This document shows positions 1 through 64,000 of a stretch of DNA of 64,000 nucleotides, piece after piece. Position numbers and translations under genes: made by a program. The stretch's first letter is position 1; each line of letters starts with the position of its first letter. Under the pieces are notes generated by a model. It did no database searches. It was not told the DNA's origin and worked only from the letters and a program-made list of their open reading frames with translations. The stretch lies in contig NZ_BDCU01000040.1 in the NCBI RefSeq assembly GCF_001618425.1, forward strand, positions 124,001 to 188,000. Direction: 5' to 3'. Source of the stretch: Nocardia fusca NBRC 14340. GTDB lineage: Bacteria > Actinomycetota > Actinomycetes > Mycobacteriales > Mycobacteriaceae.

Positions 1-592
1 GTCGCAGGGCCAGGGCTCCGGCGCGGCGGCAGGCGGTTTCGGTGTGCAGTCGCAGGATCAGGCTGTCCAGCTCGGGGTCGTTGCCGGTGGTGGCAGCGAC
101 TTCGACGAGCTGCGCCAGCAGATCGGTCGGGAGGGCACGGCGGTTGGAGCGGGTGCGTTTGGGCTTGGCCAGGCGGGCAGCGGGGTTATCGCGGGGATCG
201 ATGAGCCGGCTGTCCTCGGCCTGCCTGTACAGCTTGCGCAGCGCGTCGATGACGTGGCGTACGACTTCGTTTCCGCCGCGGTCGGAGCGGCGCACGACTC
301 GCTGGGCTCGGATCTGTTCACACAGCACCTGCAGATCCGCGGTGGTTGGTTCGTCGAGTCGCCGTTCACCCCAGCCGGGTTGAGCCAGGATTTTGTTCCA
401 ATATGTGCAGTAGTGCTCCCGGGTGCGGCCCGCGGGCATCCGGTCGATCGCGGCGGGGACGAAGTCGGCGAAGGTCGGTGCGGGACGCGCGGTCTCGGGC
501 GGTGCTCCGGTGCCGAGGTCGGCGACGGTGAGGCCGAAGCGTTCCATCATCATCTGCACGGCGGCGATATCGGCTTGGGTGCCGGTGGTCAT
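1..592 (-). CDS. Tyrosine recombinase (phage integrase family), C-terminus outside window
   Basis: Site-specific recombinase that would integrate or excise a mobile element. The reading frame runs from an ATG at 592 off the left edge, giving the first 197 residues. Residues about 35-135 look like the helical core-binding (SAM-like) domain, including a GRTREHYCTYWNKIL helix. The catalytic domain starts near 145, and the motif TACRRAGAL at about 187-194 contains the first active-site arginine of the R-K-H-R-Y set; the other four residues lie outside the window. It overlaps the upstream AbrB-like gene by ATGA, so the two are co-translated. The gene lies just inside the 3' end of a tRNA-Leu gene, the usual place for an element's integrase. 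Family assignment is firm; element type is unknown. Confidence 0.85.
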   Translation of the reverse strand, partial: MTTGTQADIAAVQMMMERFGLTVADLGTGAPPETARPAPTFADFVPAAIDRMPAGRTREHYCTYWNKILAQPGWGERRLDEPTTADLQVLCEQIRAQRVVRRSDRGGNEVVRHVIDALRKLYRQAEDSRLIDPRDNPAARLAKPKRTRSNRRALPTDLLAQLVEVAATTGNDPELDSLILRLHTETACRRAGALALR

Positions 593-1047
593 CGGGTTTC
601 TCCTTCGGCGAAGCGGCGGGCGAGGATGTCGTCGACGACGTCGGCGGGATAGACGACCAGCAGGGCCTGGTCGGGGTCGGCGGCGAGCAGGACCCGCTCG
701 CGGATGCGGATTCCGGCGGCGTGCCGGACAGCGGCCGGGATGGAGATGTGGCCGTATTTGGTGACGCCGCGGCGGCCGTGTCCGGGTCGGGTGATCAGGA
801 CCAGGCCGCCGGTGACGCGCCAGGACAGCAGGTCGCCGGGGTGCCAGTCGAGGGCGTCGACGATGGCTTTGTCGACGACGCGGCCGTTGGTGTCGACGGG
901 CCGGATGCTGTGCACGGCGCTCGATCGCACGGGTTGTTCGAGGGTCGCCATAGGCAGGGCGGGACCGGACGCGAAGACCGACGATTCGCCGATTCCGGGC
1001 CGGTCGGCGAAGGAGGGAAGCAGCGGCCGCAGTGTGTCATCGGTCAC
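589..1047 (-). CDS. AbrB/SpoVT-type DNA-binding protein with two swapped-hairpin domains
   Basis: Probable transcriptional regulator of the integrated element. From the chosen GTG the protein has 152 residues. Two AbrB-like segments can be seen: one around VDTNGRVVDKAIVDAL-GDLLSWRV (residues about 50-80) and one around YGHISIPAAVRHAAGI-VLLAAD (about 100-130). Tandem copies in one chain would let a monomer form the fold usually made by a dimer. The start is uncertain: GTG at 1047 follows a GGGGGTG stretch, while the ATG at 951 would remove 32 low-complexity residues. It ends in an ATGA overlap with the integrase, suggesting it controls integrase expression. It could also be the antitoxin-like half of a module, but no toxin is visible. 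Confidence 0.72.
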   Translation of the reverse strand: MTDDTLRPLLPSFADRPGIGESSVFASGPALPMATLEQPVRSSAVHSIRPVDTNGRVVDKAIVDALDWHPGDLLSWRVTGGLVLITRPGHGRRGVTKYGHISIPAAVRHAAGIRIRERVLLAADPDQALLVVYPADVVDDILARRFAEGETR

Positions 1048-1050
1048 AAT

Positions 1051-1073
1051 TTTCACCCCCGCTCGGGGTGAAA
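1051..1073. promoter_or_regulatory. Palindrome upstream of the AbrB-like gene
   Basis: Perfect inverted repeat TTTCACCCC - 5 nt - GGGGTGAAA. It lies between the tRNA-Leu 3' end and the AbrB-like gene, touching the proposed GTG start. It could be an operator for the AbrB-like protein, or a hairpin terminator for the tRNA transcript. No clear U-tract follows, which makes the operator reading slightly better. Confidence 0.45.
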
Positions 1074-1156
1074 CCGCAGGTCGCAGCGTTGAGCGGAAAA
1101 TGGGTGTCCAGGCAGTGCACGGACACGGTTTCTGGGGCACAAATGCAGCAAAAAAG

Positions 1157-1180
1157 TGTCCGGAGGGGGACTTGAACCCC
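1157..1180. other. Putative attachment-site core (3' end of tRNA-Leu)
   Basis: The 3' part of the tRNA (T-arm and acceptor strand) borders the recombinase gene, the arrangement seen where elements integrate into tRNA 3' ends and restore the gene. The second copy expected at the far end of the element is outside the window, so this is inference from position only. Confidence 0.3.
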
Positions 1181-1241
1181 CACGCCCTATAACGGGCACT
1201 AGCACCTCAAGCTAGCGCGTCTGCCATTCCGCCACCCGGAC
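1157..1241 (-). tRNA. tRNA-Leu (anticodon GAG)
   Basis: On the minus strand an 85-nt cloverleaf can be drawn: acceptor GTCCGGG pairing with TCCGGAC (one G-T), anticodon stem CTAGC/GCTAG around loop TTGAGGT with anticodon GAG, a long class II variable arm (TGCCCGTTATAGGGC), and a T-arm GTGGGGGTTCAAGTCCCCC. CCA is not encoded. A run of six T follows the gene. Its 3' end faces the integrase, so it is the likely attachment site of the element to the left. Confidence 0.95.
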
Positions 1242-1406
1242 CGGTGTGCTCAGCAAGAGTATCGGATCGCGCCACCGGGGCAAAATCGCGGGTGCCACCT
1301 GGGGTTATCCGCTCCATTGTCAGCGGGTGACGAATTCCGGTCCGGCTGCGACAGCGCGTGGGTAGATTGTGGTTCGCAGCGGAGCAGTCGCGGTGAGGAG
1401 CGCCAG

Positions 1407-2231
1407 GTGGGACAGGATGTCGCGGTCGTTATCGGGGTCGGGGGTATGGGGCGGGCCATCGCGCGCCGAGTGGGGGGTGGCCGGCGGCTGCTGATCGCCG
1501 ATTTCGACGAGGAGAATCTGGGCGCGGTGGTCGACGTGCTGGCCGGGGAGGGGCATGAGGTGCGCGGGCAGCATGTCGATGTCTCGGATGCCGGGTCGGT
1601 GGCGGCGCTGGCCACGGCCGCCGGCGAGGCGGGGCGGGTCACTCATATCGCGCACACCGCGGGGGTGTCGCCGACCCAGGCGGTGACGAAGGCCGTGCTG
1701 GAGGTGGATCTGCTGGGGACGGCGCTGGTGTTGGATGCTTTCGAGAGTGTGGTCGCCGAGGGCGGGGCGGGGGTGGTGATCGCGAGTATGTCGGCGTATA
1801 TGGCGCCGCTGCCCGACGATCAGGTCGCGGCGCTGGCGCATACGCCGGCGGCGGAGTTGCTGGCGTTGCCGTTCCTGGACCACGAGGCGCATCCGGGTAC
1901 CGCGTACGCGGTGGCGAAGCGGGGCAATGTGGCGCGGGTGCAGGCCGCGGCGGTCGCGTGGGGGCGGCGGGGTGCGCGGCTCAATTCGATCAGTCCGGGG
2001 GTGATCTCGACGCCGATGGGGCGGCAGGAGCTGGACGGTGAGTCGGGCGCGGCTATGCGGGCGATGGTCAACGCGTCGGCGACCGGGCGATTGGGGACGC
2101 CGGACGATATCGCGCATGCGGCGGTGTTCCTGCTGGACCCGGCGTCGAGTTTTATCTCGGGGGTCGATCTGCTGGTCGACGGTGGGACCGTGGCCGGGGT
2201 GCGGGCGCTGGCTTCCGGAAATCTGTCCTAG
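1407..2231 (+). CDS. Short-chain dehydrogenase/reductase
   Basis: NAD(P)-dependent oxidoreductase of 274 residues with unknown substrate. The GTG at 1407 is preceded by AGGAG at proper spacing, which fixes the start. The N-terminal nucleotide loop reads GVGGMG instead of the usual TGxxxGxG. A catalytic Ser lies in VVIASMSAY and the YxxxK pair in YAVAKRGNVARV; the C-terminus has the SDR signature SGVDLLVDGG. The segment between Ser and Tyr contains an insert (residues about 135-160). It is followed 110 nt later by a hydroxyacid dehydrogenase on the same strand. Family assignment is certain; substrate is not. Confidence 0.9.
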   Translation: MGQDVAVVIGVGGMGRAIARRVGGGRRLLIADFDEENLGAVVDVLAGEGHEVRGQHVDVSDAGSVAALATAAGEAGRVTHIAHTAGVSPTQAVTKAVLEVDLLGTALVLDAFESVVAEGGAGVVIASMSAYMAPLPDDQVAALAHTPAAELLALPFLDHEAHPGTAYAVAKRGNVARVQAAAVAWGRRGARLNSISPGVISTPMGRQELDGESGAAMRAMVNASATGRLGTPDDIAHAAVFLLDPASSFISGVDLLVDGGTVAGVRALASGNLS

Positions 2232-2340
2232 CGGCCCGGTCCGCATCCAGGGTCTCGGTCCGGGTGAGGGGAATTGTTGACGACGCCCGCGGCTGCGGAT
2301 GATGATGCGGCCATCAGCCCCGACGTCCCGGAAGTGAACT

Positions 2341-3267
2341 GTGCCGCACACCAGAGTCCCCGCCATCCACCTGGGTCCGGAATACGACCCCGCCCTCGCC
2401 CGGGGAATCGAGGCGGGTGGCGGCCGGCTGGTGCCGTTGGAAGATGCCGAGGCGGTGGTGTGGAAGGGCGGGCCGGATTCCTTCCCCGAACGGTTACCGG
2501 ATGCGGTGCGGTGGGTGCAGTTGCCGAGCGCGGGGATCGAACGGTGGTTCGCCGCGGGCCTCATCGACGACGACCGCGTCTGGACCTCGGCGGCCGGTGC
2601 CTATGCGCCGAGTGTGGCCGAGCACGCGGTGTTGCTGCTCCTGGCGGGGGTGCGGGGGCTGGGTGAACAGGCGCGTTCGACCTCGTGGCGCAAGGCCGAG
2701 TTCGAGACCCGGGTGGGGACGCTGCACGGGGCCACTGTCGCCATCATCGGCTGCGGGGGTATCGGCCGGGCGATGATCCCGCTGTTCCGCGCGTTCGGGG
2801 CACAGGTGCTGGCCTCCACCCGTTCCGGGACGCCGGTACCGGGGGCGGTCGAAACGGTGGACGCGAGCAGGAACGCCGAACTCTTCTCGCGCGCGGACCA
2901 TATCGTGATCGCGGCACCGGCGACGGCCGATACCGCGCACCTCGTCGACGCCGACGCGTTGGCCCGGATGAAACCGGCGGCCTGGATCGTGAACATCGCC
3001 CGGGGATCGCTGATCGATACCGATGCGCTGGTGCGGGCGCTGCGCGAGGAGACCATCGGGGGCGCGGCCCTGGATGTGACGGATCCGGAACCGCTGCCGG
3101 ACGGACATCCGCTGTGGTCGCTGCCCAATGCGGTGATCACCCCGCATCTGGCGAATCCGTCGGGCGGTCTGCCCGGCCTGCTGGCCGAGCATGTGCGAGC
3201 GAATGTCGAGCGGTTCGCGGCGGGCGAACCGCTGCTGGCCCTCATCGATACCGAACGCGGTTACTGA
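2341..3267 (+). CDS. D-isomer-specific 2-hydroxyacid dehydrogenase
   Basis: 308-residue NAD-dependent dehydrogenase interconverting a 2-keto acid and a D-2-hydroxy acid. The coenzyme domain shows GCGGIGRAM at about residues 138-146. The catalytic set is present: Arg in NIARGSLID, Glu in DVTDPEPLPDGHP, and His in ITPHLANPS. Starts at GTG with GGAAG upstream. The short N-terminal substrate domain resembles glyoxylate/hydroxypyruvate reductase relatives. It faces a convergent nitroreductase gene 33 nt downstream. A second member of this superfamily sits at 47.9 kb in a catabolic operon; this copy stands alone. Confidence 0.88.
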   Translation: MPHTRVPAIHLGPEYDPALARGIEAGGGRLVPLEDAEAVVWKGGPDSFPERLPDAVRWVQLPSAGIERWFAAGLIDDDRVWTSAAGAYAPSVAEHAVLLLLAGVRGLGEQARSTSWRKAEFETRVGTLHGATVAIIGCGGIGRAMIPLFRAFGAQVLASTRSGTPVPGAVETVDASRNAELFSRADHIVIAAPATADTAHLVDADALARMKPAAWIVNIARGSLIDTDALVRALREETIGGAALDVTDPEPLPDGHPLWSLPNAVITPHLANPSGGLPGLLAEHVRANVERFAAGEPLLALIDTERGY

Positions 3268-3300
3268 CGGGGCGGAAAATGCCCGTGCGACCCCTGTGGT

Positions 3301-4269
3301 TCAGACTTCGAGTATCTCGTCGATCGGGCGCCGCGGGGTATCGGCCAGCGGGGCGGAGCCGCGGGAACTCCATCCGACCCGCACCATGGACTGGGGGTAC
3401 GCGCAGTCGTGGAGTAGGCCGGTCCGGATCTCCTGCCGTGCGTCCGGTACGCCGAGAGGTTCGGTCTGCACGCTGGTGGCCAGGCCCAGTTCGGTCGCGG
3501 TCAGCAGAAGCGCGCTCGTCGCCTCCCCCGCCCGCAGCTGGGCCCGCCGGTCGTCGCGGGTGGTGCCGACGACGAGCCATTTCGCGGCGTCCGGCTGGTT
3601 CGCCGGATCGAGCAGGGCGGGGTCGGCGAATGTGCGCACCGGGATCTCGCCGGCCGGGCGCGCCGCGGGAGCGTTCCGGGACGGCACACCGTCGGTGAAC
3701 CGGTCACGTCCACTCCACCGGGCGATCTCTTCCTGGTACAGCCGGTCGGTGGCATGCGCGGCGACCGCGTGCTGCATGGGGACCGCGAGACAGGGCAGCA
3801 GGGTGTCGGGAACCTGCCGGACGGCGGCGCCGCGGGCCGATACCTGCGCGGCCAGCGACCGCAGATAGCGGGCGGGGATCGGCTTGGGCAGGTAGTGGCG
3901 GCGGTCGGTGCGGCGCAGCAGGATGGCCGCGGCCAGTTCGATATCTGCGTCGGTGGGCGGCCGGCGCGTGGTCTGGATCGTGGCGAGGTGGTCGGGATCG
4001 TGGGGGTCCGGGCAGTAGTCCACGGTGGAAGCCCAGCCGAGCGCTGCCAGCGCGGCGCGCATATGGTGCAGCACGGCACCACAGCTGACGACGAGCGAGC
4101 GCAGCGAGGGATCGGTGACGATCAACTGCCGGCCGGTATCGGCGAAGAGTCGGATACCGGAGTCGGCGGACCGCCAGAGCCAGGGTTGGGTGTTGTGCAC
4201 GGACGGTGCTCGGACTGCCAGGCCGAGGGCGAGATCGGTGGCCTCACGATCCGGGATCGTGGCGGACAT
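3301..4269 (-). CDS. Acg-type nitroreductase-fold flavoprotein
   Basis: 322-residue protein of the Acg/Rv2032 group, double-length nitroreductase-fold proteins that bind FMN but are thought to store flavin rather than reduce nitro compounds. Supporting motifs are APSVHNTQPW near residue 20, LRRTDRRHY near 145, and GEATSALLLTATELGLATS near 245. In mycobacteria the group is tied to dormancy and redox stress. I looked for a DosR box upstream and saw none. Its 5' end diverges from the DoxX-repeat gene across a 486-bp spacer. Confidence 0.85.
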   Translation of the reverse strand: MSATIPDREATDLALGLAVRAPSVHNTQPWLWRSADSGIRLFADTGRQLIVTDPSLRSLVVSCGAVLHHMRAALAALGWASTVDYCPDPHDPDHLATIQTTRRPPTDADIELAAAILLRRTDRRHYLPKPIPARYLRSLAAQVSARGAAVRQVPDTLLPCLAVPMQHAVAAHATDRLYQEEIARWSGRDRFTDGVPSRNAPAARPAGEIPVRTFADPALLDPANQPDAAKWLVVGTTRDDRRAQLRAGEATSALLLTATELGLATSVQTEPLGVPDARQEIRTGLLHDCAYPQSMVRVGWSSRGSAPLADTPRRPIDEILEV

Positions 4270-4652
4270 TGTATTTCGTCCTTCCGATGACAGGCGATGT
4301 GCAGATTCTCCGGCTCGTACGACTGCCGGGTGGTCGCGGAGAGCGCGACCCCGCCACCGCGGCTCCGCGGCGCGGAGGCCGGGCGCCTGCGGTGGGGATT
4401 CCCTGGAACCGAGAGTAGACAGTGGGCAGCCCGGCGGTACAGCCGTCGGCGCGATATTTGCCGGAGGATATCCGAACCGGCGGCGCGGCGCGGCGGCGAA
4501 TCGTGCACGGAGCGAGATGATTCGATTCCCGACCTGGTGGTGGCGATTGGTCCGATCGATCCGATGTGATCCTGGTCATACTATAGAGGGGTTACCGGAT
4601 ATTCGCTCCCCCGTCCCGACGCCGGTCCGGGCGGACACGTTGCGTCCGGTTC
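4270..4652. other. Divergent intergenic region, no gene seen
   Basis: Spacer between the nitroreductase and the DoxX-repeat gene. No open frame here has plausible protein character. A sequence TACTATAG at about 4578 resembles a -10 element but lacks a good -35. The rest is GC-rich and unremarkable. Confidence 0.5.
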
Positions 4653-4678
4653 TGTTTCCCGGCCCGGAAGCCGGGTAG
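4653..4678 (+). promoter_or_regulatory. SigF/SigB-type promoter for the DoxX-repeat gene
   Basis: TGTTT, then exactly 15 bp, then GGGTAG, 77 bp before the ATG at 4756. The form matches general-stress sigma promoters of actinobacteria (GTTT-N15-GGGTA). Confidence 0.55.
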
Positions 4679-4755
4679 ATCGGCAGTACTCTGGCCTACT
4701 ACCCCTGGTGACCAGCTGTGACAGATGCGAAACACCGAAGAAAGGGATGCACATC

Positions 4756-5853
4756 ATGCTGCTACGCCGGTTCGCCCGCCCCCTGCTGGCGAGTGCGTTC
4801 GTCGTCAACGGAGTCGAAACACTGATGCATCCGGAATCACGGGTGAAGGAAGCGTCGACTCTGGTCCACAAGGGGAAGGAATCGCTGCCGTCCGATATCG
4901 CGGGCAACCTGCCCGCCGACCCCAGCACCCTGGTGCGGGTGACCGCGGCCGTACAGATCGCCGGAGGCGCCCTGCTGGCACTGGGCAAGGCACCACGCCC
5001 GGCGGCGCTGGCGCTGGCGGCGACCGTGGTTCCGGCGACGGTGACCGAGCAGAACTTCTGGGCCGAGAACGACCCCGAGCGCCGCGCGGCCAAACGGACG
5101 GCATTCCTCAAGGACGTGAGCCTGCTCGGGGGCCTGATGATCGCGGCATCGGATACCGCGGGTAAACCCTCGCTGGGCTGGCGGGGACGCCGCGCCGCCC
5201 GCCGGGCGGCCGCCACCGTCGGCGGTGCGCTGCCGGTGGGTTCGTCGGCCCGTAACGGCACGGGCGAGGCCGTCCGGCAGCAACTGCACCAGGCCACCGA
5301 CCGGGGGCGGGACCTGGTGGGTTCCGCGGCCGACCGTGGAGCGGAGCTGGCCGAGATCGCCCAGCAGCGGGGTCCGGTGTGGGCGGACACCGCCAAGAAG
5401 CGGGGCGCCGACTGGGCCGATATCGCGAAGCATCGCAGTGCCGAGCTGGCCGAAACCGCCCAGACCCGTGGTCCCGAATGGGCCGCGGTCGCGAAGAGCC
5501 GGGCCGCCGAACTCGCCGACTACACCAAACACCGCGGCGGCGAACTCGCCGAGACGGCGCAGCACCGGGGGCCGGAGTGGGCGGAAGCGGCCAAGAACCG
5601 CGCCGCCGAACTCGCCGACTACACCAAACACCGCGGCAGCGAACTCGCCGAAACAGCCCAGCACCGCGGCCCCGAATGGGCCGAAGCGGCCAAGAACCGC
5701 GCCGCCGAACTCGCCGACTACACCAAACACCGCAGTGGCGAACTCGGCGCCTCGGCCAAGGCGCAGCGCGCCCAGCTGGCCAAGGCGAAGGCGAAGGCCG
5801 ACAAAGCCAAGGCGAAGGCCAAGAAGAAGGCCGCGAAATCCAAATTCCGCTGA
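4756..5853 (+). CDS. DoxX-family membrane protein with fourteen 11-residue helical repeats and a Lys/Ala tail
   Basis: 365 residues in three parts. Residues 1-150 are a DoxX-like membrane domain (RFARPLLASAFVVNGVETL; later VQIAGGALLALG and ALALAATVVPATV). Positions 5272-5733 encode fourteen uninterrupted 11-residue units ending in Arg, such as GPEWAEAAKNR, AAELADYTKHR and GSELAETAQHR. The last 25 residues are almost pure Lys/Ala. An 11-residue period makes a slightly right-handed amphipathic helix, as in LEA proteins and apolipoproteins, so the tail may lie on membranes; the basic end could touch nucleic acid or acidic lipid. ATG 4756 is chosen because AAAGGG is 9 nt upstream; two earlier ATGs fit worse. 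It is monocistronic with a stress-type promoter. Function is unknown. Confidence 0.85.
   Translation: MLLRRFARPLLASAFVVNGVETLMHPESRVKEASTLVHKGKESLPSDIAGNLPADPSTLVRVTAAVQIAGGALLALGKAPRPAALALAATVVPATVTEQNFWAENDPERRAAKRTAFLKDVSLLGGLMIAASDTAGKPSLGWRGRRAARRAAATVGGALPVGSSARNGTGEAVRQQLHQATDRGRDLVGSAADRGAELAEIAQQRGPVWADTAKKRGADWADIAKHRSAELAETAQTRGPEWAAVAKSRAAELADYTKHRGGELAETAQHRGPEWAEAAKNRAAELADYTKHRGSELAETAQHRGPEWAEAAKNRAAELADYTKHRSGELGASAKAQRAQLAKAKAKADKAKAKAKKKAAKSKFR
5470..5748 (+). repeat. 99-bp near-identical tandem repeats inside the DoxX gene
   Basis: Copies start at 5470, 5569 and 5668 (the last partial). Each encodes three 11-residue units. Near-identity at DNA level points to recent duplication, so copy number may vary between strains. 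Confidence 0.9.
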
Positions 5854-5867
5854 GTACGCGGCGGATA

Positions 5868-5903
5868 CGACGATGCCCGGGCCGTGCGGTCCGGGCATCG
5901 TCG
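5868..5903. terminator. Bidirectional hairpin terminator
   Basis: Perfect 13-bp stem (CGACGATGCCCGG with its complement) and a 10-nt loop, between the convergent ends of the DoxX-repeat gene and the photolyase. No U-tract, as is common in actinobacteria. Confidence 0.75.
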
Positions 5904-5905
5904 CG

Positions 5906-7222
5906 TCACATCCCGGGAAACTCCAGGATCGGCGCCGGATAGTCCGTGTCGAGCCGCCACGGCCGGTGGATCGCCCTGCCTTCGATATCGGCGAGTTCGG
6001 GGACCCAGCGGCGCACGTAGTCGCCGTGCGGGTCGTAGCGGTCGGCCTGGCGCAGCGGATTGAGTACCCGGTTCGGGCGGGTGTCGTTTCCGGTCCCGGC
6101 GACCCATTGCCAGTTGAGCTGATTGTTCGCCAGGTCCGCGTCGACCAGCCAGTACAGGAAGTGCCGCGCGCCGGCCCGCCAGTCCACCCGCAGCGATTTG
6201 GCGAGAAAGCTCGCGGTGATCAGGCGGGCGCGATTGTGCATCCAGCCCTGTGCGCGCAATTGCCGCATCCCGGCGTCCACGATCGGGATACCGGTGTGTC
6301 CCTCGCGCCAGGCTGCGAGCGCCTGCTCGTCTTCGCGCCAGCGGATATCCCGCGCGCGATAGTCGGCCCATGCCGCGCCGGGCCGGGCGGCCAGGACCTG
6401 GTGGTGGAAGTCCCGCCAGGCCACCTGCCGGACGAACGCGGCGGCGCCCTCGGTGGAATCACCGGCGCGGCGAACCACCTCCCCCGGCGAGAGACAGCCG
6501 AAATGTAGGTACGGGGACAGCCGTGAGGTGGTGTCGGCGGCCAGATCGTCGCCGCCGGACGCGTAGCCGTCGAGGCTGCGGGAAAGCCAGTCCCGCAGGA
6601 TTTTCCGGCCCGTGGTCTCGCCGCCGACCGACAGTTCGGGCGAGCGTTCGCCCGCTCCGAGCTCGCCCGGCTCCGGGAGCGACCCGGCGGCGATCTCCGG
6701 CAGCTCGAGGCGGCGCGGCGCGCGCAGCGGCGCCCGGTGCCGGTCGCTGGTCCAGCGCCGCAGATAGGGCGTGAACACGGCGAAGTGATCATTGCCGGCG
6801 GGGACCAGATCTCCCGGCGGCACGACGGTCAGCGAGGCCGTGTGGACCCGCAGCCCACGACCGTCGCGGGCCAGGCGATCCCGCAGCCGCCGCTCCCGGA
6901 GGCGGCTGTAGGCGCTGACATCGGCGGCGATATGGACGACCGGCGCGCCCGCCGTCTCCGCCACCCGCGCCACCTCTTCGGCGACGTCTCCGGCGCGGAT
7001 GACGAGCCGGCCGCCGAGCGCACGGAGTTCGTCGTCGAGTTCGCGCAGGGCGGCCGCCAGGAAATGCGCGCGATTGGGTGGGCAGGAACGACCGGACACG
7101 ATGGCTTCGTCGAGAACGAAAAGCGGGACCACCGTCGCGGCCTCCCGGTGCGCCGCCGTGAGCACCGGGTTGTCCCGCACCCGCAGGTCGCGGGTGAACA
7201 GGGCGACCGCGGCTGCGGTCAC
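5906..7222 (-). CDS. phr: Deoxyribodipyrimidine photolyase
   Basis: 438-residue light-dependent DNA repair enzyme that splits UV-induced cyclobutane pyrimidine dimers using FAD. The N-terminal antenna domain begins AAVALFTRDLRVRDNP. The C-terminal FAD domain carries the family signatures TGIPIVDAGMRQL, GWMHNRARL, and NNQLNWQWVAGTGND (residues about 325-385). The GTG start overlaps the VOC stop as GTGA, so the two genes form a unit. The unit's stress-type promoter at 7626-7651 fits known SigB/SigF control of photolyase in other actinobacteria. It resembles class I CPD photolyases more than (6-4) enzymes. Confidence 0.95.
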   Translation of the reverse strand: MTAAAVALFTRDLRVRDNPVLTAAHREAATVVPLFVLDEAIVSGRSCPPNRAHFLAAALRELDDELRALGGRLVIRAGDVAEEVARVAETAGAPVVHIAADVSAYSRLRERRLRDRLARDGRGLRVHTASLTVVPPGDLVPAGNDHFAVFTPYLRRWTSDRHRAPLRAPRRLELPEIAAGSLPEPGELGAGERSPELSVGGETTGRKILRDWLSRSLDGYASGGDDLAADTTSRLSPYLHFGCLSPGEVVRRAGDSTEGAAAFVRQVAWRDFHHQVLAARPGAAWADYRARDIRWREDEQALAAWREGHTGIPIVDAGMRQLRAQGWMHNRARLITASFLAKSLRVDWRAGARHFLYWLVDADLANNQLNWQWVAGTGNDTRPNRVLNPLRQADRYDPHGDYVRRWVPELADIEGRAIHRPWRLDTDYPAPILEFPGM

Positions 7223-7590
7223 GTGAACCAGACCAGGCAGAACGTATGCCCGACCGGGTCGGTGTAGACCCGGAATGTCTCTTCCGCGTGGACGAAGGTG
7301 GCACCGAGCGCCAGGACTGCCGGTTCGGCGACCTCCACATCGCTGACCAGCACATCGAAGTGGACCTGCTGCGAACCGGCCGGATCGGGGAACCGGGGCG
7401 GCCGGTACTCCGGCGACAACTGGAACGCCAGGCGCCGGCCCTGCGGGTCGACCATGGCGACCCAGGTGTCGTCGCTTTCCGCACGCACCACTTCCCCACC
7501 GAGCAATCCGAGATAGAACTCGGACAGCTTCCACGGATCCGGGCAGTCCAGTACTACCGTCCGCAATCCCTCTACCCCGTCGGCCGCCAT
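7219..7590 (-). CDS. VOC-family (glyoxalase-like) protein
   Basis: 123-residue single-domain member of the vicinal oxygen chelate superfamily. Typical elements are TVVLDCPDPWKLSEFYLGLLGG at the start (paired beta-alpha-beta unit), VHFDVLVSDVEVAEPAVLALGA in the middle, and YTDPVGHTFCLVW at the end. Start at ATG 7590 is fixed by GGAAGGAGGG upstream. It is translationally coupled to photolyase. Its substrate cannot be told; members include glyoxalases and resistance proteins. Confidence 0.85.
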   Translation of the reverse strand: MAADGVEGLRTVVLDCPDPWKLSEFYLGLLGGEVVRAESDDTWVAMVDPQGRRLAFQLSPEYRPPRFPDPAGSQQVHFDVLVSDVEVAEPAVLALGATFVHAEETFRVYTDPVGHTFCLVWFT

Positions 7591-7625
7591 GGATCGGCCC
7601 TCCTTCCGCATGTCGTACCGGTCGC

Positions 7626-7651
7626 GTACCCGGGCCCTCGTCCGGGAAACC
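7626..7651 (-). promoter_or_regulatory. SigF/SigB-type promoter for VOC-phr
   Basis: On the minus strand GGTTT, 15 bp, GGGTAC, ending 35 bp before the VOC start. This is the closest match in the window to the mycobacterial SigF consensus. It separates VOC-phr from the metal-transport operon upstream. Confidence 0.65.
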
Positions 7652-7707
7652 GGCACGCACTGCGCGCCGAGTGTAGGGCGGGGCCCCGGAGCCGGAGGGG
7701 ATGCGCG

Positions 7708-8211
7708 TCAGCGCGTCGGTGGCGGCACCTCTTCGTAGACCTCGCCCACGGCGCCGGCGAGCAGCCGGTCGGTCATCTCCTGCTTCAATACGGTCAGCCG
7801 GGCGTTGTCGGCCGCGTCGCGGTCGCGGCGCGCGCCGAGTTCGATGAATTCGGCGGTGACGAATCCCGCGTCTCGCAACCGCAGCAGGACAGTCCGGTCG
7901 CGGTGGGTGAATTCCCAGACGTAGCGGGCGAGGACGCGCCCGCGCTCGGTGGCGGCGAGTTCGGGGACGACGGTGAAACGGTCGCCCGTGACCGCGCGCA
8001 GCGCCATCTCGATCGCGTCGCGGCCGCCCGGGCCGGGGAAGGCGGTGCGGACCGTCACTTCCCGTCGTTCGACGGTGCCGAACAGTGAAACGGCATGCCG
8101 CACAGCGCAGTACGCGTGCGCGACGCCACCGGGAAACTCGGTGCCGTGGTATTTCATCAGATCGGCGAACGAGAGCTCGATCGGTGTCCCGGATTCGAGG
8201 ACTGTCAGCAT
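7708..8211 (-). CDS. FmdE-like protein, last gene of the IdeR-boxed operon
   Basis: 167 residues. The segment SFADLMKYHGTEFPGGVAHAY near residue 15 resembles the FHGHxCPG motif of FmdE (formylmethanofuran dehydrogenase subunit E) domains, and GRDAIEMALRAVTGDRFTV resembles their second conserved block. The second His and the Cys of FHGHxCPG are replaced (HGTEFPG), and the C-terminal zinc ribbon of archaeal FmdE is absent. FmdE-like genes often neighbour FecCD-type ABC transporters in other organisms. It starts within the last codons of the preceding gene (7-nt overlap) after GGAGAAGAC. It may bind or modify the cargo of the transporter. Assignment is tentative. Confidence 0.5.
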   Translation of the reverse strand: MLTVLESGTPIELSFADLMKYHGTEFPGGVAHAYCAVRHAVSLFGTVERREVTVRTAFPGPGGRDAIEMALRAVTGDRFTVVPELAATERGRVLARYVWEFTHRDRTVLLRLRDAGFVTAEFIELGARRDRDAADNARLTVLKQEMTDRLLAGAVGEVYEEVPPPTR

Positions 8212-8846
8212 GTCTTCTCCCTCTTCCTGGTGGCCCAGTGCAGTGCCGAATAGAGCAGTTGCGTCGCTCCCGGCATGAACCCGGAGCCGTGGTGGTACAC
8301 CGGGTCCATGGTGGTGACGAGCAACCGCCCCGCGCCGGAACTCTCGTCGATGAAGAGAACGGAGCCGTCGCGGACACCGTCCGCGGTGTGCAGGTCGACC
8401 AGGCTCACCGCGCCCGGCGGCGGTTCCAGCACCCCGTGGTAGTGCCAGATCACTGCGCGGTCGGAGAAGAACTCCCAGGCGGGGTGGCCGGGGGCCTGTT
8501 TCCGGAGCCGGTGGTCCTCGCCGGTGCGCCACCACCAGAAGACGGTGGGCCGGGGCTGTTCCCGGACGCCGGGCAACCACTGTCCGGCGTAGTTCTCACC
8601 GAAGACGAGCACGGTGGCGCCCCGGTCGAGCCCGGCGCGGACGGTATCGGTCCACCGCCCCAGCAGGTCCGGACGGAGGCGGTCGGCGACCACGATCACC
8701 TCCGCCGCGCCGATCTCCGCCAGGGCGCCGGTGCGCACGTGCACCGGCCGGATCCGGTAGGGCGCCAGGGCGGGATCGGCGAGGGTGGCCAGCTGGGCAT
8801 GGCTGCCGCCGTGCAGGAAGACGATACCGGTCTCGGGGTCAGCCAT
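8205..8846 (-). CDS. Class I amidotransferase-fold protein B of the metal-transport operon
   Basis: 213 residues. Alternating beta strands and helices (GIVFLHGGSHAQL, AAEVIVVADRLRPDLLGRW, RGATVLVFGENYAGQWLPGV) suggest a ThuA-like or glutamine-amidotransferase flavodoxin-like fold. No nucleophile-elbow Cys is obvious, so amidase activity is doubtful. A cluster rich in Trp, Tyr and His follows (PTVFWWWRTGEDH, AVIWHYHGVLEPP). It overlaps protein A upstream by 8 nt and the FmdE-like gene downstream by 7 nt. Proteins A and B are adjacent, similar in size and probably distant paralogues that act together. I do not recognise a named family. Confidence 0.6.
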   Translation of the reverse strand: MADPETGIVFLHGGSHAQLATLADPALAPYRIRPVHVRTGALAEIGAAEVIVVADRLRPDLLGRWTDTVRAGLDRGATVLVFGENYAGQWLPGVREQPRPTVFWWWRTGEDHRLRKQAPGHPAWEFFSDRAVIWHYHGVLEPPPGAVSLVDLHTADGVRDGSVLFIDESSGAGRLLVTTMDPVYHHGSGFMPGATQLLYSALHWATRKREKTC

Positions 8847-9462
8847 CGCTGCCTGCCAGCCAGCGCAGGAGTTGCGGATACAGCCGCGCGGTGCCGCGGT
8901 CGGCGGTGGCGAACTGCAGCAGGTCGTTGCCGCCGTGGACCAGGACCCGGCCCGCACCGAGTGGATAGTCGTAATCGATCGGCGCCCGGGTGCGGCCGAT
9001 GGTGTGGACGACCCGGGCGTCCTCGGGCAGGTCCGGATAGCAGCCACGCCCGTAGAATCCGGCGACACCGATACGTTCCAGTTCCGCGAACGGGACGGGT
9101 CCGCGGGTACCGGTGTTGTAGAGGAACGACTTCGGGTCGGTGCCGGCCCACACCGGGTGTTCGGTCACCCGCGTCAACGCGAGGTCGCGCGGGTTACGGA
9201 ACTCCAGCTTGCGCCATCTCGTCAGCCCTTCGAGGAATACTCGCTGCACATGCCCGTTCACGACGATCCGTCCGCCCCGCGCGACGAACGAATCGAGCAT
9301 CCGACGCTGCTCGGCCAGGTATTCCTGGTCCACATCGCCGGTCAGGTAGAGACCGGTGACCGCGCCGGTGCACTCCCCCGGCAGATCGTAGACATCGATC
9401 TCGCGGAATCCGCCGGCGTACTCGCCGCGGGCCGGGGCCATCACGGCTTTCAGTACCGTCAC
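8839..9462 (-). CDS. Class I amidotransferase-fold protein A of the metal-transport operon
   Basis: 207 residues starting at GTG in a GTGA overlap with the ATPase stop. Core segments AVTGLYLTGDVDQEYLAEQ, MLDSFVARGGRIVVNGHVQ and GAGRVLVHGGNDLLQF have the strand-helix-GG-strand pattern of ThuA/class I amidotransferase-like domains. There is no clear catalytic Cys-His-Glu triad. The conserved-looking HPVWAGTDPKSFLYNTGTRGP stretch may shape the pocket. Being locked into an iron-type ABC operon suggests a role in processing or sensing the imported chelate. Function is unknown. Confidence 0.6.
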   Translation of the reverse strand: MTVLKAVMAPARGEYAGGFREIDVYDLPGECTGAVTGLYLTGDVDQEYLAEQRRMLDSFVARGGRIVVNGHVQRVFLEGLTRWRKLEFRNPRDLALTRVTEHPVWAGTDPKSFLYNTGTRGPVPFAELERIGVAGFYGRGCYPDLPEDARVVHTIGRTRAPIDYDYPLGAGRVLVHGGNDLLQFATADRGTARLYPQLLRWLAGSDG

Positions 9463-10214
9463 GAGATCCCCCGTCCGAAATCCGGCACGGTGAGCCGCCG
9501 AACCGCGCTGGGTGTCTCGATATCGGCGGTCACGATCGGCACGCCGTACATCTCCGACAGCAGGGCGCCGGTGAGCAGTTCGCGGGTCGGGCCGTGGCGC
9601 TGATCGTCGGCGGCGACCATCAGCATGGACCGTTCGGCCACGTGCAGGGCGTGATCGGGATGGTGGGTGGTCATCACGACCGCTATCCCCTCGTCGGCCA
9701 GCGCGCGGAGCACGGTCAGCACCTGGGCCTGGTTCCGCAGGTCTAGGGCGGCCGCGGGTTCGTCGAGCACGAGGGTGTCGCAGTCGGAGACGAGCGCCCG
9801 GGCGATGAGCACCAGCGCACGCTCGCCCCCGCTGAGCGCGGTGTAGTCGCGGTCGGCGAGGTGCGGTACGCCCACCCGGCGCAGCGCCTCCCGGGCGGCG
9901 GCGCGATCGACGGCCGTGGGCGTGCTGTAGATCTTGACGGTGCGGGCCCGGCCCATGAGGACGATATCGAGCACCGAGAACGCGAACACGACCGAATGGC
10001 TCTGCGGGACATACCCGACCGGGCCGGAGGCTTCGACCGAACCGGAGACCGGCCGGATGAGACCCGCCAGACACTTGAGCAGGGTGGTCTTACCGCGTGC
10101 GTTCGGCCCGAGCACGGCGAACACCTCGCCCGCGGCGGCGCGGACCGATACGTCGCGAAAGATCCACGGCCCCTTGGCCGAATAGCGGTAACAGAGCGAA
10201 CTAGCCTCGAGCAT
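9459..10214 (-). CDS. FecE-type ABC transporter ATPase
   Basis: 251-residue ATP-hydrolysing subunit of a metal-chelate importer. Walker A is GPNARGKTT at about residue 39 (Ala where most have Gly or Ser), the Q-loop is GYVPQSHSVVF, the signature LSGGERALVLIARAL, Walker B TLVLDEPAAALD, and the switch His in TTHHPDH. ATG 10214 has GGGG upstream; the GTG at 10220 is an alternative. It overlaps the permease gene by 14 nt and the next gene by 4 nt. The product should pair with the FecCD-type permease upstream. Confidence 0.9.
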   Translation of the reverse strand: MLEASSLCYRYSAKGPWIFRDVSVRAAAGEVFAVLGPNARGKTTLLKCLAGLIRPVSGSVEASGPVGYVPQSHSVVFAFSVLDIVLMGRARTVKIYSTPTAVDRAAAREALRRVGVPHLADRDYTALSGGERALVLIARALVSDCDTLVLDEPAAALDLRNQAQVLTVLRALADEGIAVVMTTHHPDHALHVAERSMLMVAADDQRHGPTRELLTGALLSEMYGVPIVTADIETPSAVRRLTVPDFGRGIS

Positions 10215-11295
10215 CGGCACCCCACAGGCGGGAATGGCTGCGGATCAGCAGCACCACGAAGAACGGAGCACCGATGATTGCGGTGAGGATCCCGATCGGG
10301 ATCTCGGCGGTGCTCAGGGTGCGCGAGAGGGTATCGATCACGGTCAGATAGGCCGCCCCGAGCAGCGCGCTGACCGGCAGCACCATCCGGTTGTCGGTAC
10401 CGACCATCATGCGCACCAGATGCGGGACCACCAGGCCCACCCAGCCGATCACCCCGGCGACCGAGACCGAACCCGCGGTGATCAGCGCGACGCACAGCAG
10501 CAGGACATTGCGCAGCCGCGCGGGATTCAGGCCCAGTGCGGTGGCGTCCTCGTCGCCCATGGCGAGAATGTTCAGCCGCCAGCGCAGGGCGAGCACCACC
10601 AGGCCCGCCGCCACGATCGGGAGCGCGGCCGTGCCCACCTTGGTGTAGGTCGCCGTCGCCAGCGAACCCATGAGCCAGAACACGATCGAGGGTAGTTCGC
10701 TGTAGGGGTCGGCGATATAAGTGATGAACGAGACCATCGCCTGGAACATCGCACCCACCACGGTGCCACCGAGCACGATCATCAGCAGCGGCGCGCCCGG
10801 CACGGCCCGGGCGATCGCCACCACCAGCACCAGCGCCAGCACGCCGCCCAGGAAGGCGCCGCCGACCAGCGCGGCACCGCCGAAACCGGCGAGCAGGATC
10901 AGTACACCGCCGAAGGAGGCGCCGGAGGACACACCCAGCACCTGTGCGCTGGCCAGCGGATTGCGGAACACGGCCTGCATGACCGCGCCGGTGAGCGCCA
11001 GTCCGGCGCCGAGCAGGATCGACAGCAGCACCCGGGGCAGCCGCACATCGAGCACCACGGTGCGTTCCTGCGCGTACCAGGTCTGGTCCAGCGGAAAGAC
11101 CTGGCTCAGCAGGATTCGCACGATTTCGTTCGGTGGCACGGTGTAGCGGCCCACCGCGAGCGCGGCGAGGGCCACCACGATCAGCAGGACCAGGAATCCC
11201 GGGATGGCGAGGAGGCGCCGATCGAAGCGCGCGCGGCGCGGCGCCGGAGCTTCCGGCGCCGCGACCGCCGCCGGGTCAGCGGAGGAACTGGTCAT
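10201..11295 (-). CDS. FecCD-type ABC transporter permease
   Basis: 364-residue inner-membrane permease with about ten hydrophobic helices. The FecCD hallmarks are RLPRVLLSILLGAGLALTGAVMQAVFRNPLASAQVLGVSSGA (residues about 85-125) and the C-terminal GWVGLVVPHLVRMMVG and SRTLSTAEIPIGILTAIIGAPFF. It has an extended Ala/Pro-rich N-terminus. It would move iron-siderophore, heme, cobalamin or a related chelate. It overlaps both neighbours in the operon. Confidence 0.93.
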   Translation of the reverse strand: MTSSSADPAAVAAPEAPAPRRARFDRRLLAIPGFLVLLIVVALAALAVGRYTVPPNEIVRILLSQVFPLDQTWYAQERTVVLDVRLPRVLLSILLGAGLALTGAVMQAVFRNPLASAQVLGVSSGASFGGVLILLAGFGGAALVGGAFLGGVLALVLVVAIARAVPGAPLLMIVLGGTVVGAMFQAMVSFITYIADPYSELPSIVFWLMGSLATATYTKVGTAALPIVAAGLVVLALRWRLNILAMGDEDATALGLNPARLRNVLLLCVALITAGSVSVAGVIGWVGLVVPHLVRMMVGTDNRMVLPVSALLGAAYLTVIDTLSRTLSTAEIPIGILTAIIGAPFFVVLLIRSHSRLWGADARG

Positions 11296-12418
11296 AACCC
11301 GCGGCGTCCTTGTTCAGGTCGAAGCGCAGCACCTGATCGATCTCGTCGTCGGAGATGCGGTACGCGAACAGGTCATCGAAGGCGGCCCGGATCTCGGCGC
11401 GGAACTGCCCGTCCCGCGCGGCCGGGTACAGGACCTGGTGCATCCACTGCCACATCAGCGGCGATTCGGCACCGGGTACCTGCCACCGGTAACCGCCGAG
11501 CGGGGTCTTGTAGACGCGTTTGTTCTGCACCGCGCGCACACCGGCCAGCCGGGGGTCGGCGTAGATATCGGCGGGTGTGCTCTGGTCGAATCCGCTCAGC
11601 ATGATGACCTCGGGGTTCCAGGCCAGGATCTGCTCGGGGCCCACCTGCCCGGACTCGGAGACGAAACCCTTCGTCACCAGGTCGGCGCCGACGAGGTCGA
11701 ATTGGAAGCCGTCGTAACCCTTGGCACTGGTGGTGCTGTAGGTGTCACCGGTCCGGGACAGGATCATCGCCCGGGGCCGCGGTGTCGTCCGCGCCGCCAC
11801 CTGCGCGCGCATCTCGGTCTGTTCGGTGCGCTGCCAGTCGATGAGTTGCTGTCCGCGTTCGGGTTTACCCGCGATCTGCGCGAACAGGGTGATCCACTGC
11901 TCGAGATCGTCCTGGGTGCCGTACTTCAGGCCCACGACGGGGAAACCCGCCGCCTCGATCGGCGCGGTAACCTCCGATCCCCGGTCGCCCCACTGCACCA
12001 CCACATCGGGGTCGAGGTGCAGCAGAGTTTCCACGTTCGGCACGAAGTCGTTGCCCGCGACGACGGCCGAATCGGCCGAGCCGGGGAACATGGTGGCGAA
12101 CATACCGCCTCGGTTCGCCACCAGGGTCGACTGATTGATGCCGACGATGCGGTCGTATCCCCGATCGACCGCGGCGAAGATCGACGGCGCGGGCATCACG
12201 GTGAACCCCACCTTGTCCGCCGGACCGTCCAACGTGACGGTCTCGCCCCGCTGATCGACGATGGACAGCGCGCCGGTGGCGGCCGCCTCCTCGGTCTGTG
12301 CTTCCCGGGTCGAGCACCCGGCGGTCAGCGCGAGGGCCCCGATCATGCCGGCGACCATCCATCGCCGTGGCGGCAAGCTCCGCTTCCACCGCCGTGCACG
12401 CTGCATATTCGATGCCAT
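11276..12418 (-). CDS. Siderophore/metal-chelate binding lipoprotein
   Basis: 380-residue solute-binding protein. After a basic start, MVAGMIGALALTAGC forms a lipoprotein signal with the lipobox ending in Cys at about residue 35. The mature part shows DPDVVVQWGDRG, WNPEVIMLSGFDQ and VQNKRVYKTPLGGYRWQ, typical of FepB/FecB-like (class III) binding proteins. The N-terminal lobe begins LSIVDQRGETVTLDGPADKV. It is the first gene of the six-gene operon, 40 nt after a near-consensus IdeR box, so expression should rise in low iron. Confidence 0.92.
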   Translation of the reverse strand: MASNMQRARRWKRSLPPRRWMVAGMIGALALTAGCSTREAQTEEAAATGALSIVDQRGETVTLDGPADKVGFTVMPAPSIFAAVDRGYDRIVGINQSTLVANRGGMFATMFPGSADSAVVAGNDFVPNVETLLHLDPDVVVQWGDRGSEVTAPIEAAGFPVVGLKYGTQDDLEQWITLFAQIAGKPERGQQLIDWQRTEQTEMRAQVAARTTPRPRAMILSRTGDTYSTTSAKGYDGFQFDLVGADLVTKGFVSESGQVGPEQILAWNPEVIMLSGFDQSTPADIYADPRLAGVRAVQNKRVYKTPLGGYRWQVPGAESPLMWQWMHQVLYPAARDGQFRAEIRAAFDDLFAYRISDDEIDQVLRFDLNKDAAGYDQFLR

Positions 12419-12457
12419 GCGCTCTACCGTCCTGCCTCTGAATCGTACAAAACGGAT

Positions 12458-12476
12458 TCAGGTTAGCCTTACCTAT
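12458..12476. promoter_or_regulatory. IdeR/DtxR iron box
   Basis: TCAGGTTAGCCTTACCTAT differs from the consensus TTAGGTTAGSCTAACCTAA at only three or four positions and keeps the inverted AGGTTAG/ACCT core. It lies 40 bp before the lipoprotein start, placing the operon under iron-dependent repression. Confidence 0.75.
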
Positions 12477-12529
12477 CAGAACGGTGTGAATCGGGGCCGC
12501 CTCACTTATGGGCGGGTCGTTCCCTTGCT

Positions 12530-14608
12530 TTACCGCTGCTCCGCGAGTTCGGCGGCGGGCACGGGGTGCGCGTCGCCGCCGAAACCGCTGGGCCACCACA
12601 CCTTCGGACCCACCAGGGCGAACAACGCGGGGATGACGACGGTGCGCACCAGGAAGGTGTCGAGCACGATGCCGATGCCGACGATGATGCCGAGCTGGGT
12701 GAGCGTGATCAGCGGCAGTACACCCAGAACGCAGAACACCGCGGCCAGTACGATTCCGGCACTGGTGATCACCGCGCCGGTCGCCGAGACCGCGCGCACC
12801 ATACCGTCGACGGTGCCGTGGCCCGGTGTCTCCTCCCGGGCCCGCGTCACCAGGAAGATCGTGTAGTCGATACCGAGAGCCACCAGGAACAGGAAGGCGA
12901 ACAGCGGCACCGTCGTATCCAGCGCGGGGAAGCCGAAGAGATGCGTGCTCACCAGGCTGCCCAGCCCCAGCGCGGCCAGGGCACTCAGCACGGTGACGCC
13001 GATCAGCAGGACCGCCGCCGGTAGCGCCCGCAGCAGGACGAGCAGCACCGCGAAGACCACCAGCAGGATTAGCGGGATCACCAGCAGTTGGTCGTGCCGG
13101 GCGGCATCGCGGGTGTCGAGCGCTTTCGCGTCGCTCCCGCCCACCATGGCCTCGGCGCCGGGGATTCCGGCCAGCGTGCCGCGCAATTGTTCGATCGTCG
13201 TGTAGGCCGCCTCGGATTCGGGAGCGGCCTCGAGGGTGATCATCCACCGGTCCACCCCGTCCTGACCCCCCGCGGCCACCACAGCGGAGACACCCGGCGC
13301 GGACTCCAGCGCCGGACGGACCGCCGCGGCGGCGGCGTGCCGGGTGAGTACGACGGTCGGATCCGAAGCGCCCGAAGGGAAATGGGCAGCCAAGGTATCC
13401 AGTCCGTCCACCGATTCGGCCCGCACCCGGAACTGTTCGGTCTGCGACAGCCCGATATCCGCGCCGGTCAAACCCGCCGCACACACGACCAGCAGCGTGA
13501 TCGCCCCGCCTGCGACGACGGCGGGCCGGGCCACCACCCGGGTCGCGATCCGGTGCCACACCCCGTGCGCCGCGGCGCCGTCGGCACTCGCGTGCGGAAC
13601 GAAGGGCCAGAAGATCTTCCGTCCGCACAGGGCCAGGGCGGGCGGCAGCGCCAGCAGGACGAAGGCCACCGCGACCAGCAGGCCGGCGGCCGCCATCAGG
13701 CCGAGCGAACGAGTGTTGGGCAGGGTCGCGAGCAGCAGCGTGCACAGGGCGAGCACCACGGTCACATTGCTGGCGAGGATCGCCGGGCCGGCGCGCCGGA
13801 CGGCCTCGCGCAACGCGTCGCGGTGGTCGCGGCGCCCGTGCAGTTCGTCGCGATAGCGGGAAACGAGCAGGAGCGCGTAATTGGTCCCTGCGCCGAACAC
13901 CAGGACGCTGGTGATGCCTGCGGTGGAACCGTCGAAGGAGAGGTCGGTGACGCGGGCGAGCGCTGTGCCGATACTCGTGGCGGTCCGGTCGGCGAGACCG
14001 ATCACCAGCAGCGGTACCAGCCACAGCACCGGCGAGCGGTAGGTGGCGATGAGCAGCAGCGCGACCACCAGCGCGGTAACGGCCAGCAGGGTCACGTCCG
14101 CACCGGCGAAGGAGTCGGCGATATCGGCGCCGAACGCCGGGCCGCCGGTGATCTGTACCGTCAGGCCGGGCGGCGCGTGCTGTGCGGCCGCCTGGCGCAG
14201 CCGGTCGATCTCGGTGGCCAGGTCCTCGCCGTTCAGGTCGGAGGACACCGTCGCGCGCCCCAGCGCCGCCTTGCCGTCCGGCGCGACCACGAGCGCGTCC
14301 GCGGCAGTACCGGAAACCTCCTGAACCGTTCGCGCGGCGGCGGCGCGGTCGGAATCGGTCAGTTCCGCGCCGTCGGCCCGGGTGATCACCAGGATCGCCG
14401 GCGCGTCCCGGCCGCCGGGGAATTCCGCCACCGCGGCGTCGACCCGCGCGGCTTCGGAATCCTGCGGCAGCGAGGTCGGCGCCTGGCCCGCGTCGTCGTT
14501 TCCACCGACGCCCACGATCACCGCACAGGCGGCGGCGAGCACGGCGAGGAGCAGTACCCACGAGCGGCGGGCGGTGACCATGGTGGCGAAGCGTTCCCAG
14601 GCATCCAC
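12530..14608 (-). CDS. MMPL/RND-family membrane exporter
   Basis: 692-residue transporter of the MMPL family (relatives export mycolic-acid lipids or drugs). GTG start, one N-terminal helix (SWVLLLAVLAAACAVIVGVGG), a periplasmic domain, five helices around residues 165-330, a second half starting near 360 (ARPAVVAGGAITLLVVCAAG), and a final helix bundle with GIDYTIFLVTRAREETPG and GIGIVLDTFLVRTVVIPAL. These two blocks carry the proton-relay Asp/Tyr pattern of MMPL proteins. A divergent MarR-type gene and a palindrome lie upstream, implying local regulation by a ligand. Confidence 0.93.
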   Translation of the reverse strand: MDAWERFATMVTARRSWVLLLAVLAAACAVIVGVGGNDDAGQAPTSLPQDSEAARVDAAVAEFPGGRDAPAILVITRADGAELTDSDRAAAARTVQEVSGTAADALVVAPDGKAALGRATVSSDLNGEDLATEIDRLRQAAAQHAPPGLTVQITGGPAFGADIADSFAGADVTLLAVTALVVALLLIATYRSPVLWLVPLLVIGLADRTATSIGTALARVTDLSFDGSTAGITSVLVFGAGTNYALLLVSRYRDELHGRRDHRDALREAVRRAGPAILASNVTVVLALCTLLLATLPNTRSLGLMAAAGLLVAVAFVLLALPPALALCGRKIFWPFVPHASADGAAAHGVWHRIATRVVARPAVVAGGAITLLVVCAAGLTGADIGLSQTEQFRVRAESVDGLDTLAAHFPSGASDPTVVLTRHAAAAAVRPALESAPGVSAVVAAGGQDGVDRWMITLEAAPESEAAYTTIEQLRGTLAGIPGAEAMVGGSDAKALDTRDAARHDQLLVIPLILLVVFAVLLVLLRALPAAVLLIGVTVLSALAALGLGSLVSTHLFGFPALDTTVPLFAFLFLVALGIDYTIFLVTRAREETPGHGTVDGMVRAVSATGAVITSAGIVLAAVFCVLGVLPLITLTQLGIIVGIGIVLDTFLVRTVVIPALFALVGPKVWWPSGFGGDAHPVPAAELAEQR

Positions 14609-14616
14609 CCGGCAAC

Positions 14617-14635
14617 TATTTCAGAAACTGAAATA
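14617..14635. promoter_or_regulatory. MarR-type operator between MMPL and marR
   Basis: Perfect palindrome TATTTCAG-AAA-CTGAAATA, 9 bp before the MMPL start and 66 bp before the MarR start. It is the obvious binding site for the divergent regulator, which would control both genes. Confidence 0.7.
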
Positions 14636-14701
14636 ATCGGCAAGGCCGACGCCCCCGGCACCTACACTCTTGCGAGCGGGATCAGGGAAAGGACGGCCCA
14701 G

Positions 14702-15214
14702 GTGAGAGACAAACCCTCGGCGAAGACGGACAGTACGACCCGGGAACACGCCGAAAGCGAGATCGCCACCGATATCCGCGCGCTGACCGCGGTGTCCGAG
14801 CAGATCGGGCATCTGTTCGCCCATGCGCACTCCCTGCGCAGTACCGATTTCCGCGCGCTCATGCACGTCGCCACCGCCGAAGCCGAGGGCCGCCCGCTCA
14901 CCGCCGGACAACTGCGCGAACTCATGGGCCTGTCCCCGGCCGCGATCACCTACCTGGTCGAACGCATGATCGCCTCGGGGCATATCCGCCGAGAAACCGA
15001 TCCCGGCGACCGTCGGCGGGTGCTGCTGCACTACTCCGACCACGGCATGTCGGTGGCCGGTGAGTTCTTCCACCCATTGGGCCGCCGCACCCGCTCGGCG
15101 CTCGCCGACCTGCCCACCACCGATCTCGCCGCCGCCCACCGGGTGCTCGCCGCGGTCATCTCCGCCATGCGGGACCACCATGCCGCGCTGACCCGGGCAC
15201 CGGGTGCCCGATAG
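14702..15214 (+). CDS. MarR-family transcriptional regulator
   Basis: 170-residue winged-helix regulator. The helix-turn-helix is TAGQLRELMGLSPAAITYLVERMIASGHI (residues about 75-103), followed by the wing RRETDPGDRRRVLLHYSD. Start is GTG 14702 with AAGGAC upstream. It is divergent from the MMPL exporter and probably represses it through the palindrome in between. A long overlapping frame upstream of the GTG lies antisense to the MMPL gene and is not real. Confidence 0.9.
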   Translation: MRDKPSAKTDSTTREHAESEIATDIRALTAVSEQIGHLFAHAHSLRSTDFRALMHVATAEAEGRPLTAGQLRELMGLSPAAITYLVERMIASGHIRRETDPGDRRRVLLHYSDHGMSVAGEFFHPLGRRTRSALADLPTTDLAAAHRVLAAVISAMRDHHAALTRAPGAR

Positions 15215-15306
15215 CCCGGATAACGACACGCCCGAACCGTCGAAACTTTCTGCATAGTCCCGCGCGGCCGGGGTAGGACGCCCACGACCCGCGGCGACCT
15301 GCATGC

Positions 15307-15332
15307 TGATCGTCCTGGCTGTACGCGGGTAT
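15307..15332 (+). promoter_or_regulatory. SigF/SigB-type promoter for the small basic protein and UdgX
   Basis: TGATC, 15 bp, GGGTAT, ending 26 bp before the ATG at 15359. The -35 part is weaker than in the other copies, but spacing and -10 agree. Confidence 0.42.
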
Positions 15333-15358
15333 ACGGCCGGGCAGACAGGAGGTGTGTC

Positions 15359-15685
15359 ATGCCGAAGGAATGGACCGACAAGCAGGAACGGCAGTACGAG
15401 CACATCAAGGATTCCGCCGAGGATCGCGGAGCGAGCACCAAGCGTGCGAAGGAAATCGGTGCGCGGACCGTCAACAAGAACCGCGCCCAGGCCGGTCAGA
15501 CCAAGACCGCGAGCCGCTCCTCGACCCGTGATATGTCACCGCAGCGACGCGGCGGCCTCCGCTCGGGCACCGACAAGCCCAAGGGCCGGACCCGCGACCA
15601 GCTGTACAACGAAGCGAAGAGCCGCAATATCAAGGGCCGCTCGAAGATGACCAAGAACGAACTGGCCGAAGCCCTGGGCAAGTAG
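15359..15685 (+). CDS. Small basic protein with Rho-N/SAP-like C-terminus
   Basis: 108 residues, strongly basic and hydrophilic. The first 80 residues are disordered (KEWTDKQERQYEHIKDSAE then a Lys/Arg/Thr-rich run). The last 30 (TRDQLYNEAKSRNIKGRSKMTKNELAEAL) match the short helix-extended-helix of Rho-N/SAP nucleic-acid-binding motifs. Related actinobacterial proteins are often annotated plasmid stabilisation protein, without good evidence. Start follows AGGAGGTGTGTC. UdgX begins 7 nt after its stop, so the two are in one unit and may both act at damaged DNA. Confidence 0.8.
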   Translation: MPKEWTDKQERQYEHIKDSAEDRGASTKRAKEIGARTVNKNRAQAGQTKTASRSSTRDMSPQRRGGLRSGTDKPKGRTRDQLYNEAKSRNIKGRSKMTKNELAEALGK

Positions 15686-15692
15686 ACCGCCG

Positions 15693-16349
15693 ATGAGCCC
15701 CGCCGCCCGCGCGGCCACGAACAGCCGCAGGGCATCGAAACCGGTCGGCGCCGCCGAGTTCGTTCCCGGCGGCGCCGACCTCGGGCGGGTCCGCGCGGCG
15801 GCGGCGGACTGCCGCGGCTGCGACCTCTACCGCGACGCCACCCAGACGGTGTTCGGCGCGGGAGCCGCGCACGCACCTGTGGTCATGGTCGGCGAACAGC
15901 CCGGCGATCAGGAGGATCTGCGCGGGGAACCGTTCGTGGGACCGGCCGGGCGGCTGCTGGACCGCGCGCTGGAGGAAGCCGGATTCCAGCGCGAGGAGCT
16001 CTACCTCACCAACGCGGTGAAACATTTCAAGTTCACCGAACGCGGCAAACGCCGGATCCACAAACAGCCCAGCCGGACCGAGGTCGTCGCATGCTCGGCA
16101 TGGCTGGCCACCGAACTGGATCTGATCGCCCCGGATCTGGTGGTCTGCCTGGGCGCGGTCGCGGCGAAAGCGGTTCTGGGCCCGTCGGCCACGGTGGGCT
16201 CGCTGCGCGGCCGCACCGTCGAACGCCCGGACTTCCGGGTGACCGGGACGGTGCATCCCTCGTCGGTGCTGCGCGCCCCCGACCGCGCGGCGGCGTATAC
16301 CGAGTTCCTGGCGGACCTCACCTACATTCACGACTCCGCGCAGCGGTGA
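15693..16349 (+). CDS. udgX: UdgX-type uracil-DNA glycosylase family protein
   Basis: 218-residue uracil-DNA glycosylase superfamily member. Motif A is VGEQPGDQEDLRGEPFVGPAGR (residues about 67-88), the iron-sulfur Cys residues start at CRGCDLY, and motif B-like VHPSSVLRAP lies near 190. The diagnostic feature is GKRRIHKQPS (about 115-124): UdgX of Mycobacterium smegmatis has a KRRIH insertion whose His bonds covalently to uracil-containing single-stranded DNA, trapping rather than releasing it. The His and surrounding loop are intact. It follows the small basic gene by 7 nt and probably shares its stress-type promoter. Confidence 0.88.
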   Translation: MSPAARAATNSRRASKPVGAAEFVPGGADLGRVRAAAADCRGCDLYRDATQTVFGAGAAHAPVVMVGEQPGDQEDLRGEPFVGPAGRLLDRALEEAGFQREELYLTNAVKHFKFTERGKRRIHKQPSRTEVVACSAWLATELDLIAPDLVVCLGAVAAKAVLGPSATVGSLRGRTVERPDFRVTGTVHPSSVLRAPDRAAAYTEFLADLTYIHDSAQR

Positions 16350-16364
16350 CCCGCGCCGCGCGGA

Positions 16365-16583
16365 TCACCGGCCCGGCCCCAGGCCCAGACGCCGGGTCAC
16401 CCGGTCGACCAGGTCCGGCGGCATACCGGGTTCCCGGCGGGCGGCCTGCGCCTCCCGCCGGCCGGCCTCGGTCACCTCGGCGCGGATACGCCTGACGGCG
16501 ACGGTCATCCGCGCCTCCCGCTCGGCCCGGGCGCGCGCGTCCTCGTCGGGCCGCGGGGTGAGCCGCCGTTGCCCCACTCGCAC
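16365..16583 (-). CDS. Small hypothetical protein
   Basis: 72 residues, Arg/Ala/Glu-rich, predicted helical (ARAEREARMTVAVRRIRAEVTEAGRREAQAA) with a short conserved-looking end MPPDLVDRVTRRLGLG. GTG start without a good ribosome site. It follows the TraB-like gene by 26 nt on the same strand. It may be real but could be a chance frame in GC-rich DNA. Confidence 0.4.
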   Translation of the reverse strand: MRVGQRRLTPRPDEDARARAEREARMTVAVRRIRAEVTEAGRREAQAARREPGMPPDLVDRVTRRLGLGPGR

Positions 16584-16609
16584 CAGTGGATTCGGTACCG
16601 AGCGCCGGG

Positions 16610-17854
16610 TCAGGTGCGCTTGCCCAGCTCATGCTGAAGTGTCCGCAACTCCTCCGACCAGAGCTTTTTCTCCATCGGATCGTCCGTTCCCGCGATCCGC
16701 TGTTCCACATCGGCGATGTCACGGCGAATATCCGACGGCGTGAGGTTCGAGTCCCCCATGAGCAATTTCCCGCTCGTCTGCCCGTACCGATATGTCACAG
16801 GTTCGCCATACCTTTGCTCCAGGATGTCCTGGTGTAAGGCGTAATGACTCGCTCCGTAACCGGCAAATATGTCTGCACCCTGTGCGTTCCGGGCGTCGAT
16901 TCCGTCCAGGATGGCCTTCTCGCGCATATTGTTCCGGAAGGTCGATAGTTTGTTCATCGGGTGATCGCTGTGGACCATATTCGGGTCCATGATACCCTTC
17001 ACGGGAGTACTGGGGTTGAAAGGTTCGCCGAGATACTTTTGATGCCAGGCGAGCATATCGTCATACGTCAGCCGTTGCGGCCCGCCTTCATGGGGCCACG
17101 CACCCGTCGCGATCAACCCTTCTTCTGCAGAGCGCGGCCAGTCGCGCAGTTTGGAGACGATTTCGTCGTCCGATAGGCCCTTGCCCTGGTGGTGCTTCAC
17201 CTGGTTCAAGAAGGTCCAAAGGTGATGTAATTCTTCCCGGCCGGGATCCAGGGAAGCCGCGAACAGGTACGGATCGATATCGGCTGATTCCCCTCGAATT
17301 CCGTGCTGCTCGGCGAGCCCCTTGATATGCCAGTGGTCACCCATGTCGGCGACGATATCGTCCAGTGTTCTGCCACGTACCTTTTCTGCCGGAATCTCGT
17401 ACATTTCGTTCAATGCGACACGATCGCGCCCTTGCGATTCTTCGATAAATATTTCGAATGCCCGCCTTATCAGCGGATACTGCTCATGGTTCGGTTTGGT
17501 ACTATGATATTGGGAGCTGTACCATATTCGACTACCGTTCGGGGTGTCGAATCGAGCGATTCTCGCGAAATGCTTGAATATCCTCTCCGCTGTTTTGTCC
17601 AATGCCTCGGCGGTCAACCGCAGATCGGTGAACCTGTCTGCGGTGAGCGTGGCACCCGGTCGACTGTTGCCGGGCGCCTCGTCTCCGACGAGCCCAGCGG
17701 AGTCTCGGTCCTTGCTTCGGAACACCCCGCTCCCATCAACCGTCCGGCGAGCAGTTGCCGTAATGTCCCTGTGCACTATTCGAGCGAACAGACTGATCGA
17801 GTCTCGCACCATCGAGATGAGTTGTTTGCGAAGATCGGCCAGCTGTCCATTCAC
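16610..17854 (-). CDS. TraB/ChaN-like (Tiki superfamily) protein in a low-GC insert
   Basis: 414 residues, not closely recognised. Two separated blocks suggest the TraB/ChaN/Tiki fold: RIWYSSQYHSTKPNHEQYPLIRRAFEIF followed by a VALNEMYE strand (residues about 105-150), and near the C-terminus ADIFAGYGASHYALHQDILEQRYG (about 325-350), like the xxxGxxH(x)xxL strand-helix at the end of such domains. Members bind heme or act as metalloproteases or conjugation inhibitors. Between them, DMGDHWHIKGLAEQHGI resembles the EGGEMGFAxxLAxxxGI segment of the family. Base composition and codon use are clearly less GC-rich than either side, a sign of horizontal transfer. Starts at GTG; no ATG is available upstream. 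Confidence 0.55.
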   Translation of the reverse strand: MNGQLADLRKQLISMVRDSISLFARIVHRDITATARRTVDGSGVFRSKDRDSAGLVGDEAPGNSRPGATLTADRFTDLRLTAEALDKTAERIFKHFARIARFDTPNGSRIWYSSQYHSTKPNHEQYPLIRRAFEIFIEESQGRDRVALNEMYEIPAEKVRGRTLDDIVADMGDHWHIKGLAEQHGIRGESADIDPYLFAASLDPGREELHHLWTFLNQVKHHQGKGLSDDEIVSKLRDWPRSAEEGLIATGAWPHEGGPQRLTYDDMLAWHQKYLGEPFNPSTPVKGIMDPNMVHSDHPMNKLSTFRNNMREKAILDGIDARNAQGADIFAGYGASHYALHQDILEQRYGEPVTYRYGQTSGKLLMGDSNLTPSDIRRDIADVEQRIAGTDDPMEKKLWSEELRTLQHELGKRT

Positions 17855-18449
17855 AGCGGGTAGTTCCTGCGACGCCCGTCACGGTCGCCTCGGCCCGGGT
17901 CCAGCGCCCCTCCGGATCGTGCAGCTGCTGCGCTCGAGGTGCGGGCGCTCTCCGTGAACATCGTAATCTTATAGCACAGTGCATTCGGGTCTCACGATCG
18001 TCGCGGGACTGCATAGAGTTGGCCTTCGGCGCATGAAACATGCTGCCGCGTAGCTCGTTTCGGTCATCGCCCGAGCCCGGCGCGTCCTTGGGTTGCATGC
18101 CGTCGCCACGGTCGAACTCGGATGAAGCCGGGCCACAGCGGGTCCCTCACCGCGCGACACGTCGAACACCGGGGCGAAGACATCGTTGCGGCGCAGCCAC
18201 TCGTTCATGCGCGGACGGGCCGGCTGCGCCGCGGCGACGTGCAGACCTTCGTGGATGACGTCGGCGCAGGGGCCGATTGTGGCGGCACTCGATGTCGAGA
18301 CAATCACTGACGAGGCCGAGCCCGACGGAAAGGCCGCCCGGCCTGAACGCAGGAACCGGCCGAATAGTTGTCCCCGCGAACGAATTCGGGGCACACTCTA
18401 GGTGACGACGTTCGACGCGCCGATCGAACGCGGGGGCGAGGACACGGAT
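17855..18449. other. 595-bp region without a recognisable gene
   Basis: Several short frames exist on both strands (for example 17969-18394 minus and 18122-18310 plus), but none has a ribosome site, recognisable motifs or normal residue composition. Composition shifts back to high GC toward 18.4 kb. In other genomes the gene before this cassette is a methyltransferase (SCO2525 family); I see no trace of one here. Confidence 0.5.
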
Positions 18450-20300
18450 ATGAGAATTAGGCCGCGGCAACAGCTGCTGGACCTGTGGCGGGCCGTGCTC
18501 GCCTGCTCCTACCGGGGCGACACCTGGACCTGGGGCGGCCGCGACGGCAGCAATTCGATCAGCGACGCCGAACAGTTGCTGTGCCTACTGTACCCGGCGA
18601 CCGAACTCGAGGCCTTCGCCCTGGACCAGCCCGACGATATGGCGGCCGACGCCCGGCGGGCGCTCGACCCCTTCGGCGAGGAGACCCGCATCGGCGGCGC
18701 AGTGGTCGGCCTGCTGGAGGACTACCTGCGGCGCTACACCGGCCCCGACGGGGAACCGCTCTTCGCGGCCGGCTCCTACCTGCGGGCGGCCGGTGATCGC
18801 CCGCTGACCGAGGAACAGCTCGCCCTGGGGGTCGTCGACTCCTATTCCATGTCGCTGAGTCTGTGTATCGCGGCGTTGCGTTTCCTGCGCGGATTCCAGC
18901 GTTTCGTCGGCGGTGAGGTGCGGCGCGAGGCACGCCAGTTGAGCGAACGCATTCCGCTGGTGATCGACGCGGTCGGGATCCGGCTCACCGCCGCGATGGC
19001 GGGCCTGGTGCGCAGTTTCGTCATCCACACGCCCGAGCCGAAATCGGAAGCGGGGCAAGCGATCCTGCACATGATCAACCAGAACCACGCCCCCGCCGAC
19101 GAGGTGATCCGGCGTCTGTCGGCCCGGCTGGAGCGGCTACGGGTCCAGGCGGCCAACGAGGTCCGGCTCAGCCAGACCTCCGAGGTGGACGTCGCCGACG
19201 ACGAGCGACTCTTCGAATGCGGCTGGGGCTGGGGCATCGTGCGCACCGCCGAACCCATCGAGTTCGTACCCGGCGAGGTCGGCCACGCGGCCGGGCACGC
19301 CGAACCGCGTCCCTACCTGTACTTCACCGCCGTCGCCCTCGACGGCATCATCGATCTGTCCTCCCAGCGCATCCGGGAGCTGGACCTGCTGACCGACGAG
19401 CAGCGCAAACTCGCCGACGCCCTGCAGCTGCGGTTCGAACTGGCCCGCAACTACTGGTCCACGGTGGCCCGGTTCGGCGGCGGCCGCTGGCCGCTGGAGG
19501 ATATCCCCTGGCGTACCTCCGACGGCGAGGAATCGGACTACTTCAGTCTCACCGTCACCGCCATCCTCATCCAGGACCTGGTATACCGGGACAGCACCGA
19601 GGACCTGGCCCGGACGGTGGCGGTTTTCGATCAGCTGGCCCGCCGGGGCCGGATCACCAGCCGCCTCACCGCCGGGGACGCGGCCGCGGTCCTGCACTAT
19701 CCGGGTGTCCGGCTGGGCCTGGCCGGGAGCGAGGACATCGGCGGGGGCTCCGTACTCGAATGGTATGTCCCGGATTTCGTGACCATGATGCTCAAACGCT
19801 GCCTGCAGGCGGCGCGCCTGCGCACCGATGTCGACACCCGGGATCAGCTGATGGCGCTCGCCGAGGCGGCGATGGACCATCTGGACGGGCGAATCCAGCG
19901 CGACGGCCCGGCGGCCGGCCTGTGGGACGATCCGGCGGCCCTGCTCGGCCCGGAGTTCGCGGTCGCGGCCGGACCGTCCTGGTTCGTCACCGAGCGCGTC
20001 ATGGAATGCCTGGTGATCGCCTACGACACCTTCCGCGAACCGCCGCTGGCCCCCGCGACCATGGTCGCCCGCGCCGTCGATCTGCTGAGCGAGGCCGAAC
20101 ATCTGCTCAACCAGGAGGAGCTCGAGGTCGAGGGTGATGATCTGACCCCGAAGCAGGCGGCGGTGAACCGTATCCGGCAATCGCTGGACCGGGCCCGCGG
20201 GGTGCTGCACGAGCGTCCGGGTACCGCGTACAGTCTGGCCACCCAGGCGCTGATCCAGCTCGACGAACTGGCGTACGCGCGCCAGGACGCGACGCGGTAG
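18450..20300 (+). CDS. SCO2524-family protein
   Basis: 616-residue, mostly helical soluble protein of an uncharacterised actinobacterial family. It begins MRIRPRQQLLDLWRAVLACSYRG and contains a conserved N-terminal block GRDGSNSISDAEQLLCLLYPATELEAFALDQPDD. No transmembrane helices, P-loop or catalytic motif can be seen. ATG 18450 is preferred over GTG 18402 because GAGGAC lies upstream and the family starts near this point. It leads a four-gene operon (spacers 9, 0 and 1 nt). I assign the family from gene order, size and partner content. Confidence 0.75.
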   Translation: MRIRPRQQLLDLWRAVLACSYRGDTWTWGGRDGSNSISDAEQLLCLLYPATELEAFALDQPDDMAADARRALDPFGEETRIGGAVVGLLEDYLRRYTGPDGEPLFAAGSYLRAAGDRPLTEEQLALGVVDSYSMSLSLCIAALRFLRGFQRFVGGEVRREARQLSERIPLVIDAVGIRLTAAMAGLVRSFVIHTPEPKSEAGQAILHMINQNHAPADEVIRRLSARLERLRVQAANEVRLSQTSEVDVADDERLFECGWGWGIVRTAEPIEFVPGEVGHAAGHAEPRPYLYFTAVALDGIIDLSSQRIRELDLLTDEQRKLADALQLRFELARNYWSTVARFGGGRWPLEDIPWRTSDGEESDYFSLTVTAILIQDLVYRDSTEDLARTVAVFDQLARRGRITSRLTAGDAAAVLHYPGVRLGLAGSEDIGGGSVLEWYVPDFVTMMLKRCLQAARLRTDVDTRDQLMALAEAAMDHLDGRIQRDGPAAGLWDDPAALLGPEFAVAAGPSWFVTERVMECLVIAYDTFREPPLAPATMVARAVDLLSEAEHLLNQEELEVEGDDLTPKQAAVNRIRQSLDRARGVLHERPGTAYSLATQALIQLDELAYARQDATR

Positions 20301-20309
20301 GGGGTCGGG

Positions 20310-21224
20310 GTGCTCGTATTCTCCACCTCCGACAAAGGCGGCACCGGACGTTCGGTGACCAGCTGCAATATCGCGTACCGGTTGTGTATGTCGGGCCGGA
20401 ACGTCGCCTATGTGGATTTCGATTTCGGGTCGCCGACCGCCGGGGCGCTGTTCGAGATCGGCACGGTCGAACGGGGTATCGCCGACGGCGGGGTGCATTC
20501 CTATCTGCTCGGGCAGACCGGGACGGCGGCCCGGGTCGATGTCGGCACCGCCACCGATCGTTCCGAACTCAAACGGGTTGCCCCCCGCTCCGGGCGGCTG
20601 GTGCTGTTCCCGGGCGACGAGGGCGGCGCCGAATTCCTCACCGCCGACGACGCGGTGGTGACCCGCTGCGCCGAACTGCTGGTGGCGCTGGAGCAGGAGT
20701 TCCGGGTCGTGATCGTCGATCTGAGCGCGGGCCGGTCGGTCGCGCTGGAGATCGCGCTACAGGCGACCGCGCTCCCGCAGTTGCGTCGCCGGACAGCGCG
20801 CTGGCTGATCTTCCACCGCTGGACCCGCCAGCACATCCTGGCGGCGGCCGGCCTGGTCTACGGTCCGCACGGACTTCTGCAGACCGGCGCGGCCTGCGGG
20901 CACGATCCCGACGAACTGCTGGGCTCGACCCGCTATATCCGCACCGCCGTACCCGCCGCCAACTCGCATCTCACCGCGCAGCGCGCGGCGCAGGCGGCCT
21001 GGTTGCAGGAACAGGATGTCGCGCTGCGCCGGCTGGCCACCGCCAACCGGCTGGGCGCGACCGCGGTACTGGGCGCCACGCCGATGGAACCGGTATTGCA
21101 GTGGCGGGAGCAGCTGATCCTCGACAGCGATGTCAACGCCCATATCGCCAACCACGAAACGGCGCAGGCCTACACCGAACTCGCGCGGCGCCTGCTGGAC
21201 GTCGCCAGCTGGGAGAGGCTCTAG
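20310..21224 (+). CDS. SCO2523-family variant P-loop protein (ParA/MinD-like)
   Basis: 304 residues. The N-terminus VFSTSDKGGTGRSVTSCNIAYRL is a deviant Walker A of the SIMIBI (ParA/MinD/NifH) class, but the invariant lysine of KGGxGK(S/T) is Arg here (KGGTGRS), while the leading signature Lys is kept. Strand YVDFDFGSPTAGALF supplies the Walker A' Asp, and FRVVIVDLSAGRS the Walker B-like Asp. Loss of the P-loop Lys suggests nucleotide binding without normal hydrolysis. Starts at GTG after an AGGGGG stretch; second gene in the cassette. Confidence 0.82.
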   Translation: MLVFSTSDKGGTGRSVTSCNIAYRLCMSGRNVAYVDFDFGSPTAGALFEIGTVERGIADGGVHSYLLGQTGTAARVDVGTATDRSELKRVAPRSGRLVLFPGDEGGAEFLTADDAVVTRCAELLVALEQEFRVVIVDLSAGRSVALEIALQATALPQLRRRTARWLIFHRWTRQHILAAAGLVYGPHGLLQTGAACGHDPDELLGSTRYIRTAVPAANSHLTAQRAAQAAWLQEQDVALRRLATANRLGATAVLGATPMEPVLQWREQLILDSDVNAHIANHETAQAYTELARRLLDVASWERL

Positions 21225-22226
21225 ATGCGGGACAGGCAGGTCTACACCGAGGCCACCGAACAGCCCTGGGTCGCCCCGGTTCCGCTCTCGCATCTGTCGA
21301 TCGAGGTCGGGCACTTCTATCTCAACGACCTCCTGGGCGACCTCGAGCGGGTGAAGGAGGAGTTCCGCCGGATCGTGCCGTTGGTCGCGGCGTTCACCGA
21401 ATCCGCCCGCGTCCGGTTCGGCCCGGACGTCCGGGTCAGCACCTGCTATCTGATCGACGACTACTTCCAGCCCGATACCGATCCCGCCGAAGTCCTCGGC
21501 AAACTGCTCACCGCCGCCGACGCGGCCGGGCTCACCATCGACTATCTGGCCCGCGAGTCGGGCTGCTGGCAGACCTCGCAGTTCATGGACGGGGTACCGC
21601 TGGGTGAGCCGATCCCGGTCGCCGAGATGGTGGCCGCGCGGATCGTCGCCGAACCGGCGCCGCCCGATACCGGGCGGCGACCGCCGACCGCGCAATCGGG
21701 GTGGCTGTGCAACGGCCGCCGGTCCTCCGAACACGAACCGGCGCAGGCCATGCGCGGGCGCACCTACGAACCGCCCGAGGAGTTCGGCCGCCGCGAGCAT
21801 TCCATCTTCCTGGACGTGCAGTTGTGGAGCACCCAGCTCGTCGACGGCGTCACGGTGACCCGCTGGTCCTGCCCGTTCCTGGCCGCGGTCTGGCATCTGC
21901 TGCGGCTGGGCATGCTGCGCTACCACGGTGCCGCCGTGGTGGATCCGCAGCAGTGGCACGGTGAGCCGTGGCCGCGCCGCTGGCACGAGGTGCCGCCGGT
22001 CGTGCAGCTCACCCCGGACGCGGCGCCGTTCGCGGCGTATCAGACCCTGTCGATGCTGCCCAAACGCTATCTCGGTATCGAACACGCGGTACGGCTGGTG
22101 CTCGACCATCTCGACCTGGACGAGGACGTGCTCGCGCAGGTCATCGCGACCGGTGCGGCCGAGGGCGTGGTGGTCTCGCGCAAGATCAGCGAGCGGCTGT
22201 CCCACCTGCTACTCGACGGGTCCTGA
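21225..22226 (+). CDS. SCO2522-family protein
   Basis: 333 residues. ATG directly follows the previous stop, with GGAGAGG upstream. Recognisable blocks are the start (QPWVAPVPLSHLSIEVGHFYLNDLL), VRFGPDVRVSTCYLIDDYF near 65, the Trp-rich SGWLCNGRRSSEHEP near 160, and YLGIEHAVRLVLDHL near 290. No membrane segment or known catalytic motif. CYLIDDYF and the surrounding acidic residues could bind a metal, but that is speculation. Family assigned by its fixed place between the P-loop gene and the SCO2521-like gene. Confidence 0.75.
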   Translation: MRDRQVYTEATEQPWVAPVPLSHLSIEVGHFYLNDLLGDLERVKEEFRRIVPLVAAFTESARVRFGPDVRVSTCYLIDDYFQPDTDPAEVLGKLLTAADAAGLTIDYLARESGCWQTSQFMDGVPLGEPIPVAEMVAARIVAEPAPPDTGRRPPTAQSGWLCNGRRSSEHEPAQAMRGRTYEPPEEFGRREHSIFLDVQLWSTQLVDGVTVTRWSCPFLAAVWHLLRLGMLRYHGAAVVDPQQWHGEPWPRRWHEVPPVVQLTPDAAPFAAYQTLSMLPKRYLGIEHAVRLVLDHLDLDEDVLAQVIATGAAEGVVVSRKISERLSHLLLDGS

Positions 22227-22227
22227 G

Positions 22228-23205
22228 ATGGCCGCGACCGCGCCCCTGGTCGTCCTCGGTGAGGTACGCACCTGCCTGCTGCCGTCTTCCACCGCGCTGA
22301 CCCGAGCCGAGGCCGGGGAACTACTGGCCCTGCTGCCCGGCTGCGGCGTGCGGTGGCGGGAGCGACCGGGCACACTGGGCCTGTCCCCCACCACGGCGGT
22401 GGGGGTCGATTGCGATCTGCGGCTGGGTGAGCAGCCCGCCCGGATCGTCGGCACCGTGGCCACCAGTCTCGCGCTGGCCGGCGGGCGGGTGCTGCAGTCC
22501 TCGGCGCGCACCCGGGTGGTGCGGGCCGCGGAACGCCGCCGCCAGACCTGGTCCCACTACATCAGCCAGAAGGGGGTCACCGAGGTCGTCACCCGGATTC
22601 CCGAGCGGATGGCGGCGGGAAACGTCCTGGCCGACGGCTATCTCGCCGCCGACCCGCTGCCGGGTACCGCCCCGCTGGACCTGGCGTCGATCAGTGAACG
22701 GCTGCTGGCCCGGGTCCGGGCCGACTCCCGGCTGGACCAGAACCCACCGGTGCAGGCCGGGACGACCCGACTGCGCTGGACGGCCCGGGTCGGCGGCAGC
22801 AGCGGTCCGGCCGCGACCCTGCACCTGGACGACGACACCGTCCGCTCGGTGCGGCTGATCGTGCGCGACGAAACCGATCTGGAGGCGGCGCAACGGTTCT
22901 GCGAGGATCTGGCCGCGCATGATTGGCTGCTGACGGTACTGGCCGACGCACTCGACGAAGCGGACCGGTTCGCCCCGCACAGCCGCGAACGGATCGATAT
23001 TCTGGCGCCCGCTCTCGAACATCTGGCCGGGCTGTGGATGCCGGGCGCGCATACGCCGCCGGTACTGCGCGCGCTGTGGAAGGATCTGCAGAACGATCCG
23101 GGTTTCTCCCGGCAGTGGAACACGCTGGTGGGCCGGTTACGCGACAATATCGCGGTCGCCACGCTGTCGGCGTTGCGGCACAAGATCTTCGACGCGGAGT
23201 GGTGA
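22228..23205 (+). CDS. SCO2521-family protein
   Basis: 325 residues starting at ATG 22228, one base after the previous stop (TGAG-ATG). The N-terminal half has beta strands (APLVVLGEVRTCLLPSS, VGVDCDLRLGEQPARIVGTVATSLALAGGRVLQ). The C-terminal half is helical and ends DNIAVATLSALRHKIFDAEW. A segment RRQTWSHYISQKGVTEVVTRIPE lies near 100. No known domain recognised. Last gene of the four-gene cassette, which ends against a convergent membrane-protein gene. Confidence 0.75.
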   Translation: MAATAPLVVLGEVRTCLLPSSTALTRAEAGELLALLPGCGVRWRERPGTLGLSPTTAVGVDCDLRLGEQPARIVGTVATSLALAGGRVLQSSARTRVVRAAERRRQTWSHYISQKGVTEVVTRIPERMAAGNVLADGYLAADPLPGTAPLDLASISERLLARVRADSRLDQNPPVQAGTTRLRWTARVGGSSGPAATLHLDDDTVRSVRLIVRDETDLEAAQRFCEDLAAHDWLLTVLADALDEADRFAPHSRERIDILAPALEHLAGLWMPGAHTPPVLRALWKDLQNDPGFSRQWNTLVGRLRDNIAVATLSALRHKIFDAEW

Positions 23206-23225
23206 TCCGCCCGCCACAGCCCCGG

Positions 23226-24047
23226 CTACATCCGGAACCACTTCCGGACCAGCAGTGCGAAGAACACCGACATCGATACCGCGCCGGTCCAGGCCTCGAC
23301 GACGAAGAGCGTCCGCACGGCCCGGGGCAAGTCCTGCGTATCACCGGGGCCCGGCGGATTCAGGAAACCGGTGACGCCCATGTAGACCGTGTCGTCGACC
23401 GCCTTCCCACCCAGCAGCAATGCCACACCGGTGAACACCAGCATCTGCAGGATCACCCAGCCCAGCAGCCACGAGGGCCGGTACCCGTGACCACACAGGA
23501 GATAGGAAGCCTGTCCGGCCCAGCGCCGCAACCCGTGCGGTAGTCCACGGGTGTTCGCACGCGCCAGGTGCAGGCCGCAGCGGTCCTCGGCTTCGTCGTC
23601 CTCGTTCACCCGGTACAACGCCATGGCGCGGCGGAACGCCAGCGCCGCGTGGGTGGCCAGGCCCACCTCCGACAGTTGCGCACCGATCGCCTCGTATTCC
23701 TCGGCCAGCAGGGTGTTCTGCCGGGCGCTGAGTCGCAGCGGACCGCGGAACTCGACCTCGGCGGCCATGAGCGCGGCCGGTACCGCGCTGGGAACCCGCC
23801 AGCCCTCCTCATCGGGGCGGGGATCGCGGGCCGCGCCGTAGAGGTGCGGGAAGACCAATGTGTCGGAGTGACGGCGACGCGCGCTGGGCGGATCGTAATC
23901 GTCGAGCACGGCTTCGACGTGCACGGCGAAGGTGTCCAGTGACATCCGCTCGGGATGCGCGGCGGCATCCAGCTCGGCGGTGTAAGCCGCTGCGTGCCTG
24001 GCGATCCTGGTGGAGACCGACGCCACGAACGGCGAGATCTCGCCCAT
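23226..24047 (-). CDS. Membrane protein with C-terminal two-helix pore-like region
   Basis: 273 residues. The first 185 are soluble, largely helical, with a block RNTLLAEEYEAIGAQLSEVGLATHAALAFRRAMALYRV-like TPR pattern (helices rich in small and aromatic residues). The end has two hydrophobic helices (LLGWVILQMLVFTGVALLLGG and GAVSMSVFFALLVRKWF) separated by about 45 residues, the topology of a two-helix ion channel, and the last helix resembles those of Ion_trans_2 proteins. The selectivity motif TVGYG is missing. Start MGEISPF at 24047 is preferred because upstream sequence belongs to the GNAT gene. Confidence 0.65.
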   Translation of the reverse strand: MGEISPFVASVSTRIARHAAAYTAELDAAAHPERMSLDTFAVHVEAVLDDYDPPSARRRHSDTLVFPHLYGAARDPRPDEEGWRVPSAVPAALMAAEVEFRGPLRLSARQNTLLAEEYEAIGAQLSEVGLATHAALAFRRAMALYRVNEDDEAEDRCGLHLARANTRGLPHGLRRWAGQASYLLCGHGYRPSWLLGWVILQMLVFTGVALLLGGKAVDDTVYMGVTGFLNPPGPGDTQDLPRAVRTLFVVEAWTGAVSMSVFFALLVRKWFRM

Positions 24048-24064
24048 ACGAGCCAGTTTAGCGT

Positions 24065-24526
24065 TCAGGGATGGAGTCGGAATTCGTACAGGTCGCGGGG
24101 CTCCCCGGGCCCGAAGTAGCGCTCGTCGTGTTCGACGAACTCGAAACCGGCCTGTTTGAACAGATTTCCGGCGGGATGATTGTCGGGCCGGACCGTGAGG
24201 TACACCGTGCCGGTACCCAGTTCGCGGCATATGTGCAGGGTCTGGTTCAGCAGCGCGCGACCGAAACCGGCACCCTGGTACCGCTTGGCCACGGCGAAGG
24301 TGAACAGCAGCGCCCGTCCGGACTTCTCCAGGGTGAGCGCGTACCCGATGACCGTGCCCGCGACCTCGGCGACCAGCCATTCCGAACCGTGCAGGTCGTA
24401 GAGCTGGCGCAGCATCAGGTACAGGTACGGTTCACCGAACACCTCGGCCTCGATGGCCGCGATGTCCTCGAGATCGGCAAAGCGGGCCTGCCGGTACACC
24501 GGTTGTGGCGCCTCCGCGATATCCAT
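24065..24526 (-). CDS. GNAT-family N-acetyltransferase
   Basis: 153-residue acetyl-CoA-dependent acyltransferase. The acetyl-CoA pyrophosphate loop is VAKRYQGAGFGRALL at about 80-94 (Q-x-x-G-x-G/A), followed by VYLTVRPDNHPAGNLFKQAGFEFVEHDERYF, the usual N-x-x-A-xx-x-Y/F-GF region. The layout resembles ribosomal-protein RimI-like enzymes. Start ATG 24526 follows GAGGGAG. The channel-like gene lies 17 nt downstream on the same strand and may be co-transcribed. Confidence 0.87.
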   Translation of the reverse strand: MDIAEAPQPVYRQARFADLEDIAAIEAEVFGEPYLYLMLRQLYDLHGSEWLVAEVAGTVIGYALTLEKSGRALLFTFAVAKRYQGAGFGRALLNQTLHICRELGTGTVYLTVRPDNHPAGNLFKQAGFEFVEHDERYFGPGEPRDLYEFRLHP

Positions 24527-24688
24527 GTGCTCCCTCGTCCCAGGGCATACGCCGTCCGCTACCAGCCTAGAACGTCGGCTCGCCGACCGCGCCAGTGTAG
24601 AGCTCGCGCAACCGTTCCGTGATGCGCCACGTTCTATCGTCGGCATACCCGCCGGCGGCGGTCTGTCACAGGAGGCCGGAATTCCGAC

Positions 24689-24719
24689 TTGACCTGAACA
24701 TTAGTTGAGGATTCAGAGT
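24689..24719 (+). promoter_or_regulatory. SoxR/MerR-type promoter with operator in a 19-bp spacer
   Basis: -35 TTGACC, a 19-bp spacer and -10 CAGAGT. The spacer region holds CCTGAACATTAGTTGAGG (24693-24710), an imperfect version of the SoxR palindrome CCTCAAGTTAACTTGAGG. A long spacer with the palindrome centred in it is the hallmark of promoters activated by MerR-family regulators. The -10 is 48 bp before the FMN-reductase start. Confidence 0.55.
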
Positions 24720-24767
24720 GGGTGCCGGAGCGGCGCACCCGCCCGCCCGGCACACCCTGGAGGAAAC

Positions 24768-25361
24768 ATGGATATCGCCGCCACATCCGGCGCCGGCACA
24801 CCCCTGCGCGTCGCGGTCATCATCGGCAGCAGCCGCGACGGCCGTTTCGCACCCGCCGTGGGCGACTGGTTCCTGACCAGGGCATCGCTGCGCGCCGAGC
24901 TGGCACCCACCACCATCGATATCGCGGACACCGAACTACCGCACACCTTCGGCGCGCCCGCCGCCGGCCTCGCCCGGACCCGGGAGACGCTCGCCGCCGC
25001 CGACGCCTTCGTCGTGATCACGCCGGAGTACAACCACAGCTATCCCGGCACCCTGAAGAACTTCATCGACCTGCACCACGCGGAATGGCAGGCCAAACCG
25101 GTGGGTTTCGTGAGCTACGGCGGTATTTCGGGCGGGCTGCGCGCGACCGAGCACCTGCGCACGGTGTTCGCCGAACTGCACGCCGTCACCGTCCGCGACA
25201 CCGTCAGTTTCCACAACCCCTGGGGGCAGCGCGACGATACCGGCGCGCTGGCCCCCGGCTCCGGCGCCGAGACCGCGGCCACCACGCTGCTCGACCAGCT
25301 CGTCTGGTGGGGCGAGGCGTTGCGTACCGCTCGCGCGGCGCGGCCCTACGCGGCGCACTGA
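24768..25361 (+). CDS. NADPH-dependent FMN reductase-family flavoprotein
   Basis: 197-residue flavodoxin-fold reductase using NAD(P)H and FMN. The phosphate-binding loop is IIGSSRDGRFAPAVGDWF (residues about 18-35), the isoalloxazine loop VVITPEYNHSYPGTLKNFID (about 84-103), and SYGGISGGLRATEHL near 120. These match chromate/quinone reductases of the NADPH-dependent FMN reductase family. ATG 24768 follows GGAGGAAAC. The SoxR-like promoter suggests induction by redox-cycling compounds. Confidence 0.9.
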   Translation: MDIAATSGAGTPLRVAVIIGSSRDGRFAPAVGDWFLTRASLRAELAPTTIDIADTELPHTFGAPAAGLARTRETLAAADAFVVITPEYNHSYPGTLKNFIDLHHAEWQAKPVGFVSYGGISGGLRATEHLRTVFAELHAVTVRDTVSFHNPWGQRDDTGALAPGSGAETAATTLLDQLVWWGEALRTARAARPYAAH

Positions 25362-25474
25362 GCCCGGGCCCGCCGCCCGGCGGCCTGGCACCCCCGGCGG
25401 CCGCGCAGCCCGGCAGAGGTGACAGGGACGGATACCCCGTAAGCGGCTGTCACGCCTGGTCATACGATGTCGCG

Positions 25475-26119
25475 GTGACCGAATACGACCACCTCGACAC
25501 CTCGGCCCTGCCGGAACGCCAGCGCCGCATCCTCGCGGCGATACGGGAATGGGTGGTGCGGCACGGTTACCCGCCGAATACCCGCCAGCTCGGTGACGCC
25601 GTCGGGCTGCGCTCCTCGTCCTCGGTGTCGAAGCATCTGAAAAGTCTGGAGGAGAAGGGCTTCCTGCGCCGCGGCGACGGAGTCTCCCGGCCGATGGACG
25701 TGCGGCTGTTCCTGAACGCCGGAGCCGGGGCGGAACCCGCCCGGGATGCCGTCGCGGTCCCCGTCGTCGGCGATATCGCGGCGGGTACGCCGATCCTCGC
25801 CGACGAGCACACCGACGATGTGCTCACGCTGCCGCGGGAACTCGTGGGCCGCGGCACCGTGTTCGGGTTGCGGGTGCGCGGCGATTCGATGGTGGACGCG
25901 GCCATCTGCGACGGCGATATCGTGGTGGTGCGCCGCCAGCCCGACGCGCAGACCGGGGAGATCGTCGCCGCGATGCTGGACGGGGAGGCGACGGTCAAGG
26001 TGTTCCGCCGCCGCGCCGGTCACGTGTACCTGGAACCGCGCAACCCTGCCTATCAGGTGATCGACGGCGACCACGCGGTGGTGCTGGGCAAGGTCGTCTC
26101 GGTGATGCGGCGTATGTGA
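25475..26119 (+). CDS. LexA-like repressor (S24 peptidase family)
   Basis: 214 residues. An N-terminal LexA winged helix (ERQRRILAAIREWVVRHGYPPNTRQLGDAVGL then SSSSVSKHLKSLEEKGFL) joins a C-terminal self-cleaving domain. The Ala-Gly cleavage site lies in DIAAGTPIL, the Ser nucleophile in RGDSMVDAAICDGD, and the catalytic Lys in ATVKVFRR. It is shorter than usual actinobacterial LexA, and its recognition helix differs (NTRQLGDAVGLRSSSSVSKHL rather than [21 protein letters not shown]). It may be a paralogue with its own target. No SOS box is visible upstream, unlike autoregulated lexA genes. GTG start. Confidence 0.82.
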   Translation: MTEYDHLDTSALPERQRRILAAIREWVVRHGYPPNTRQLGDAVGLRSSSSVSKHLKSLEEKGFLRRGDGVSRPMDVRLFLNAGAGAEPARDAVAVPVVGDIAAGTPILADEHTDDVLTLPRELVGRGTVFGLRVRGDSMVDAAICDGDIVVVRRQPDAQTGEIVAAMLDGEATVKVFRRRAGHVYLEPRNPAYQVIDGDHAVVLGKVVSVMRRM

Positions 26120-26159
26120 ACGCCGCGCCCACCGCCCGGCGGCCGCGGGCCGATGGTGC

Positions 26160-26867
26160 ATGATCGAACGTATGGGAACAGACCCGGGACCACGGGTCCC
26201 CGACAATCTCCACGATTTCCGCACCCTCGCCCGAGCCCGGCTGGCAGTGTTCCCGCGGATAGCGGTACCCGATACCGACGGATTGCGCCGGGCCGCCGTG
26301 GTGCTGTGCGTGGTCGAAACCGGTGGATCGCTGTCGGTGCTGGTCATCAAACGTGCCTATCGCGGCCGCAACGCCGGGCAGTGGGCGCTGCCCGGCGGCC
26401 GCGTCGAACCGGGCGAGACCACGCAGCAGGCCGCTCTGCGCGAACTGCACGAAGAACTCGGGCTGACGACCGGCCCCGAGGACGTACTCGGCACGCTCGA
26501 CGATTTTCCGGCCAGCTCCGGATTCGCCATCACTCCCCTGGTGGCGACGCTGTCCGATATCACGCGCCTGCACCCGAACGCGGACGAAGTCCATTCGGTC
26601 CACCGGGCCGCCTTCGACCGGCTGGCCGCCGACGACACTCCGCACTGGGTGCTGCCGGACTCCGCCCGCATGCACGACGGCGCCCCCGCGGTCGACGCCC
26701 CGCCCGGTGAACCCGGCCTGCTGCAGATGCGCTTGGGCCCGAATATGACGATCCACGCCCCCACCGGCGCCCTGCTCTGGCAGTTCCGCGAGGTGGTGCT
26801 GCTGGGCAGCGAACCGAAGGCGGCCCGGGTCGCGGACTTCGCTCAGCCCATCTGGACGCGGCACTGA
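26160..26867 (+). CDS. Nudix hydrolase (CoA-pyrophosphatase-like)
   Basis: 235 residues. The Nudix box GRVEPGETTQQAALRELHEELG (about 80-101) is complete. The preceding strand AAVVLCVVETGGSLSVLVIKRA and GQWALPGG match CoA/ADP-ribose pyrophosphatase types. The C-terminal MRLGPNMTIHAPTGALLWQFREVVL is not typical of small housekeeping Nudix enzymes. ATG 26160 has no clear ribosome site; ATG 26172 (MGTDPG) is equally possible. 40 nt after the LexA-like gene. Confidence 0.87.
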   Translation: MIERMGTDPGPRVPDNLHDFRTLARARLAVFPRIAVPDTDGLRRAAVVLCVVETGGSLSVLVIKRAYRGRNAGQWALPGGRVEPGETTQQAALRELHEELGLTTGPEDVLGTLDDFPASSGFAITPLVATLSDITRLHPNADEVHSVHRAAFDRLAADDTPHWVLPDSARMHDGAPAVDAPPGEPGLLQMRLGPNMTIHAPTGALLWQFREVVLLGSEPKAARVADFAQPIWTRH

Positions 26868-26932
26868 GCGCTCACGCCCGCGCACCGGTGCCCGCGACCC
26901 GGCGGGCGGCCCACGGCCGCTAACGAATAGGT

Positions 26933-26959
26933 AAGTACCCCACTAATTAGTGGGTACTT
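26933..26959. promoter_or_regulatory. Operator palindrome before the imine-reductase-like gene
   Basis: Arms AAGTACCC(C)ACTAAT and ATTAGTGGGTACTT form a palindrome with one extra base, 86 bp before the GTG of the next gene. The GTA-AGTAC half-site pattern resembles HxlR-family operators. No matching regulator gene is adjacent in the window. Confidence 0.6.
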
Positions 26960-27044
26960 GTCTCAGCGGCAGTGACCCCAAAGAATCGTCCTCGGCGCCC
27001 CGACGCCACCCGAACAAGAGCGGACGACCACAGGAGCGCGCGCA

Positions 27045-27935
27045 GTGACAGTTTCTACACAGACGACGGTGACCGTGCTCGGCCTGGGGGCAATGGGCCG
27101 AGCGCTGGCCGCGGCCTTCGTTGCCGCCGGACACCCGACCACCGTCTGGAACCGCAGTCCGGGGAAGGACGCCGATCTGGTCGCACGCGGCGCTACCCGC
27201 GCCGCGACGGTGGAAGAGGCCGTGCGAGCGAGCACTCTCGTCGTCGCGTGTCTGTTCGACCACGGGTCGGTGCACGAGGTTCTGGATCCGGTGGGCGAGT
27301 GGCCGGCCGACCATGCGCTGGTGAATCTCACGAGTACGGAACCGGCCGGGGCCAGGGAATTGGCCGAATGGGCGGCGGCGCTGGGCATCCCCTATCTCGA
27401 CGGCGGGATCATGGCCACCCCGTCGATGATCGGGCGGCCGGGGTCGGCACTGCTCTACAGCGGCTCGTCCGCCGTCTTTCAGACCTATCGCGAGACGCTC
27501 GAAATCTTGGGTACCGCGGAGTATTTCGGCAGCGATGCCGGTCGTGCCTCTGTGGTCGACTTCGCCCTGCTCTCGGGCATGTACGTAATGTTCGCGGGCT
27601 ACTACCACGGTGCGGCCATGGTCCGCGATATCGGAATGTCGGCCGAGGAGTTCGGCAACCGGGCCGCGTCTTGGCTGGCCGCCGTGCTCCCGTCACTGCC
27701 CGCGGCCGGAGCGCAGATCGATACCGGCGACTACTCCGAGGTACTGCAGCCGCTGACGTTCACCAAAGCCGCCTTGGACGCCATCGTGTCGGCCAGCCGG
27801 GACGCCGGGGTCGATCTCGATATCATCGGCCCGGTCCGCGATCTCGTGGACCGTCAGATCGCGGCCGGACACGGCGCGCAGAGCTCCGAACGCGCCTTCG
27901 AAAGCCTGAATCCGCGCCCCCGCACCGCTGCCTGA
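27045..27935 (+). CDS. Imine-reductase/6-phosphogluconate-dehydrogenase-like oxidoreductase
   Basis: 296-residue NADPH-dependent beta-hydroxyacid dehydrogenase/imine reductase relative. Rossmann motif VLGLGAMGRALAAAFVAAG (residues 10-28), cofactor loop WNRSPGK, and GIPYLDGGIMATPSMIG at about 118-134, the site equivalent to the substrate loop of this superfamily. The catalytic Lys of true hydroxyacid dehydrogenases is not evident, and the helical C-domain (DFALLSGMYVMFAGYYHGAAM) resembles imine reductases. GTG start with CAGGAG upstream. A strong palindrome lies upstream, so expression is probably ligand-controlled. Confidence 0.85.
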   Translation: MTVSTQTTVTVLGLGAMGRALAAAFVAAGHPTTVWNRSPGKDADLVARGATRAATVEEAVRASTLVVACLFDHGSVHEVLDPVGEWPADHALVNLTSTEPAGARELAEWAAALGIPYLDGGIMATPSMIGRPGSALLYSGSSAVFQTYRETLEILGTAEYFGSDAGRASVVDFALLSGMYVMFAGYYHGAAMVRDIGMSAEEFGNRAASWLAAVLPSLPAAGAQIDTGDYSEVLQPLTFTKAALDAIVSASRDAGVDLDIIGPVRDLVDRQIAAGHGAQSSERAFESLNPRPRTAA

Positions 27936-28241
27936 CGTCCGGGCCGCGCGGCGGAGGTGTGGATCACCGAGTCGCCGGTCGGGCCACCTCGGCGTTCTGC
28001 GTTCGAAGGCGGGAAGCCGAAGAAGCCCGGACCGCGCCGGTTGCCCGCCCGGTTACGGGCGGACTACCGGCGCACTGAACTCGCCCAGGGTTCGGTAAGT
28101 CCGGGGCCCCGACTCGCGACGCCGTGACGAGTGGCAGAACCGGGGCACTGCGCACTACGCCCGCCACAGCGCCGGCACCCGATCACGCACTGCGAAATCG
28201 CCGACCGGGCCGTTGCGGCCGCGTCACCGCGCTGTCCCCGC
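27936..28241. other. 306-bp spacer, no gene seen
   Basis: Between convergent ends of the imine-reductase-like and DUF5709 genes. Short frames lack ribosome sites and motifs, and no strong hairpin was found by eye. Confidence 0.5.
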
Positions 28242-28541
28242 TCAGGGCCCCGCGGTGCCGGGCTGCGCGTCGGGCCGGCTGGCCGAGCGCTGGCCCTCCG
28301 GCACGATATCGGGCTCTTCCTCCGCCAGCCGGCGCTCCATCGGTTCACCCTCTCGCTGCTCCCGCGGCGTAGTGGCGTACCGGTCCGCGGCCGACCAGTG
28401 GTCGGGCGGATCCATACCCTCCTCGAGCGGGTCGGCGGCCAGTTCGTCTTCGTCCAGTTGTTCGCCGGTCGAGGGAATCGCACTGCTCGCCCACTCGGCG
28501 ATCTCGGGGGATTCCGTGCCGGGGTCCTCGGTTTCGTTCAT
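28242..28541 (-). CDS. DUF5709-family small acidic protein
   Basis: 99 residues, acidic and Pro/Glu-rich, probably disordered. The block QLDEDELAADPLEEGMDPPDHW-(8 residues)-TTPREQREGEPMERRLAEEEPD matches the pattern of DUF5709 proteins of actinobacteria (LDxEDTLxxRxxxDVLDEGYSPPERP ... EQxEGEsLDxRLAxExPD). Function is unknown, though the family is common in stress regulons. It follows the catalase-fold gene by 64 nt on the same strand; a weak stress-type promoter lies between. Confidence 0.75.
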   Translation of the reverse strand: MNETEDPGTESPEIAEWASSAIPSTGEQLDEDELAADPLEEGMDPPDHWSAADRYATTPREQREGEPMERRLAEEEPDIVPEGQRSASRPDAQPGTAGP

Positions 28542-28551
28542 GGTCGCGTGT

Positions 28552-28576
28552 TTTCCCGGACCCCGCCGCGCAAACA
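28552..28576 (-). promoter_or_regulatory. Weak SigF-like promoter for the DUF5709 gene
   Basis: TGTTT, 14 bp, GGGAAA on the minus strand, 10 bp before the ATG. Spacing and -10 both depart from the pattern seen elsewhere in the window. Confidence 0.25.
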
Positions 28577-28605
28577 GCTCGCCGCCGATTTCCTCGTGCC
28601 CGCCG

Positions 28606-29337
28606 TCACCGGTGCGGGTCCACCTCGACCCGGCCGGTTTCCCGGTTCTCGACGCCGCGACCACGGCGGCTGCCGTCGTAGGCCGATTCCCGCAGCCGCT
28701 GCACCGCACGGGGAAGTAGAGCCACATCGGCGGGGTGGTTGAGCACGGGATCGTAGAAATCCGTGCGATGTTCGCCCGGGTCCGCCGCGCGCAGCGCCAA
28801 GTGGCCGACGGTCTGGCGCGCGGGCCCGTAACCGGCGACCGAGATCGTGTACCCGATCTGGTGCTCGTGCACATGCCGCGCCAGGGCCGACAGCGAGGTG
28901 CTGGTGGGTAGCCCCGGGTCCGGCTCGGCGAGCACCCAGAGCGGAGCGGAATCGTCCCACTGGTAGGGCAGCAGACTGCCGAACCGCGCGCTGTCCCAGC
29001 CGCGCGCGACGGTCAGGGACAGCCGGGCGATCGGGCGCTGCCCCGTGGTGGCCAGTGCGAAATCCCAGGGCTTCTCGTTGATATCGAGCACCCGGAAGGC
29101 GAGGCCGAGGACATCCGGGATCCCGCCGGGGGTGCCCACCCCTTTCGACAGGCGCCCGATGGTCGCGCGGTCGCCCTCGCCGAACAGCCGGGTGAATTCG
29201 GGTTCGGCGCGGAACCGGCCGGAGAGCCGGACGCCGCGCGGGTGGAAGAAACGGGCGTGCCGGAGATGGGCACCGGCGTCGAACGCGCCGCGCACCAGCG
29301 CCGACACCGGAGCGAGTGTCAGTCGATCGGTCATCAT
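28606..29337 (-). CDS. Catalase-fold-like protein of unknown activity
   Basis: 243 residues. HLRHARFFHPRGVRLSGRF then FTRLFGEGDRATIGRLSKGVGTPGGIPDVLGLAFRVL (about 25-85) resembles the barrel entry of catalase-like heme proteins (HxKGxxxxGxF ... vRfS ... DxxGxAxrf). The conserved axial Tyr and full catalase length are absent, so catalase activity should not be assumed. Similar proteins are sometimes annotated phosphodiesterase. ATG overlaps the stop of the SDR upstream (ATGA), so the two are co-translated. Confidence 0.55.
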   Translation of the reverse strand: MMTDRLTLAPVSALVRGAFDAGAHLRHARFFHPRGVRLSGRFRAEPEFTRLFGEGDRATIGRLSKGVGTPGGIPDVLGLAFRVLDINEKPWDFALATTGQRPIARLSLTVARGWDSARFGSLLPYQWDDSAPLWVLAEPDPGLPTSTSLSALARHVHEHQIGYTISVAGYGPARQTVGHLALRAADPGEHRTDFYDPVLNHPADVALLPRAVQRLRESAYDGSRRGRGVENRETGRVEVDPHR

Positions 29338-30173
29338 GAGTTTCCCTTCGGATCACGCCAGCCCTCGTCTCCGACGAGCTGGCTGGACTGCGGCCCCATC
29401 AGCAGCATGCCGCCGTCGACGACATAGGACGCTCCGGTCACATATCCCGCGGCGGGGGTCGCGAGGAAGGCCACCACGGAGGCGACTTCCTCGGCGTGGC
29501 CGGGCCGGCCCAGCGGCAGCCCCGGCCGGGGTTGTTCACGGGGATCGGCGTCCTCCTGCCCGGTCATCGGGGTGGCGATCTCCCCGGGCGCCACCGAGTT
29601 CACGGTGATGTCGTATTCGGCCAGTTCCAGCGCCAGCACTTTGGTCAGCGCACCGAGGCCCGCCTTGGCCGCGCAGTAGGGCGCCGCCCCGACCTTGGGC
29701 GCGTGCTCGTGCACGCTGGTGATATTGATGATCCGCCCGCCGCGGCCGGCCTCGGCCATATGCCGCACGGCGCGTTGCGTACAGAGGAATGCGCCGTCCA
29801 GGTCGACCGACAGCACATGCCGCCAGGTGTCGAAGTCCATATCCATCGCCTTCTGCGCGGAGCCGGTACCGGCGCAGTTCACCAGCACATCCACTCCGCC
29901 CAATTCGTCGGCGAGTTCGTCCACGGCGGCGGTACTCGTGGGCAGATCGTCCAGGTCCATCTGCCGGACAGCGGCGCGCGCACCCCGGTCGCGGGCCAGC
30001 CCCGCCGTATGCACGGCGCCGGCCTCGTCCGAGTGGTAGGTGATCCCCACATCGACACCGCCGCCGGCCAGCGCCACCGCGATCGCCCGGCCGATCCCCG
30101 AATCGGAGCCGGTCACCACGGCCCGTAGCGGCGCGCCTATACGTTCTTTCGGTAAGGGAGCGATAGTAGCCAT
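29334..30173 (-). CDS. Short-chain dehydrogenase (glucose-dehydrogenase/YdaD-like)
   Basis: 279-residue NAD(P)-dependent SDR. Complete motifs: TGSDSGIGRAIAVALA for coenzyme, NCAGT, catalytic Ser in INITSVHEHAP, YCAAKAGLGALTKVLALELAEY (YxxxK), and PGEIATPM. The ESDSGIGxA-like loop (SDSGIG) is typical of stress-induced SDRs such as YdaD/YhxD of Bacillus. No ribosome site precedes ATG 30173, but a SigF-type promoter ends 10 nt upstream, so the message may be leaderless. Confidence 0.9.
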   Translation of the reverse strand: MATIAPLPKERIGAPLRAVVTGSDSGIGRAIAVALAGGGVDVGITYHSDEAGAVHTAGLARDRGARAAVRQMDLDDLPTSTAAVDELADELGGVDVLVNCAGTGSAQKAMDMDFDTWRHVLSVDLDGAFLCTQRAVRHMAEAGRGGRIINITSVHEHAPKVGAAPYCAAKAGLGALTKVLALELAEYDITVNSVAPGEIATPMTGQEDADPREQPRPGLPLGRPGHAEEVASVVAFLATPAAGYVTGASYVVDGGMLLMGPQSSQLVGDEGWRDPKGNS

Positions 30174-30182
30174 AGGGCGCGG

Positions 30183-30208
30183 CTACCCGGACGGATCGCT
30201 ATCACACA
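30183..30208 (-). promoter_or_regulatory. SigF/SigB-type promoter overlapping the epimerase stop codon
   Basis: TGTGT, 15 bp, GGGTAG on the minus strand, ending 10 bp before the SDR start. The final TAG of the -10 is also the epimerase stop codon. It would give the SDR/catalase-fold pair its own stress-specific transcript. Confidence 0.5.
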
Positions 30209-31271
30209 GCCGGTCGTCGACCGGATCGCGACCACCGACGCCGGAGGTGAACTCACGGTGCCGCGCCACTCCCCCGGCGTCGGGGGCCAGCGGCGGCGTG
30301 TCGCCACCACGGCGTTCGCGCAGGGCTTCGAGGAACTCACGCAGCGCGTCGGTGGCGCTGACCCGCGGCTGCCAGCCGAGTTCCGTCCGGGCCCGGGTGG
30401 TGTCCATGATCGGCAACTGCATCATCGCGTCGAACAGACCGGGCGTGGCGGGCACCAGGCGTAGGTGCCAGGCGCCGGCCAGCGCGGTCCGGACCGGCCA
30501 CGGGGGCACTTCGACCGTACGCACACCCAGCAGCCGCGCGAGCTCGGCGCGATCGAGGACCGGTTCGGCCGCGATATTGAACGCGCCGCGCGCGTCGGAG
30601 AGCACCGCCGCCGTATAGGCACGGCCGGCGTCGACGCTGTGCAATGCCTGGAAGCGCAGCCCGCGCGGATACGGCAGCAGTGGCAGCAGTCCCGGCCGGA
30701 CCAGCCGATCGGGGAGCAACGGTCCGGCGAACAGCCGGCGCTGCTGTGCGGCCGAGGCGCGCTGGAAGGTGAACGCCGGGCGCATCCGGACCAGGCGGCA
30801 GTCCGGATGTTCGTATTCGAAGAGGTCCAGCAGCCGCTCCACATAGGCTTTCTCGACCGCGTAGGACGCCCCCGGCCAGCCCTCGGTCGGCCAGCCCTCG
30901 TCGACCGGCTCGTCACCGGTCGCGGGCGAGTAGGCAGCGACCGAGGAGGCGTGTACCAGCGCGGGCACCCCGGCCGCGGCCACCGCGGCGAGCACCCGGC
31001 CGGTCCCCCCGACATTGGTTCGCCAGGTGTCGCCGGGCCGCCGCGTGGGCTGGAACACCCAGGCCAGGTCGACCACCGCGTCGGCGCCGCGGAACAGCGA
31101 CACCAGATCCGCGGAGCGGATATCGGCCGCCACCCATTCCACCCCCGCACGCGTGTGCTCCGGTTTCCGCCGGGCCACGCCCACGATCGAATCCACCGTC
31201 CCGGTACCGCTCAGCTGCTCGAGCACCGCGATACCCACATTTCCCGTGGCCCCCGTGACGATCACCCGCAT
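30183..31271 (-). CDS. NAD-dependent epimerase/dehydratase-family protein
   Basis: 362-residue extended SDR. Coenzyme motif VTGATGNVGIAVLEQL at residues 4-19, Asp in AADIRSADLVSLF, active-site YAVEKAYVERLL (YxxxK) near 140, and HASSVAAYSPA supplying the Ser. The C-terminal half binds the substrate (FQALHSVDAGRAY, FNIAAEP). Substrate unknown; similar proteins act on nucleotide sugars or as atypical quinone or phenol reductases. ATG 31271 follows GAGGTGAAC. Upstream is another stress-type promoter, and the SDR/catalase-fold pair follows. Confidence 0.88.
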   Translation of the reverse strand: MRVIVTGATGNVGIAVLEQLSGTGTVDSIVGVARRKPEHTRAGVEWVAADIRSADLVSLFRGADAVVDLAWVFQPTRRPGDTWRTNVGGTGRVLAAVAAAGVPALVHASSVAAYSPATGDEPVDEGWPTEGWPGASYAVEKAYVERLLDLFEYEHPDCRLVRMRPAFTFQRASAAQQRRLFAGPLLPDRLVRPGLLPLLPYPRGLRFQALHSVDAGRAYTAAVLSDARGAFNIAAEPVLDRAELARLLGVRTVEVPPWPVRTALAGAWHLRLVPATPGLFDAMMQLPIMDTTRARTELGWQPRVSATDALREFLEALRERRGGDTPPLAPDAGGVARHREFTSGVGGRDPVDDRLCDSDPSG

Positions 31272-31304
31272 ATGTTCACCTCGCTGTCCGTCGGGGTGTG
31301 CGGC

Positions 31305-31330
31305 ATACCCGGGTTCGCGGTGCCGACACA
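31305..31330 (-). promoter_or_regulatory. SigF/SigB-type promoter for the epimerase
   Basis: TGTGT, 15 bp, GGGTAT on the minus strand, 33 bp before the ATG. The -35 is identical to that of the promoter at 30183-30208. Confidence 0.55.
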
Positions 31331-31372
31331 GCCGGGCGGGTTCCGGTTCGGCCGCTCGCCCCGGGCCGCGGC

Positions 31373-31852
31373 TCAGCCCGCGAGGATCTGAGGCGAAAGC
31401 ACCTTGAGCATGGCGTTGGTCCAGCGCAGCTGGCGCAGCGTACCCGGGTGGCACTGCGCGGCCAGGTCCAGCAGTTCCGGTTCCCGGGCCGCCTGCGCGC
31501 CCTGGGCGAGCAGCTCCCAGTCCACCGACACCCCCGCCGCGAGCTGATGCAGCCGACGCAGGTCCCGCAGGAGCCGCAGCCCCGGGTCCGAAGACCGGCC
31601 GACCGCTCCGCGCAGCCGGCGCGCTCGGGGAAGCCGGACCCGCAGGTGGCGTCGGCCGTGACCTCTCGCCGCCCCGAACCGGGGCGCGAGCGCGTCCAGT
31701 TCGCGGAGATGGTCCTGCGACGAGCCGGCCAGATCCCGGGCGGTGTGGTGGATCTCGTACTCGGCCCGGTGCCGGACCGCGACGGCCGCCAGTTCCCCGG
31801 CGAGTTCCCGCTCGGAGAACTGCAGTTCCTCGATGACGATATGCAGTTTCAC
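31373..31852 (-). CDS. Helical hypothetical protein
   Basis: 159 residues starting at GTG 31852 with GAGGTGG upstream. It is almost all helix (VKLHIVIEELQFSERELAGELAAVAVRH ... WELLAQGAQAAREPELLDLAAQCHPGTLRQLRWTNAMLKV). The HxxTARDLAGSSQDHLREL segment and His/Glu spacing might suggest a four-helix bundle, but no metal-binding signature is clear. An Arg-rich stretch in the middle (GRRHLRVRLPRARRLRGAVGR) could bind nucleic acid. I do not recognise a family. Confidence 0.6.
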   Translation of the reverse strand: MKLHIVIEELQFSERELAGELAAVAVRHRAEYEIHHTARDLAGSSQDHLRELDALAPRFGAARGHGRRHLRVRLPRARRLRGAVGRSSDPGLRLLRDLRRLHQLAAGVSVDWELLAQGAQAAREPELLDLAAQCHPGTLRQLRWTNAMLKVLSPQILAG

Positions 31853-32007
31853 CGGCCACCTCGGTCCTCGGCGCGGAGTTCGTACAGCCCCGGACCGTAG
31901 CGGGCGTGTGCTCCCCAGGGTTCGGCGATACGGTCTCGAGTCTTCATACCCCGCAGTTACCCAGGACGTCGCGGATTCATCGCACCGGTCCCGGGCCGGG
32001 AACCGGC

Positions 32008-32523
32008 TCAGGCGCCGGGACGGGCGCCGGGGGCACTCGGGGCCGAATGTCCGGGGAGCACGCACACCGCGTCGAGTCCGAGAACATGGTTGAGTCGGCC
32101 GAAGGCGAGCCAGGAGCCCAGGCACATGCTCAGCTCCACGATCTCGGCCTGGCTGTAGTGCGCGGTCATCCGGGACCAGAAATCCTCGTCGAGGTTGTGG
32201 TGGTCCAGGGCGTAGCGTTCGGCGTATTCGGCGGCCAGCCGGGCCCGGTCGTCGAGCACCTCGGTGCCGCGCCAGTCGGCGACGGCGGCGTCGAAGCCCG
32301 CCTCCACCTTCTGTCCGTCGCGTTCGGTCCGCCAGTCCAGGCAGAACACGCAGCCGTTGATCTGGGCGATCCGCAGCCGCGCGGCCTCGAATTCGCGCAG
32401 GCCCAGGGTGGTGTGCGCGTACACCGCCAGCGAGAAGTTCGAGGCGGCGAGACCGATGCCGGGCACCATCTCGCCCCAGACGTAGCCGATGGGATCCTTG
32501 CCTTCGGGAATATCAACTCTCAT
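32008..32523 (-). CDS. Carboxymuconolactone decarboxylase/AhpD-like protein
   Basis: 171 residues. The signature LRIAQINGCVFCLDWRT (about 48-64) has the CxxC redox pair and nearby acid of AhpD-type alkylhydroperoxidases; a His four residues after the second Cys is replaced. The C-terminal helix SQAEIVELSMCLGSWLAFGRLNHVLGLD is typical. It probably acts as a peroxidase or disulfide protein. It is translationally coupled (ATGA) to the oxidoreductase upstream. Confidence 0.85.
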   Translation of the reverse strand: MRVDIPEGKDPIGYVWGEMVPGIGLAASNFSLAVYAHTTLGLREFEAARLRIAQINGCVFCLDWRTERDGQKVEAGFDAAVADWRGTEVLDDRARLAAEYAERYALDHHNLDEDFWSRMTAHYSQAEIVELSMCLGSWLAFGRLNHVLGLDAVCVLPGHSAPSAPGARPGA

Positions 32524-33599
32524 GAGGCGTTCCTTCCGAGCTTTCCGGCCGCCGGGCGCAGCGGGACATCGAGGGCGTCGTAGAGGCCGGGCCCGGCCGC
32601 GACCAGCCAGTCGATCGCACCGACCAGCCGCCCCACGGCGGTGGCGTTACCACCGGCCGCGTAGTTGCCGCCCTCGTCGGTCGCCTCGACGGTGACCTCG
32701 ATGCGCGGACGGCCTTCGATGATCACTCGGTGCGCCCCTGCACCGTTGGGCGGGGCGGGCCAGTCCGGTGCGCACGACGGGTGGATCCGGGTGATGTGCT
32801 CCACCACTATCCGGGGCGCACCGGCCACGATGCCCTGCACTTCGAAACGCATGGCGCCCTGGGTGCCGGCCTCGAACTTGCCCATGGTCGCGGTCTCGAC
32901 AGTGGTTTCCAGGGGCAGCCGCTGGACGGATTCGCGGACCTCGTCGAGTTCGACGCCGAGCGCTCGGGCCATGAGCCGCACCTGTCCGCCCCACACCATG
33001 GTCGGGACCGTGGGTGCCACCATGGGCGGTACCTGGTCCATGGGCTGACCCATGCCCACCAGGTAGCGCACGGAGTCGGGCTGGTCGTAGGTGGAGTAGT
33101 CGAAGATCTCCTGGCAGCGCACCACCTCGACGACGCTGCCCAGACCGCTGACGAGCAGCGGCAGCACATCGTTGCCCCAGCCGGGATCGATTCCCGATAC
33201 GAACAGGGAACCCCCGCCGGATTCGATCGCGGCCAGGACCGGTTCCCGGACCTCGGGCGGGGCGCCGCGCTGGTCGTATAGGGCGTAGAGCGCCGGGGTC
33301 ACCACCACCGCGCCGCCGCCGATCGCGCGGACGATATCGGCGAGGGCGTCGTCGGGCCGGATTTCCCCCGACGCGGCGTACACCACCGCCCCGGGCCGGG
33401 CCGCCAGCACCGCGTCCACATCGGTGGTGGCCGCCACGCCCAGCGACCGGTCGAGCCCGGCCAGGTCGCCCGCGTCCCGGCCCGCCTTCGCCGGGTCGTG
33501 CACGAGGACAGCCGTGAGTTCGAGTTCGGGGTGGGCGTCGACCGCCCGTACGGCGGCGCGGCCCACATTGCCGGTCCCCCAGACGACCGTCGAGATCAT
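32520..33599 (-). CDS. Dihydrodipicolinate-reductase-like NAD(P)H oxidoreductase
   Basis: 359 residues. N-terminal Rossmann motif VVWGTGNVGRAAVRAV (4-19), DxVxxxxG-type segment VVYAASGEIRPDD, and the block SLFVSGIDPGWGNDVLPLL near 135, characteristic of the mycobacterial Rv0926c-like group whose members are annotated dihydrodipicolinate reductase or 2,4-diaminopentanoate dehydrogenase. The lysine-pathway active-site motif HHxxKxDxPSGTA is absent, so it is not DapB. It heads a two-gene unit with the AhpD-like protein. Confidence 0.82.
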   Translation of the reverse strand: MISTVVWGTGNVGRAAVRAVDAHPELELTAVLVHDPAKAGRDAGDLAGLDRSLGVAATTDVDAVLAARPGAVVYAASGEIRPDDALADIVRAIGGGAVVVTPALYALYDQRGAPPEVREPVLAAIESGGGSLFVSGIDPGWGNDVLPLLVSGLGSVVEVVRCQEIFDYSTYDQPDSVRYLVGMGQPMDQVPPMVAPTVPTMVWGGQVRLMARALGVELDEVRESVQRLPLETTVETATMGKFEAGTQGAMRFEVQGIVAGAPRIVVEHITRIHPSCAPDWPAPPNGAGAHRVIIEGRPRIEVTVEATDEGGNYAAGGNATAVGRLVGAIDWLVAAGPGLYDALDVPLRPAAGKLGRNAS

Positions 33600-33740
33600 C
33601 GCCGGATTCTAACAAGCGCTTGGTTGTGAAATGGGCGAATCGGCAGCTTCGCAGGTGATACCGCGCCGGTCCGCGCGTGGCCGATATCTCCGCCGCCGGG
33701 AATGCCGCCCAGGCGCCGCCGCCGTATCGTCTACCCGGTG

Positions 33741-34271
33741 ATGGAATTCCTCACGGAGACAACGGGATCCGATTTACCCTCGGTTACCCGGATGTTACTG
33801 CGCGCTGACGGATCGATGACCAGGCTGCTGGAGGCGCTGATCGGCCGCCCGCTGGCACTCGACCTCACCGATCAGCACACCACCACGGGAGGTGACCTCG
33901 ACCCCGCGGTACGCACGGCGCTCGGCTGTGCCGATACCGATCCCGTGGTCGTGCGCCACTCGACCCTCGTCACCACCGGCGGCGCGGCCGTCTCGTGGAA
34001 CTGCGTGGCCGTGGTGGCCACCGACGACGAACTCACCGCCCTGCTCACCGACGAACGGCTGCCCATCGGCCACAGTCTGGCCGGCGCCCGCCGCCACCTC
34101 GCGCGCACGGTCCTGGGCGCGGGCGTCACGCGCTGGCCCGCGGCCGGTGGCCAGGAAGGCATGCCCTGCGCGTACAAGGAGAGCGTGCTGTCCGACCATC
34201 GGTCGACCGTGGTGGCGCATCTGCACGAACGGTTCAATCCCGCCTATGTGCCGCTGGCGGCGGCCCGATGA
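33741..34271 (+). CDS. Chorismate pyruvate-lyase-like protein
   Basis: 176 residues of the chorismate-lyase fold (DUF98/UbiC superfamily). The diagnostic start is SVTRMLLRADGSMTRLLEALIGRPLALDLTDQ, followed by a core VVVRHSTLVTTGGAAVSWNCVAVV. In UbiC the pocket Arg and Glu bind chorismate; an Arg in VVRHS and the closing IGHSLAGARRHLAR helix are present. Known relatives make 4- or 3-hydroxybenzoate from chorismate. ATG 33741 is chosen over an upstream Arg-rich frame. It is coupled by ATGA to a PhzS-like hydroxylase, implying an aromatic product that is then hydroxylated. Confidence 0.78.
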   Translation: MEFLTETTGSDLPSVTRMLLRADGSMTRLLEALIGRPLALDLTDQHTTTGGDLDPAVRTALGCADTDPVVVRHSTLVTTGGAAVSWNCVAVVATDDELTALLTDERLPIGHSLAGARRHLARTVLGAGVTRWPAAGGQEGMPCAYKESVLSDHRSTVVAHLHERFNPAYVPLAAAR

Positions 34272-35485
34272 GGGTGCTGGTCGTCGGCGCCGGGATCGGT
34301 GGGCTGACGACGGCGCTGAGCCTGCACGCGGCCGGTATCGAAGTCCGGGTGATCGACCGGGTACCGCGGCTGCGCCCGCTCGGCGTCGGCATCAATCTGC
34401 TGCCGCACGCGACCGGGGTCCTCGCCGAACTCGGACTACACGACGCGCTCGCCGCGCGGGCGGTCGCCACCTCCGAACTGGTGCACTACGACCGGTTCGG
34501 CAACGAGATCTGGCGGGAGCCGCGCGGCGTGGCGGCCGGACACCCGTGGCCGCAGTATTCGGTCCACCGCGGCCGGCTGCAGGCGTTGCTGCTGGATACG
34601 GTGTACGACCGGCTCGGTCCCGGCGCGGTACGGACCGGGTCCCGTTTCGTCGCCGCGAACGAAGAAGACCGGCAGGTCCGCGTCACGATCGACGAGCACG
34701 GCGGCGACACCGCGATCGAGCTCACCGCGGACGCGGTGATCGGCGCCGACGGGCTGCACTCCGCGGTGCGGGCACACCTGTACCCGGACGAGGGCCCGCC
34801 ACGCTGGAACGGAATCCGGATGTGGCGCGGCGTCGCGACCGCGGCGCGCTTCCTCACCGGCACCTCGATGCTGATGGCCGGCAGCAATCACGCCGCCAAA
34901 CTCGTCGCCTATCCGCTCGGCCCCGCCGCACCGGGCAGCGACGAGGTCCTCGTCAACTGGGTCGCCGAGGTGCGGATGCCACAGGCCGGCCAGGGCGAGG
35001 CCGAGTGGACGTATACCGGACGGCTCGACGATGTCGCACCGCACTACCGCGGCTGGCGGATCGCCGGCCTCGACGTGGCGGAGTTGCTCGCCGCGAGCGA
35101 GACCGTCCTGGAGTACCCGATGGTCGACCGGGATCCGCTGCCGCGCTGGAGCTTCGGCCGGATCACCCTGCTCGGTGACGCCGCGCATCCCATGTACCCG
35201 GTCGGCTCCAACGGCGGTTCGCAGGCGATCCTCGACGCCCGGTCGGTGGCCGCCGAACTGGCCGGCGCGGGCGACCCGGTTGTCGGATTGGCGGCCTACG
35301 AATCGGCACGCCGCGAAACGGCGAACTCCGTCGTGCTCGCCAACCGGGACATTCCGATGGATCGCGCATTGCGGATGGTCGCGGAACGGGCGCCTCAGGG
35401 TTTCGACCGCATCGAGGATGTGCTGACCGCCGAGGAACTCCACGCCATCGCCGACGGGTACCGGCGCACCAGCGCTGTCCGGTAG
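34268..35485 (+). CDS. PhzS-like FAD-dependent aromatic monooxygenase
   Basis: 405-residue class A flavoprotein hydroxylase. FAD motifs are VVGAGIGGLTTALSLHAAGIEVRVID at the N-terminus, DAVIGADGLHSAVRAHLYPD (DG motif) and LLGDAAHPMYPVGSNGGSQAILD (GD motif). The string RPLGVGINLLPHATGVLAELGL, WREPRGV and EYPMVDRDPLPRWSFGRITLLGD closely resemble Pseudomonas PhzS (5-methylphenazine-1-carboxylate 1-monooxygenase) as I recall it. No phz core genes are present, so a phenazine is not implied; a hydroxybenzoate from the coupled lyase is a simpler substrate. Confidence 0.9.
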   Translation: MRVLVVGAGIGGLTTALSLHAAGIEVRVIDRVPRLRPLGVGINLLPHATGVLAELGLHDALAARAVATSELVHYDRFGNEIWREPRGVAAGHPWPQYSVHRGRLQALLLDTVYDRLGPGAVRTGSRFVAANEEDRQVRVTIDEHGGDTAIELTADAVIGADGLHSAVRAHLYPDEGPPRWNGIRMWRGVATAARFLTGTSMLMAGSNHAAKLVAYPLGPAAPGSDEVLVNWVAEVRMPQAGQGEAEWTYTGRLDDVAPHYRGWRIAGLDVAELLAASETVLEYPMVDRDPLPRWSFGRITLLGDAAHPMYPVGSNGGSQAILDARSVAAELAGAGDPVVGLAAYESARRETANSVVLANRDIPMDRALRMVAERAPQGFDRIEDVLTAEELHAIADGYRRTSAVR

Positions 35486-35524
35486 CCGGCCCGGTACCGC
35501 CGGCTACCGCCGCTGCCCTCCCCG

Positions 35525-36349
35525 CTAGCCCGATTCGGGGAGCCGGTCGCCCTGCACCACCTGGATATCCAGATCGATCTTGACCGTGGTGCCGATCGCC
35601 GCCACTCCGGCGCGGACCACCGCGTTGTAGTCGATGGCGAAATCGTCGCGCCGCAGCGTGGTCTCGGCGTGGAACGCGGCCCGGACCCCGCCCCACGGGT
35701 CCGGGCCGAACCCGCCGTAGGTCAGCGCGAGATCGACCGGCCGGCGCTGTCCGTGCAGGGAGAGCACACCCGACATCACCCAGGTGTCGCCGCCGGTGCG
35801 GCTGAGACCGTTGCTGGTGAAGGAGATCAGCGGGTAGTTCTCGACGTCGAGGAAATCGCTGGACCGCAGGTGGGTGTCGCGCATCTCGATACCGGTGTCG
35901 ATGGTGGCGGCCTTGATCTCGGCATAGCCGGCGGTCTGTTCGAACCGCTCGGCGATATCGAGCCGTCCGCTCACCTCGGCGAATCGCGCCTTGATACTGG
36001 AAATTCCCAGGTGACGGGCGGTGGCGATCACCGAGGAGTGCACCGGATCGATGGTCCACGGGCCGGCCGGGGGAAGGGCGACGGCCTCGACCACCGGGGC
36101 CAGCGCCACCTCGCCCAGCGTGCCCGAGCCCGAGGACGAGATCTGCACCGCCCGGGCGGCGGGCTGATAACCGGCGGCGGTGAGCACCGCGGTATGCACG
36201 CCCGGACGCAGCGGTTCGGTGGATACCGCGCCGTTCTCGTCGGATACCGCGCGGCAGATCTGCCGACCACGCATATCCGTCACGGTCAGCACCGCGTCGG
36301 GTACGGGCCAGCCGTCGGCGCCGTGGATGCGGCCGGTCAAACCGGGCAT
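35525..36349 (-). CDS. YceI-family protein with N-terminal carboxypeptidase-regulatory-like domain
   Basis: 274 residues. Residues 1-85 form a beta-sandwich like CarboxypepD_reg/SdrD-type domains (LTGRIHGADGWPVPDAVLTVTDMRG). Residues 95-274 form the YceI lipocalin-like barrel (WTIDPVHSSVIATARHLGISSIKARF, SSDFLDVENYPLISFTSNGL, GVLSLHGQRRPVDL, AIDYNAV), which binds long isoprenoid or fatty chains. No signal peptide is visible, unlike secreted YceI. ATG 36349 has AAAAGG 8 nt upstream. A palindrome GCAACTAGTTGC lies 40 nt before the start. Confidence 0.88.
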   Translation of the reverse strand: MPGLTGRIHGADGWPVPDAVLTVTDMRGRQICRAVSDENGAVSTEPLRPGVHTAVLTAAGYQPAARAVQISSSGSGTLGEVALAPVVEAVALPPAGPWTIDPVHSSVIATARHLGISSIKARFAEVSGRLDIAERFEQTAGYAEIKAATIDTGIEMRDTHLRSSDFLDVENYPLISFTSNGLSRTGGDTWVMSGVLSLHGQRRPVDLALTYGGFGPDPWGGVRAAFHAETTLRRDDFAIDYNAVVRAGVAAIGTTVKIDLDIQVVQGDRLPESG

Positions 36350-36388
36350 GGGCATCACCTTTTCACCATTCAGAGTTGATTAGCACAA

Positions 36389-36400
36389 GCAACTAGTTGC
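36389..36400. promoter_or_regulatory. Palindrome upstream of the YceI gene
   Basis: Perfect GCAACTAGTTGC, 39 bp before the YceI start; similar half-sites (TTGC...GCAA) are used by MarR-family proteins. A weaker GGGTAT (36412-36417, minus) with a poor -35 lies just upstream. Confidence 0.45.
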
Positions 36401-36450
36401 CGATGCCGAATATACCCACGTCATCTCCCCGCCGACAGGGGTGCCTGCCT

Positions 36451-37227
36451 TCACCGCTCGATGACCGACAGTTCGCCGCCGATCCGGACGAAGGCCGTGG
36501 GCGTGAGGCCGAACATCGCCCGGAAAGTATCGCTGAAATGCGACGGTGAGGCGAACCCCGCGTCCGCGGCCGCCCGGGTCAGATCGTGCCCCGCCGCGTG
36601 GGAACGCGCGATGTGCACCATCCGCGCCCACTGGACGTAGCGCCGGAAGCTGGTGCCGGTCTGCCCGGCGAACGTGCGCAGGAAGTAGGAGGTCGACAGT
36701 CCGGCCGCGCGGGCGCAGTCGGCGGCGCGATACGGGCGGGCGGGCTCGGCCCGGATCGTGGCCGTCGCCGCAGCGATCCGCGTGTCCCGGATCACCGGCA
36801 GCGGGACGCTGGCCAGTTCGAGGAGCCGCTCGATATCGGGTTCCGGGTGCCGGCACAGTGCGACGAGTTCGTTCTCGTCCTGGTGGGCGTACGCGAACTC
36901 ACCGGTGGTCCGGGTCATTCCGCCCAGGCAGCGGGTCAGCCGCGCGCTCGTGGGATCGAAGAAGCAGAACAGCATCCGGCCCTGCGTGCCGGTCACATGG
37001 TGGACCACCCGCGCCCGGAACAGGAAACTGCGCGCGGTGATATCCGCCGCATCCCCGGCGCGCACTCGAAACGGCGCGTCCACCCCCACCCCGAGCGAGG
37101 GAAGGGCGGTGGAATGCGGGGCCAGGCCCAATCCGGGGCCCAGGTAGACGGCGTGCCCGGAGCGCACCCACAGCCGCGCCGCCGGCGCGGGTGCGGCGCA
37201 CGTTTCCGGAAGTGCCGAGGTGGTCAT
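36451..37227 (-). CDS. AraC-family transcriptional regulator
   Basis: 258 residues. The C-terminal double helix-turn-helix is clear: RAADCARAAGLSTSYFLRTFAGQTGTSFRRYVQWARMVHIAR and HDLTRAAADAGFASPSHFSDTFRAMFGLTP (about 165-240). The N-terminal part is a cupin-like sensor (LWVRSGHAVYLGPGLGLAPHS). Divergent from the alpha/beta-hydrolase gene with a 71-bp gap, so that gene is the probable target. Confidence 0.9.
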   Translation of the reverse strand: MTTSALPETCAAPAPAARLWVRSGHAVYLGPGLGLAPHSTALPSLGVGVDAPFRVRAGDAADITARSFLFRARVVHHVTGTQGRMLFCFFDPTSARLTRCLGGMTRTTGEFAYAHQDENELVALCRHPEPDIERLLELASVPLPVIRDTRIAAATATIRAEPARPYRAADCARAAGLSTSYFLRTFAGQTGTSFRRYVQWARMVHIARSHAAGHDLTRAAADAGFASPSHFSDTFRAMFGLTPTAFVRIGGELSVIER

Positions 37228-37298
37228 ACGGGCGACGATACCGGCGTGTACTCGACGATTCCGGTGAAGAAACCAGCACCGACCCCAGGAGGCAGCCG

Positions 37299-38174
37299 AT
37301 GACGACCGATCGGATCGACCCCGCCGCGCACCGTACGCCGGCGTGGCACGAGACCATTGTGGACGGTGCCCGGCTGTGTTATGCCGCAGCGGGTTCCGGC
37401 GACCCGCTGGTGCTGCTGCACGGCTGGCCGCAGTCCCACCTGGCCTGGCGGGAGCAGATCGGGCCGCTGTCCGACGGCCGTCGGGTGATCGCGCCGGACT
37501 GGCTCGGCTGGGGTGCTTCCGCGCGCGATACGGCCCTGCCCTGCGATTACGACAGCGAGGTCGACCGGCTCGCGCGAATGCTGGACGCGCTGGAACTCGA
37601 CCGCGTCGACCTGGCGTGTCACGACTACGGCGGCTTCCTGGGGCTGGGCCTGGCCCAGCGCCATCCGGACCGGGTCCGGCGACTGGCGATCCTCAACTCG
37701 CGGGCCCACGGGACATTCGTCACGCGCTACGCCTTGCTTTTCGGCGCGTTCACCACTGCCGCCCGGCACGGACTCGGCCGGCGCCTGGTCGCGGCACCCC
37801 CGATCCACGCCGTGCACCGCTGGGGCCTGCACCGGTATGTACGCAACAGCACCTTCACGCCCGAGCGGCTCGAGCAGTACCTCGACATGCTGCGCACCCC
37901 CGAGGGACGCCGCTGGTACGCCCATTTCTGGGCCGGTTACCAGGTCCGGGTCCGCCCGGAACTGGGTGCGCGCCTGGGCGAGATCGACTGTCCCACCACT
38001 GTCGTCTGGGGCATCCGGGACCCCGCGATCCCGATGGCCACCGCCGAGGAACTCGCGCGCGAGATACCGAACGCCGAACTGGTGCGTATCGACGCCGATC
38101 ATTTCCTGATGGAACAGCGACCGGAGGAGGTCACCGAGGCACTGCGGCGCTGGCTGCGGCGGCCCGCGCGGTGA
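37299..38174 (+). CDS. Alpha/beta hydrolase (epoxide hydrolase/haloacid dehalogenase-like)
   Basis: 291 residues. The oxyanion motif LVLLHGWPQSHLAWRE (about 43-58) and the aspartate nucleophile in LACHDYGGFLG are typical of epoxide hydrolases and fluoroacetate or haloalkane dehalogenases rather than esterases. The charge-relay His lies in DADHFLMEQRPEE near the end, and the acid in VWGIRDPAIP. ATG 37299 follows AGGAGG. Divergent from the AraC regulator. Confidence 0.9.
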   Translation: MTTDRIDPAAHRTPAWHETIVDGARLCYAAAGSGDPLVLLHGWPQSHLAWREQIGPLSDGRRVIAPDWLGWGASARDTALPCDYDSEVDRLARMLDALELDRVDLACHDYGGFLGLGLAQRHPDRVRRLAILNSRAHGTFVTRYALLFGAFTTAARHGLGRRLVAAPPIHAVHRWGLHRYVRNSTFTPERLEQYLDMLRTPEGRRWYAHFWAGYQVRVRPELGARLGEIDCPTTVVWGIRDPAIPMATAEELAREIPNAELVRIDADHFLMEQRPEEVTEALRRWLRRPAR

Positions 38175-38493
38175 CGTCCGGAGGGCACGACTCCATCGGG
38201 AAGCCGAGACCCGGACACTACAGCGGGCCCGAAATCACCGGTGAGTACCGGAAACTCGTTGGCCACCGGTCCGCGGCGGCGGCCGGTCCCGGCGGCGGAG
38301 GCTACCGGTGCGATGCGCACCGGTAGCGGTACCGCCGAGGGCATGAGTGTGGGCCTCCGGGGTAGCCGCCACTCATGAACCCACGCAGGCGACCGGTCCG
38401 GCTGGGCCGTGGACTGTGTCACCACCCGGCCCCGGGACGGAGGCCGCGCGGCGACGGTCCCGAGCCTCGCCGCGAAGAGCCGGTGATTCGGCG
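38175..38493. other. 319-bp spacer with inverted repeats
   Basis: No coding frame of quality. It contains the perfect hairpin at 38302-38326 and a second pair CATGAGTG (38342-38349)/CACTCATG (38370-38377). A possible but poor stress-type promoter (GGCAT, 15 bp, GGGTAG) overlaps the second pair at 38340-38365. Confidence 0.5.
38302..38326. terminator. Hairpin after the alpha/beta-hydrolase gene
   Basis: Perfect arms CTACCGGTGCG and CGCACCGGTAG with a 3-nt loop. It is 128 nt past the hydrolase stop, so it may be a terminator or a protein-binding palindrome. Confidence 0.45.
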
Positions 38494-39273
38494 ATGACGC
38501 TGCATATCGGCACCTCCGGCTGGCAGTACCGGGACTGGCGCGGTGTCCTCTACCCGGACCGGTGCCCGCAACGGCTGTGGCTGGAACACTATGCCGCGGG
38601 TTTCGCGACCGTCGAGAACAACAACGCCTTCTACCGGCTGCCCGCCCGGGAGACCTTCGCGGCCTGGCGCGAGCGGACTCCCGCCGATTTCGTCGTGGCG
38701 GTCAAGGCCAGCAGGTTTCTGACCCATATGAAACGCCTGCGCGACCCCGAGGAACCGGTCGCGCGGTTGCTGCGGCATGCGGGCGGCCTGGGACCACGGC
38801 TCGGGCCGGTGCTGCTGCAGCTTCCCGGGACGCTCCGGGCCGACCCTGGCCTGCTGGAGACCTGCCTGCGCTGTTTCCCCGGCGATATCCGGGTCGCGGT
38901 GGAGCCCCGGCACGATTCGTGGTGGTCGCCGCGGATCCACGGTGTGCTCGAGGACCACGGCGCCGCACTCTGCTGGGCCGACGCCGGCTCGCGCCCGGTG
39001 ACCCCGCGCTGGCGGACCACCGACTGGGGCTACCTGCGACTGCATCGGGGGCGGGCGGCCCCGGCGCCCCGCTACGGGACGCGCGCCCTGCACACCTGGG
39101 CCGAGCGCCTCACCGGCACCTGGTCCGACACCGAGGACGTCTTCGTCTATTTCAACAACGACCCCGGTGGCGCGGCCGTCCGGGACGCCGTCGAGTTCGC
39201 GGCGCTCGCCACGCGGGCCGGCGCCACGGTGACGCGCACACCTACCGGCATTCCCCCCTACCCCCCGACCTGA
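38494..39273 (+). CDS. DUF72-family protein
   Basis: 259-residue TIM-barrel-like protein of the DUF72 (YecE) family, function unknown. Typical segments are IGTSGWQYRDWRGVLYP at the start, VENNNAFYRLPARETFAAWRERTPADFVVAVKASRFLTHMKRL (about 33-75), GPVLLQLPGTLRADPG, VAVEPRHDSWW, and DVFVYFNNDPGGAAVRDA near the end. Start is ATG 38494. Confidence 0.92.
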   Translation: MTLHIGTSGWQYRDWRGVLYPDRCPQRLWLEHYAAGFATVENNNAFYRLPARETFAAWRERTPADFVVAVKASRFLTHMKRLRDPEEPVARLLRHAGGLGPRLGPVLLQLPGTLRADPGLLETCLRCFPGDIRVAVEPRHDSWWSPRIHGVLEDHGAALCWADAGSRPVTPRWRTTDWGYLRLHRGRAAPAPRYGTRALHTWAERLTGTWSDTEDVFVYFNNDPGGAAVRDAVEFAALATRAGATVTRTPTGIPPYPPT

Positions 39274-39297
39274 CGGAGCGCCGCGCCGAACCGTTCC

Positions 39298-39323
39298 CGT
39301 TTCCCGCGCGGCCCACCGGGTAT
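39298..39323 (+). promoter_or_regulatory. SigF/SigB-type promoter for the F420 oxidoreductase
   Basis: CGTTT, 15 bp, GGGTAT, starting 25 bp after the DUF72 stop and ending 77 bp before the ATG at 39401. Confidence 0.58.
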
Positions 39324-39400
39324 CGCGCCTGCGTCCGACGCCGCCCGCCGCGAGACCGAACTCGCGGTGGCCATCGACGACTACAGCGTTCGGAGGAACC

Positions 39401-40375
39401 ATGCAGATCGGCTACAAACTCGCCGCCGAGGGCTTCGGCCCCGCCGAACTGGTCCGGCAGGCCGTCCGCGCCGAAGCCGCGGGATTCGATTTCGTCGAGA
39501 TCAGCGACCATTTCCACCCGTGGCTGGACAACCAGGGCCACTCCCCCTTCGCCTGGACCGTACTGGGCGCCATCGCCGCCGAGACCGAGCGGATCGGACT
39601 CGCCACCGGGGTCACTTGTCCGACGGTGCGGTACCACCCCGCGATCATCGCGCAGGCGGCCGCCACGCTCGCGATCCTGTCCGAGAACCGGTTCACCCTG
39701 GGTCTCGGCGCCGGGGAGCGGCTCAACGAACACATCGTGGGTGAAGGGTTCCCGGGGGATGTCGCCGGCCGCCACCAACTGCTGCGGGAAGCGCTGGAGA
39801 TCATCCGGTCGCTGTGGGAGGGTGGCTACCGCTCCTACGACGGCCAATTCTTGAAGCTGTCCGATGCCCGCGTGTTCGACCTGCCCGACGAGTTGCCGGT
39901 GATCGCGGTGGCCGCCGGTGGCAGCCACGCCGCCGAGATCGCCGGCGAACTGGGTGACGGGCTTTTCGCCACCGAACCGAAACCGCACCTGGTCTCGGAC
40001 TACGAGGCGGCGGGCGGCACCGGCCCCCGCTACGCCGAGGTGCCGATGGCCTGGGCGCCCGACGAGCACACCGCGGCCCGGGCCGCCCTGGACACCTCGC
40101 GCTGGGCACTCACCGGATGGAAGGTGATGAGCGAACTGCCGAACCCGGTGAATTTCGCGGCGGCCTCGGCGACGGTTCGCGAGGAGGACATTCTGGAGAA
40201 CTTCGCCTGTGGGCCGGACCCGCAGCGCTACCTCGACGTCGCGCAGCCGTTCGTGGACGCCGGTTTCGATCATCTGGTGATGCAGAACGCCGGGCCGGAC
40301 CCGGACGGGTTCATCGATTTCTACCGCATGGAACTGGACGAACCGCTGCGCAAACTGAGTCCGCAACCGGCCTGA
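39401..40375 (+). CDS. F420-dependent LLM-class oxidoreductase
   Basis: 324-residue TIM-barrel hydride transferase of the luciferase-like superfamily, close to the TIGR03557 group related to F420-dependent glucose-6-phosphate dehydrogenase. Segments GYKLAAEGFGPAELVRQAVRAEAAGFDFVEISDHFHPW at the N-terminus, GLATGVTCPTVRYHPAIIAQAAATLA, and GLGAGERLNEHIVGEGFP are typical, including the His in DHFHPW and the CPTVRYHP strand. Uses reduced coenzyme F420 rather than FMN. Start follows GGAGGAACC. Stress-type promoter upstream. Confidence 0.92.
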   Translation: MQIGYKLAAEGFGPAELVRQAVRAEAAGFDFVEISDHFHPWLDNQGHSPFAWTVLGAIAAETERIGLATGVTCPTVRYHPAIIAQAAATLAILSENRFTLGLGAGERLNEHIVGEGFPGDVAGRHQLLREALEIIRSLWEGGYRSYDGQFLKLSDARVFDLPDELPVIAVAAGGSHAAEIAGELGDGLFATEPKPHLVSDYEAAGGTGPRYAEVPMAWAPDEHTAARAALDTSRWALTGWKVMSELPNPVNFAAASATVREEDILENFACGPDPQRYLDVAQPFVDAGFDHLVMQNAGPDPDGFIDFYRMELDEPLRKLSPQPA

Positions 40376-40438
40376 CCGCGCCGGGCCAGAGCTGCCCGGC
40401 TGCCGCTGCCGGCCGGCGCCGGTGATTTCGCCGGAGCC

Positions 40439-40464
40439 GGATTCGATCCGCTGTGGCCGGGTAC
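40439..40464 (+). promoter_or_regulatory. SigF/SigB-type promoter for the BaeRF protein
   Basis: GGATT, 15 bp, GGGTAC, ending 19 bp before ATG 40483. It supports that start and excludes the frame's upstream GTG. Confidence 0.58.
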
Positions 40465-40482
40465 GCGCCCGCCGTGACTGGC

Positions 40483-41565
40483 ATGAGTATCAGAGAAGTA
40501 GCGCAACGACCCGGACCGTTCGCCTCGCTGTACATCGACGCCGAACACGACACCGAGGATGCCGAACGGCAACGCGCTCTGCGCTGGCGGGCGCTCGCCG
40601 AGCGGCTGGCCGCCGAGGGCGCTTCGGAACAGATGATCACGGTGCTCGGCGATGCGGTCACCGGTGGCCCGCCCGAGCCGGGCCGGGCCGGGCGGTTCCT
40701 CGTCGCCGACGCCGAGTCGGTGCTCATCGACCGGGGGTTACCCGGGCGTCCGCAGCCGGAGATCGTGCGGGTCTCTCCACTGCCGTACCTGCTGCCGCTC
40801 ATCGAGCACGAGGCCGGCGAGGTACCGCACGCGGTGGCGGTCGTCGACCGGGTCGGCTCGGATATGTACGGCGTGGACGAGCACGGCGAGGTCGTCGAGG
40901 AATCGGTCGAGGGCACCGGGCATCCGATACACAAGGTGCGCCACGGTGGCGGCTGGTCGCATCGTTCGATGCAGCGGCGGGTGGAGGAGACGGCCCGGCG
41001 CAACGCCGGCGAGGTCGCCGAGGAACTCACCCGGGTCGCCCAGCGCGTCCACGCGCAGGTGGTGGTGTTGGCCGGAGAGGCCGACACCCGGTCCGCGGTC
41101 CATGGTGCGCTGGGTTCCACCGGCGCGCGAGTGGTGGAAGTCGAGACCGGCGGCCGCGCCGAGGGCTCCGGCGAGAGCGAACTCGACGACGCGGTCCGTG
41201 AAGTCGTCACCGAACAGGCCGACCGGCAACGCGCGGAGATCACGGCGCGTTTCGACAAGGCCCACGGCCGCGACGAGGGCCTGGCCGTCACGGGATTGTC
41301 CGAAACGGTCTGCGCGCTGCTGGCCGCCAACGCGGAGAACGTGCTGATCAATGCCGCCGCACTCGGTGATCGCACCGTCCGCATGGATCCCGGGCCGCTA
41401 CGCGACCCGGCCGCGCTCGGTGCCCCGGGCACGGCCACCGGCACGACCTGCCGCGCGGACGAGGCGCTGCCGGTGGCGGCGCTGGTCCGCGGTGGCACGG
41501 TGACCCCGATCGGCGCGGAGACCGCGCCGCGGGAGGGAGTGGGGGCGCTGCTGCGCTACGCCTGA
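40483..41565 (+). CDS. BaeRF/Vms1-like release-factor-fold protein
   Basis: 360 residues of the eRF1-like family (bacterial archaeo-eukaryotic release factor; Rv2629-type). N-terminal RPGPFASLYIDAEHDTEDAERQRALRWRALAERL, middle VDRVGSDMYGVDEHGEVVEESVEG then GGGWSHRSMQRRVEETARRNAGEVAEEL (about 155-185), and C-terminal ETVCALLAANAENVLINAA match the family. The GGWSHRSMQRR loop corresponds to the catalytic GGQ region in eukaryotic relatives, here without GGQ. Family members are thought to act on stalled ribosomes or peptidyl-tRNA. Likely stress-induced from the upstream promoter. Confidence 0.8.
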   Translation: MSIREVAQRPGPFASLYIDAEHDTEDAERQRALRWRALAERLAAEGASEQMITVLGDAVTGGPPEPGRAGRFLVADAESVLIDRGLPGRPQPEIVRVSPLPYLLPLIEHEAGEVPHAVAVVDRVGSDMYGVDEHGEVVEESVEGTGHPIHKVRHGGGWSHRSMQRRVEETARRNAGEVAEELTRVAQRVHAQVVVLAGEADTRSAVHGALGSTGARVVEVETGGRAEGSGESELDDAVREVVTEQADRQRAEITARFDKAHGRDEGLAVTGLSETVCALLAANAENVLINAAALGDRTVRMDPGPLRDPAALGAPGTATGTTCRADEALPVAALVRGGTVTPIGAETAPREGVGALLRYA

Positions 41566-41597
41566 ACCCACCCCACGGAACGAGGCAGGAGAACGAT

Positions 41598-41786
41598 ATG
41601 GAGCGAGGAAGCAGCAAACACGGTCCGGCCCGCGACGACGAGCTGGCCCACGAACTACAGGGCACCCCGCGGGGTAACCGGTCGAGCCGGGCCGAGGAAT
41701 GGCACGACCCGGAGCCGCCGGCCGACGACGACAATCTGGCGAACGAACGCGTGGACCGGACCGAACGCCGCGACCGCGGCGTCTGA
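41598..41786 (+). CDS. Small charged hypothetical protein
   Basis: 62 residues, charged and disordered-looking (HGPARDDELAHELQGTPRGNRSSRAEEWHDPEPPADDDN). AGGAGAACG precedes the ATG, and it follows the BaeRF gene by 32 nt, so it is probably co-transcribed. DDELAHELQG followed by RxEEWxDPEP is a pattern in conserved actinobacterial proteins of no known function. Confidence 0.7.
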   Translation: MERGSSKHGPARDDELAHELQGTPRGNRSSRAEEWHDPEPPADDDNLANERVDRTERRDRGV

Positions 41787-41865
41787 CCGGCTCCGTCGGC
41801 ACCGCACGCCGGCCGATCGCGGCCGCGCGGTGCCGTCGTCGCACACCACCCGTAGCCATCGGATC

Positions 41866-42996
41866 ATGGGTATACGAGCCATCGTTCTCCCGGTCTGCGC
41901 AGCGGCGGTACTCCTGTCCGCCTGTACGACGAGCTCGGTCGAGCCCGCCCCGGTACCTTCGGTGGCTGCCGCTCGCATGGACAGAGTGCACGGCGACCTC
42001 GACGCGGTGATCCGCTCGGGTGCTGTCGGGGCCATTGCCACGCTCACCGAGAACGACGCGACCGCCGTCGCCGCCTCCGGCCTGTCCGATATCGCCGCGG
42101 GGACCCCGATGCCGACCGATCATCCCCAGCATGTCCGGGTCGGTAGCGTCACCAAGGCTTTCACCGCCGCGATTGTGCTGCAACTGGTCGCCGAACACAG
42201 GATCGACCTCGACCGGTCGATCGACGCGTACCTGCCCGGTCTGCTCACCGGTGCCGGGGTGGACGAGCACGCCCTCACCGTCCGCCAGATCCTCGGCCAT
42301 CGAAGCGGACTGCCCGAACTGCCCGGAACCCCGGAGACGAACGAGTACGAGGCGGCGAAGGACGGCCGCACCTACACCCCCGCACAGGAGATCGCAGCCG
42401 CCCTGCGGAATCCCGCGCAGTTCGCCCCGGGCACTCGATTCGAATACACGAATACCAATTACATCGTCGCCGGCATGCTGATCGAGGCGGTGACCGGACA
42501 CCGCTACACCGACGAGCTGCGCGACCGCATTCTCACTCCGCTGGCACTGTGGGACACCTACCTGCCGGCCACGGGAGAAACCGGTCTGCGCGACCCGCAT
42601 CCGACCGGCTACGCCACCATCGACGGCACCGTTACCGACGCGACGCGGGTGGAGCCGTCGCTGCCGTGGGCGGCCGGCGCGCTGGTCAGCACCGGCGCCG
42701 ACCTCAATCGATTCTTCCTCGCGCTGCTGTCCGGTCGGGTGGTGCCGCAGACCCAGCTGCCGCAGATGCTCGACGGGGTCGACATGGGCCGCGGTGACGG
42801 CATGTCCTACGGGCTCGGCATCGCATACACCCGGCTACCGTGCGGCCTGCAATATGTCGGCCACCTCGGTAGCATCCACGGCTTTTCCGCCATGTCCGGC
42901 GCCGCTGCCCCAGAGCTCGCGGTCACCTTCTCCTTTACCGGTACACCCTCCACCGTGGATGTCCGCGACCTGCTCACCCACGCCCTGTGTGGGTGA
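41866..42996 (+). CDS. Secreted serine hydrolase (beta-lactamase/D-Ala-D-Ala carboxypeptidase family), lipoprotein
   Basis: 376 residues. AIVLPVCAAAVLLSAC is a lipoprotein signal (lipobox LLSAC, Cys about residue 19). Catalytic SxxK is VGSVTKAF near 100; the second motif YTNTNYIVAGMLIEAVTG near 190 carries YxN; and HLGSIHG near 325 is the third (HxG) motif. This is the class C beta-lactamase/esterase layout of about 350 residues. Substrate (peptidoglycan, ester or amide) is open. ATG 41866 places the signal at the N-terminus. Confidence 0.9.
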   Translation: MGIRAIVLPVCAAAVLLSACTTSSVEPAPVPSVAAARMDRVHGDLDAVIRSGAVGAIATLTENDATAVAASGLSDIAAGTPMPTDHPQHVRVGSVTKAFTAAIVLQLVAEHRIDLDRSIDAYLPGLLTGAGVDEHALTVRQILGHRSGLPELPGTPETNEYEAAKDGRTYTPAQEIAAALRNPAQFAPGTRFEYTNTNYIVAGMLIEAVTGHRYTDELRDRILTPLALWDTYLPATGETGLRDPHPTGYATIDGTVTDATRVEPSLPWAAGALVSTGADLNRFFLALLSGRVVPQTQLPQMLDGVDMGRGDGMSYGLGIAYTRLPCGLQYVGHLGSIHGFSAMSGAAAPELAVTFSFTGTPSTVDVRDLLTHALCG

Positions 42997-43124
42997 ACGA
43001 CCACGCCTGTCCGTCCATCCCACCCGGCCGGTGGCACCGCGCTGCATGCTGCGCCCGCAACCCCGCAACCCCGCAACCCCGCACGCCCGGCCCGGCCGCC
43101 CCGGACGGCGGCCGGGCGGGGCGG

Positions 43125-43922
43125 TCAGGACGGCATCTCGGCGGCCTGCGCGGTATCGATCACGCCGAAGGTTTCGCCCTGCGGCGCGCTGAGTACGCCC
43201 ATCCGCCCGAAAGGGCTGTCGTCGGGGCCCATCAGCAGGGTCGCGCCCAGACCGGTCGCCGAGGCGAGGATCGCGTCGGTGTCCTCGACCTGGAACCAGC
43301 TCAACCAGTACGACGGCCCGGCGCCCGGGTTCTTGGTGGAATCGTTCAGACCGCCGACCGGTTCCCCGTCGGGAGCAAGAGCGAAGGTCGCGTAGTCGAC
43401 GTTCACCCCGTCACCGATCTCGGTGAACGTCCAGCCGAACACCTGGGCGTAGAACTCCTGCGCGCGCTGATAGCCGTCGGTGTGCAGTTCGTTCCAGCAG
43501 TAGGCGCCCGGCTCGTTGTAGACCGCCGCGCCGAAGTGCTGCTTGGCCTGCCACACCGCGAACGCCGCCCCGGTGGGATCGGTGGCCACCAGCATCCGCC
43601 CCACATCCAGCACATCGAACGGTGCCATGACCACGGTGCCGCCGGCCGCCACGATCGCGGCGGAGGTGTCGTCGGCATTGTCGGTGGCGATATAGGTGGT
43701 CCATGCCGACGGCATCGGTTGCCCGGGCGGTTTGGGGCCGATTCCGGCGACCGGGCGACCGTCGCGCAGCGCCATCAGGTAGCCGCCGGCTTCCGGCGCG
43801 CTGTCGGCGATGTCCCAGCCGAACAGGTCGCGGTAGAACTCACGGGCGCGGTTCGTATCGTCGACCTGGCAGTCGGTCCAGCACGGGGTGCCGGCCGGCC
43901 AGGGAGTTTCACGTATCGGCAT
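43125..43922 (-). CDS. Double VOC-domain protein
   Basis: 265 residues with two glyoxalase-fold domains: residues about 10-125 (GTPCWTDCQVDDTNRAREFYRDLFGWDI ... FAVWQAKQHFG) and about 140-255 (YCWNELHTDGYQRAQEFYAQVFGWTF ... GRMGVLSAPQGETFGVID). Similar proteins are annotated hydrolase or glyoxalase-like in mycolic-acid actinomycetes. Function is unknown; the last domain has the usual SAPQGETF ending. Start ATG 43922. It stands alone between the serine hydrolase and the divergent GntP operon. Confidence 0.9.
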   Translation of the reverse strand: MPIRETPWPAGTPCWTDCQVDDTNRAREFYRDLFGWDIADSAPEAGGYLMALRDGRPVAGIGPKPPGQPMPSAWTTYIATDNADDTSAAIVAAGGTVVMAPFDVLDVGRMLVATDPTGAAFAVWQAKQHFGAAVYNEPGAYCWNELHTDGYQRAQEFYAQVFGWTFTEIGDGVNVDYATFALAPDGEPVGGLNDSTKNPGAGPSYWLSWFQVEDTDAILASATGLGATLLMGPDDSPFGRMGVLSAPQGETFGVIDTAQAAEMPS

Positions 43923-44122
43923 TGCGTGTCCTCCGTGTTCCGTTTCGGGTTCGCGCGAGTCGAGCGATAACAGGCCGAGAGGGCCGGATGGGACAGACCC
44001 GGATGAGACAGACGCCGCACGGCCCGCGTTGTCGCGCCGCGGTCCATGGCGAGCCAACCGTATCCACCTGGCGGCACGCGGGCAACAACCGTCCAGCACA
44101 CACGACTTTCACGGCACGCCGG

Positions 44123-44152
44123 TTGCCTATATCGTGAGTATGTGCTCATAAT
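44123..44152 (+). promoter_or_regulatory. Housekeeping-type promoter with palindrome before the GntP operon
   Basis: TTGCCT, 18 bp, CATAAT, about 90 bp before the gntP start. TGAG-N6-CTCA (44135-44148) sits over the spacer and -10, a possible operator for the IclR regulator at the other end of the operon. Confidence 0.55.
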
Positions 44153-44244
44153 GTGAATCCGCTGTGGCCTGCGTCACGAGAGGCCTTCCGTGCCGCCAGC
44201 GCGGGAGCAACGCCCGGCCCGGTGCGACTCGATGGGATATGCAC

Positions 44245-45702
44245 ATGTCAGACCTTGCAACGATGGTCAACACGGGCGCCGCGGTCCTCGCGGTGGTCGT
44301 GCTGATCATCCGATTCAAAATCAACCCGGCGGTAGCGCTGGTCCTCGGTTCGGCCTATCTCGGGCTCACCGCGGGTCTGGGTACCGAGAAAACCGTCGAA
44401 ACGATCGCCACCGGTTTCGGCGACATCATGGCCGAGGTCGGGTTGCTGATCGCCTTCGGCGTGCTGACCGGCGTGATGCTGCAGGAGACCGGGGCCATCG
44501 AACGTCTTGTGCGGGCCCTGATCCGGGTCTTCGGTGTCAACCGGATGCCGTACGCGCTCTCGCTCACCATCGCCACCGCGCTGCAGTCCATCTACCTCGA
44601 CGTACTGCTGGTCATCTCGGCACCCCTGGCCCGGACAGCCGCCGCCAAGATGGACAAGAAGGGCACCGCCCGGATGGCCACGGCGCTGGCGATCGGCGGT
44701 GAATGCGGCATCGTGCTCATGGTGCCCGGCGTCGGCGCGCTGGCCCTGGCCGGGCTGCTCGGTGTGCCGCTCGGCAAGATGCTGCTGTTCGGCCTGTTGC
44801 TCGTGATCCCCACGGTCACCATCGCGGTCGCTGTCATGTTCTTTCTCTTCGACCGCGGCTGGTGGAACTCCGAACGCGACGAACAGTCCTACCCCGCCGA
44901 CGACCGGCCTGCCGGTGACGCGCAAGTCCGCTCCGGCGACGGGCAGCCCGATGCCGGCGACGCGGAATTCCCCGGCGGCGACGGGGCATCCGGCGCCGCC
45001 GGCAAACCGGCCGGCTCCGGCGGGGTGGCCGTCGCGGCGCCCGCGCGGCCCCGGCCCGACACCCCGCTTCCGCTGCTGATGGCACCGCTGCTCACCGCCC
45101 TGCTGCTCATCGCCGTCGGCGCCGTCCTGGATGTCGCCGAGATCCACAACCCGGTGATCGAATTCCTCGCCACCCCGGTCATCGCCCTGCTGATCGGTCT
45201 CGTCGGCACCAGCATCGTGGGCCGCCGCAGCGTCGGCATCGACCGAATCCAGCGCTGCATCACCACCGGCTTCCAGGAGAGCGGGCAGATCCTCGTCCTG
45301 ACCGGGGTCGGCGGGTCACTGGCCGCCACCATCACGGCCACCGGCGTCGGCGATATCCTCGGCGACTACTTCACCGCGAGCACCGCGGCACCATTGCTGA
45401 TGGTGTGGGCGATCGCGGCGGTCCTGCATATCGCGGTCGGTTCGGTGACGCTTTCGGCGATCACCGCGGCGGGCATCCTCGCGCCGGTGGCCCCGGCGCT
45501 CGGGATCGACCCGGTGCTGATCGCCTTGGCCGCCGGCGCCGGATCGCTGTTCGCGGTGCACGTCACGAGCAATACCTTCTGGCTGCTGCAGTCGCTGATG
45601 GGGCAGACCACCCGCGGCGCGCTGAAAACGTGCTCGGTGGGCGTATCCGTCGCCTCGGTGGTGGCGATTGTGCTCATCATGCCGCTGAGCTTGGCCCTGT
45701 AG
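44245..45702 (+). CDS. GntP-family organic-acid:proton symporter
   Basis: 485-residue permease with about 12 to 14 hydrophobic helices (MVNTGAAVLAVVVLIIRFKINPAVALVLGSAYLGLTAG ... VGLLIAFGVLTGVMLQETGAIERLVR). It matches the GntP/gluconate-citrate type. A cytoplasmic Gly/Asp-rich insert (residues about 210-260) splits the two halves. ATG 44245 is preferred because GGGA is 7 nt upstream; ATG 44239 is also possible. First gene of the catabolic operon, so it imports the substrate acid. Confidence 0.9.
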   Translation: MSDLATMVNTGAAVLAVVVLIIRFKINPAVALVLGSAYLGLTAGLGTEKTVETIATGFGDIMAEVGLLIAFGVLTGVMLQETGAIERLVRALIRVFGVNRMPYALSLTIATALQSIYLDVLLVISAPLARTAAAKMDKKGTARMATALAIGGECGIVLMVPGVGALALAGLLGVPLGKMLLFGLLLVIPTVTIAVAVMFFLFDRGWWNSERDEQSYPADDRPAGDAQVRSGDGQPDAGDAEFPGGDGASGAAGKPAGSGGVAVAAPARPRPDTPLPLLMAPLLTALLLIAVGAVLDVAEIHNPVIEFLATPVIALLIGLVGTSIVGRRSVGIDRIQRCITTGFQESGQILVLTGVGGSLAATITATGVGDILGDYFTASTAAPLLMVWAIAAVLHIAVGSVTLSAITAAGILAPVAPALGIDPVLIALAAGAGSLFAVHVTSNTFWLLQSLMGQTTRGALKTCSVGVSVASVVAIVLIMPLSLAL

Positions 45703-45725
45703 AACTCGGAAACGATAGGAAAGAT

Positions 45726-46967
45726 ATGCGCAACGAGCCTGTCCGGCCGCTCGCCGGTATCCGGGTCCTGGAACTCGGCAACTACATCGCCGCCCCGACC
45801 GCCGGCCGGATGCTCGCCGATTTCGGTGCCGAGGTGATCAAGGTCGAACGTCCGGTCACCGGTGACGAACTGCGCCGCTGGCGCCTCTACGGCGGCGAGA
45901 CCTCCATGCTGTACCGCACGGTGAACCGCAACAAGAAGTCCATCGTGGTTGATCTGAAGACCGAGGCCGGGCGCGCCCTGATCCTGGATCTGGTCCGCGA
46001 ATGCGATGTACTGCTGGAGAATTTCCGGCCGGGGACGCTGGAGAAATGGGGGCTCGGCCCCGAAGCGCTGCAGGAGGCCAATCCGGATGTGGTGATCACC
46101 CGGATCTCCGCGTACGGGCAGACCGGACCGCAGGCCGCGCGGCCCGGTTTCGCGGCGGTGGCCGAAGCGGTCGGCGGGCTGCGCGAGCTCATCGGCGATC
46201 CGGACCGGCCGCCGGTGCGTACCGGTGTGTCCATCGGCGATTCCATCGCCGGTATCTACGCCGCGTTCGGCACCGTGATGGCCTTGTTCCAGCGGGCCCG
46301 CAGCGCTACGCCGATCCCGTTGCCGGAACGCATCATCGATGTGGCGCTCAACGAGTCGATCCTGTCGGTGATGGAGTCGCTGGTCCCCGACTATCTCGCC
46401 TACGGCGTGCGACGCGAACGCGTGGGCGGCCGGATGGAGGGTATCGCGCCCAGTAACGCCTACCCGTGCAGCGACGGCACCAGCATCATCATCGCGGGCA
46501 ACGGCGACGCCATCTTCGGGCGCTATATGGAGACCATCGGCCGACCGGACCTCGCCACCGATCCGGAGCTGCGCGACAATGCCGGACGCTGGGCCCGCCG
46601 CGACGAACTGGATGCCGCGATCGCCGATTGGACGAGCCGGCACACCCGCGCGGAGGCGCTGCGGCTCCTCGACGCGGCCGGCGTACCGTCCGGCCCGATC
46701 TACACCGCGGCCGATATCTGCGCCGACGAGCAGTACGCCGCCCGGAACATGATCCAGCGGTTCGAGGTGGACACGGGCGCGGACGAACCCGCCACGGTGG
46801 GCTTTCCCGGGATCGTCCCGGTAATAGGCGAGGCCTCGCTGCCGATCCGTACAATCGGCCCCGACCTGGGTGAACACACACGTGAAGTACTCGCCACGGT
46901 ACTGCGCCTCACCGACGACGAGATCGACGCCGTCACAGGCGCTTCGGAAACAGGGGTTACGGTATGA
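45726..46967 (+). CDS. CaiB/BaiF-type CoA-transferase
   Basis: 413-residue class III CoA-transferase that attaches CoA to a carboxylic acid through an aspartyl-CoA step. Markers: the N-terminal PLAGIRVLELGNYIAAPTAGRMLADFGAEVIKVE, NRNKKSIVVDLKTEAG, LLENFRPG, and VAEAVGGLRELIGDPDRPPVRTGVSIGD (the active-site Asp in the GDSIAG region). Starts 23 nt after gntP. The neighbour gene is an HMG-CoA-lyase-type enzyme, so the substrate is probably a hydroxylated dicarboxylic acid activated for retro-aldol cleavage. Confidence 0.92.
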   Translation: MRNEPVRPLAGIRVLELGNYIAAPTAGRMLADFGAEVIKVERPVTGDELRRWRLYGGETSMLYRTVNRNKKSIVVDLKTEAGRALILDLVRECDVLLENFRPGTLEKWGLGPEALQEANPDVVITRISAYGQTGPQAARPGFAAVAEAVGGLRELIGDPDRPPVRTGVSIGDSIAGIYAAFGTVMALFQRARSATPIPLPERIIDVALNESILSVMESLVPDYLAYGVRRERVGGRMEGIAPSNAYPCSDGTSIIIAGNGDAIFGRYMETIGRPDLATDPELRDNAGRWARRDELDAAIADWTSRHTRAEALRLLDAAGVPSGPIYTAADICADEQYAARNMIQRFEVDTGADEPATVGFPGIVPVIGEASLPIRTIGPDLGEHTREVLATVLRLTDDEIDAVTGASETGVTV

Positions 46968-47902
46968 CCTTCGCCTACACACCGGCGGCGCAGCTGCGCG
47001 ACGTGACGCTACGCGACGGGTTGCAGCTCACCGGCAAACCGCTGGACACCGAACGAAAGGTGGCGCTGGTCCGCGAACTGCTCGCGCTCGGTGTCCCCGA
47101 GCTCGAGATCGGCTCCATGGCCCGCCCGGACCTGGTGCCGCCGCTGGCCGATTCGCTCGCGGTGATCGCGGCGCTGACGCCGGCCGAACTCGCGAAATGC
47201 TGGGTGTGGGTGGCCACCCCCCGGCATATCGAGAAGGCGGCCGCGGCGGGTGCGCGTAATTTCCAGTACTGCCTGTCGGCGTCGGATTCGCACAACCAGG
47301 CCAATATCGGGCGCACCACCGAGGACAGCGTCGCCGCCATGCCCGCGGCGATCGAGCTGACCCGCGACTGCGGGGGCACAATCCAGCTGTGTATCGCGAC
47401 CGCGTTCACCTGCCCCTTCGAAGGTGTCGTCGATCCGGCCCGGGTGCTGGGTATCGCCGCGGATCCGCGGACCGACGGCGCCGCCGATATCGTCCTCGCC
47501 GATACCCTCGGACAGGCCGTCCCCGCCCAGGTACGGCAACTCGTCGAGGGTGTCCGCGCGCACACCCCGCCGCGCCGCATCGTCTACCACGGTCACGACA
47601 CCTGGGGCCTGGGGGTCGCGAACACGCTGGCGGCCATCGACGCGGGCGCCACGCTGGTGGACGGGTCGCTGGGTGGATTGGGCGGCTGCCCGTTCGCCCC
47701 GGGCGCCAGCGGTAACACCGCGACCGAGGATCTGCTGTTCGCCACCCGCCCCGATTGGCTCACTCCCGAGATTCTGGCGGCCGTGGTCCAGACCGGGGAG
47801 TCGCTGCTCGCCGACCTGGGCGAACCCAATCGGTCCAAGACCGCGCAGGGCGCCCGCTCGAAAGCCCGCGCCTTCGATTGGGTGATCGGCGAGCAGCCGT
47901 GA
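46964..47902 (+). CDS. HMG-CoA-lyase-family acyl-CoA aldolase
   Basis: 312 residues of the HMGL-like TIM barrel. Residues expected for HMG-CoA lyase are present: Arg-Asp in LRDVTLRDGLQ, the two metal-binding His in YHGHDTWGLGVAN, and the catalytic Cys in GGLGGCPFAPGASGN. It should cleave a 3-hydroxy-acyl-CoA such as HMG-CoA or a citramalyl-CoA relative into two smaller acids. ATGA overlap with the CoA-transferase before it, and GTGA with the dehydrogenase after it. Confidence 0.9.
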   Translation: MTFAYTPAAQLRDVTLRDGLQLTGKPLDTERKVALVRELLALGVPELEIGSMARPDLVPPLADSLAVIAALTPAELAKCWVWVATPRHIEKAAAAGARNFQYCLSASDSHNQANIGRTTEDSVAAMPAAIELTRDCGGTIQLCIATAFTCPFEGVVDPARVLGIAADPRTDGAADIVLADTLGQAVPAQVRQLVEGVRAHTPPRRIVYHGHDTWGLGVANTLAAIDAGATLVDGSLGGLGGCPFAPGASGNTATEDLLFATRPDWLTPEILAAVVQTGESLLADLGEPNRSKTAQGARSKARAFDWVIGEQP

Positions 47903-48894
47903 CGGCCGCGGATTTCCTCGTCACCACCCCACTGCCCGATCCCGGGATGCGGCTGCTCGAAGCCGCCGGATCGGTGACCGTGGCCGAGACCCGGATGAGC
48001 CGTGAGCAGTTGGCCGACGCCTGCGCGTCCGGGGACTACCGGGTGGTGGTGGCGCAGTTGGGCGACGAATTCGACGCCGAGCTGCTCGACCGGGCGAAGA
48101 TCACCGGGATCAGCAATTTCGCGGTGGGGTACAACAATATCGATATCGCGGCGGCCACCGCGAACTCCATCGTCGTGGGCAACACCCCCGGTGTCATGAC
48201 CGACGCGACGGCCGATATCGCCCTGCTGCTGATCCTGGCGGTCGCGCGCCGGTGCGTGGAGGCCGATACCTTTGTCCGGTCCGGCGAGTTCCACGGCTGG
48301 GAACCGGAACTTCTGCTGGGCCACGATGTCAGCGGCCGGACCCTGGGCCTGGCCGGTTTCGGCCGGATCGCCCGCGCCACCGCACGGCGCGCGCTGGCTT
48401 TCGGAATGACCGTGGTGTTCGCGCCACGCCCGCCCGGTGACCGGGTGGTGAACGAGGACGAGCTCGGTGAGTTCGCCGGACGAGTACAGCAGCTGCCGTG
48501 GCCGGAACTGGTTTCCACCAGCGATTATCTCTCGTTGCATGTACCGCTGAACGCCGCGACCCGCCATCTCGTGGACGCCTCCGTGCTCCGGTCGATGAAA
48601 CGGTCGGCGATTCTGATCAATACCGCGCGCGGACCGATCGTCGACGAGCAGGCGCTGGTCACGGCGTTGCGCGACGGGACCATCGCGGGCGCGGGATTGG
48701 ATGTGTACGAGGACGAACCGCGGCTGGCGCCAGGCCTGGCCGAACTGCCCAATACCGTGTTGCTGCCACATATCGGCAGCGCCACGGTCCCGGTACGCGC
48801 CGAGATGGCCCGGCGCTGCGCGGAGAACGCGGTCGCCATGCTCCGCGACGAACTCCCGCCCTACCCGGTCAACCCGGAGGCGCGGGCGCGCTGA
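47899..48894 (+). CDS. D-2-hydroxyacid dehydrogenase (glyoxylate/hydroxypyruvate reductase-like)
   Basis: 331 residues, GTG start overlapping the previous stop. Rossmann motif LGLAGFGRIARATARRAL, the segment NFAVGYNNIDIAAATANSIVVGNTPGVMTDATADIALLLIL typical of glyoxylate/hydroxypyruvate reductases, Arg in INTARGPIVDE, Glu in DVYEDEPRL, and His in LLPHIGSATV. It probably reduces a 2-keto product of the preceding lyase. Its 3' end overlaps the convergent iclR gene by 26 bp. Confidence 0.92.
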   Translation: MTAADFLVTTPLPDPGMRLLEAAGSVTVAETRMSREQLADACASGDYRVVVAQLGDEFDAELLDRAKITGISNFAVGYNNIDIAAATANSIVVGNTPGVMTDATADIALLLILAVARRCVEADTFVRSGEFHGWEPELLLGHDVSGRTLGLAGFGRIARATARRALAFGMTVVFAPRPPGDRVVNEDELGEFAGRVQQLPWPELVSTSDYLSLHVPLNAATRHLVDASVLRSMKRSAILINTARGPIVDEQALVTALRDGTIAGAGLDVYEDEPRLAPGLAELPNTVLLPHIGSATVPVRAEMARRCAENAVAMLRDELPPYPVNPEARAR

Positions 48895-49699
48895 CCGCGG
48901 CGGGCCCGGGGTCGGCGACCGGAATACGGCCGCCGAGGGTGCGGGTGACCTGTTCGGCGTAGCCGACGAGCAGGTCCACCCACGCCTCGCACTGTGCCAG
49001 CGGCATCCGCAGGGTGGGGCCACTGATCGTCAACGCCGCCACCACCCGCCCGGCCGCGTCGAATATGGGCGCGGACAGCCCCGACGCCGAATCCTCCCGC
49101 TCGCCGGCGCTGATCGCGTAGCCGTCGGCCTTCGCCCGGGAGATGAGTGCCCGCAGTTCCCGTGGGCTGGTGACGGTGCCCTCGGTCAGCGGTTCCAGCG
49201 GTGCGGCCAATACCCGCTCGGCGAGTTCGGGGTCCCAGGCCAGCAGGATCCGGCCCGCCGACCCGGCGTAGAGCGGAATGATCTTGCCCACGTACATGTC
49301 CCGGCGCAGCGCGTGCCGGGTCTCGGCGATGGCCACGCACACCCGGAAACCGTGTTCGGCGCGGAAGACACAGGCGGTCTCCCCTGTCTCGTCCCGGATT
49401 TCGCGCAGTACCGGGTCGACGATCGCCAGCAGGTCCAGTCCTTTGACCGCCGTCGCCGCCCAATAGCTCATCCGCAGCCCGACCCGGATCCGGTCCCCCG
49501 CCCGATCCAGCAGACCCTGCGCCACCATATTGGTGACCAGCCGCTGCACCGTGGAGGTCGGTAACCCGGTGGCCTGCTGGATCTCGCCCAGCGTCAACGA
49601 CGGCCGGGCCAGGGAGAAGGCATCGAGGATCTCGGTGATCTTCCCCAATACCAGCAGCGGCTGGTGGTTCGCGGCCGCACCGCCGTCTTGCCTCGACAT
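48869..49699 (-). CDS. IclR-family transcriptional regulator
   Basis: 276 residues. N-terminal winged helix LTLGEIQQATGLPTSTVQRLVTNMVAQGLLDR (about 36-67), then the IclR effector domain with AHGFRVCVAIAETRHALRRDMYVGKIIPLYAGSAGRILLAW and ISAGEREDSASGLSAPIFD. Convergent with the end of the gntP operon and a candidate regulator of it. The long upstream in-frame extension (from 50719) is antisense to an MFS gene and not coding. Confidence 0.92.
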   Translation of the reverse strand: MSRQDGGAAANHQPLLVLGKITEILDAFSLARPSLTLGEIQQATGLPTSTVQRLVTNMVAQGLLDRAGDRIRVGLRMSYWAATAVKGLDLLAIVDPVLREIRDETGETACVFRAEHGFRVCVAIAETRHALRRDMYVGKIIPLYAGSAGRILLAWDPELAERVLAAPLEPLTEGTVTSPRELRALISRAKADGYAISAGEREDSASGLSAPIFDAAGRVVAALTISGPTLRMPLAQCEAWVDLLVGYAEQVTRTLGGRIPVADPGPAAVSAPAPPG

Positions 49700-49863
49700 A
49701 TCGCCGAATCTACGCGGTGTCCGGCCTGCTCGGGCGCCGGACACCGGCCCGGCCGTGGACCACCGCGACCTCGCCGGCCCGAATCGCGGTGGCCGCCGGC
49801 GCCGGGGGATCCCGGACGCCGGCGGCGCGGGCCGGGCCGGGCACATACCCGGACCGAGGACGG

Positions 49864-51327
49864 TCAGATCTTCGCGAGCTCGGGTTCGGAGTGCTCGGTG
49901 TCGCCGGTACCTCCGGGTGCCCCGGACCGGTTGGGCAGCAGGATCGCCGCCACGATCACCACCAGCGACAGCGCCGCCGACACCACGAAAGCCAGCCGCA
50001 TCCCGTCGAGTTGCGCGGTCAGCGTATCGATACCCGTGGCCTGCAGCGCACTGGTGCGACTCGCCATCACGGTGACCACCAGCGCCGTCCCCAGTGCGGC
50101 GGCGACCTGCTGCAGGGTGCCCAGCATCGAGCTGCCGTGCGAGTAGAGGTCCTCCGGCAGGGCCCCGAGCGCGAGGGTGAACACCGGCGTGAAGGCCGCG
50201 GCCAGTGACAGCATGAGCAGGATGTGCAGGGCCAGCAGCTGCCAGTACGGCATGGTGACCGAGATCTGGGTGAAACCGGCCAGCGCGGCGGTGATCCCGA
50301 GCGCCCCCGGGATCACCAGGACGCGGCCGCCGAACCGGTCGAACAGGCGGCCGATCACCGGGCCGAGCACACCCATGGCCAGACCGCCGGGCATGACCAG
50401 CAGCCCGGTCTCCAACGGCGACAGACCGCGCAGGTTCTGCAGATACAACGGCAGCAGCATCATCGAGCCGAGCATGGCCAGGAACGCGACGGCCATCAGG
50501 ACCAGGCCCAGGCTGTAGGTGCGCGAGCGCAGGATCCGCAGATCCAGCAGCGGGGTACCGTGCCGCTGCAACCACAGCTGGCGAGCGACGAACAGGCCGA
50601 TCAGGGCGGCGCCGGCGAGGGTGATGAGGACCGGGGTGGCGACCGTGCCCGCTTCGAACCGGCTCAACCCGTACACCAGGCTGCCGAAACCGAGCGCGGC
50701 GAAGACCACGCTCGACCAATCGATCGAACCGGTCTCAGGTTCCCCGATGTTCTCCAGCCGCCGCAACCCGAACCAGGTGACCGCGCCCGCGATCGGCAGC
50801 ACCAGCACGAACAGCCAGCGCCAGGAGGCGATCTGCAGGACCAGACCGGAGATGACCGGTCCCATGGCCGGAGCCACCGAAATGGCCAGGGTGACATTGC
50901 CCATGACCCGGCCGCGGTCGCGTTCGGGCACCACGGTCATCAGCGTCGTCATCAGCAGCGGCATCATCACCGCGGTACCACCGGCCTGGACGATCCGCCC
51001 GGCGAGCAGTACCGCGAAGGAGGGCGCCACCGCCGACAGCGCCGTCCCGGCGAGGAAGACACCCATGGCCAGCGTGTAGGCGCGCCGCGTGGTGACCCGC
51101 TGCAGGAACCAGCCGGTGACCGGGATGACGGCCGCCATGGTGAGCATGAAGGAGGTCGACACCCACTGCGCGGCCCGCTCGGTGACCTCGAGGTCGTGCA
51201 TCAGCCGCGGGATCGCGTTGATCATGATGGTCTCGTTCAGGATCACCACGAAGGTCGCGATCACCAGCAACCGAACGACGACCGGGGTACCTCCTCCGGT
51301 TCGGCGATCGGATAACAGGGCGGGCAT
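49864..51327 (-). CDS. MFS drug:H+ antiporter (DHA2/EmrB-type)
   Basis: 487-residue transporter with about 14 hydrophobic helices. Motif C-like segment TLAISVAPAMGPVISGLVLQ and motif A-like GWFLQRVTTRRAYTLAMG are visible; IATFVVILNETIMINAIPRLMHDL near the start is typical of DHA2. Likely exports a toxic compound; no regulator adjoins. ATG 51327 follows a short leader. It separates iclR from trpB, so it may not belong to either operon. Confidence 0.9.
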   Translation of the reverse strand: MPALLSDRRTGGGTPVVVRLLVIATFVVILNETIMINAIPRLMHDLEVTERAAQWVSTSFMLTMAAVIPVTGWFLQRVTTRRAYTLAMGVFLAGTALSAVAPSFAVLLAGRIVQAGGTAVMMPLLMTTLMTVVPERDRGRVMGNVTLAISVAPAMGPVISGLVLQIASWRWLFVLVLPIAGAVTWFGLRRLENIGEPETGSIDWSSVVFAALGFGSLVYGLSRFEAGTVATPVLITLAGAALIGLFVARQLWLQRHGTPLLDLRILRSRTYSLGLVLMAVAFLAMLGSMMLLPLYLQNLRGLSPLETGLLVMPGGLAMGVLGPVIGRLFDRFGGRVLVIPGALGITAALAGFTQISVTMPYWQLLALHILLMLSLAAAFTPVFTLALGALPEDLYSHGSSMLGTLQQVAAALGTALVVTVMASRTSALQATGIDTLTAQLDGMRLAFVVSAALSLVVIVAAILLPNRSGAPGGTGDTEHSEPELAKI

Positions 51328-51614
51328 CGGCTACCTCCGGAGGTCGTGAGTGATCTGGCGTGAACCGGGTGGGTCGTCGATGACCGTTGCCCGGGGTACG
51401 TCAGAACAGACGAGTGAGCGGCGCTCGGCTCATCGGTGACGCGCCAGTGTTTCTTACGGCTGTGCACGAGATCAATCGCTTTTCGGAGGGCGGTATTCCC
51501 CGTCACAGCCCGATCGCCCAGGTCGGGGCGGCCCGCCCACGACCACGCCACCTACCGATATGAGTGAGGTCACGCGAGCCCGCGCAACGCATCGGCGGAC
51601 GGGCTACCGGAAGG

Positions 51615-52856
51615 TCAGCAGAGCCCCAGGTGCTGTGCCGCGATCTCGAGGTCCTTGTCGCCGCGCCCGGACAGACACAGCAGGACCACCGACCCGGCGG
51701 CCAGTTCACCGCGCTCGGCCAGATCGAGCAGACAGCCCACCGCGTGCGCGGATTCCAGGGCGGGGATTATGCCTTCGCTGTGCGCGAGGGCCTCCATCCC
51801 GCGCAGTGCGAGAGCATCGTCGACCGGGACGGCGGTCAGGCGGCCGCTGTCCTCGAGATGGCTGAGCTCCGGGCCCACACCCGGATAGTCCAGACCGGCG
51901 GCGACACTGTGCGTCCCGGCGATCTGACCGTCGTCGTCCTGCAGCAGGTAGCTGAAGGTGCCGTCGATCTCGCCGGGACTGCCGGCGCTCAGCGACGCCG
52001 CGTGTGCGCCCGTCGCCATTCCGCGCCCGGCTGCCTCCGCACCGAGCAACCGCACCCCCGGATCGGCCATGAAGGGGCGGAACGCGCCGAGGGCATTGCT
52101 GCCGCCGCCGACACAGGCGATGACATAGTCGGGTAATCGGCCCTCGGCGGTCAGGATCTGGGACCGCGCCTCCGCCCCGATGGGGTGCTGGAAATCCCGC
52201 ACGATCCGCGGATAGGGGGCGGGTCCGGCCGCGCTGCCCAGCAGGTAATGGGTGGAGTCCACCTGCGAAACCCAGTCGCGGACCGATTCGGTGATCGCCT
52301 CCTTGATCCGCCGGTTCCCGGTTTCCACCGCCCGCACCTCGGCGCCGAGCAATCGCATCCGGATCACATTCGCCCGCTGCCGTTCCATGTCCACGGCGCC
52401 CATATAGATGGTGCAGCTCAAACCGAGCATCGCGCCCACGGTGGCGACGGCCACTCCGTGTTGTCCCGCACCGGTTTCGGCAACGATGCGGCGTTTGCCC
52501 ATGCGCCGGGCAAGCAACCCCTGCCCGAGCGCGTTGTTGATCTTGTGTGACCCGGTGTGGGCCATATCCTCCCGTTTGAGATAGACCGTCGGCGCCGGCG
52601 TACCCAGCTGCGCCTCGAACCGCGGCACCCGATGCAACAGGGTGGGCCGGCCGACCCGGCTGCGTAGCAGGCCGGTCAGTTCCCGGACGAACGCCGGATC
52701 GGCGCGGGCCGCGTCGTACGCGCGCTCCAGGTCGAGCAGGGCGGCCATGAGACCCTCGGGGACGTATCTACCGCCGAATCTGCCGAATCGGCCGCGCTCA
52801 TCCGGGAAATCCCCGGGCCGTAAGGTATTTCGCGCGACCCCGTGATCGACGACCAT
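51615..52856 (-). CDS. trpB: Tryptophan synthase beta chain, stand-alone copy
   Basis: 413-residue PLP enzyme joining indole and serine to tryptophan. The PLP Lys lies in MAHTGSHKINNALGQ, the phosphate loop is GGGSNALG, and the Glu of ETGAGQHGVA faces the substrate. Length and motifs match the TrpB1 type that normally pairs with TrpA. No trpA or other trp gene lies nearby, so this is a second copy or a distinct orphan TrpB. Start ATG 52856 with GAGAGC upstream. Divergent from the aldehyde dehydrogenase gene. Confidence 0.9.
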   Translation of the reverse strand: MVVDHGVARNTLRPGDFPDERGRFGRFGGRYVPEGLMAALLDLERAYDAARADPAFVRELTGLLRSRVGRPTLLHRVPRFEAQLGTPAPTVYLKREDMAHTGSHKINNALGQGLLARRMGKRRIVAETGAGQHGVAVATVGAMLGLSCTIYMGAVDMERQRANVIRMRLLGAEVRAVETGNRRIKEAITESVRDWVSQVDSTHYLLGSAAGPAPYPRIVRDFQHPIGAEARSQILTAEGRLPDYVIACVGGGSNALGAFRPFMADPGVRLLGAEAAGRGMATGAHAASLSAGSPGEIDGTFSYLLQDDDGQIAGTHSVAAGLDYPGVGPELSHLEDSGRLTAVPVDDALALRGMEALAHSEGIIPALESAHAVGCLLDLAERGELAAGSVVLLCLSGRGDKDLEIAAQHLGLC

Positions 52857-53035
52857 CCAGCTCTCACATTCCCTGTTCCCGGCTCCGCTGCGGAAATTCT
52901 GTACCCCCGGCGCAAGCGCCGGGTCACCTCTCGGCAACGGATTGGTTAACAGTACTAAAGGGATGGATTCTCGCCGCAATATCGCATAACGCGCAATCCG
53001 AGCCTTCCCCACCACGAGAACTGGACCCTATTGTA

Positions 53036-53051
53036 GGATTGTCGACAATCC
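53036..53051. promoter_or_regulatory. GntR-like palindrome before the aldehyde dehydrogenase gene
   Basis: Perfect GGATTGTCGACAATCC, 43 bp before the GTG start. The TTGTCGACAA core matches GntR (FCD) operators. No GntR gene is in the window. Confidence 0.5.
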
Positions 53052-53093
53052 GGTCAGGCTCGACCGGCCGCCGTCAGGGAGGAGCGTCCCACC

Positions 53094-54566
53094 GTGCTCA
53101 CGGAAGCCACACTCACCGCCGCCGAACGGGAAGCCGTCGAGTCGGTACCCACCGGCCTTTTCATCGACGGCCGCACCCGCGAGACCGCGGAGACCATGCC
53201 CGTCCTCGATCCGGCGACCGGACAGCGGCTGTGCGAGGTCGCCGACGCCACCCCCGAGGACGGTCTGGCCGCGCTGGACGCCGCCGCGGCCGCCCAGGCC
53301 GACTGGGCGCGCACCGCACCCCGGGAACGCAGCGAGATCCTCATGCGCGCCCATCGTCTACTGCTCGACGACGCCGACCGCCTCGCCCTGATCGCGACAC
53401 TCGAAATGGGCAAACCGCTGGCGGAAGCCCGCGGCGAGATCACCTATGCCGCGGAATTCTTCCGCTGGTTCGCCGAAGAGGCCGTGCGCCTCGACGGTGG
53501 ATACATGCCCGCGCCCGGCGGGGGTTCCCGGTTCCTGGTCACCAGGCAGCCCGTCGGGCCGAGCCTGCTCATCACCCCCTGGAATTTCCCGATGGCCATG
53601 GGCGCCCGCAAGATCGGGCCCGCCCTCGCCGCCGGCTGCACCAGCGTGGTCAAACCCGCCGAACAGACCCCGCTGTGCACTCTGGCGCTGGCGCGGATCC
53701 TGCACGAGGCCGGGGTGCCGGCCGGGGTGGTGAACGTGGTGACCACTTCGGATCCGGGCGCGCTGATGACACCGCTCATCCACGACCCGCGCTCGCGCAA
53801 ACTGTCCTTCACCGGTTCGACCGCGGTCGGCAAGAAACTGCTCGAGCAGTGCGCGCGCACGGTCATGCGGACCTCGATGGAACTCGGCGGCAACGCACCG
53901 TTCCTCGTCTTCGACGATGCCGACCTGGACGCGGCGGTCGACGGGGCGATGGCGGCGAAGATGCGCAATATCGGGCAGGCGTGCACCGCCGCGAACCGGT
54001 TCCTCGTCCAGCGTGGGGTGGCCGCCGAATTCGCGGCGCGGCTGGCCGCGCGCATGGGGGAACTGCCGCTGGGCCGCGGCACCGAACCCGGGGTCGTCGT
54101 GGGCCCGCTGATCGATGCCGACGCGGTGACCAAGGTGACCGAACTGGTCGCCGACGCGCGGGCCCGCGGCGCCCGCGTATTGCTGGGCGGTGACCCGCTC
54201 GACGGTCCGGGGAACTTCTACCCCGCCACCGTCCTGGTGGATGTCCCCGACGCGGCGCAGATCTGCCATACCGAGGTGTTCGGGCCGGTCGCGAGTATCG
54301 CGACCTTCGATACCGAGGACGAGGCCGTCGCCCGCGCCAACGACACGCCCTACGGTCTGGTGAGCTATGTCTACACCGAAGGTCTGCGGCGCGGGCTGCG
54401 GATCAGCGAAGCGCTCGACACCGGAATGGTCGGCCTGAACCAGGGTGTCGTATCCAATCCGGCCGCGCCGTTCGGCGGGGTGAAAGAGTCCGGTCTCGGC
54501 CGCGAGGGCGGCCTGGTCGGCATCGACGAATTCCTCGAGATCAAATACATCGGAGTGCCACTGTGA
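53094..54566 (+). CDS. NAD(P)-dependent semialdehyde dehydrogenase (succinate-semialdehyde type)
   Basis: 490-residue aldehyde dehydrogenase. Catalytic Cys in IGQACTAANRF, general-base Glu in MELGGNAPFLVF, coenzyme loop FTGSTAVGK, and LLITPWNFPMAMGARKIGPALAAGC. The sequence resembles GabD/AldH members using succinate semialdehyde or related semialdehydes. GTG start after GGAGGAGCG. Forms a three-gene set with a tartrate/D-malate dehydrogenase (GTGA overlap) and a glycerate kinase. Confidence 0.92.
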   Translation: MLTEATLTAAEREAVESVPTGLFIDGRTRETAETMPVLDPATGQRLCEVADATPEDGLAALDAAAAAQADWARTAPRERSEILMRAHRLLLDDADRLALIATLEMGKPLAEARGEITYAAEFFRWFAEEAVRLDGGYMPAPGGGSRFLVTRQPVGPSLLITPWNFPMAMGARKIGPALAAGCTSVVKPAEQTPLCTLALARILHEAGVPAGVVNVVTTSDPGALMTPLIHDPRSRKLSFTGSTAVGKKLLEQCARTVMRTSMELGGNAPFLVFDDADLDAAVDGAMAAKMRNIGQACTAANRFLVQRGVAAEFAARLAARMGELPLGRGTEPGVVVGPLIDADAVTKVTELVADARARGARVLLGGDPLDGPGNFYPATVLVDVPDAAQICHTEVFGPVASIATFDTEDEAVARANDTPYGLVSYVYTEGLRRGLRISEALDTGMVGLNQGVVSNPAAPFGGVKESGLGREGGLVGIDEFLEIKYIGVPL

Positions 54567-55624
54567 CAACCTATCGGATCGCGACGATCCCGGGCGATGG
54601 TATCGGCGTCGACGTAACCGCCGAGGCGACGAAAGTTCTCGACCGGGTGCTGCCCGGAATCGAATGGACCGAATTCGACTGGTCCTGCGAGAACTATCTG
54701 CGCACCGGCGCGATGATGCCCGCCGACGGACCGGAGCGGCTCGCCGGATTCGACGCGATCCTGCTCGGCGCCGTCGGTTTCCCCGGGGTGCCCGACCACA
54801 TCTCGCTGTGGGGGCTGCTCATTCCGCTGCGCCGGGCCTTCGGCCAGTACGTCAACCTGCGCCCGGTGCGGCTGCTGCCCGGCACCACCTCGGCGCTGCG
54901 CGACCGCACCGCCGCCGACCTGGATCTGCTCATCGTGCGCGAGAACTCCGAGGGTGAGTACTCCGAGATCGGCGGCCGGCACAATCCCGGCCGGGCGGAC
55001 GAATTCGTCCTGCAGGAATCCGTTTTCACCCGGGTCGGCTGCGAACGGATCATCCGGTACGCCTTCGACCGGGCCACCGAACGCGCGGGACGCGTCTGCT
55101 CGGCCACGAAATCGAACGGTCTCATCCACTCCATGCCCTACTGGGACGAGATCTTCGAGCGGATCGCCGCGGAATACCCGGCCGTGCAGACCCGGCAGAT
55201 GCACGTCGACGCGCTGGCCGCCGAAATCGTGCTGCATCCCGACCGGCTCGATGTGATCGTCGGCTCCAACCTCTTCGGCGATATCCTCTCCGACCTCGCC
55301 GCCGCCGTCACCGGCGGACTGGGGCTGGCGCCCTCGGGCAATATCAACCCGGCCCGGGACGCGCCGTCGATGTTCGAGGCGGTCCACGGTAGCGCGCCCG
55401 ATATCGCGGGTCAGGGCATCGCCAACCCGGTGGCGCAGATCCTGGCGGGCGCCATGCTGCTCGATCATCTGGGTGAGCACGTCGCGGCGGCGGCGGTCGA
55501 CCGGGCGGTCACCGATGTCCTCGGCAACGGCGGGCCGCGCACTCCCGATCTCGGCGGCACGGCCACCACCACCGAGGTCGGCACCGAGATCGCCGACCGG
55601 GCATCGGCGCTGCTGCACGCCTGA
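54563..55624 (+). CDS. Tartrate/D-malate dehydrogenase (isocitrate/isopropylmalate dehydrogenase family)
   Basis: 353 residues, NAD-dependent oxidative decarboxylase. IPGDGIGVDVT at the N-terminus, the block GAVGFPGVPDHISLWGLLIPLRRAFGQYVNLRPVRLLPG typical of tartrate and D-malate dehydrogenases, IVRENSEGEYSEIGG, and metal-binding Asp residues in VGSNLFGDILSDLAA. The FEAVHGSAPDIAGQGIANP closing loop is standard. Members of this subgroup act on tartrate, D-malate and meso-tartrate; the last gives glycerate. GTG start overlaps the previous stop. Confidence 0.88.
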   Translation: MTTYRIATIPGDGIGVDVTAEATKVLDRVLPGIEWTEFDWSCENYLRTGAMMPADGPERLAGFDAILLGAVGFPGVPDHISLWGLLIPLRRAFGQYVNLRPVRLLPGTTSALRDRTAADLDLLIVRENSEGEYSEIGGRHNPGRADEFVLQESVFTRVGCERIIRYAFDRATERAGRVCSATKSNGLIHSMPYWDEIFERIAAEYPAVQTRQMHVDALAAEIVLHPDRLDVIVGSNLFGDILSDLAAAVTGGLGLAPSGNINPARDAPSMFEAVHGSAPDIAGQGIANPVAQILAGAMLLDHLGEHVAAAAVDRAVTDVLGNGGPRTPDLGGTATTTEVGTEIADRASALLHA

Positions 55625-55739
55625 GCCGCCGGCCCGGGTCGGCGGCGTCCGCACCGACCCGGCCCCAGCCCGGCAGCTGTGCGGCCGGTGCCGGATAGAG
55701 TCGGTCGCCATGAGCGTGTGCACGGCGTCGACCGGCCGG

Positions 55740-55757
55740 GGGAGGCAACTGCCTCCC
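55740..55757. repeat. Inverted repeat before the glycerate kinase gene
   Basis: GGGAGGCA-AC-TGCCTCCC, 105 bp before the GTG at 55862. A 2-nt loop makes a hairpin unlikely, so it may be a protein-binding palindrome. The 237-bp spacer around it has a 51-codon frame (55710-55865) but no clear gene. Confidence 0.4.
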
Positions 55758-55861
55758 GGCGGCGGTTCGATCCGATTCCCGGCGGCCTTCGCGAGTCCCG
55801 TTACCGATTCGCCGCGGCCCGAAGGAGCGTCGGGGTCCGTGGCGATCGGCGGTGTCGCGGC

Positions 55862-56827
55862 GTGACGATCCTGGTCTGTCCCGACAGTTTCAAGGGCACC
55901 TATACCGCCGCCGAGGTCGCGGACGCTGTCGCCGCGGGGGCCGAGGAGACAGGCGCGACCGCGGTACGCCTCCCGGTCGCCGACGGCGGTGAGGGCACCC
56001 TCGCCGCCCTCACCGAGCCGCTGGGACTCCATCACGTGACGGTCGCGGCGCGCAACCCGTGGGGCGTCCCCGGCGAGGCCACCTTCGGACTCTCCGACGA
56101 CGGCACCGCGGTGATCGAGATCGCCGCGGCCAGCGGAGTCACCACCCCGCATACCGGTCCGCGCGATCCGGTCGCCGCGAACACCTACGGCACCGGCATG
56201 CTCATCGCGGAGGCGGTGCGGCGCGGGGCGCGCCGGATCGTGGTCACCGCGGGCGGATCGGCCACCACCGACGGGGGTACGGGAGCGATCGCGGCCATCG
56301 AGGACGCCGGCGGTCTCGGCCGGGCCTCCCTCACCGTGCTCACTGATGTGACCACCCGTTACGTGGACGCGGCCCGGGTTTTCGGACCCCAGAAGGGTGC
56401 CGACCCGGCCACCGTCGAACTGCTGACCCGGCGGCTGGCCGAGACGGCGCGCAGGCTGCCCCGCGATCCGTCCGACGTGGACGCGACCGGGGCCGCCGGA
56501 GGGTTCTCCGGCGGAATGTGGGCACAGTACGGAGCCGAATTGCGCTCCGGCGCGGAGTACGTGCTCGACAGCGCGGGGTTCGACGCCCTTGCCGCACAGG
56601 CGAGCACCATCGTCGTCGGCGAAGGGCGGCTCGACGGGCAGACGCGAGCCGGCAAGATCATCTCGGCTGTTCTCGGGCGGGCCGGCGACACCCCGGTGTA
56701 CGCGGTGGTGGGCTCCGTCGGTGACGACCTGGGTGACTACCGGTCCCGTTTCGCCGAGGTCATCGTGGCCTCCGATACCGAGGCCATGCGGGCGGCGGGA
56801 CGACGGATCGGCACCACCGCGCCCTGA
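55862..56827 (+). CDS. Glycerate kinase
   Basis: 321 residues of the GlxK/GarK family: phosphorylates glycerate. The start TILVCPDSFKGTYTAAEVADAVAAG is the family signature; VADGGEGTLAAL and VTAGGSATTDGGTGAIAAI hold the ATP and substrate loops; FGPQKGADPATVELL and VVGEGRLDGQTRAGK complete it. It is shorter than the usual 370-380 residues. It may be a separate transcript from the gene before it, given the 237-bp gap, but the pathway fits: tartrate dehydrogenase can yield glycerate. Confidence 0.9.
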   Translation: MTILVCPDSFKGTYTAAEVADAVAAGAEETGATAVRLPVADGGEGTLAALTEPLGLHHVTVAARNPWGVPGEATFGLSDDGTAVIEIAAASGVTTPHTGPRDPVAANTYGTGMLIAEAVRRGARRIVVTAGGSATTDGGTGAIAAIEDAGGLGRASLTVLTDVTTRYVDAARVFGPQKGADPATVELLTRRLAETARRLPRDPSDVDATGAAGGFSGGMWAQYGAELRSGAEYVLDSAGFDALAAQASTIVVGEGRLDGQTRAGKIISAVLGRAGDTPVYAVVGSVGDDLGDYRSRFAEVIVASDTEAMRAAGRRIGTTAP

Positions 56828-56903
56828 CGGTCCGGGCGAACCCGAGCCGGCCGCGGAGTCCGGATCGGCGGTCGCGGACCGTCACGGATATCGGGATCAG
56901 CGG

Positions 56904-57371
56904 TCAGCCGGCGGTATCGACCTCGGGTGGGAAACCGCCCGTGGCGATCGGTCCCCAGCGCTCGATATCGATGCGGATGAGCGATTTGCCCTGGCGTGCC
57001 ATCGCCGCCCGGTACTCGTCCCAGTCCGGGTGCTCACCGGCGATACCGCGGTAGTAGTCGACCAGACCGTCGAGCGCCTCGGGCATATCGAGTATCTCGG
57101 CCCGGCCGTCCACCTGCACATAGGCGTCGTCGAACTCCTCGGAGAGGACACAGATCGACACCTGCGGTTCGCGGCGGATATTGCGGGTCTTGGCCCGGCT
57201 CGGATAGGTGGAGACGACGATCCGGCCCTGCGGATCCAGCCCACAGGTCACCGGTGACATCTGGGGACGGCCGTCGGCGCGGGTGGTGACCAGCACGCCG
57301 TGATGGCGCGAACCCAGGAAAGCCAGCAGGTCGGCCTTGTCGACGACGGAGGCGGTCGCGATACGCGGCAT
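56904..57371 (-). CDS. PPOX-class (F420-type) flavin-fold oxidoreductase
   Basis: 155-residue split-barrel protein of the pyridoxamine-phosphate-oxidase class, close to Rv1155-type F420 binders: FLGSRHHGVLVTTRADGRPQMSPVTCGLDPQGRIVVSTY near the N-terminus, AKTRNIRREPQVSICVL, then YVQVDGRAEILDMPEALDGLVDYYRGIAGEHPDWDEYRAAMARQGKSLIRIDIERW. Start ATG 57371 with AAAGG upstream. Confidence 0.88.
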   Translation of the reverse strand: MPRIATASVVDKADLLAFLGSRHHGVLVTTRADGRPQMSPVTCGLDPQGRIVVSTYPSRAKTRNIRREPQVSICVLSEEFDDAYVQVDGRAEILDMPEALDGLVDYYRGIAGEHPDWDEYRAAMARQGKSLIRIDIERWGPIATGGFPPEVDTAG

Positions 57372-57435
57372 GGAGACCTTTCTGGACGGATCGGTACTCG
57401 GGGCGGTGCCCTCGCAGCATAGCCGTCCCGCACCC

Positions 57436-57461
57436 TGATTCTCCCGGCCCGCGGCGGGTAA
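57436..57461 (+). promoter_or_regulatory. SigF/SigB-type promoter for the proline-rich protein
   Basis: TGATT, 15 bp, GGGTAA, ending 66 bp before the ATG at 57528. Confidence 0.48.
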
Positions 57462-57527
57462 CGCGGGGCAGCGGCCGGAAACCGCCTCACGCCACCGGCC
57501 CCGGCACCCGACAGGAGCACGATCATC

Positions 57528-57839
57528 ATGCGCGCCACCGACCCACAGCGTCCCTTTCCGGAACCGCAACCGGCGCCGGATCCCGAGCCCACGCCCCCAC
57601 TGCCCGCTCCCCCGCCCGAACCGCGCCCCCGGGAGCCGCAACCGCCGGTTCCCGGCCCCGCACCGGAACCGCAACCGCCCGTCCCGGGCCCGCCGCCGGA
57701 GCCACAGCCGCCCGTCCCGGGCCCGTCGCCGGAGCCGCGGCCGGTACCACCGGAACCCCTACCGGGCCCGGCACCGGATCGCCCACCCCTCCCGGACCCC
57801 GGCCACCCGGTCCCGCCGCCCCCTGTTCCGGCCGGGTGA
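57528..57839 (+). CDS. Proline-rich repeat protein
   Basis: 103 residues, about half Pro, with tandem EPQPPVPGP units (three near-copies, residues about 38-66). No signal peptide or membrane helix is visible, so it is probably a cytoplasmic extended or polyproline II protein. ACAGGAGCACG precedes the ATG, and codon third positions fit a true gene, but low complexity makes function impossible to tell. It shares the region with other stress-type genes. Confidence 0.6.
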   Translation: MRATDPQRPFPEPQPAPDPEPTPPLPAPPPEPRPREPQPPVPGPAPEPQPPVPGPPPEPQPPVPGPSPEPRPVPPEPLPGPAPDRPPLPDPGHPVPPPPVPAG

Positions 57840-57865
57840 ATCGGACCGGACCGGCCCCACGCCGG

Positions 57866-57891
57866 TGATTCAACCACCGCCGAGCGGGTAC
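57866..57891 (+). promoter_or_regulatory. SigF/SigB-type promoter for the UsfY-like gene
   Basis: TGATT, 15 bp, GGGTAC, 40 bp before the ATG at 57932. In mycobacteria usfY belongs to the sigF locus. Confidence 0.55.
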
Positions 57892-57931
57892 TCGGGGCAA
57901 CGTCCCTGGTCGCAGGTTCGACAGGAAGGAC

Positions 57932-58261
57932 ATGACCATGGTCGCCGGACACAACGATCCCAATAAGAGGCACCCAGCGAGTGAGCATCGTTTCCCCGAC
58001 GACGCACGGACGACCCGTTCGCACGCCGGAGAAACCATCGAAGATCGACGCAACTGGCCGGGCATCATCCTCGGCGCCATCGGCATCGTCCTGGTGGCGC
58101 TGACCCTCACCGCCGCCGGTTACGGCTTCGCCGGCTGGGCCGTCATCGCCGGAATCATCGGCGTGATCTGCCTGATCGCCGGCGGGCTGATCGTGGTCGC
58201 CGAACATCGGCGCATCAAGCTCAAAGAAGGCGCGACCCTGCGTGAGCCACGTGGCCACTGA
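57932..58261 (+). CDS. usfY: UsfY-like membrane protein
   Basis: 109 residues. The N-terminal RTTRSHAGETIEDRRNWPGIILGAIGI matches the RTTRPHAGE...WWPG start of UsfY from mycobacteria, followed by two hydrophobic helices (NWPGIILGAIGIVLVALTLTAAGYG and WAVIAGIIGVICLIAGGLIVVAEH) and a charged tail ending VAEHRRIKLKEG. UsfY is encoded beside the SigF anti-sigma genes in mycobacteria; no sigma gene is within this window. Start after AGGAAGGAC. Confidence 0.82.
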   Translation: MTMVAGHNDPNKRHPASEHRFPDDARTTRSHAGETIEDRRNWPGIILGAIGIVLVALTLTAAGYGFAGWAVIAGIIGVICLIAGGLIVVAEHRRIKLKEGATLREPRGH

Positions 58262-58268
58262 CCGCCGC

Positions 58269-58493
58269 ATGGACCACTCACGCGCACCGTTGCTCGACGC
58301 GCTCGCCGAATACCAGCGGCTGGGCCGATACGGCTGCACACCGCCCGGCCATCGCCAGAGCCGCGGGGTGGAGTCACGGGATCGGGTTGAACATTCCGGA
58401 TGCCACGGACCCCGAGCTGAAGACGGTCCGCGTCGTGGCGTGAGCCCACCGGTGTGCGCCAACGCGGTGGTTGAAACCGCCGGGGCCGGGTAG
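58269..58493 (+). pseudogene. Remnant of an Orn/Lys/Arg decarboxylase N-terminus
   Basis: The frame opens with MDHSRAPLLDALAEYQRLGR, then YGCTPPGHRQSRGVE. This resembles the N-terminus of PLP-dependent Orn/Lys/Arg decarboxylases (xxxAPLxxALxxYxxxxxxxFxxPGHxxGxG). Family resemblance stops after about 37 residues, and the frame ends at 58493 with unrelated residues, so only a fragment remains. It begins 8 nt after the UsfY stop. This could also be a chance likeness; the PPGH motif in context makes it more probable. Confidence 0.5.
58468..58493 (+). promoter_or_regulatory. SigF/SigB-type promoter for the 43-residue membrane protein
   Basis: TGGTT, 15 bp, GGGTAG, 10 bp before the ATG at 58504, so its transcript would be almost leaderless. 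Confidence 0.45.
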
Positions 58494-58503
58494 GCGCACA
58501 GGT

Positions 58504-58635
58504 ATGGAACTACTCGTCATCCTCGCGATCGCGATACTGGTCGCCGTGGTGGTCGGGTCCCGATGGTTGAAAGGGCAGGGTCCGAGTACCCGCGACACCC
58601 CGGACAACGAAGGCAACCCGCACCGCGACGAATGA
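58504..58635 (+). CDS. Single-helix small membrane protein (43 residues)
   Basis: MELLVILAIAILVAVVVGSRW is one hydrophobic helix, followed by a short polar tail LKGQGPSTRDTPDNEGNPHRDE. It has no good ribosome site, but a stress-type promoter ends 10 nt upstream, fitting leaderless initiation. Such one-helix proteins are often missed by gene finders. Confidence 0.5.
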   Translation: MELLVILAIAILVAVVVGSRWLKGQGPSTRDTPDNEGNPHRDE

Positions 58636-58825
58636 CCTGCGGGACTCCGAGGTCTCACCACGAGATGCCGGGTCCCGACGTCGTGTCGACTTTCCGGCCG
58701 CGAGGGGGAATGAAAACCGAAGGTCGGTGTCGCCTTCGAGCGCGTGGGGGGGGTGAGTCGTCGCTGCGTGATCGGAGGCGAGTGCGTCCGACGGCTCCCC
58801 GCCGCGCCGGCTCGGGGTCGCCGCC

Positions 58826-59395
58826 TCAGGTCGTGGAGATGACGCACCGGACCTCGTCGATGGCATCGCGGAGGATGTCGGCGAAGTTGTCGCTGCTCGT
58901 CATGGCGAGCCAGCGCTTGTAGGCGATCGCGAACGCGACCGCCGAAAGCTCCGCCAGGACACGGGCCTGCAGGTCGGGCACGCTGCGGTGGGTGAGTGCG
59001 TCGATCATCGCCGCGATGAGACCGAGTTGCTTGAGGGCCTCGCGTTCCCGCAGTTCCGGAGTGCGTGCGATCACCGCGGCTCGGCGGGCGAGGAAGTCGT
59101 GGCGCTGCGGGGTCATGAAGATCGCGCCCACTCGGGCGAAGGCGTGGGTCAGCGCGTCCCACGGTGCGGCGTCGTCCGGTGCGGCCGCGATGCCCTCGAC
59201 GAGCGTGGTGGCCATGGCTTCGCCGTCGAAGAGGACCTCCCGTTTATTGGGGAAGTGGCGGAAGAAAGAGCTCTTGGTCAGGCCGGCACGCTCGGTGATC
59301 TCCTGCACGGTCGCACTCTCGTAACCTCGCTCCTCGAAGAGTTCGAGGGCAGCGGCCATCAGTCGCTGCGCGGCGTCGGGCTTCCATCGGGCCAT
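58826..59395 (-). CDS. TetR-family transcriptional repressor
   Basis: 189 residues. N-terminal helix-turn-helix: LMAAALELFEERGYESATVQEITERAGLTKSSFFRHFPNKREVLF (about 10-55). The C-terminal ligand domain is variable. It diverges from an oxidoreductase pair across a 29-bp near-perfect palindrome, the likely operator for both directions. Confidence 0.92.
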   Translation of the reverse strand: MARWKPDAAQRLMAAALELFEERGYESATVQEITERAGLTKSSFFRHFPNKREVLFDGEAMATTLVEGIAAAPDDAAPWDALTHAFARVGAIFMTPQRHDFLARRAAVIARTPELREREALKQLGLIAAMIDALTHRSVPDLQARVLAELSAVAFAIAYKRWLAMTSSDNFADILRDAIDEVRCVISTT

Positions 59396-59432
59396 GGCGA
59401 CAGGTTACGGCACTTGGTCTTGTCCCGGCTGT

Positions 59433-59461
59433 ATAGTGATGAGACAAAGTCTTATCACTAT
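59433..59461. promoter_or_regulatory. TetR operator
   Basis: Near-perfect 29-bp palindrome: arms ATAGTGATGAGAC and GTCTTATCACTAT (one mismatch) around AAA, between the divergent TetR and oxidoreductase genes. Confidence 0.75.
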
Positions 59462-59475
59462 GGCTGGAGGCCGGA

Positions 59476-60405
59476 ATGAGTCGCGCAGTGATCTACGAGA
59501 GGTTCGGGGGGCCGGAGGTGCTGGACGTCGTGGAGGTGCCCGAACCCCACGCCGGTCCGGGCGAGGTACGCGTCCGCGTCAAAGCCGTGGGCCTGAACCC
59601 GATGGACTGGATGATCGCCGCCTCGCCGCAGAGTGCCGGCCGATTCGGCATCGGACTGCCCGCGGGCTTCGGATCCGACTACGCCGGCACCATCGACGAG
59701 ATCGGCGCCGGGGTCGAAGGGTTCACAGAGGGCGACCGCGTCTACGGCGGAGCCATAGCGAAGGCGGCGGCTGACTACGCCGTCCTCCCAGCCGCACAAT
59801 CGGCCCTCTATCGGCTCGAGCGCACGCCGGACGGCATCGATGACGAGGTGGCGGCGGCGTTGCCGACGCCCGGCCTGACCGCCGCGGCGGCTGTGGCTGC
59901 CATCGGGCCGGGTGCCGGTGACACCGTCCTGGTCGGCGGTGCCGCCGGCGGGGTGGGGGTGCTGACCGTTCAGCTCGCGAGGTTGGCCGGTGCGCGAGTC
60001 ATCGGAACCGCTTCGCCGGGCACCTTCGACTTCCTGCGCCACCTGGGCGTCGAGCCCGTCGCGTACGGCGCCGGTCTGGTCGACCGGGTCCGGGCGCTGG
60101 CCCCCGGCGGTCTCAGCGCGGCCGTCGACCTGCACGGCACAGAGACCGCTGAGGTGGCGCTTGCTCTCGGCGTGTGCGCGGAGCGCATCTCCACCATCGC
60201 CGCCGGGCCCAACCCACCCGGCGGTGTACGAGCCACGGGCGGATTCGAGGCCATGCCGGCCGACCTCGAGGCGATCACCGACGAGATCCTCGCCGGCCGC
60301 ATCGCGGTGCCGATCGCTGCGAGGTTCCCCCTGGAGCAGATCCGGGATGCGGTCGGCCTCCAGGCCGGGCGCCACGCCCACGGCAAGGTCGTGGTGACGC
60401 TGTGA
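59476..60405 (+). CDS. NADP-dependent quinone-oxidoreductase-like MDR
   Basis: 309-residue medium-chain dehydrogenase without zinc ligands. N-terminal VLDVVEVPEPHAGPGEVRVRVKAVGLNPMDW, GSDYAGTIDEIGAGVEGF, and Rossmann VLVGGAAGGVGVLTVQLARLAGARVIGTAS (about 152-181). It reduces quinones or enones in related proteins. Co-translated with the next SDR (GTGA). Controlled by the divergent TetR, so it may answer to an electrophilic or quinone ligand. Confidence 0.92.
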   Translation: MSRAVIYERFGGPEVLDVVEVPEPHAGPGEVRVRVKAVGLNPMDWMIAASPQSAGRFGIGLPAGFGSDYAGTIDEIGAGVEGFTEGDRVYGGAIAKAAADYAVLPAAQSALYRLERTPDGIDDEVAAALPTPGLTAAAAVAAIGPGAGDTVLVGGAAGGVGVLTVQLARLAGARVIGTASPGTFDFLRHLGVEPVAYGAGLVDRVRALAPGGLSAAVDLHGTETAEVALALGVCAERISTIAAGPNPPGGVRATGGFEAMPADLEAITDEILAGRIAVPIAARFPLEQIRDAVGLQAGRHAHGKVVVTL

Positions 60406-61271
60406 ACACGAAGAGAGTGCAGGCGGGTGTCCCGGACCAGACCGGGCGGACCGCGATCATCACCGGCGGCAGCAGCGGCGTCGGCCTCGCCACCGCGGCG
60501 GCTCTCGCCACGCGCGGGGCGCACGTCATCCTCGCCGTCCGCAACCAGGAGCGCGGCCGCGCGGTGGCGGCGGAACTACCCGGTGACGTCGAGGTGCGGG
60601 GGTTGGATCTGGGCTCCATGGCATCGGTACGGGACTTCGCAGCAGGCGTCGAGGGACCGATCGACCTGCTGATCAACAATGCCGGCACGATGACCGCCGC
60701 CCTGCAGCACACGGCCGACGGGTTCGAGCGCCAGCTCGCGGTCAACCATCTCGGCCACTTCGCCCTCACGAACCTGCTGCTCGAACAGATCACCGGGCGG
60801 GTGGTGGGGCTCTCCTCCAGCGTTCACCACAGGGCGCACATCGGCTTCGACGACCTGCAGTGGGAACAACGCCCCTACCGCCCGCTGGGAGCGTACGGGC
60901 AGTCCAAACTCGCTGTTCTGCTCTTCATCACCGAGCTCCAGCGGCGACTGACCGCATCGGGCTCGCCGGTGATCGCGACCGCCGCCGACCCCGGCTGGGT
61001 ATCGACAGGGTTCAGGATCACCACCGGCAGCAGGACCCGTGACGCCGCCATCGCCCTCGGCACCCGCCTGTTCGCCCAGGGGCCCACCAGCGGCGCGCGC
61101 CCGACGCTGTACGCCGCGGTCGGCGACGTGCCCGGCGGCTCCTACGCCGGCCCGAGCCGCTTCGGCATCCGCGGACCGGCCACACTGATCGATCCGTCGT
61201 CCGACGCGGTCGACGCCGACCTCGCAGGGCGAGTCTGGGAGGTCTCCGCACGACTCACCAACACTCAGTGA
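60402..61271 (+). CDS. Short-chain dehydrogenase (retinol-dehydrogenase-like)
   Basis: 289 residues. Motifs TGGSSGVGLATAAALATRGAHVILAVRN, NNAGTM, Ser in VVGLSSSVHHRA, YGQSKLAVLLFITELQRRL (YxxxK), and PGWVSTGF. The layout matches extended retinol-dehydrogenase-like SDRs. GTG overlaps the preceding stop. Forms a TetR-controlled pair with the MDR enzyme. Confidence 0.92.
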   Translation: MNTKRVQAGVPDQTGRTAIITGGSSGVGLATAAALATRGAHVILAVRNQERGRAVAAELPGDVEVRGLDLGSMASVRDFAAGVEGPIDLLINNAGTMTAALQHTADGFERQLAVNHLGHFALTNLLLEQITGRVVGLSSSVHHRAHIGFDDLQWEQRPYRPLGAYGQSKLAVLLFITELQRRLTASGSPVIATAADPGWVSTGFRITTGSRTRDAAIALGTRLFAQGPTSGARPTLYAAVGDVPGGSYAGPSRFGIRGPATLIDPSSDAVDADLAGRVWEVSARLTNTQ

Positions 61272-61421
61272 TTCATCCGGTGGATCCGGTCCGAGTGCGC
61301 CACTGCGTCGATCTGCTCATGACGACGAGCCCGAATGTGCTGATCTACGCGGCATTGGACGAATTGTGCCGCCAGATGGAGGGGCGCGAACGCGAAGCGA
61401 GCCAGGGTCACAGGCCCGGGG

Positions 61422-61700
61422 TTATTCGTAGCTGTCGTCATGGAGTCCGCCGAGATAAGCGATCGCTCCCAGATATTGGCGGCACAGCGGTGTGTGACCG
61501 TTGTGCGCCGCACGTGCCCGCAATGCTTCGTCCAGGGAACCGAACGCCGGATCGACGGCACAGTCACCGCCGGGACCGGAGGTAGGCGTGCTCTGGATGC
61601 CTGGGCCGGTGCCGGTGTCATCGGCGAGCGGTCCGGTCCGGTGGGGGCGAGTGGTGTAGAGGGCGATGAGTTGATGGATGGCCAGTGAGCTCACGATCAT
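61422..61700 (-). CDS. Small partner protein of the P450
   Basis: 92 residues. Start ATG 61700 overlaps the P450 stop (ATGA), so it is translated with the P450. Helical start MIVSSLAIHQLIALYTTRP, a low-complexity middle, and a C-terminal helix SLDEALRARAAHNGHTPLCRQYLGAIAYLGGL. Not recognised; strict coupling suggests a P450 subunit or regulator. Confidence 0.55.
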   Translation of the reverse strand: MIVSSLAIHQLIALYTTRPHRTGPLADDTGTGPGIQSTPTSGPGGDCAVDPAFGSLDEALRARAAHNGHTPLCRQYLGAIAYLGGLHDDSYE

Positions 61701-62989
61701 CCTCGGGTGGTGTGGGGTGAAGGGAGCGTGACGGCCGGGCAGGGGCGGAAGGTGACCGGGAGCCGGGTCAAGGCCCGGTGGAACGGGCCGGGCCGCCACA
61801 CCAGCTCCCCACGCGGGACCGCGAGTGCCATATCGGGGACCGCGTCGAGGAGTTGGTCGATCGCGTCCTGGACGATCTGATACGCCAGGGTGCGGGCCGG
61901 GCAGGCATGCGGGCCCGCACTCCAGGACAGGTGGGAGCGGTTGCCGGTGTGGTCGCCGTCGCTGATTCGCGGGTCGGTGTTGGCGGCGGCGAGACCGATC
62001 AGCACGGGCTGGTGGGCGGGAAGCCAGGTGTCGCCGATGAGGACGGGGGTTCGGGGATAGGTGGCGCAGAAGTTCGCGATCGGCGGGTCGTGGAACAGCA
62101 CCTCGTCGAGAGCGTCACGGGTGGACAGACTCCCGCCGATCAGGCCACCACCGAACCGCTCGTCGGTCATCATCAGCAGCAGGGTGTTGGTGACCAGATT
62201 CAATTGCGCTTCGCCGCCGGCTCCGTAGAAGCTCAGCAACTGGGCGAGCACTTCCCCGTCGTCGAGACCGTGGGGGTGGGCGAGCAGGCGTGACGTGGCG
62301 TCCTCGCCCGGATGGTCGCGTTTGAGCCGGATAAGTTCTGTCAGCGCGGTCCGCAGCAGCCCCATTCCGGCAGCGGCATCGACGGTATCGAAGCGCGCAG
62401 CCGTGCCGGCGGTGACCCGCTCCCCTATTCCGGGTGGGCAGCCCATGATCTGGTTGAGGACAGCGACGACGAGGGGGCGCGCGTAGTCTCCCACCAGTTC
62501 GGCGGTCCCGGACTCGCAGAATCCATTGATCAGCGGGGCCGCGAGTTCTTCGACGGTCATGTGCATGGCGTGGCCGTCGACGGCGTCGATGCTGTCTTTC
62601 GATGCCTGCCGGTACCGCTGGTGGTCGGGTCCGGTGCTGTGGCGGGCGGCGGGGTGCCAGCGCATCATCGGCAGTACCGGTGATTCCGGGGGCACGGTGG
62701 TCTGCCAGATGCGGGGATCGGCGGGGAAACGCTCGGTATCGTGCAGGATCCGGACCGCGGTCGGATAGCCGAGTACCAGGGTGGCCGGTACTCCGGGGGC
62801 GAGTTCGATCGGTGCGAGATCGCCGAATTCCGTGCGCATCCGGTGGTAGATCCGGTGCGGGTCGGCGGCGAATTCCGGGGTGTGGACGGGCACTCGCGCC
62901 TCCGTGGAAACCTCGGGTGCGGTGTGGGCGACCGGGCACGAGCCGAGGTGATCGGTGCGGGGGTAGGAGATCGATGGTGGAGTCGGCAT
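61697..62989 (-). CDS. Cytochrome P450 lacking the ExxR arginine (conservon type)
   Basis: 430 residues. The heme-binding Cys lies in WSAGPHACPARTLAYQ near 375, and the end GELVWRPGPFHRALTRLPVTF is like P450s of actinobacterial conservons. The K-helix ExxR is missing: the site reads DEVLFHDPP. The I-helix has GAGGEAQ in place of AGxDT. CYP157 enzymes of Streptomyces, encoded in conservons, also lack ExxR. Start ATG 62989. No GTPase, roadblock or kinase gene of a conservon is next to it. Catalysis may be altered or lost. Confidence 0.85.
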   Translation of the reverse strand: MPTPPSISYPRTDHLGSCPVAHTAPEVSTEARVPVHTPEFAADPHRIYHRMRTEFGDLAPIELAPGVPATLVLGYPTAVRILHDTERFPADPRIWQTTVPPESPVLPMMRWHPAARHSTGPDHQRYRQASKDSIDAVDGHAMHMTVEELAAPLINGFCESGTAELVGDYARPLVVAVLNQIMGCPPGIGERVTAGTAARFDTVDAAAGMGLLRTALTELIRLKRDHPGEDATSRLLAHPHGLDDGEVLAQLLSFYGAGGEAQLNLVTNTLLLMMTDERFGGGLIGGSLSTRDALDEVLFHDPPIANFCATYPRTPVLIGDTWLPAHQPVLIGLAAANTDPRISDGDHTGNRSHLSWSAGPHACPARTLAYQIVQDAIDQLLDAVPDMALAVPRGELVWRPGPFHRALTRLPVTFRPCPAVTLPSPHTTRG

Positions 62990-63168
62990 GTTCCATTTCT
63001 TCGAGAGAAGCGGGAGACAACTGAGAAGTGGCCCCGGAGCCCGAACGAGGGGCAGCGACGATCTCGAAGAGTTTCTTCGTCGTCGTCGAGTCGAGTCCCC
63101 CGGAGGCGCGGGGCAGCCCACCTGTTCCCGGTAGGCGGAGGGGTTGTTCGCCGGCGATTTCCGGCTGA

Positions 63169-64000
63169 TCAGGACACGGTGTCGCGCAACGTCACGAACG
63201 CGGTGTTCTGCTCGGGGAGCAGACAGGAGTGGGCGCCGATGTAGCCGTCGGGCCGGATAAGGCATACGGCGTCTCCATCGGGTGCGCCGTAGAGATCGTG
63301 TACCCGCCGGGAGTCGGCAGCGACGGCGCCGGCCGGGGCGGGCCCGTGATATCCGGGCATGAGGACGACCACCGGTTCGACCCGGGCACCGAACTCCCGA
63401 TGGACCCGCGTGAGCAGCGCCGAAGTGTTCACGGCGTTACGCGGGTCGCGGTGGGCGACCAGCAGGGTGTGCCCACCGTGGCGTAGCCGTTCGTATAGCC
63501 GCAGGCGTGGGGTGATCTCGACGTCGGGTGCTCGGTCACCGGCCGACAACCCGCCCAACGGCTGCCGCCCCGGTGCGCTCTCCTCCGCAGCGTGCCCATA
63601 CCCGAAGGCCAGGGCCGAGATCCGGGCCACCGCCCGCTCGGTGAACCCGGGTTCGCGAGCGATCGCGAGCCGTTCGGCGACCGGGCGGCCGTGGTCCATC
63701 AGCACCGAATGCAGTTCGTGGGTACCGGCGATCACCTGCTCGGCGATCGGACGCCGCTCCGCCTCGTAGCTGTCCAGCAATGACTCCCGGGCGTGGCCGT
63801 GCACGACGGCGGCGAGTTTCCAGCCGAGGTTGAACGCGTCCTGCATCGAGGTGTTCATCCCCTGCCCGCCCGCCGGGGACCGCTCGTGCCCGGCGTCGCC
63901 GCAGACGAAGATCCGGCCGTTGCGATACCGGGAGGTGAGCCGCCGTCGCGTCCGGAACACCGTCGTCCACTCCGGGGGACCCAACCGCACCGCACCACCG
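63169..64000 (-). CDS. FAD-dependent aromatic monooxygenase, N-terminus outside window
   Basis: About 277 residues of the C-terminal part. The GD motif ICVCGDAGH-like FVCGDAGHERSPAGGQGMNTSMQDAFNLGWKLA (near the right edge) binds FAD and is typical of PgaE/RdmE or phenol-hydroxylase-like enzymes. The end is a thioredoxin-like domain (VHREFGARVEPVVVLMPGYHGPAP ... CLIRPDGYIGA) as in this class. It is upstream of the P450 on the same strand with a 179-bp gap, so they may act on the same aromatic product. Substrate unknown. Confidence 0.88.
   Translation of the reverse strand, partial: GGAVRLGPPEWTTVFRTRRRLTSRYRNGRIFVCGDAGHERSPAGGQGMNTSMQDAFNLGWKLAAVVHGHARESLLDSYEAERRPIAEQVIAGTHELHSVLMDHGRPVAERLAIAREPGFTERAVARISALAFGYGHAAEESAPGRQPLGGLSAGDRAPDVEITPRLRLYERLRHGGHTLLVAHRDPRNAVNTSALLTRVHREFGARVEPVVVLMPGYHGPAPAGAVAADSRRVHDLYGAPDGDAVCLIRPDGYIGAHSCLLPEQNTAFVTLRDTVS

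Follow-up and report, generated by a model that had tools for sequence, protein, structure and literature searches.

An open reading frame in the window, which is the whole stretch of 64,000 nucleotides of Nocardia fusca NBRC 14340 DNA that was analysed, encodes a DoxX membrane domain followed by a long array of 11-residue units, and thereby raises the question of what such a tail may do at the membrane. The initial annotation of this locus proposed that the tail is a surface-lying amphipathic helix of the apolipoprotein type and that the protein either protects the membrane or links it to the nucleoid. The observation on which this proposal was based is confirmed, and the interpretation is partly supported.

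Gene and domain architecture

The open reading frame starts with ATG at 4756 and ends with a stop codon at 5851-5853, according to the window sequence and the list of its open reading frames. The features of the locus are as follows.

4756..5853, plus strand: whole gene, encoding the DoxX domain, the 11-residue repeats and the Lys/Ala end (365 amino acid residues)
4756..5220, plus strand: DoxX membrane domain and basic linker, residues 1-155 (Pfam PF07681, structure model)
5272..5733, plus strand: 14 gapless 11-residue units, residues 173-326 (lag identity)
5734..5850, plus strand: degenerate last unit and Lys/Ala end, residues 327-365 (composition)
4654..4677, plus strand: SigF-type promoter box GTTT-N15-GGGTA (GTTT at 4654-4657, GGGTA at 4673-4677)
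4740..4746, plus strand: probable ribosome-binding site GAAAGGG (identified by eye; favours the start at 4756)

The sequence GAGGAAAGGG is present at a similar distance from the ATG in several of the upstream regions of the orthologues. A 353-residue open frame lies opposite the gene on the minus strand (window 4837-5898), and is probably a by-product of the high G+C content and the repeat. The upstream neighbour is a divergent nitroreductase-family gene (window 3301-4269, minus strand) and the downstream neighbour is a convergent DNA photolyase gene (window 5906-7171, minus strand), both of which are plausible stress genes. Elsewhere in the window, a short Pro/Glu-rich reading frame with 33- and 45-base repeats is seen by eye at 57528-57839.

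The possibility that 4756-5853 is a chance open reading frame is ruled out, because synonymous changes are above expectation and the relatives keep the frame. The codon-based expectation is about 2.9 nonsynonymous changes per synonymous change. The numbers of synonymous and nonsynonymous differences from the loci L074, L075 and L088 are 17/0, 19/1 and 25/0 for the DoxX part and 27/9, 31/17 and 38/26 for the tail, respectively. Within the repeat, the two newest 33-residue copies differ at 8 synonymous bases and 1 nonsynonymous base, and an older pair (5404-5502 versus 5503-5601) at 15 synonymous and 19 nonsynonymous bases.

The DoxX family has four membrane helices. The Pfam DoxX model (PF07681) matches residues 6-97 of the window protein with 40.7 bits (cut-off 23.6), and is matched at E 0.1 or better in all of the 18 aligned orthologues. 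The structure model of residues 1-155 (mean pLDDT 80) contains helices at 2-24, 27-43, 46-49, 56-76, 80-98, 107-132 and 140-154, of which those at 2-24, 56-76, 80-98 and 107-132 are long, one (27-43) is an extra helix in the first loop and another (140-154) follows the domain. The four hydrophobic stretches of the DoxX part are all weak (maxima 1.05-1.65), and MSMEG_3255, the apparent orthologue in M. smegmatis, is given two membrane helices, not four, in a published table (PMC11898655). The predicted inner segments contain 10 Lys/Arg and 1 Asp/Glu, and the outer loops contain 4 Lys/Arg and 7 Asp/Glu. These loop charges suggest that both ends of the protein are cytoplasmic. This signal becomes less clear when four more Lys/Arg at 109-114, which lie in the fourth helix of the model just before the hydrophobic stretch, are counted as outer, giving 8 Lys/Arg and 8 Asp/Glu on that side.

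The model of the whole protein is poor (pLDDT 48.6), and the comparison with solved folds was therefore restricted to the DoxX part. The nearest solved fold is that of NACHO/TMEM35A, which we take to be a membrane assembly factor of a DoxX-like kind (Foldseek probability 0.98, TM 0.49/0.55, E 0.29). In the VIA comparison, this match has a Z of 12.9, which is at the level of about 13 that helical bundles may reach through their common arrangement, with an rmsd of 2.7 over 121 residues and 13% identity, and the next structural match is CD9 with a Z of 10.2. A sequence search of solved structures found nothing with an E of 1 or lower. The likeness in fold between DoxX and NACHO/TMEM35A is suggestive only.

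The genome of N. fusca encodes eight DoxX proteins above the cut-off. The other seven are open frames of 155-288 residues, in which no such repeats are seen by eye. One of them (L092, contig C17, 288 residues) is a longer DoxX protein, the locus of which also contains a frame for an LppZ-like lipoprotein. Presumably, L092 is the orthologue of Rv3005c, judging from gene order and the LppZ likeness. The window protein shares the DoxX domain and stress regulation with the DoxX protein of the mycobacterial SodA-SseA membrane oxidoreductase complex, and could be imagined as a redox partner of this kind. This explanation is highly improbable in a genome with eight DoxX proteins, and the window protein is probably another paralogue, because L092 looks like the orthologue of Rv3005c.

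The fusion of DoxX to 14 consecutive 11-residue units at 5272-5733, as initially annotated, is borne out by the open reading frame, the Pfam match, the Arg residue that ends every unit (14/14) and the lag identity. When residues 156-365 are compared with themselves at a lag of 11, 74 of 199 positions are identical, against a maximum of 37 in 10,000 shuffles. The units had been described as exact repeats, which is correct for their length, but not for their sequence: three unit types follow one another in a 33-residue order (lag-33 identity 0.54), and the pattern is weak in the first unit (VRQQLHQATDR). The Lys/Ala end comprises residues 327-365, with 12 Lys and 13 Ala among these 39 residues.

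Distribution of the tail and the SigF-type box

When the DoxX part is used as a query, matches are found in 144 of 148 genomes of the genus, in 283 of 301 genomes of the family and in 28 of its 31 genera. The DoxX part of the window protein is close to those of N. rhamnosiphila and N. testacea. The tails were read at 91 loci, some of which represent one gene fetched twice (e.g. L001 and L004). At least 60 residues follow the DoxX domain at 89 of them, the exceptions being L036, which runs off its contig, and L090, which is broken. The lag-11 identity exceeds that of the shuffles by more than 4 standard deviations in 82 of these 89 tails, of which L054 (z 4.1) and L065 (z 4.7) are borderline. 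In 83 tails, identity is highest at lag 11, 22 or 33. The complete tails of L069, L070, L071, L072 and L089 have no clear 11-residue period (z 0.4-1.8); L024 and L027 likewise do not pass, but are truncated by the ends of their contigs. The orthologue of Mycolicibacterium at L089 shows a tail peak at lag 29, not 11. With one or two loci per genus, a period-11 tail is present in 24 of the 27 other genera; it is absent from g13, g28 and g31, and is present at one of the two loci of g3. The architecture is therefore widespread in the family, not one-off, and the repeat, the absence of which from homologues would have spoken against the initial annotation, is conserved in the DoxX homologues.

In 103 proteins, 1320 units were counted, with 0-24 units per protein, and the spacing between neighbours is exactly 11 residues in 1100 of 1218 cases. 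In six diverged tails with a different unit sequence, 11 is the best of the periods 7-15 in all six. A variable length at constant register is what a single helix with an uninterrupted face would be expected to show.

When the repeat itself (residues 184-326) is used as a query, matches are obtained in 24 of 40 relatives. Of these, 23 are Nocardia, and the match adjoins a DoxX match in 22 of the 23. In the remaining Nocardia genome (G015, 78% complete), no DoxX part is found, either on the contig with the repeat match or elsewhere. In the genome of N. fusca itself, the repeat query matches only the window gene at E 0.001. The 24th match, a weak one (E 3e-6), is located in a genome of another family (G432, C102:113633-113965), away from the DoxX place of that genome.

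The order-wide search with DoxX gives matches in 109 of 150 genomes. The 11-residue repeat looks like an expansion typical of the family of Nocardia, because 10 of the 11 best-scoring loci outside this family have only a short end, with 19-51 residues after position 150 that are mostly rich in Lys, Arg and Ala. L113, a locus outside the family, encodes a DoxX protein with a short and different 11-residue array (SGLAHGAAHxA) behind a one-mismatch SigF box, possibly of independent origin. A single origin of the tail is not shown by the DoxX tree, which requires 5 changes of the tail label; the rows of this tree are 97 distinct ones of 115 proteins, with repeats, short rows and L087 left out.

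The stress-type promoter of the initial annotation is supported by the box at 4654-4677, which is an exact SigF-type box. The consensus of SigF in M. smegmatis is GTTT-N(14-19)-GGGTA (PMC4694148). When up to 300 bases upstream of the 91 loci are searched for the exact box with a spacer of 13-18, it is found in 36 regions, whereas 200 shuffles give 0.23 on average and never more than 2, and the other strand gives 0. These 36 loci belong mainly to one Nocardia clade and are not independent, although their spacers differ. A one-mismatch box is present at 34 of the 55 remaining loci (mean 1.4 and maximum 5 in 60 dinucleotide-preserving shuffles), so that an exact or one-mismatch box is located upstream of 70 of the 91 loci. 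Some of the one-mismatch sites are far upstream, at -182 to -187. No box, even with one mismatch, is found at 21 of these 91 loci, for one of which (L046) the data contain only 24 upstream bases. Of 24 further loci, 13 belong to the family and 11 lie outside it; a box with at most one mismatch is present at 10 of the former and 1 of the latter, and L102, L108 and L111 have no box even with one mismatch. At the Mycobacterium-type loci with a box, GTTT starts at -34 or -35, which would place the transcription start on or close to the start codon. A sigma-70 promoter scan of the window, which does not cover SigF, gave no promoter, and a search of the open-licence literature found no paper on a SigF box in Nocardia.

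The regulation of this gene type can be compared with that of MSMEG_3255, which is apparently its orthologue by synteny and box, not by its own sequence. MSMEG_3255 is listed as a SigF-regulon gene of the DoxX subfamily, with log2 changes of -3.16 in the exponential phase and -5.18 in the stationary phase upon deletion of sigF, and with a box GTTT-N15-GGGAA 36 bp upstream of its start; the gene is flagged there as one that an earlier study had found too (PMC4694148). The RDD-family gene MSMEG_3254 falls in the stationary phase without sigF and has the same box 923 bp upstream (PMC4694148), and a separate listing gives MSMEG_3255 and MSMEG_3254 as a confirmed operon (PMC5741613). MSMEG_3255 resembles the family of the window gene in its DoxX identity, in the SigF box just upstream and in the RDD-family gene that follows it in the operon, as at L057, where a gene for an RDD protein (E 1.8e-23) follows DoxX in the same order. 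An RDD gene of this kind is present at 6 of the 12 loci of genus g29, which share a clade of the tree with the named Mycolicibacterium locus L089. These 13 Mycobacterium-type loci (12 of g29 and L089) encode 5-13 units, and a Lys-rich end in 3 cases. SigF dependence is published for MSMEG_3255 only, and its tail is not discussed in the available text of the SigF-regulon account (PMC4694148).

In log-phase cells subjected to spray-dry cycles, MSMEG_3255 is differentially expressed with a ratio of 1.3 and a probability of 100% (Appendix Table 5 of PMC5445863). The sign label of this table is ambiguous, and MSMEG_3255 is probably up, because carotenoid genes, which are up in cycled cells according to the text, are named in the same comparison (PMC5445863).

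The initial annotation knew of no described example, and the architecture is indeed apparently undescribed, as no published account was found in a search limited to the open-licence literature; a likely member, MSMEG_3255, is however a listed SigF-regulon gene (PMC4694148).

Geometry of the repeat and its possible partners

A helical wheel of 836 distinct units from the homologues places the nonpolar positions 4, 8 and 5 on one face. Lys or Arg occupies position 11 in 82% of these units, at -70 degrees, and position 9 in 66%, at +94 degrees; acidic residues account for 2% or less at both basic flanks, and are located at positions 3, 6 and 10, at 135-168 degrees, opposite the nonpolar face. A nonpolar face with basic flanks and acids opposite is the class A arrangement. 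The repeat of the window protein and its homologues show the class A 11/3 pattern, with an 11-residue period, basic flanks and an acidic polar centre, so that the pattern fits the amphipathic, surface-lying helix of the apolipoprotein or synuclein type that had been proposed. When the positions are permuted, the nonpolar moment is ordinary, since 15% of the layouts reach it, and the basic/acidic separation is modestly unlikely, since it is as strong in 3.4% of the layouts with a comparable moment. Residues 184-326 are weakly amphipathic, with a mean hydrophobicity of 0.07 and a moment of 0.24, and Pro occupies position 2 in 4 of the 14 units of the window protein and in 141 of the 836 units. 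The continuous helix expected by the initial annotation is nearly obtained in the low-confidence model of the whole protein, which is helical at 170-269 and 273-364. At E 0.1 or better, Pfam Apolipoprotein (PF01442) is matched by 2 of the 18 orthologues (best E 7e-4), which do not include the window protein itself, and YtxH by 8 of 18.

With hydrophobicity and moment this low, the partner of the face could be a second helix rather than a lipid surface. The main rival explanation, which we regard as rather unlikely, is that the tail is a hendecad coiled coil with a core of Ala, Gly and Leu, which dimerizes and serves as a scaffold for partners such as envelope-growth proteins, with a reach of about 23 nm into the cytoplasm (154 residues at 0.15 nm). 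The 3-1-3-4 spacing of positions 1 (Gly), 4, 5 and 8 corresponds to a hendecad core a, d, e, h, and a weak similarity to the DivIVA/Wag31 model is detected in 5 of 18 members (best E 0.001). Rv2458, to which MSMEG_3255 is mapped in a published table, is presumably a different enzyme, MmuM. This mapping is made in Table 1 of a study in which MSMEG_3255 is among the proteins exclusive to the cross-linked complexes of FhaA in M. smegmatis, a list that is described as one of putative direct or indirect interactors (PMC11898655). Against this rival, basic residues border the narrow face on both sides and acids are nearly absent there, which leaves no usual inter-helix salt bridges, and the number of units varies up to 24, so that the length is not kept. 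A lipid surface is favoured over a hendecad coiled coil because the basic flanks are present on both sides.

Nocardia stores triacylglycerol. The lipid surface might accordingly be the monolayer of a triacylglycerol droplet, with which the tail would associate in a phasin- or perilipin-like manner during lipid storage, while DoxX remains in the plasma membrane. The phasin model TIGR01841, which has a cut-off of 30.2 bits, gives exactly this score for the tail by itself but a lower one, 27.2 bits, for the whole protein, and matches 5 of 18 members at E 0.01 or better. The 33-residue order of 3 x 11 is shared with perilipin-4 (PMC5889406). Evidence from droplet proteomics was not found, as DoxX is not mentioned in the main text of PMC3902926, and a droplet and the plasma membrane are indistinguishable by sequence. 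A droplet tether is quite unlikely.

The membrane-nucleoid link of the initial annotation would require DNA binding by the Lys/Ala end, of the kind seen in MLDS, a droplet protein of Rhodococcus, so that the chromosome is tethered to the membrane under stress. MLDS is presumably related to TadA and HBHA of actinobacteria; none of these is known to be a DoxX protein or to have a gapless 11-residue array. MLDS combines an apolipoprotein motif with a Lys-rich C-terminus that binds DNA, and raises survival under stress (PMC5504291); it is likened to the window protein by description, not by sequence. The 39-residue end of the window protein and the short basic end directly after DoxX in most of the 11 loci outside the family are consistent with such a link. 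Among 115 proteins, which include repeated fetches of the same gene, 71 carry a net charge of at least +4 over their last 35 residues, but only 37 carry at least +8, and only 27 have 8 Lys or more among these 35 residues; several Nocardia groups end with few Lys. As a general feature, the link is not upheld and is very unlikely, because a strongly Lys-rich end is present in only part of the family. An MLDS-like link to DNA could hold in the clade of the window protein, by analogy.

Perilipin-4 and alpha-synuclein share with the window protein insertion-free 11-residue units and weak hydrophobicity, and perilipin-4 also the 33-residue order (PMC5889406). They differ in that they are eukaryotic, have no DoxX anchor and have a helix bundle after the repeats, not before them; the likeness is one of repeat pattern. 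LEA group 3 proteins are soluble proteins with 11-residue helical repeats and stress expression. No LEA model is among the Pfam matches of the window protein to E 10 or of the 18 orthologues to E 0.1, in a search whose filters may drop weak matches.

Proposed role and its significance

The explanation that we consider best, at an about even chance of being correct, is that the protein is induced by stress and that its membrane-anchored tail lies as an amphipathic 3-11 helix against the inner side of the plasma membrane, where it may bind lipid, as judged from its sequence. As a general-stress membrane protein, it would be made in the stationary phase and under stress by SigF-type transcription. 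The DoxX helices, four in the model, would fix it in the plasma membrane so that both termini are cytoplasmic. The 154-residue repeat would form one long 11/3 amphipathic helix that runs along the inner leaflet: the Leu/Trp-Ala-Gly face would sit among the headgroups, Arg and Lys would occupy the interface, and Glu and Asp would point toward the cytosol. Affinity is proposed to arise from length and tethering, because each unit would bind weakly. Where lipid packing is perturbed, the long helix may cover or stiffen the membrane on its cytoplasmic side, and would thus act like the repeats of perilipin-4, synuclein or apolipoproteins, but tethered by DoxX. More tentatively, and with a clearly smaller chance of being correct, the protein may be a SigF-controlled, DoxX-anchored bacterial counterpart of perilipin-4, which coats the inner leaflet or ties lipid droplets to the membrane upon drying or growth arrest.

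These results provide a testable structure and role for a gene, the DoxX part of which is present in 283 of the 301 sampled genomes of the family. Perilipins, synuclein and apolipoproteins are the main known sources of this type of helix. Should the tail indeed coat membranes, it would represent a bacterial and permanently anchored version of this helix, and would give a direct lead on the protection of membranes in drying and dormancy in an important bacterial group.
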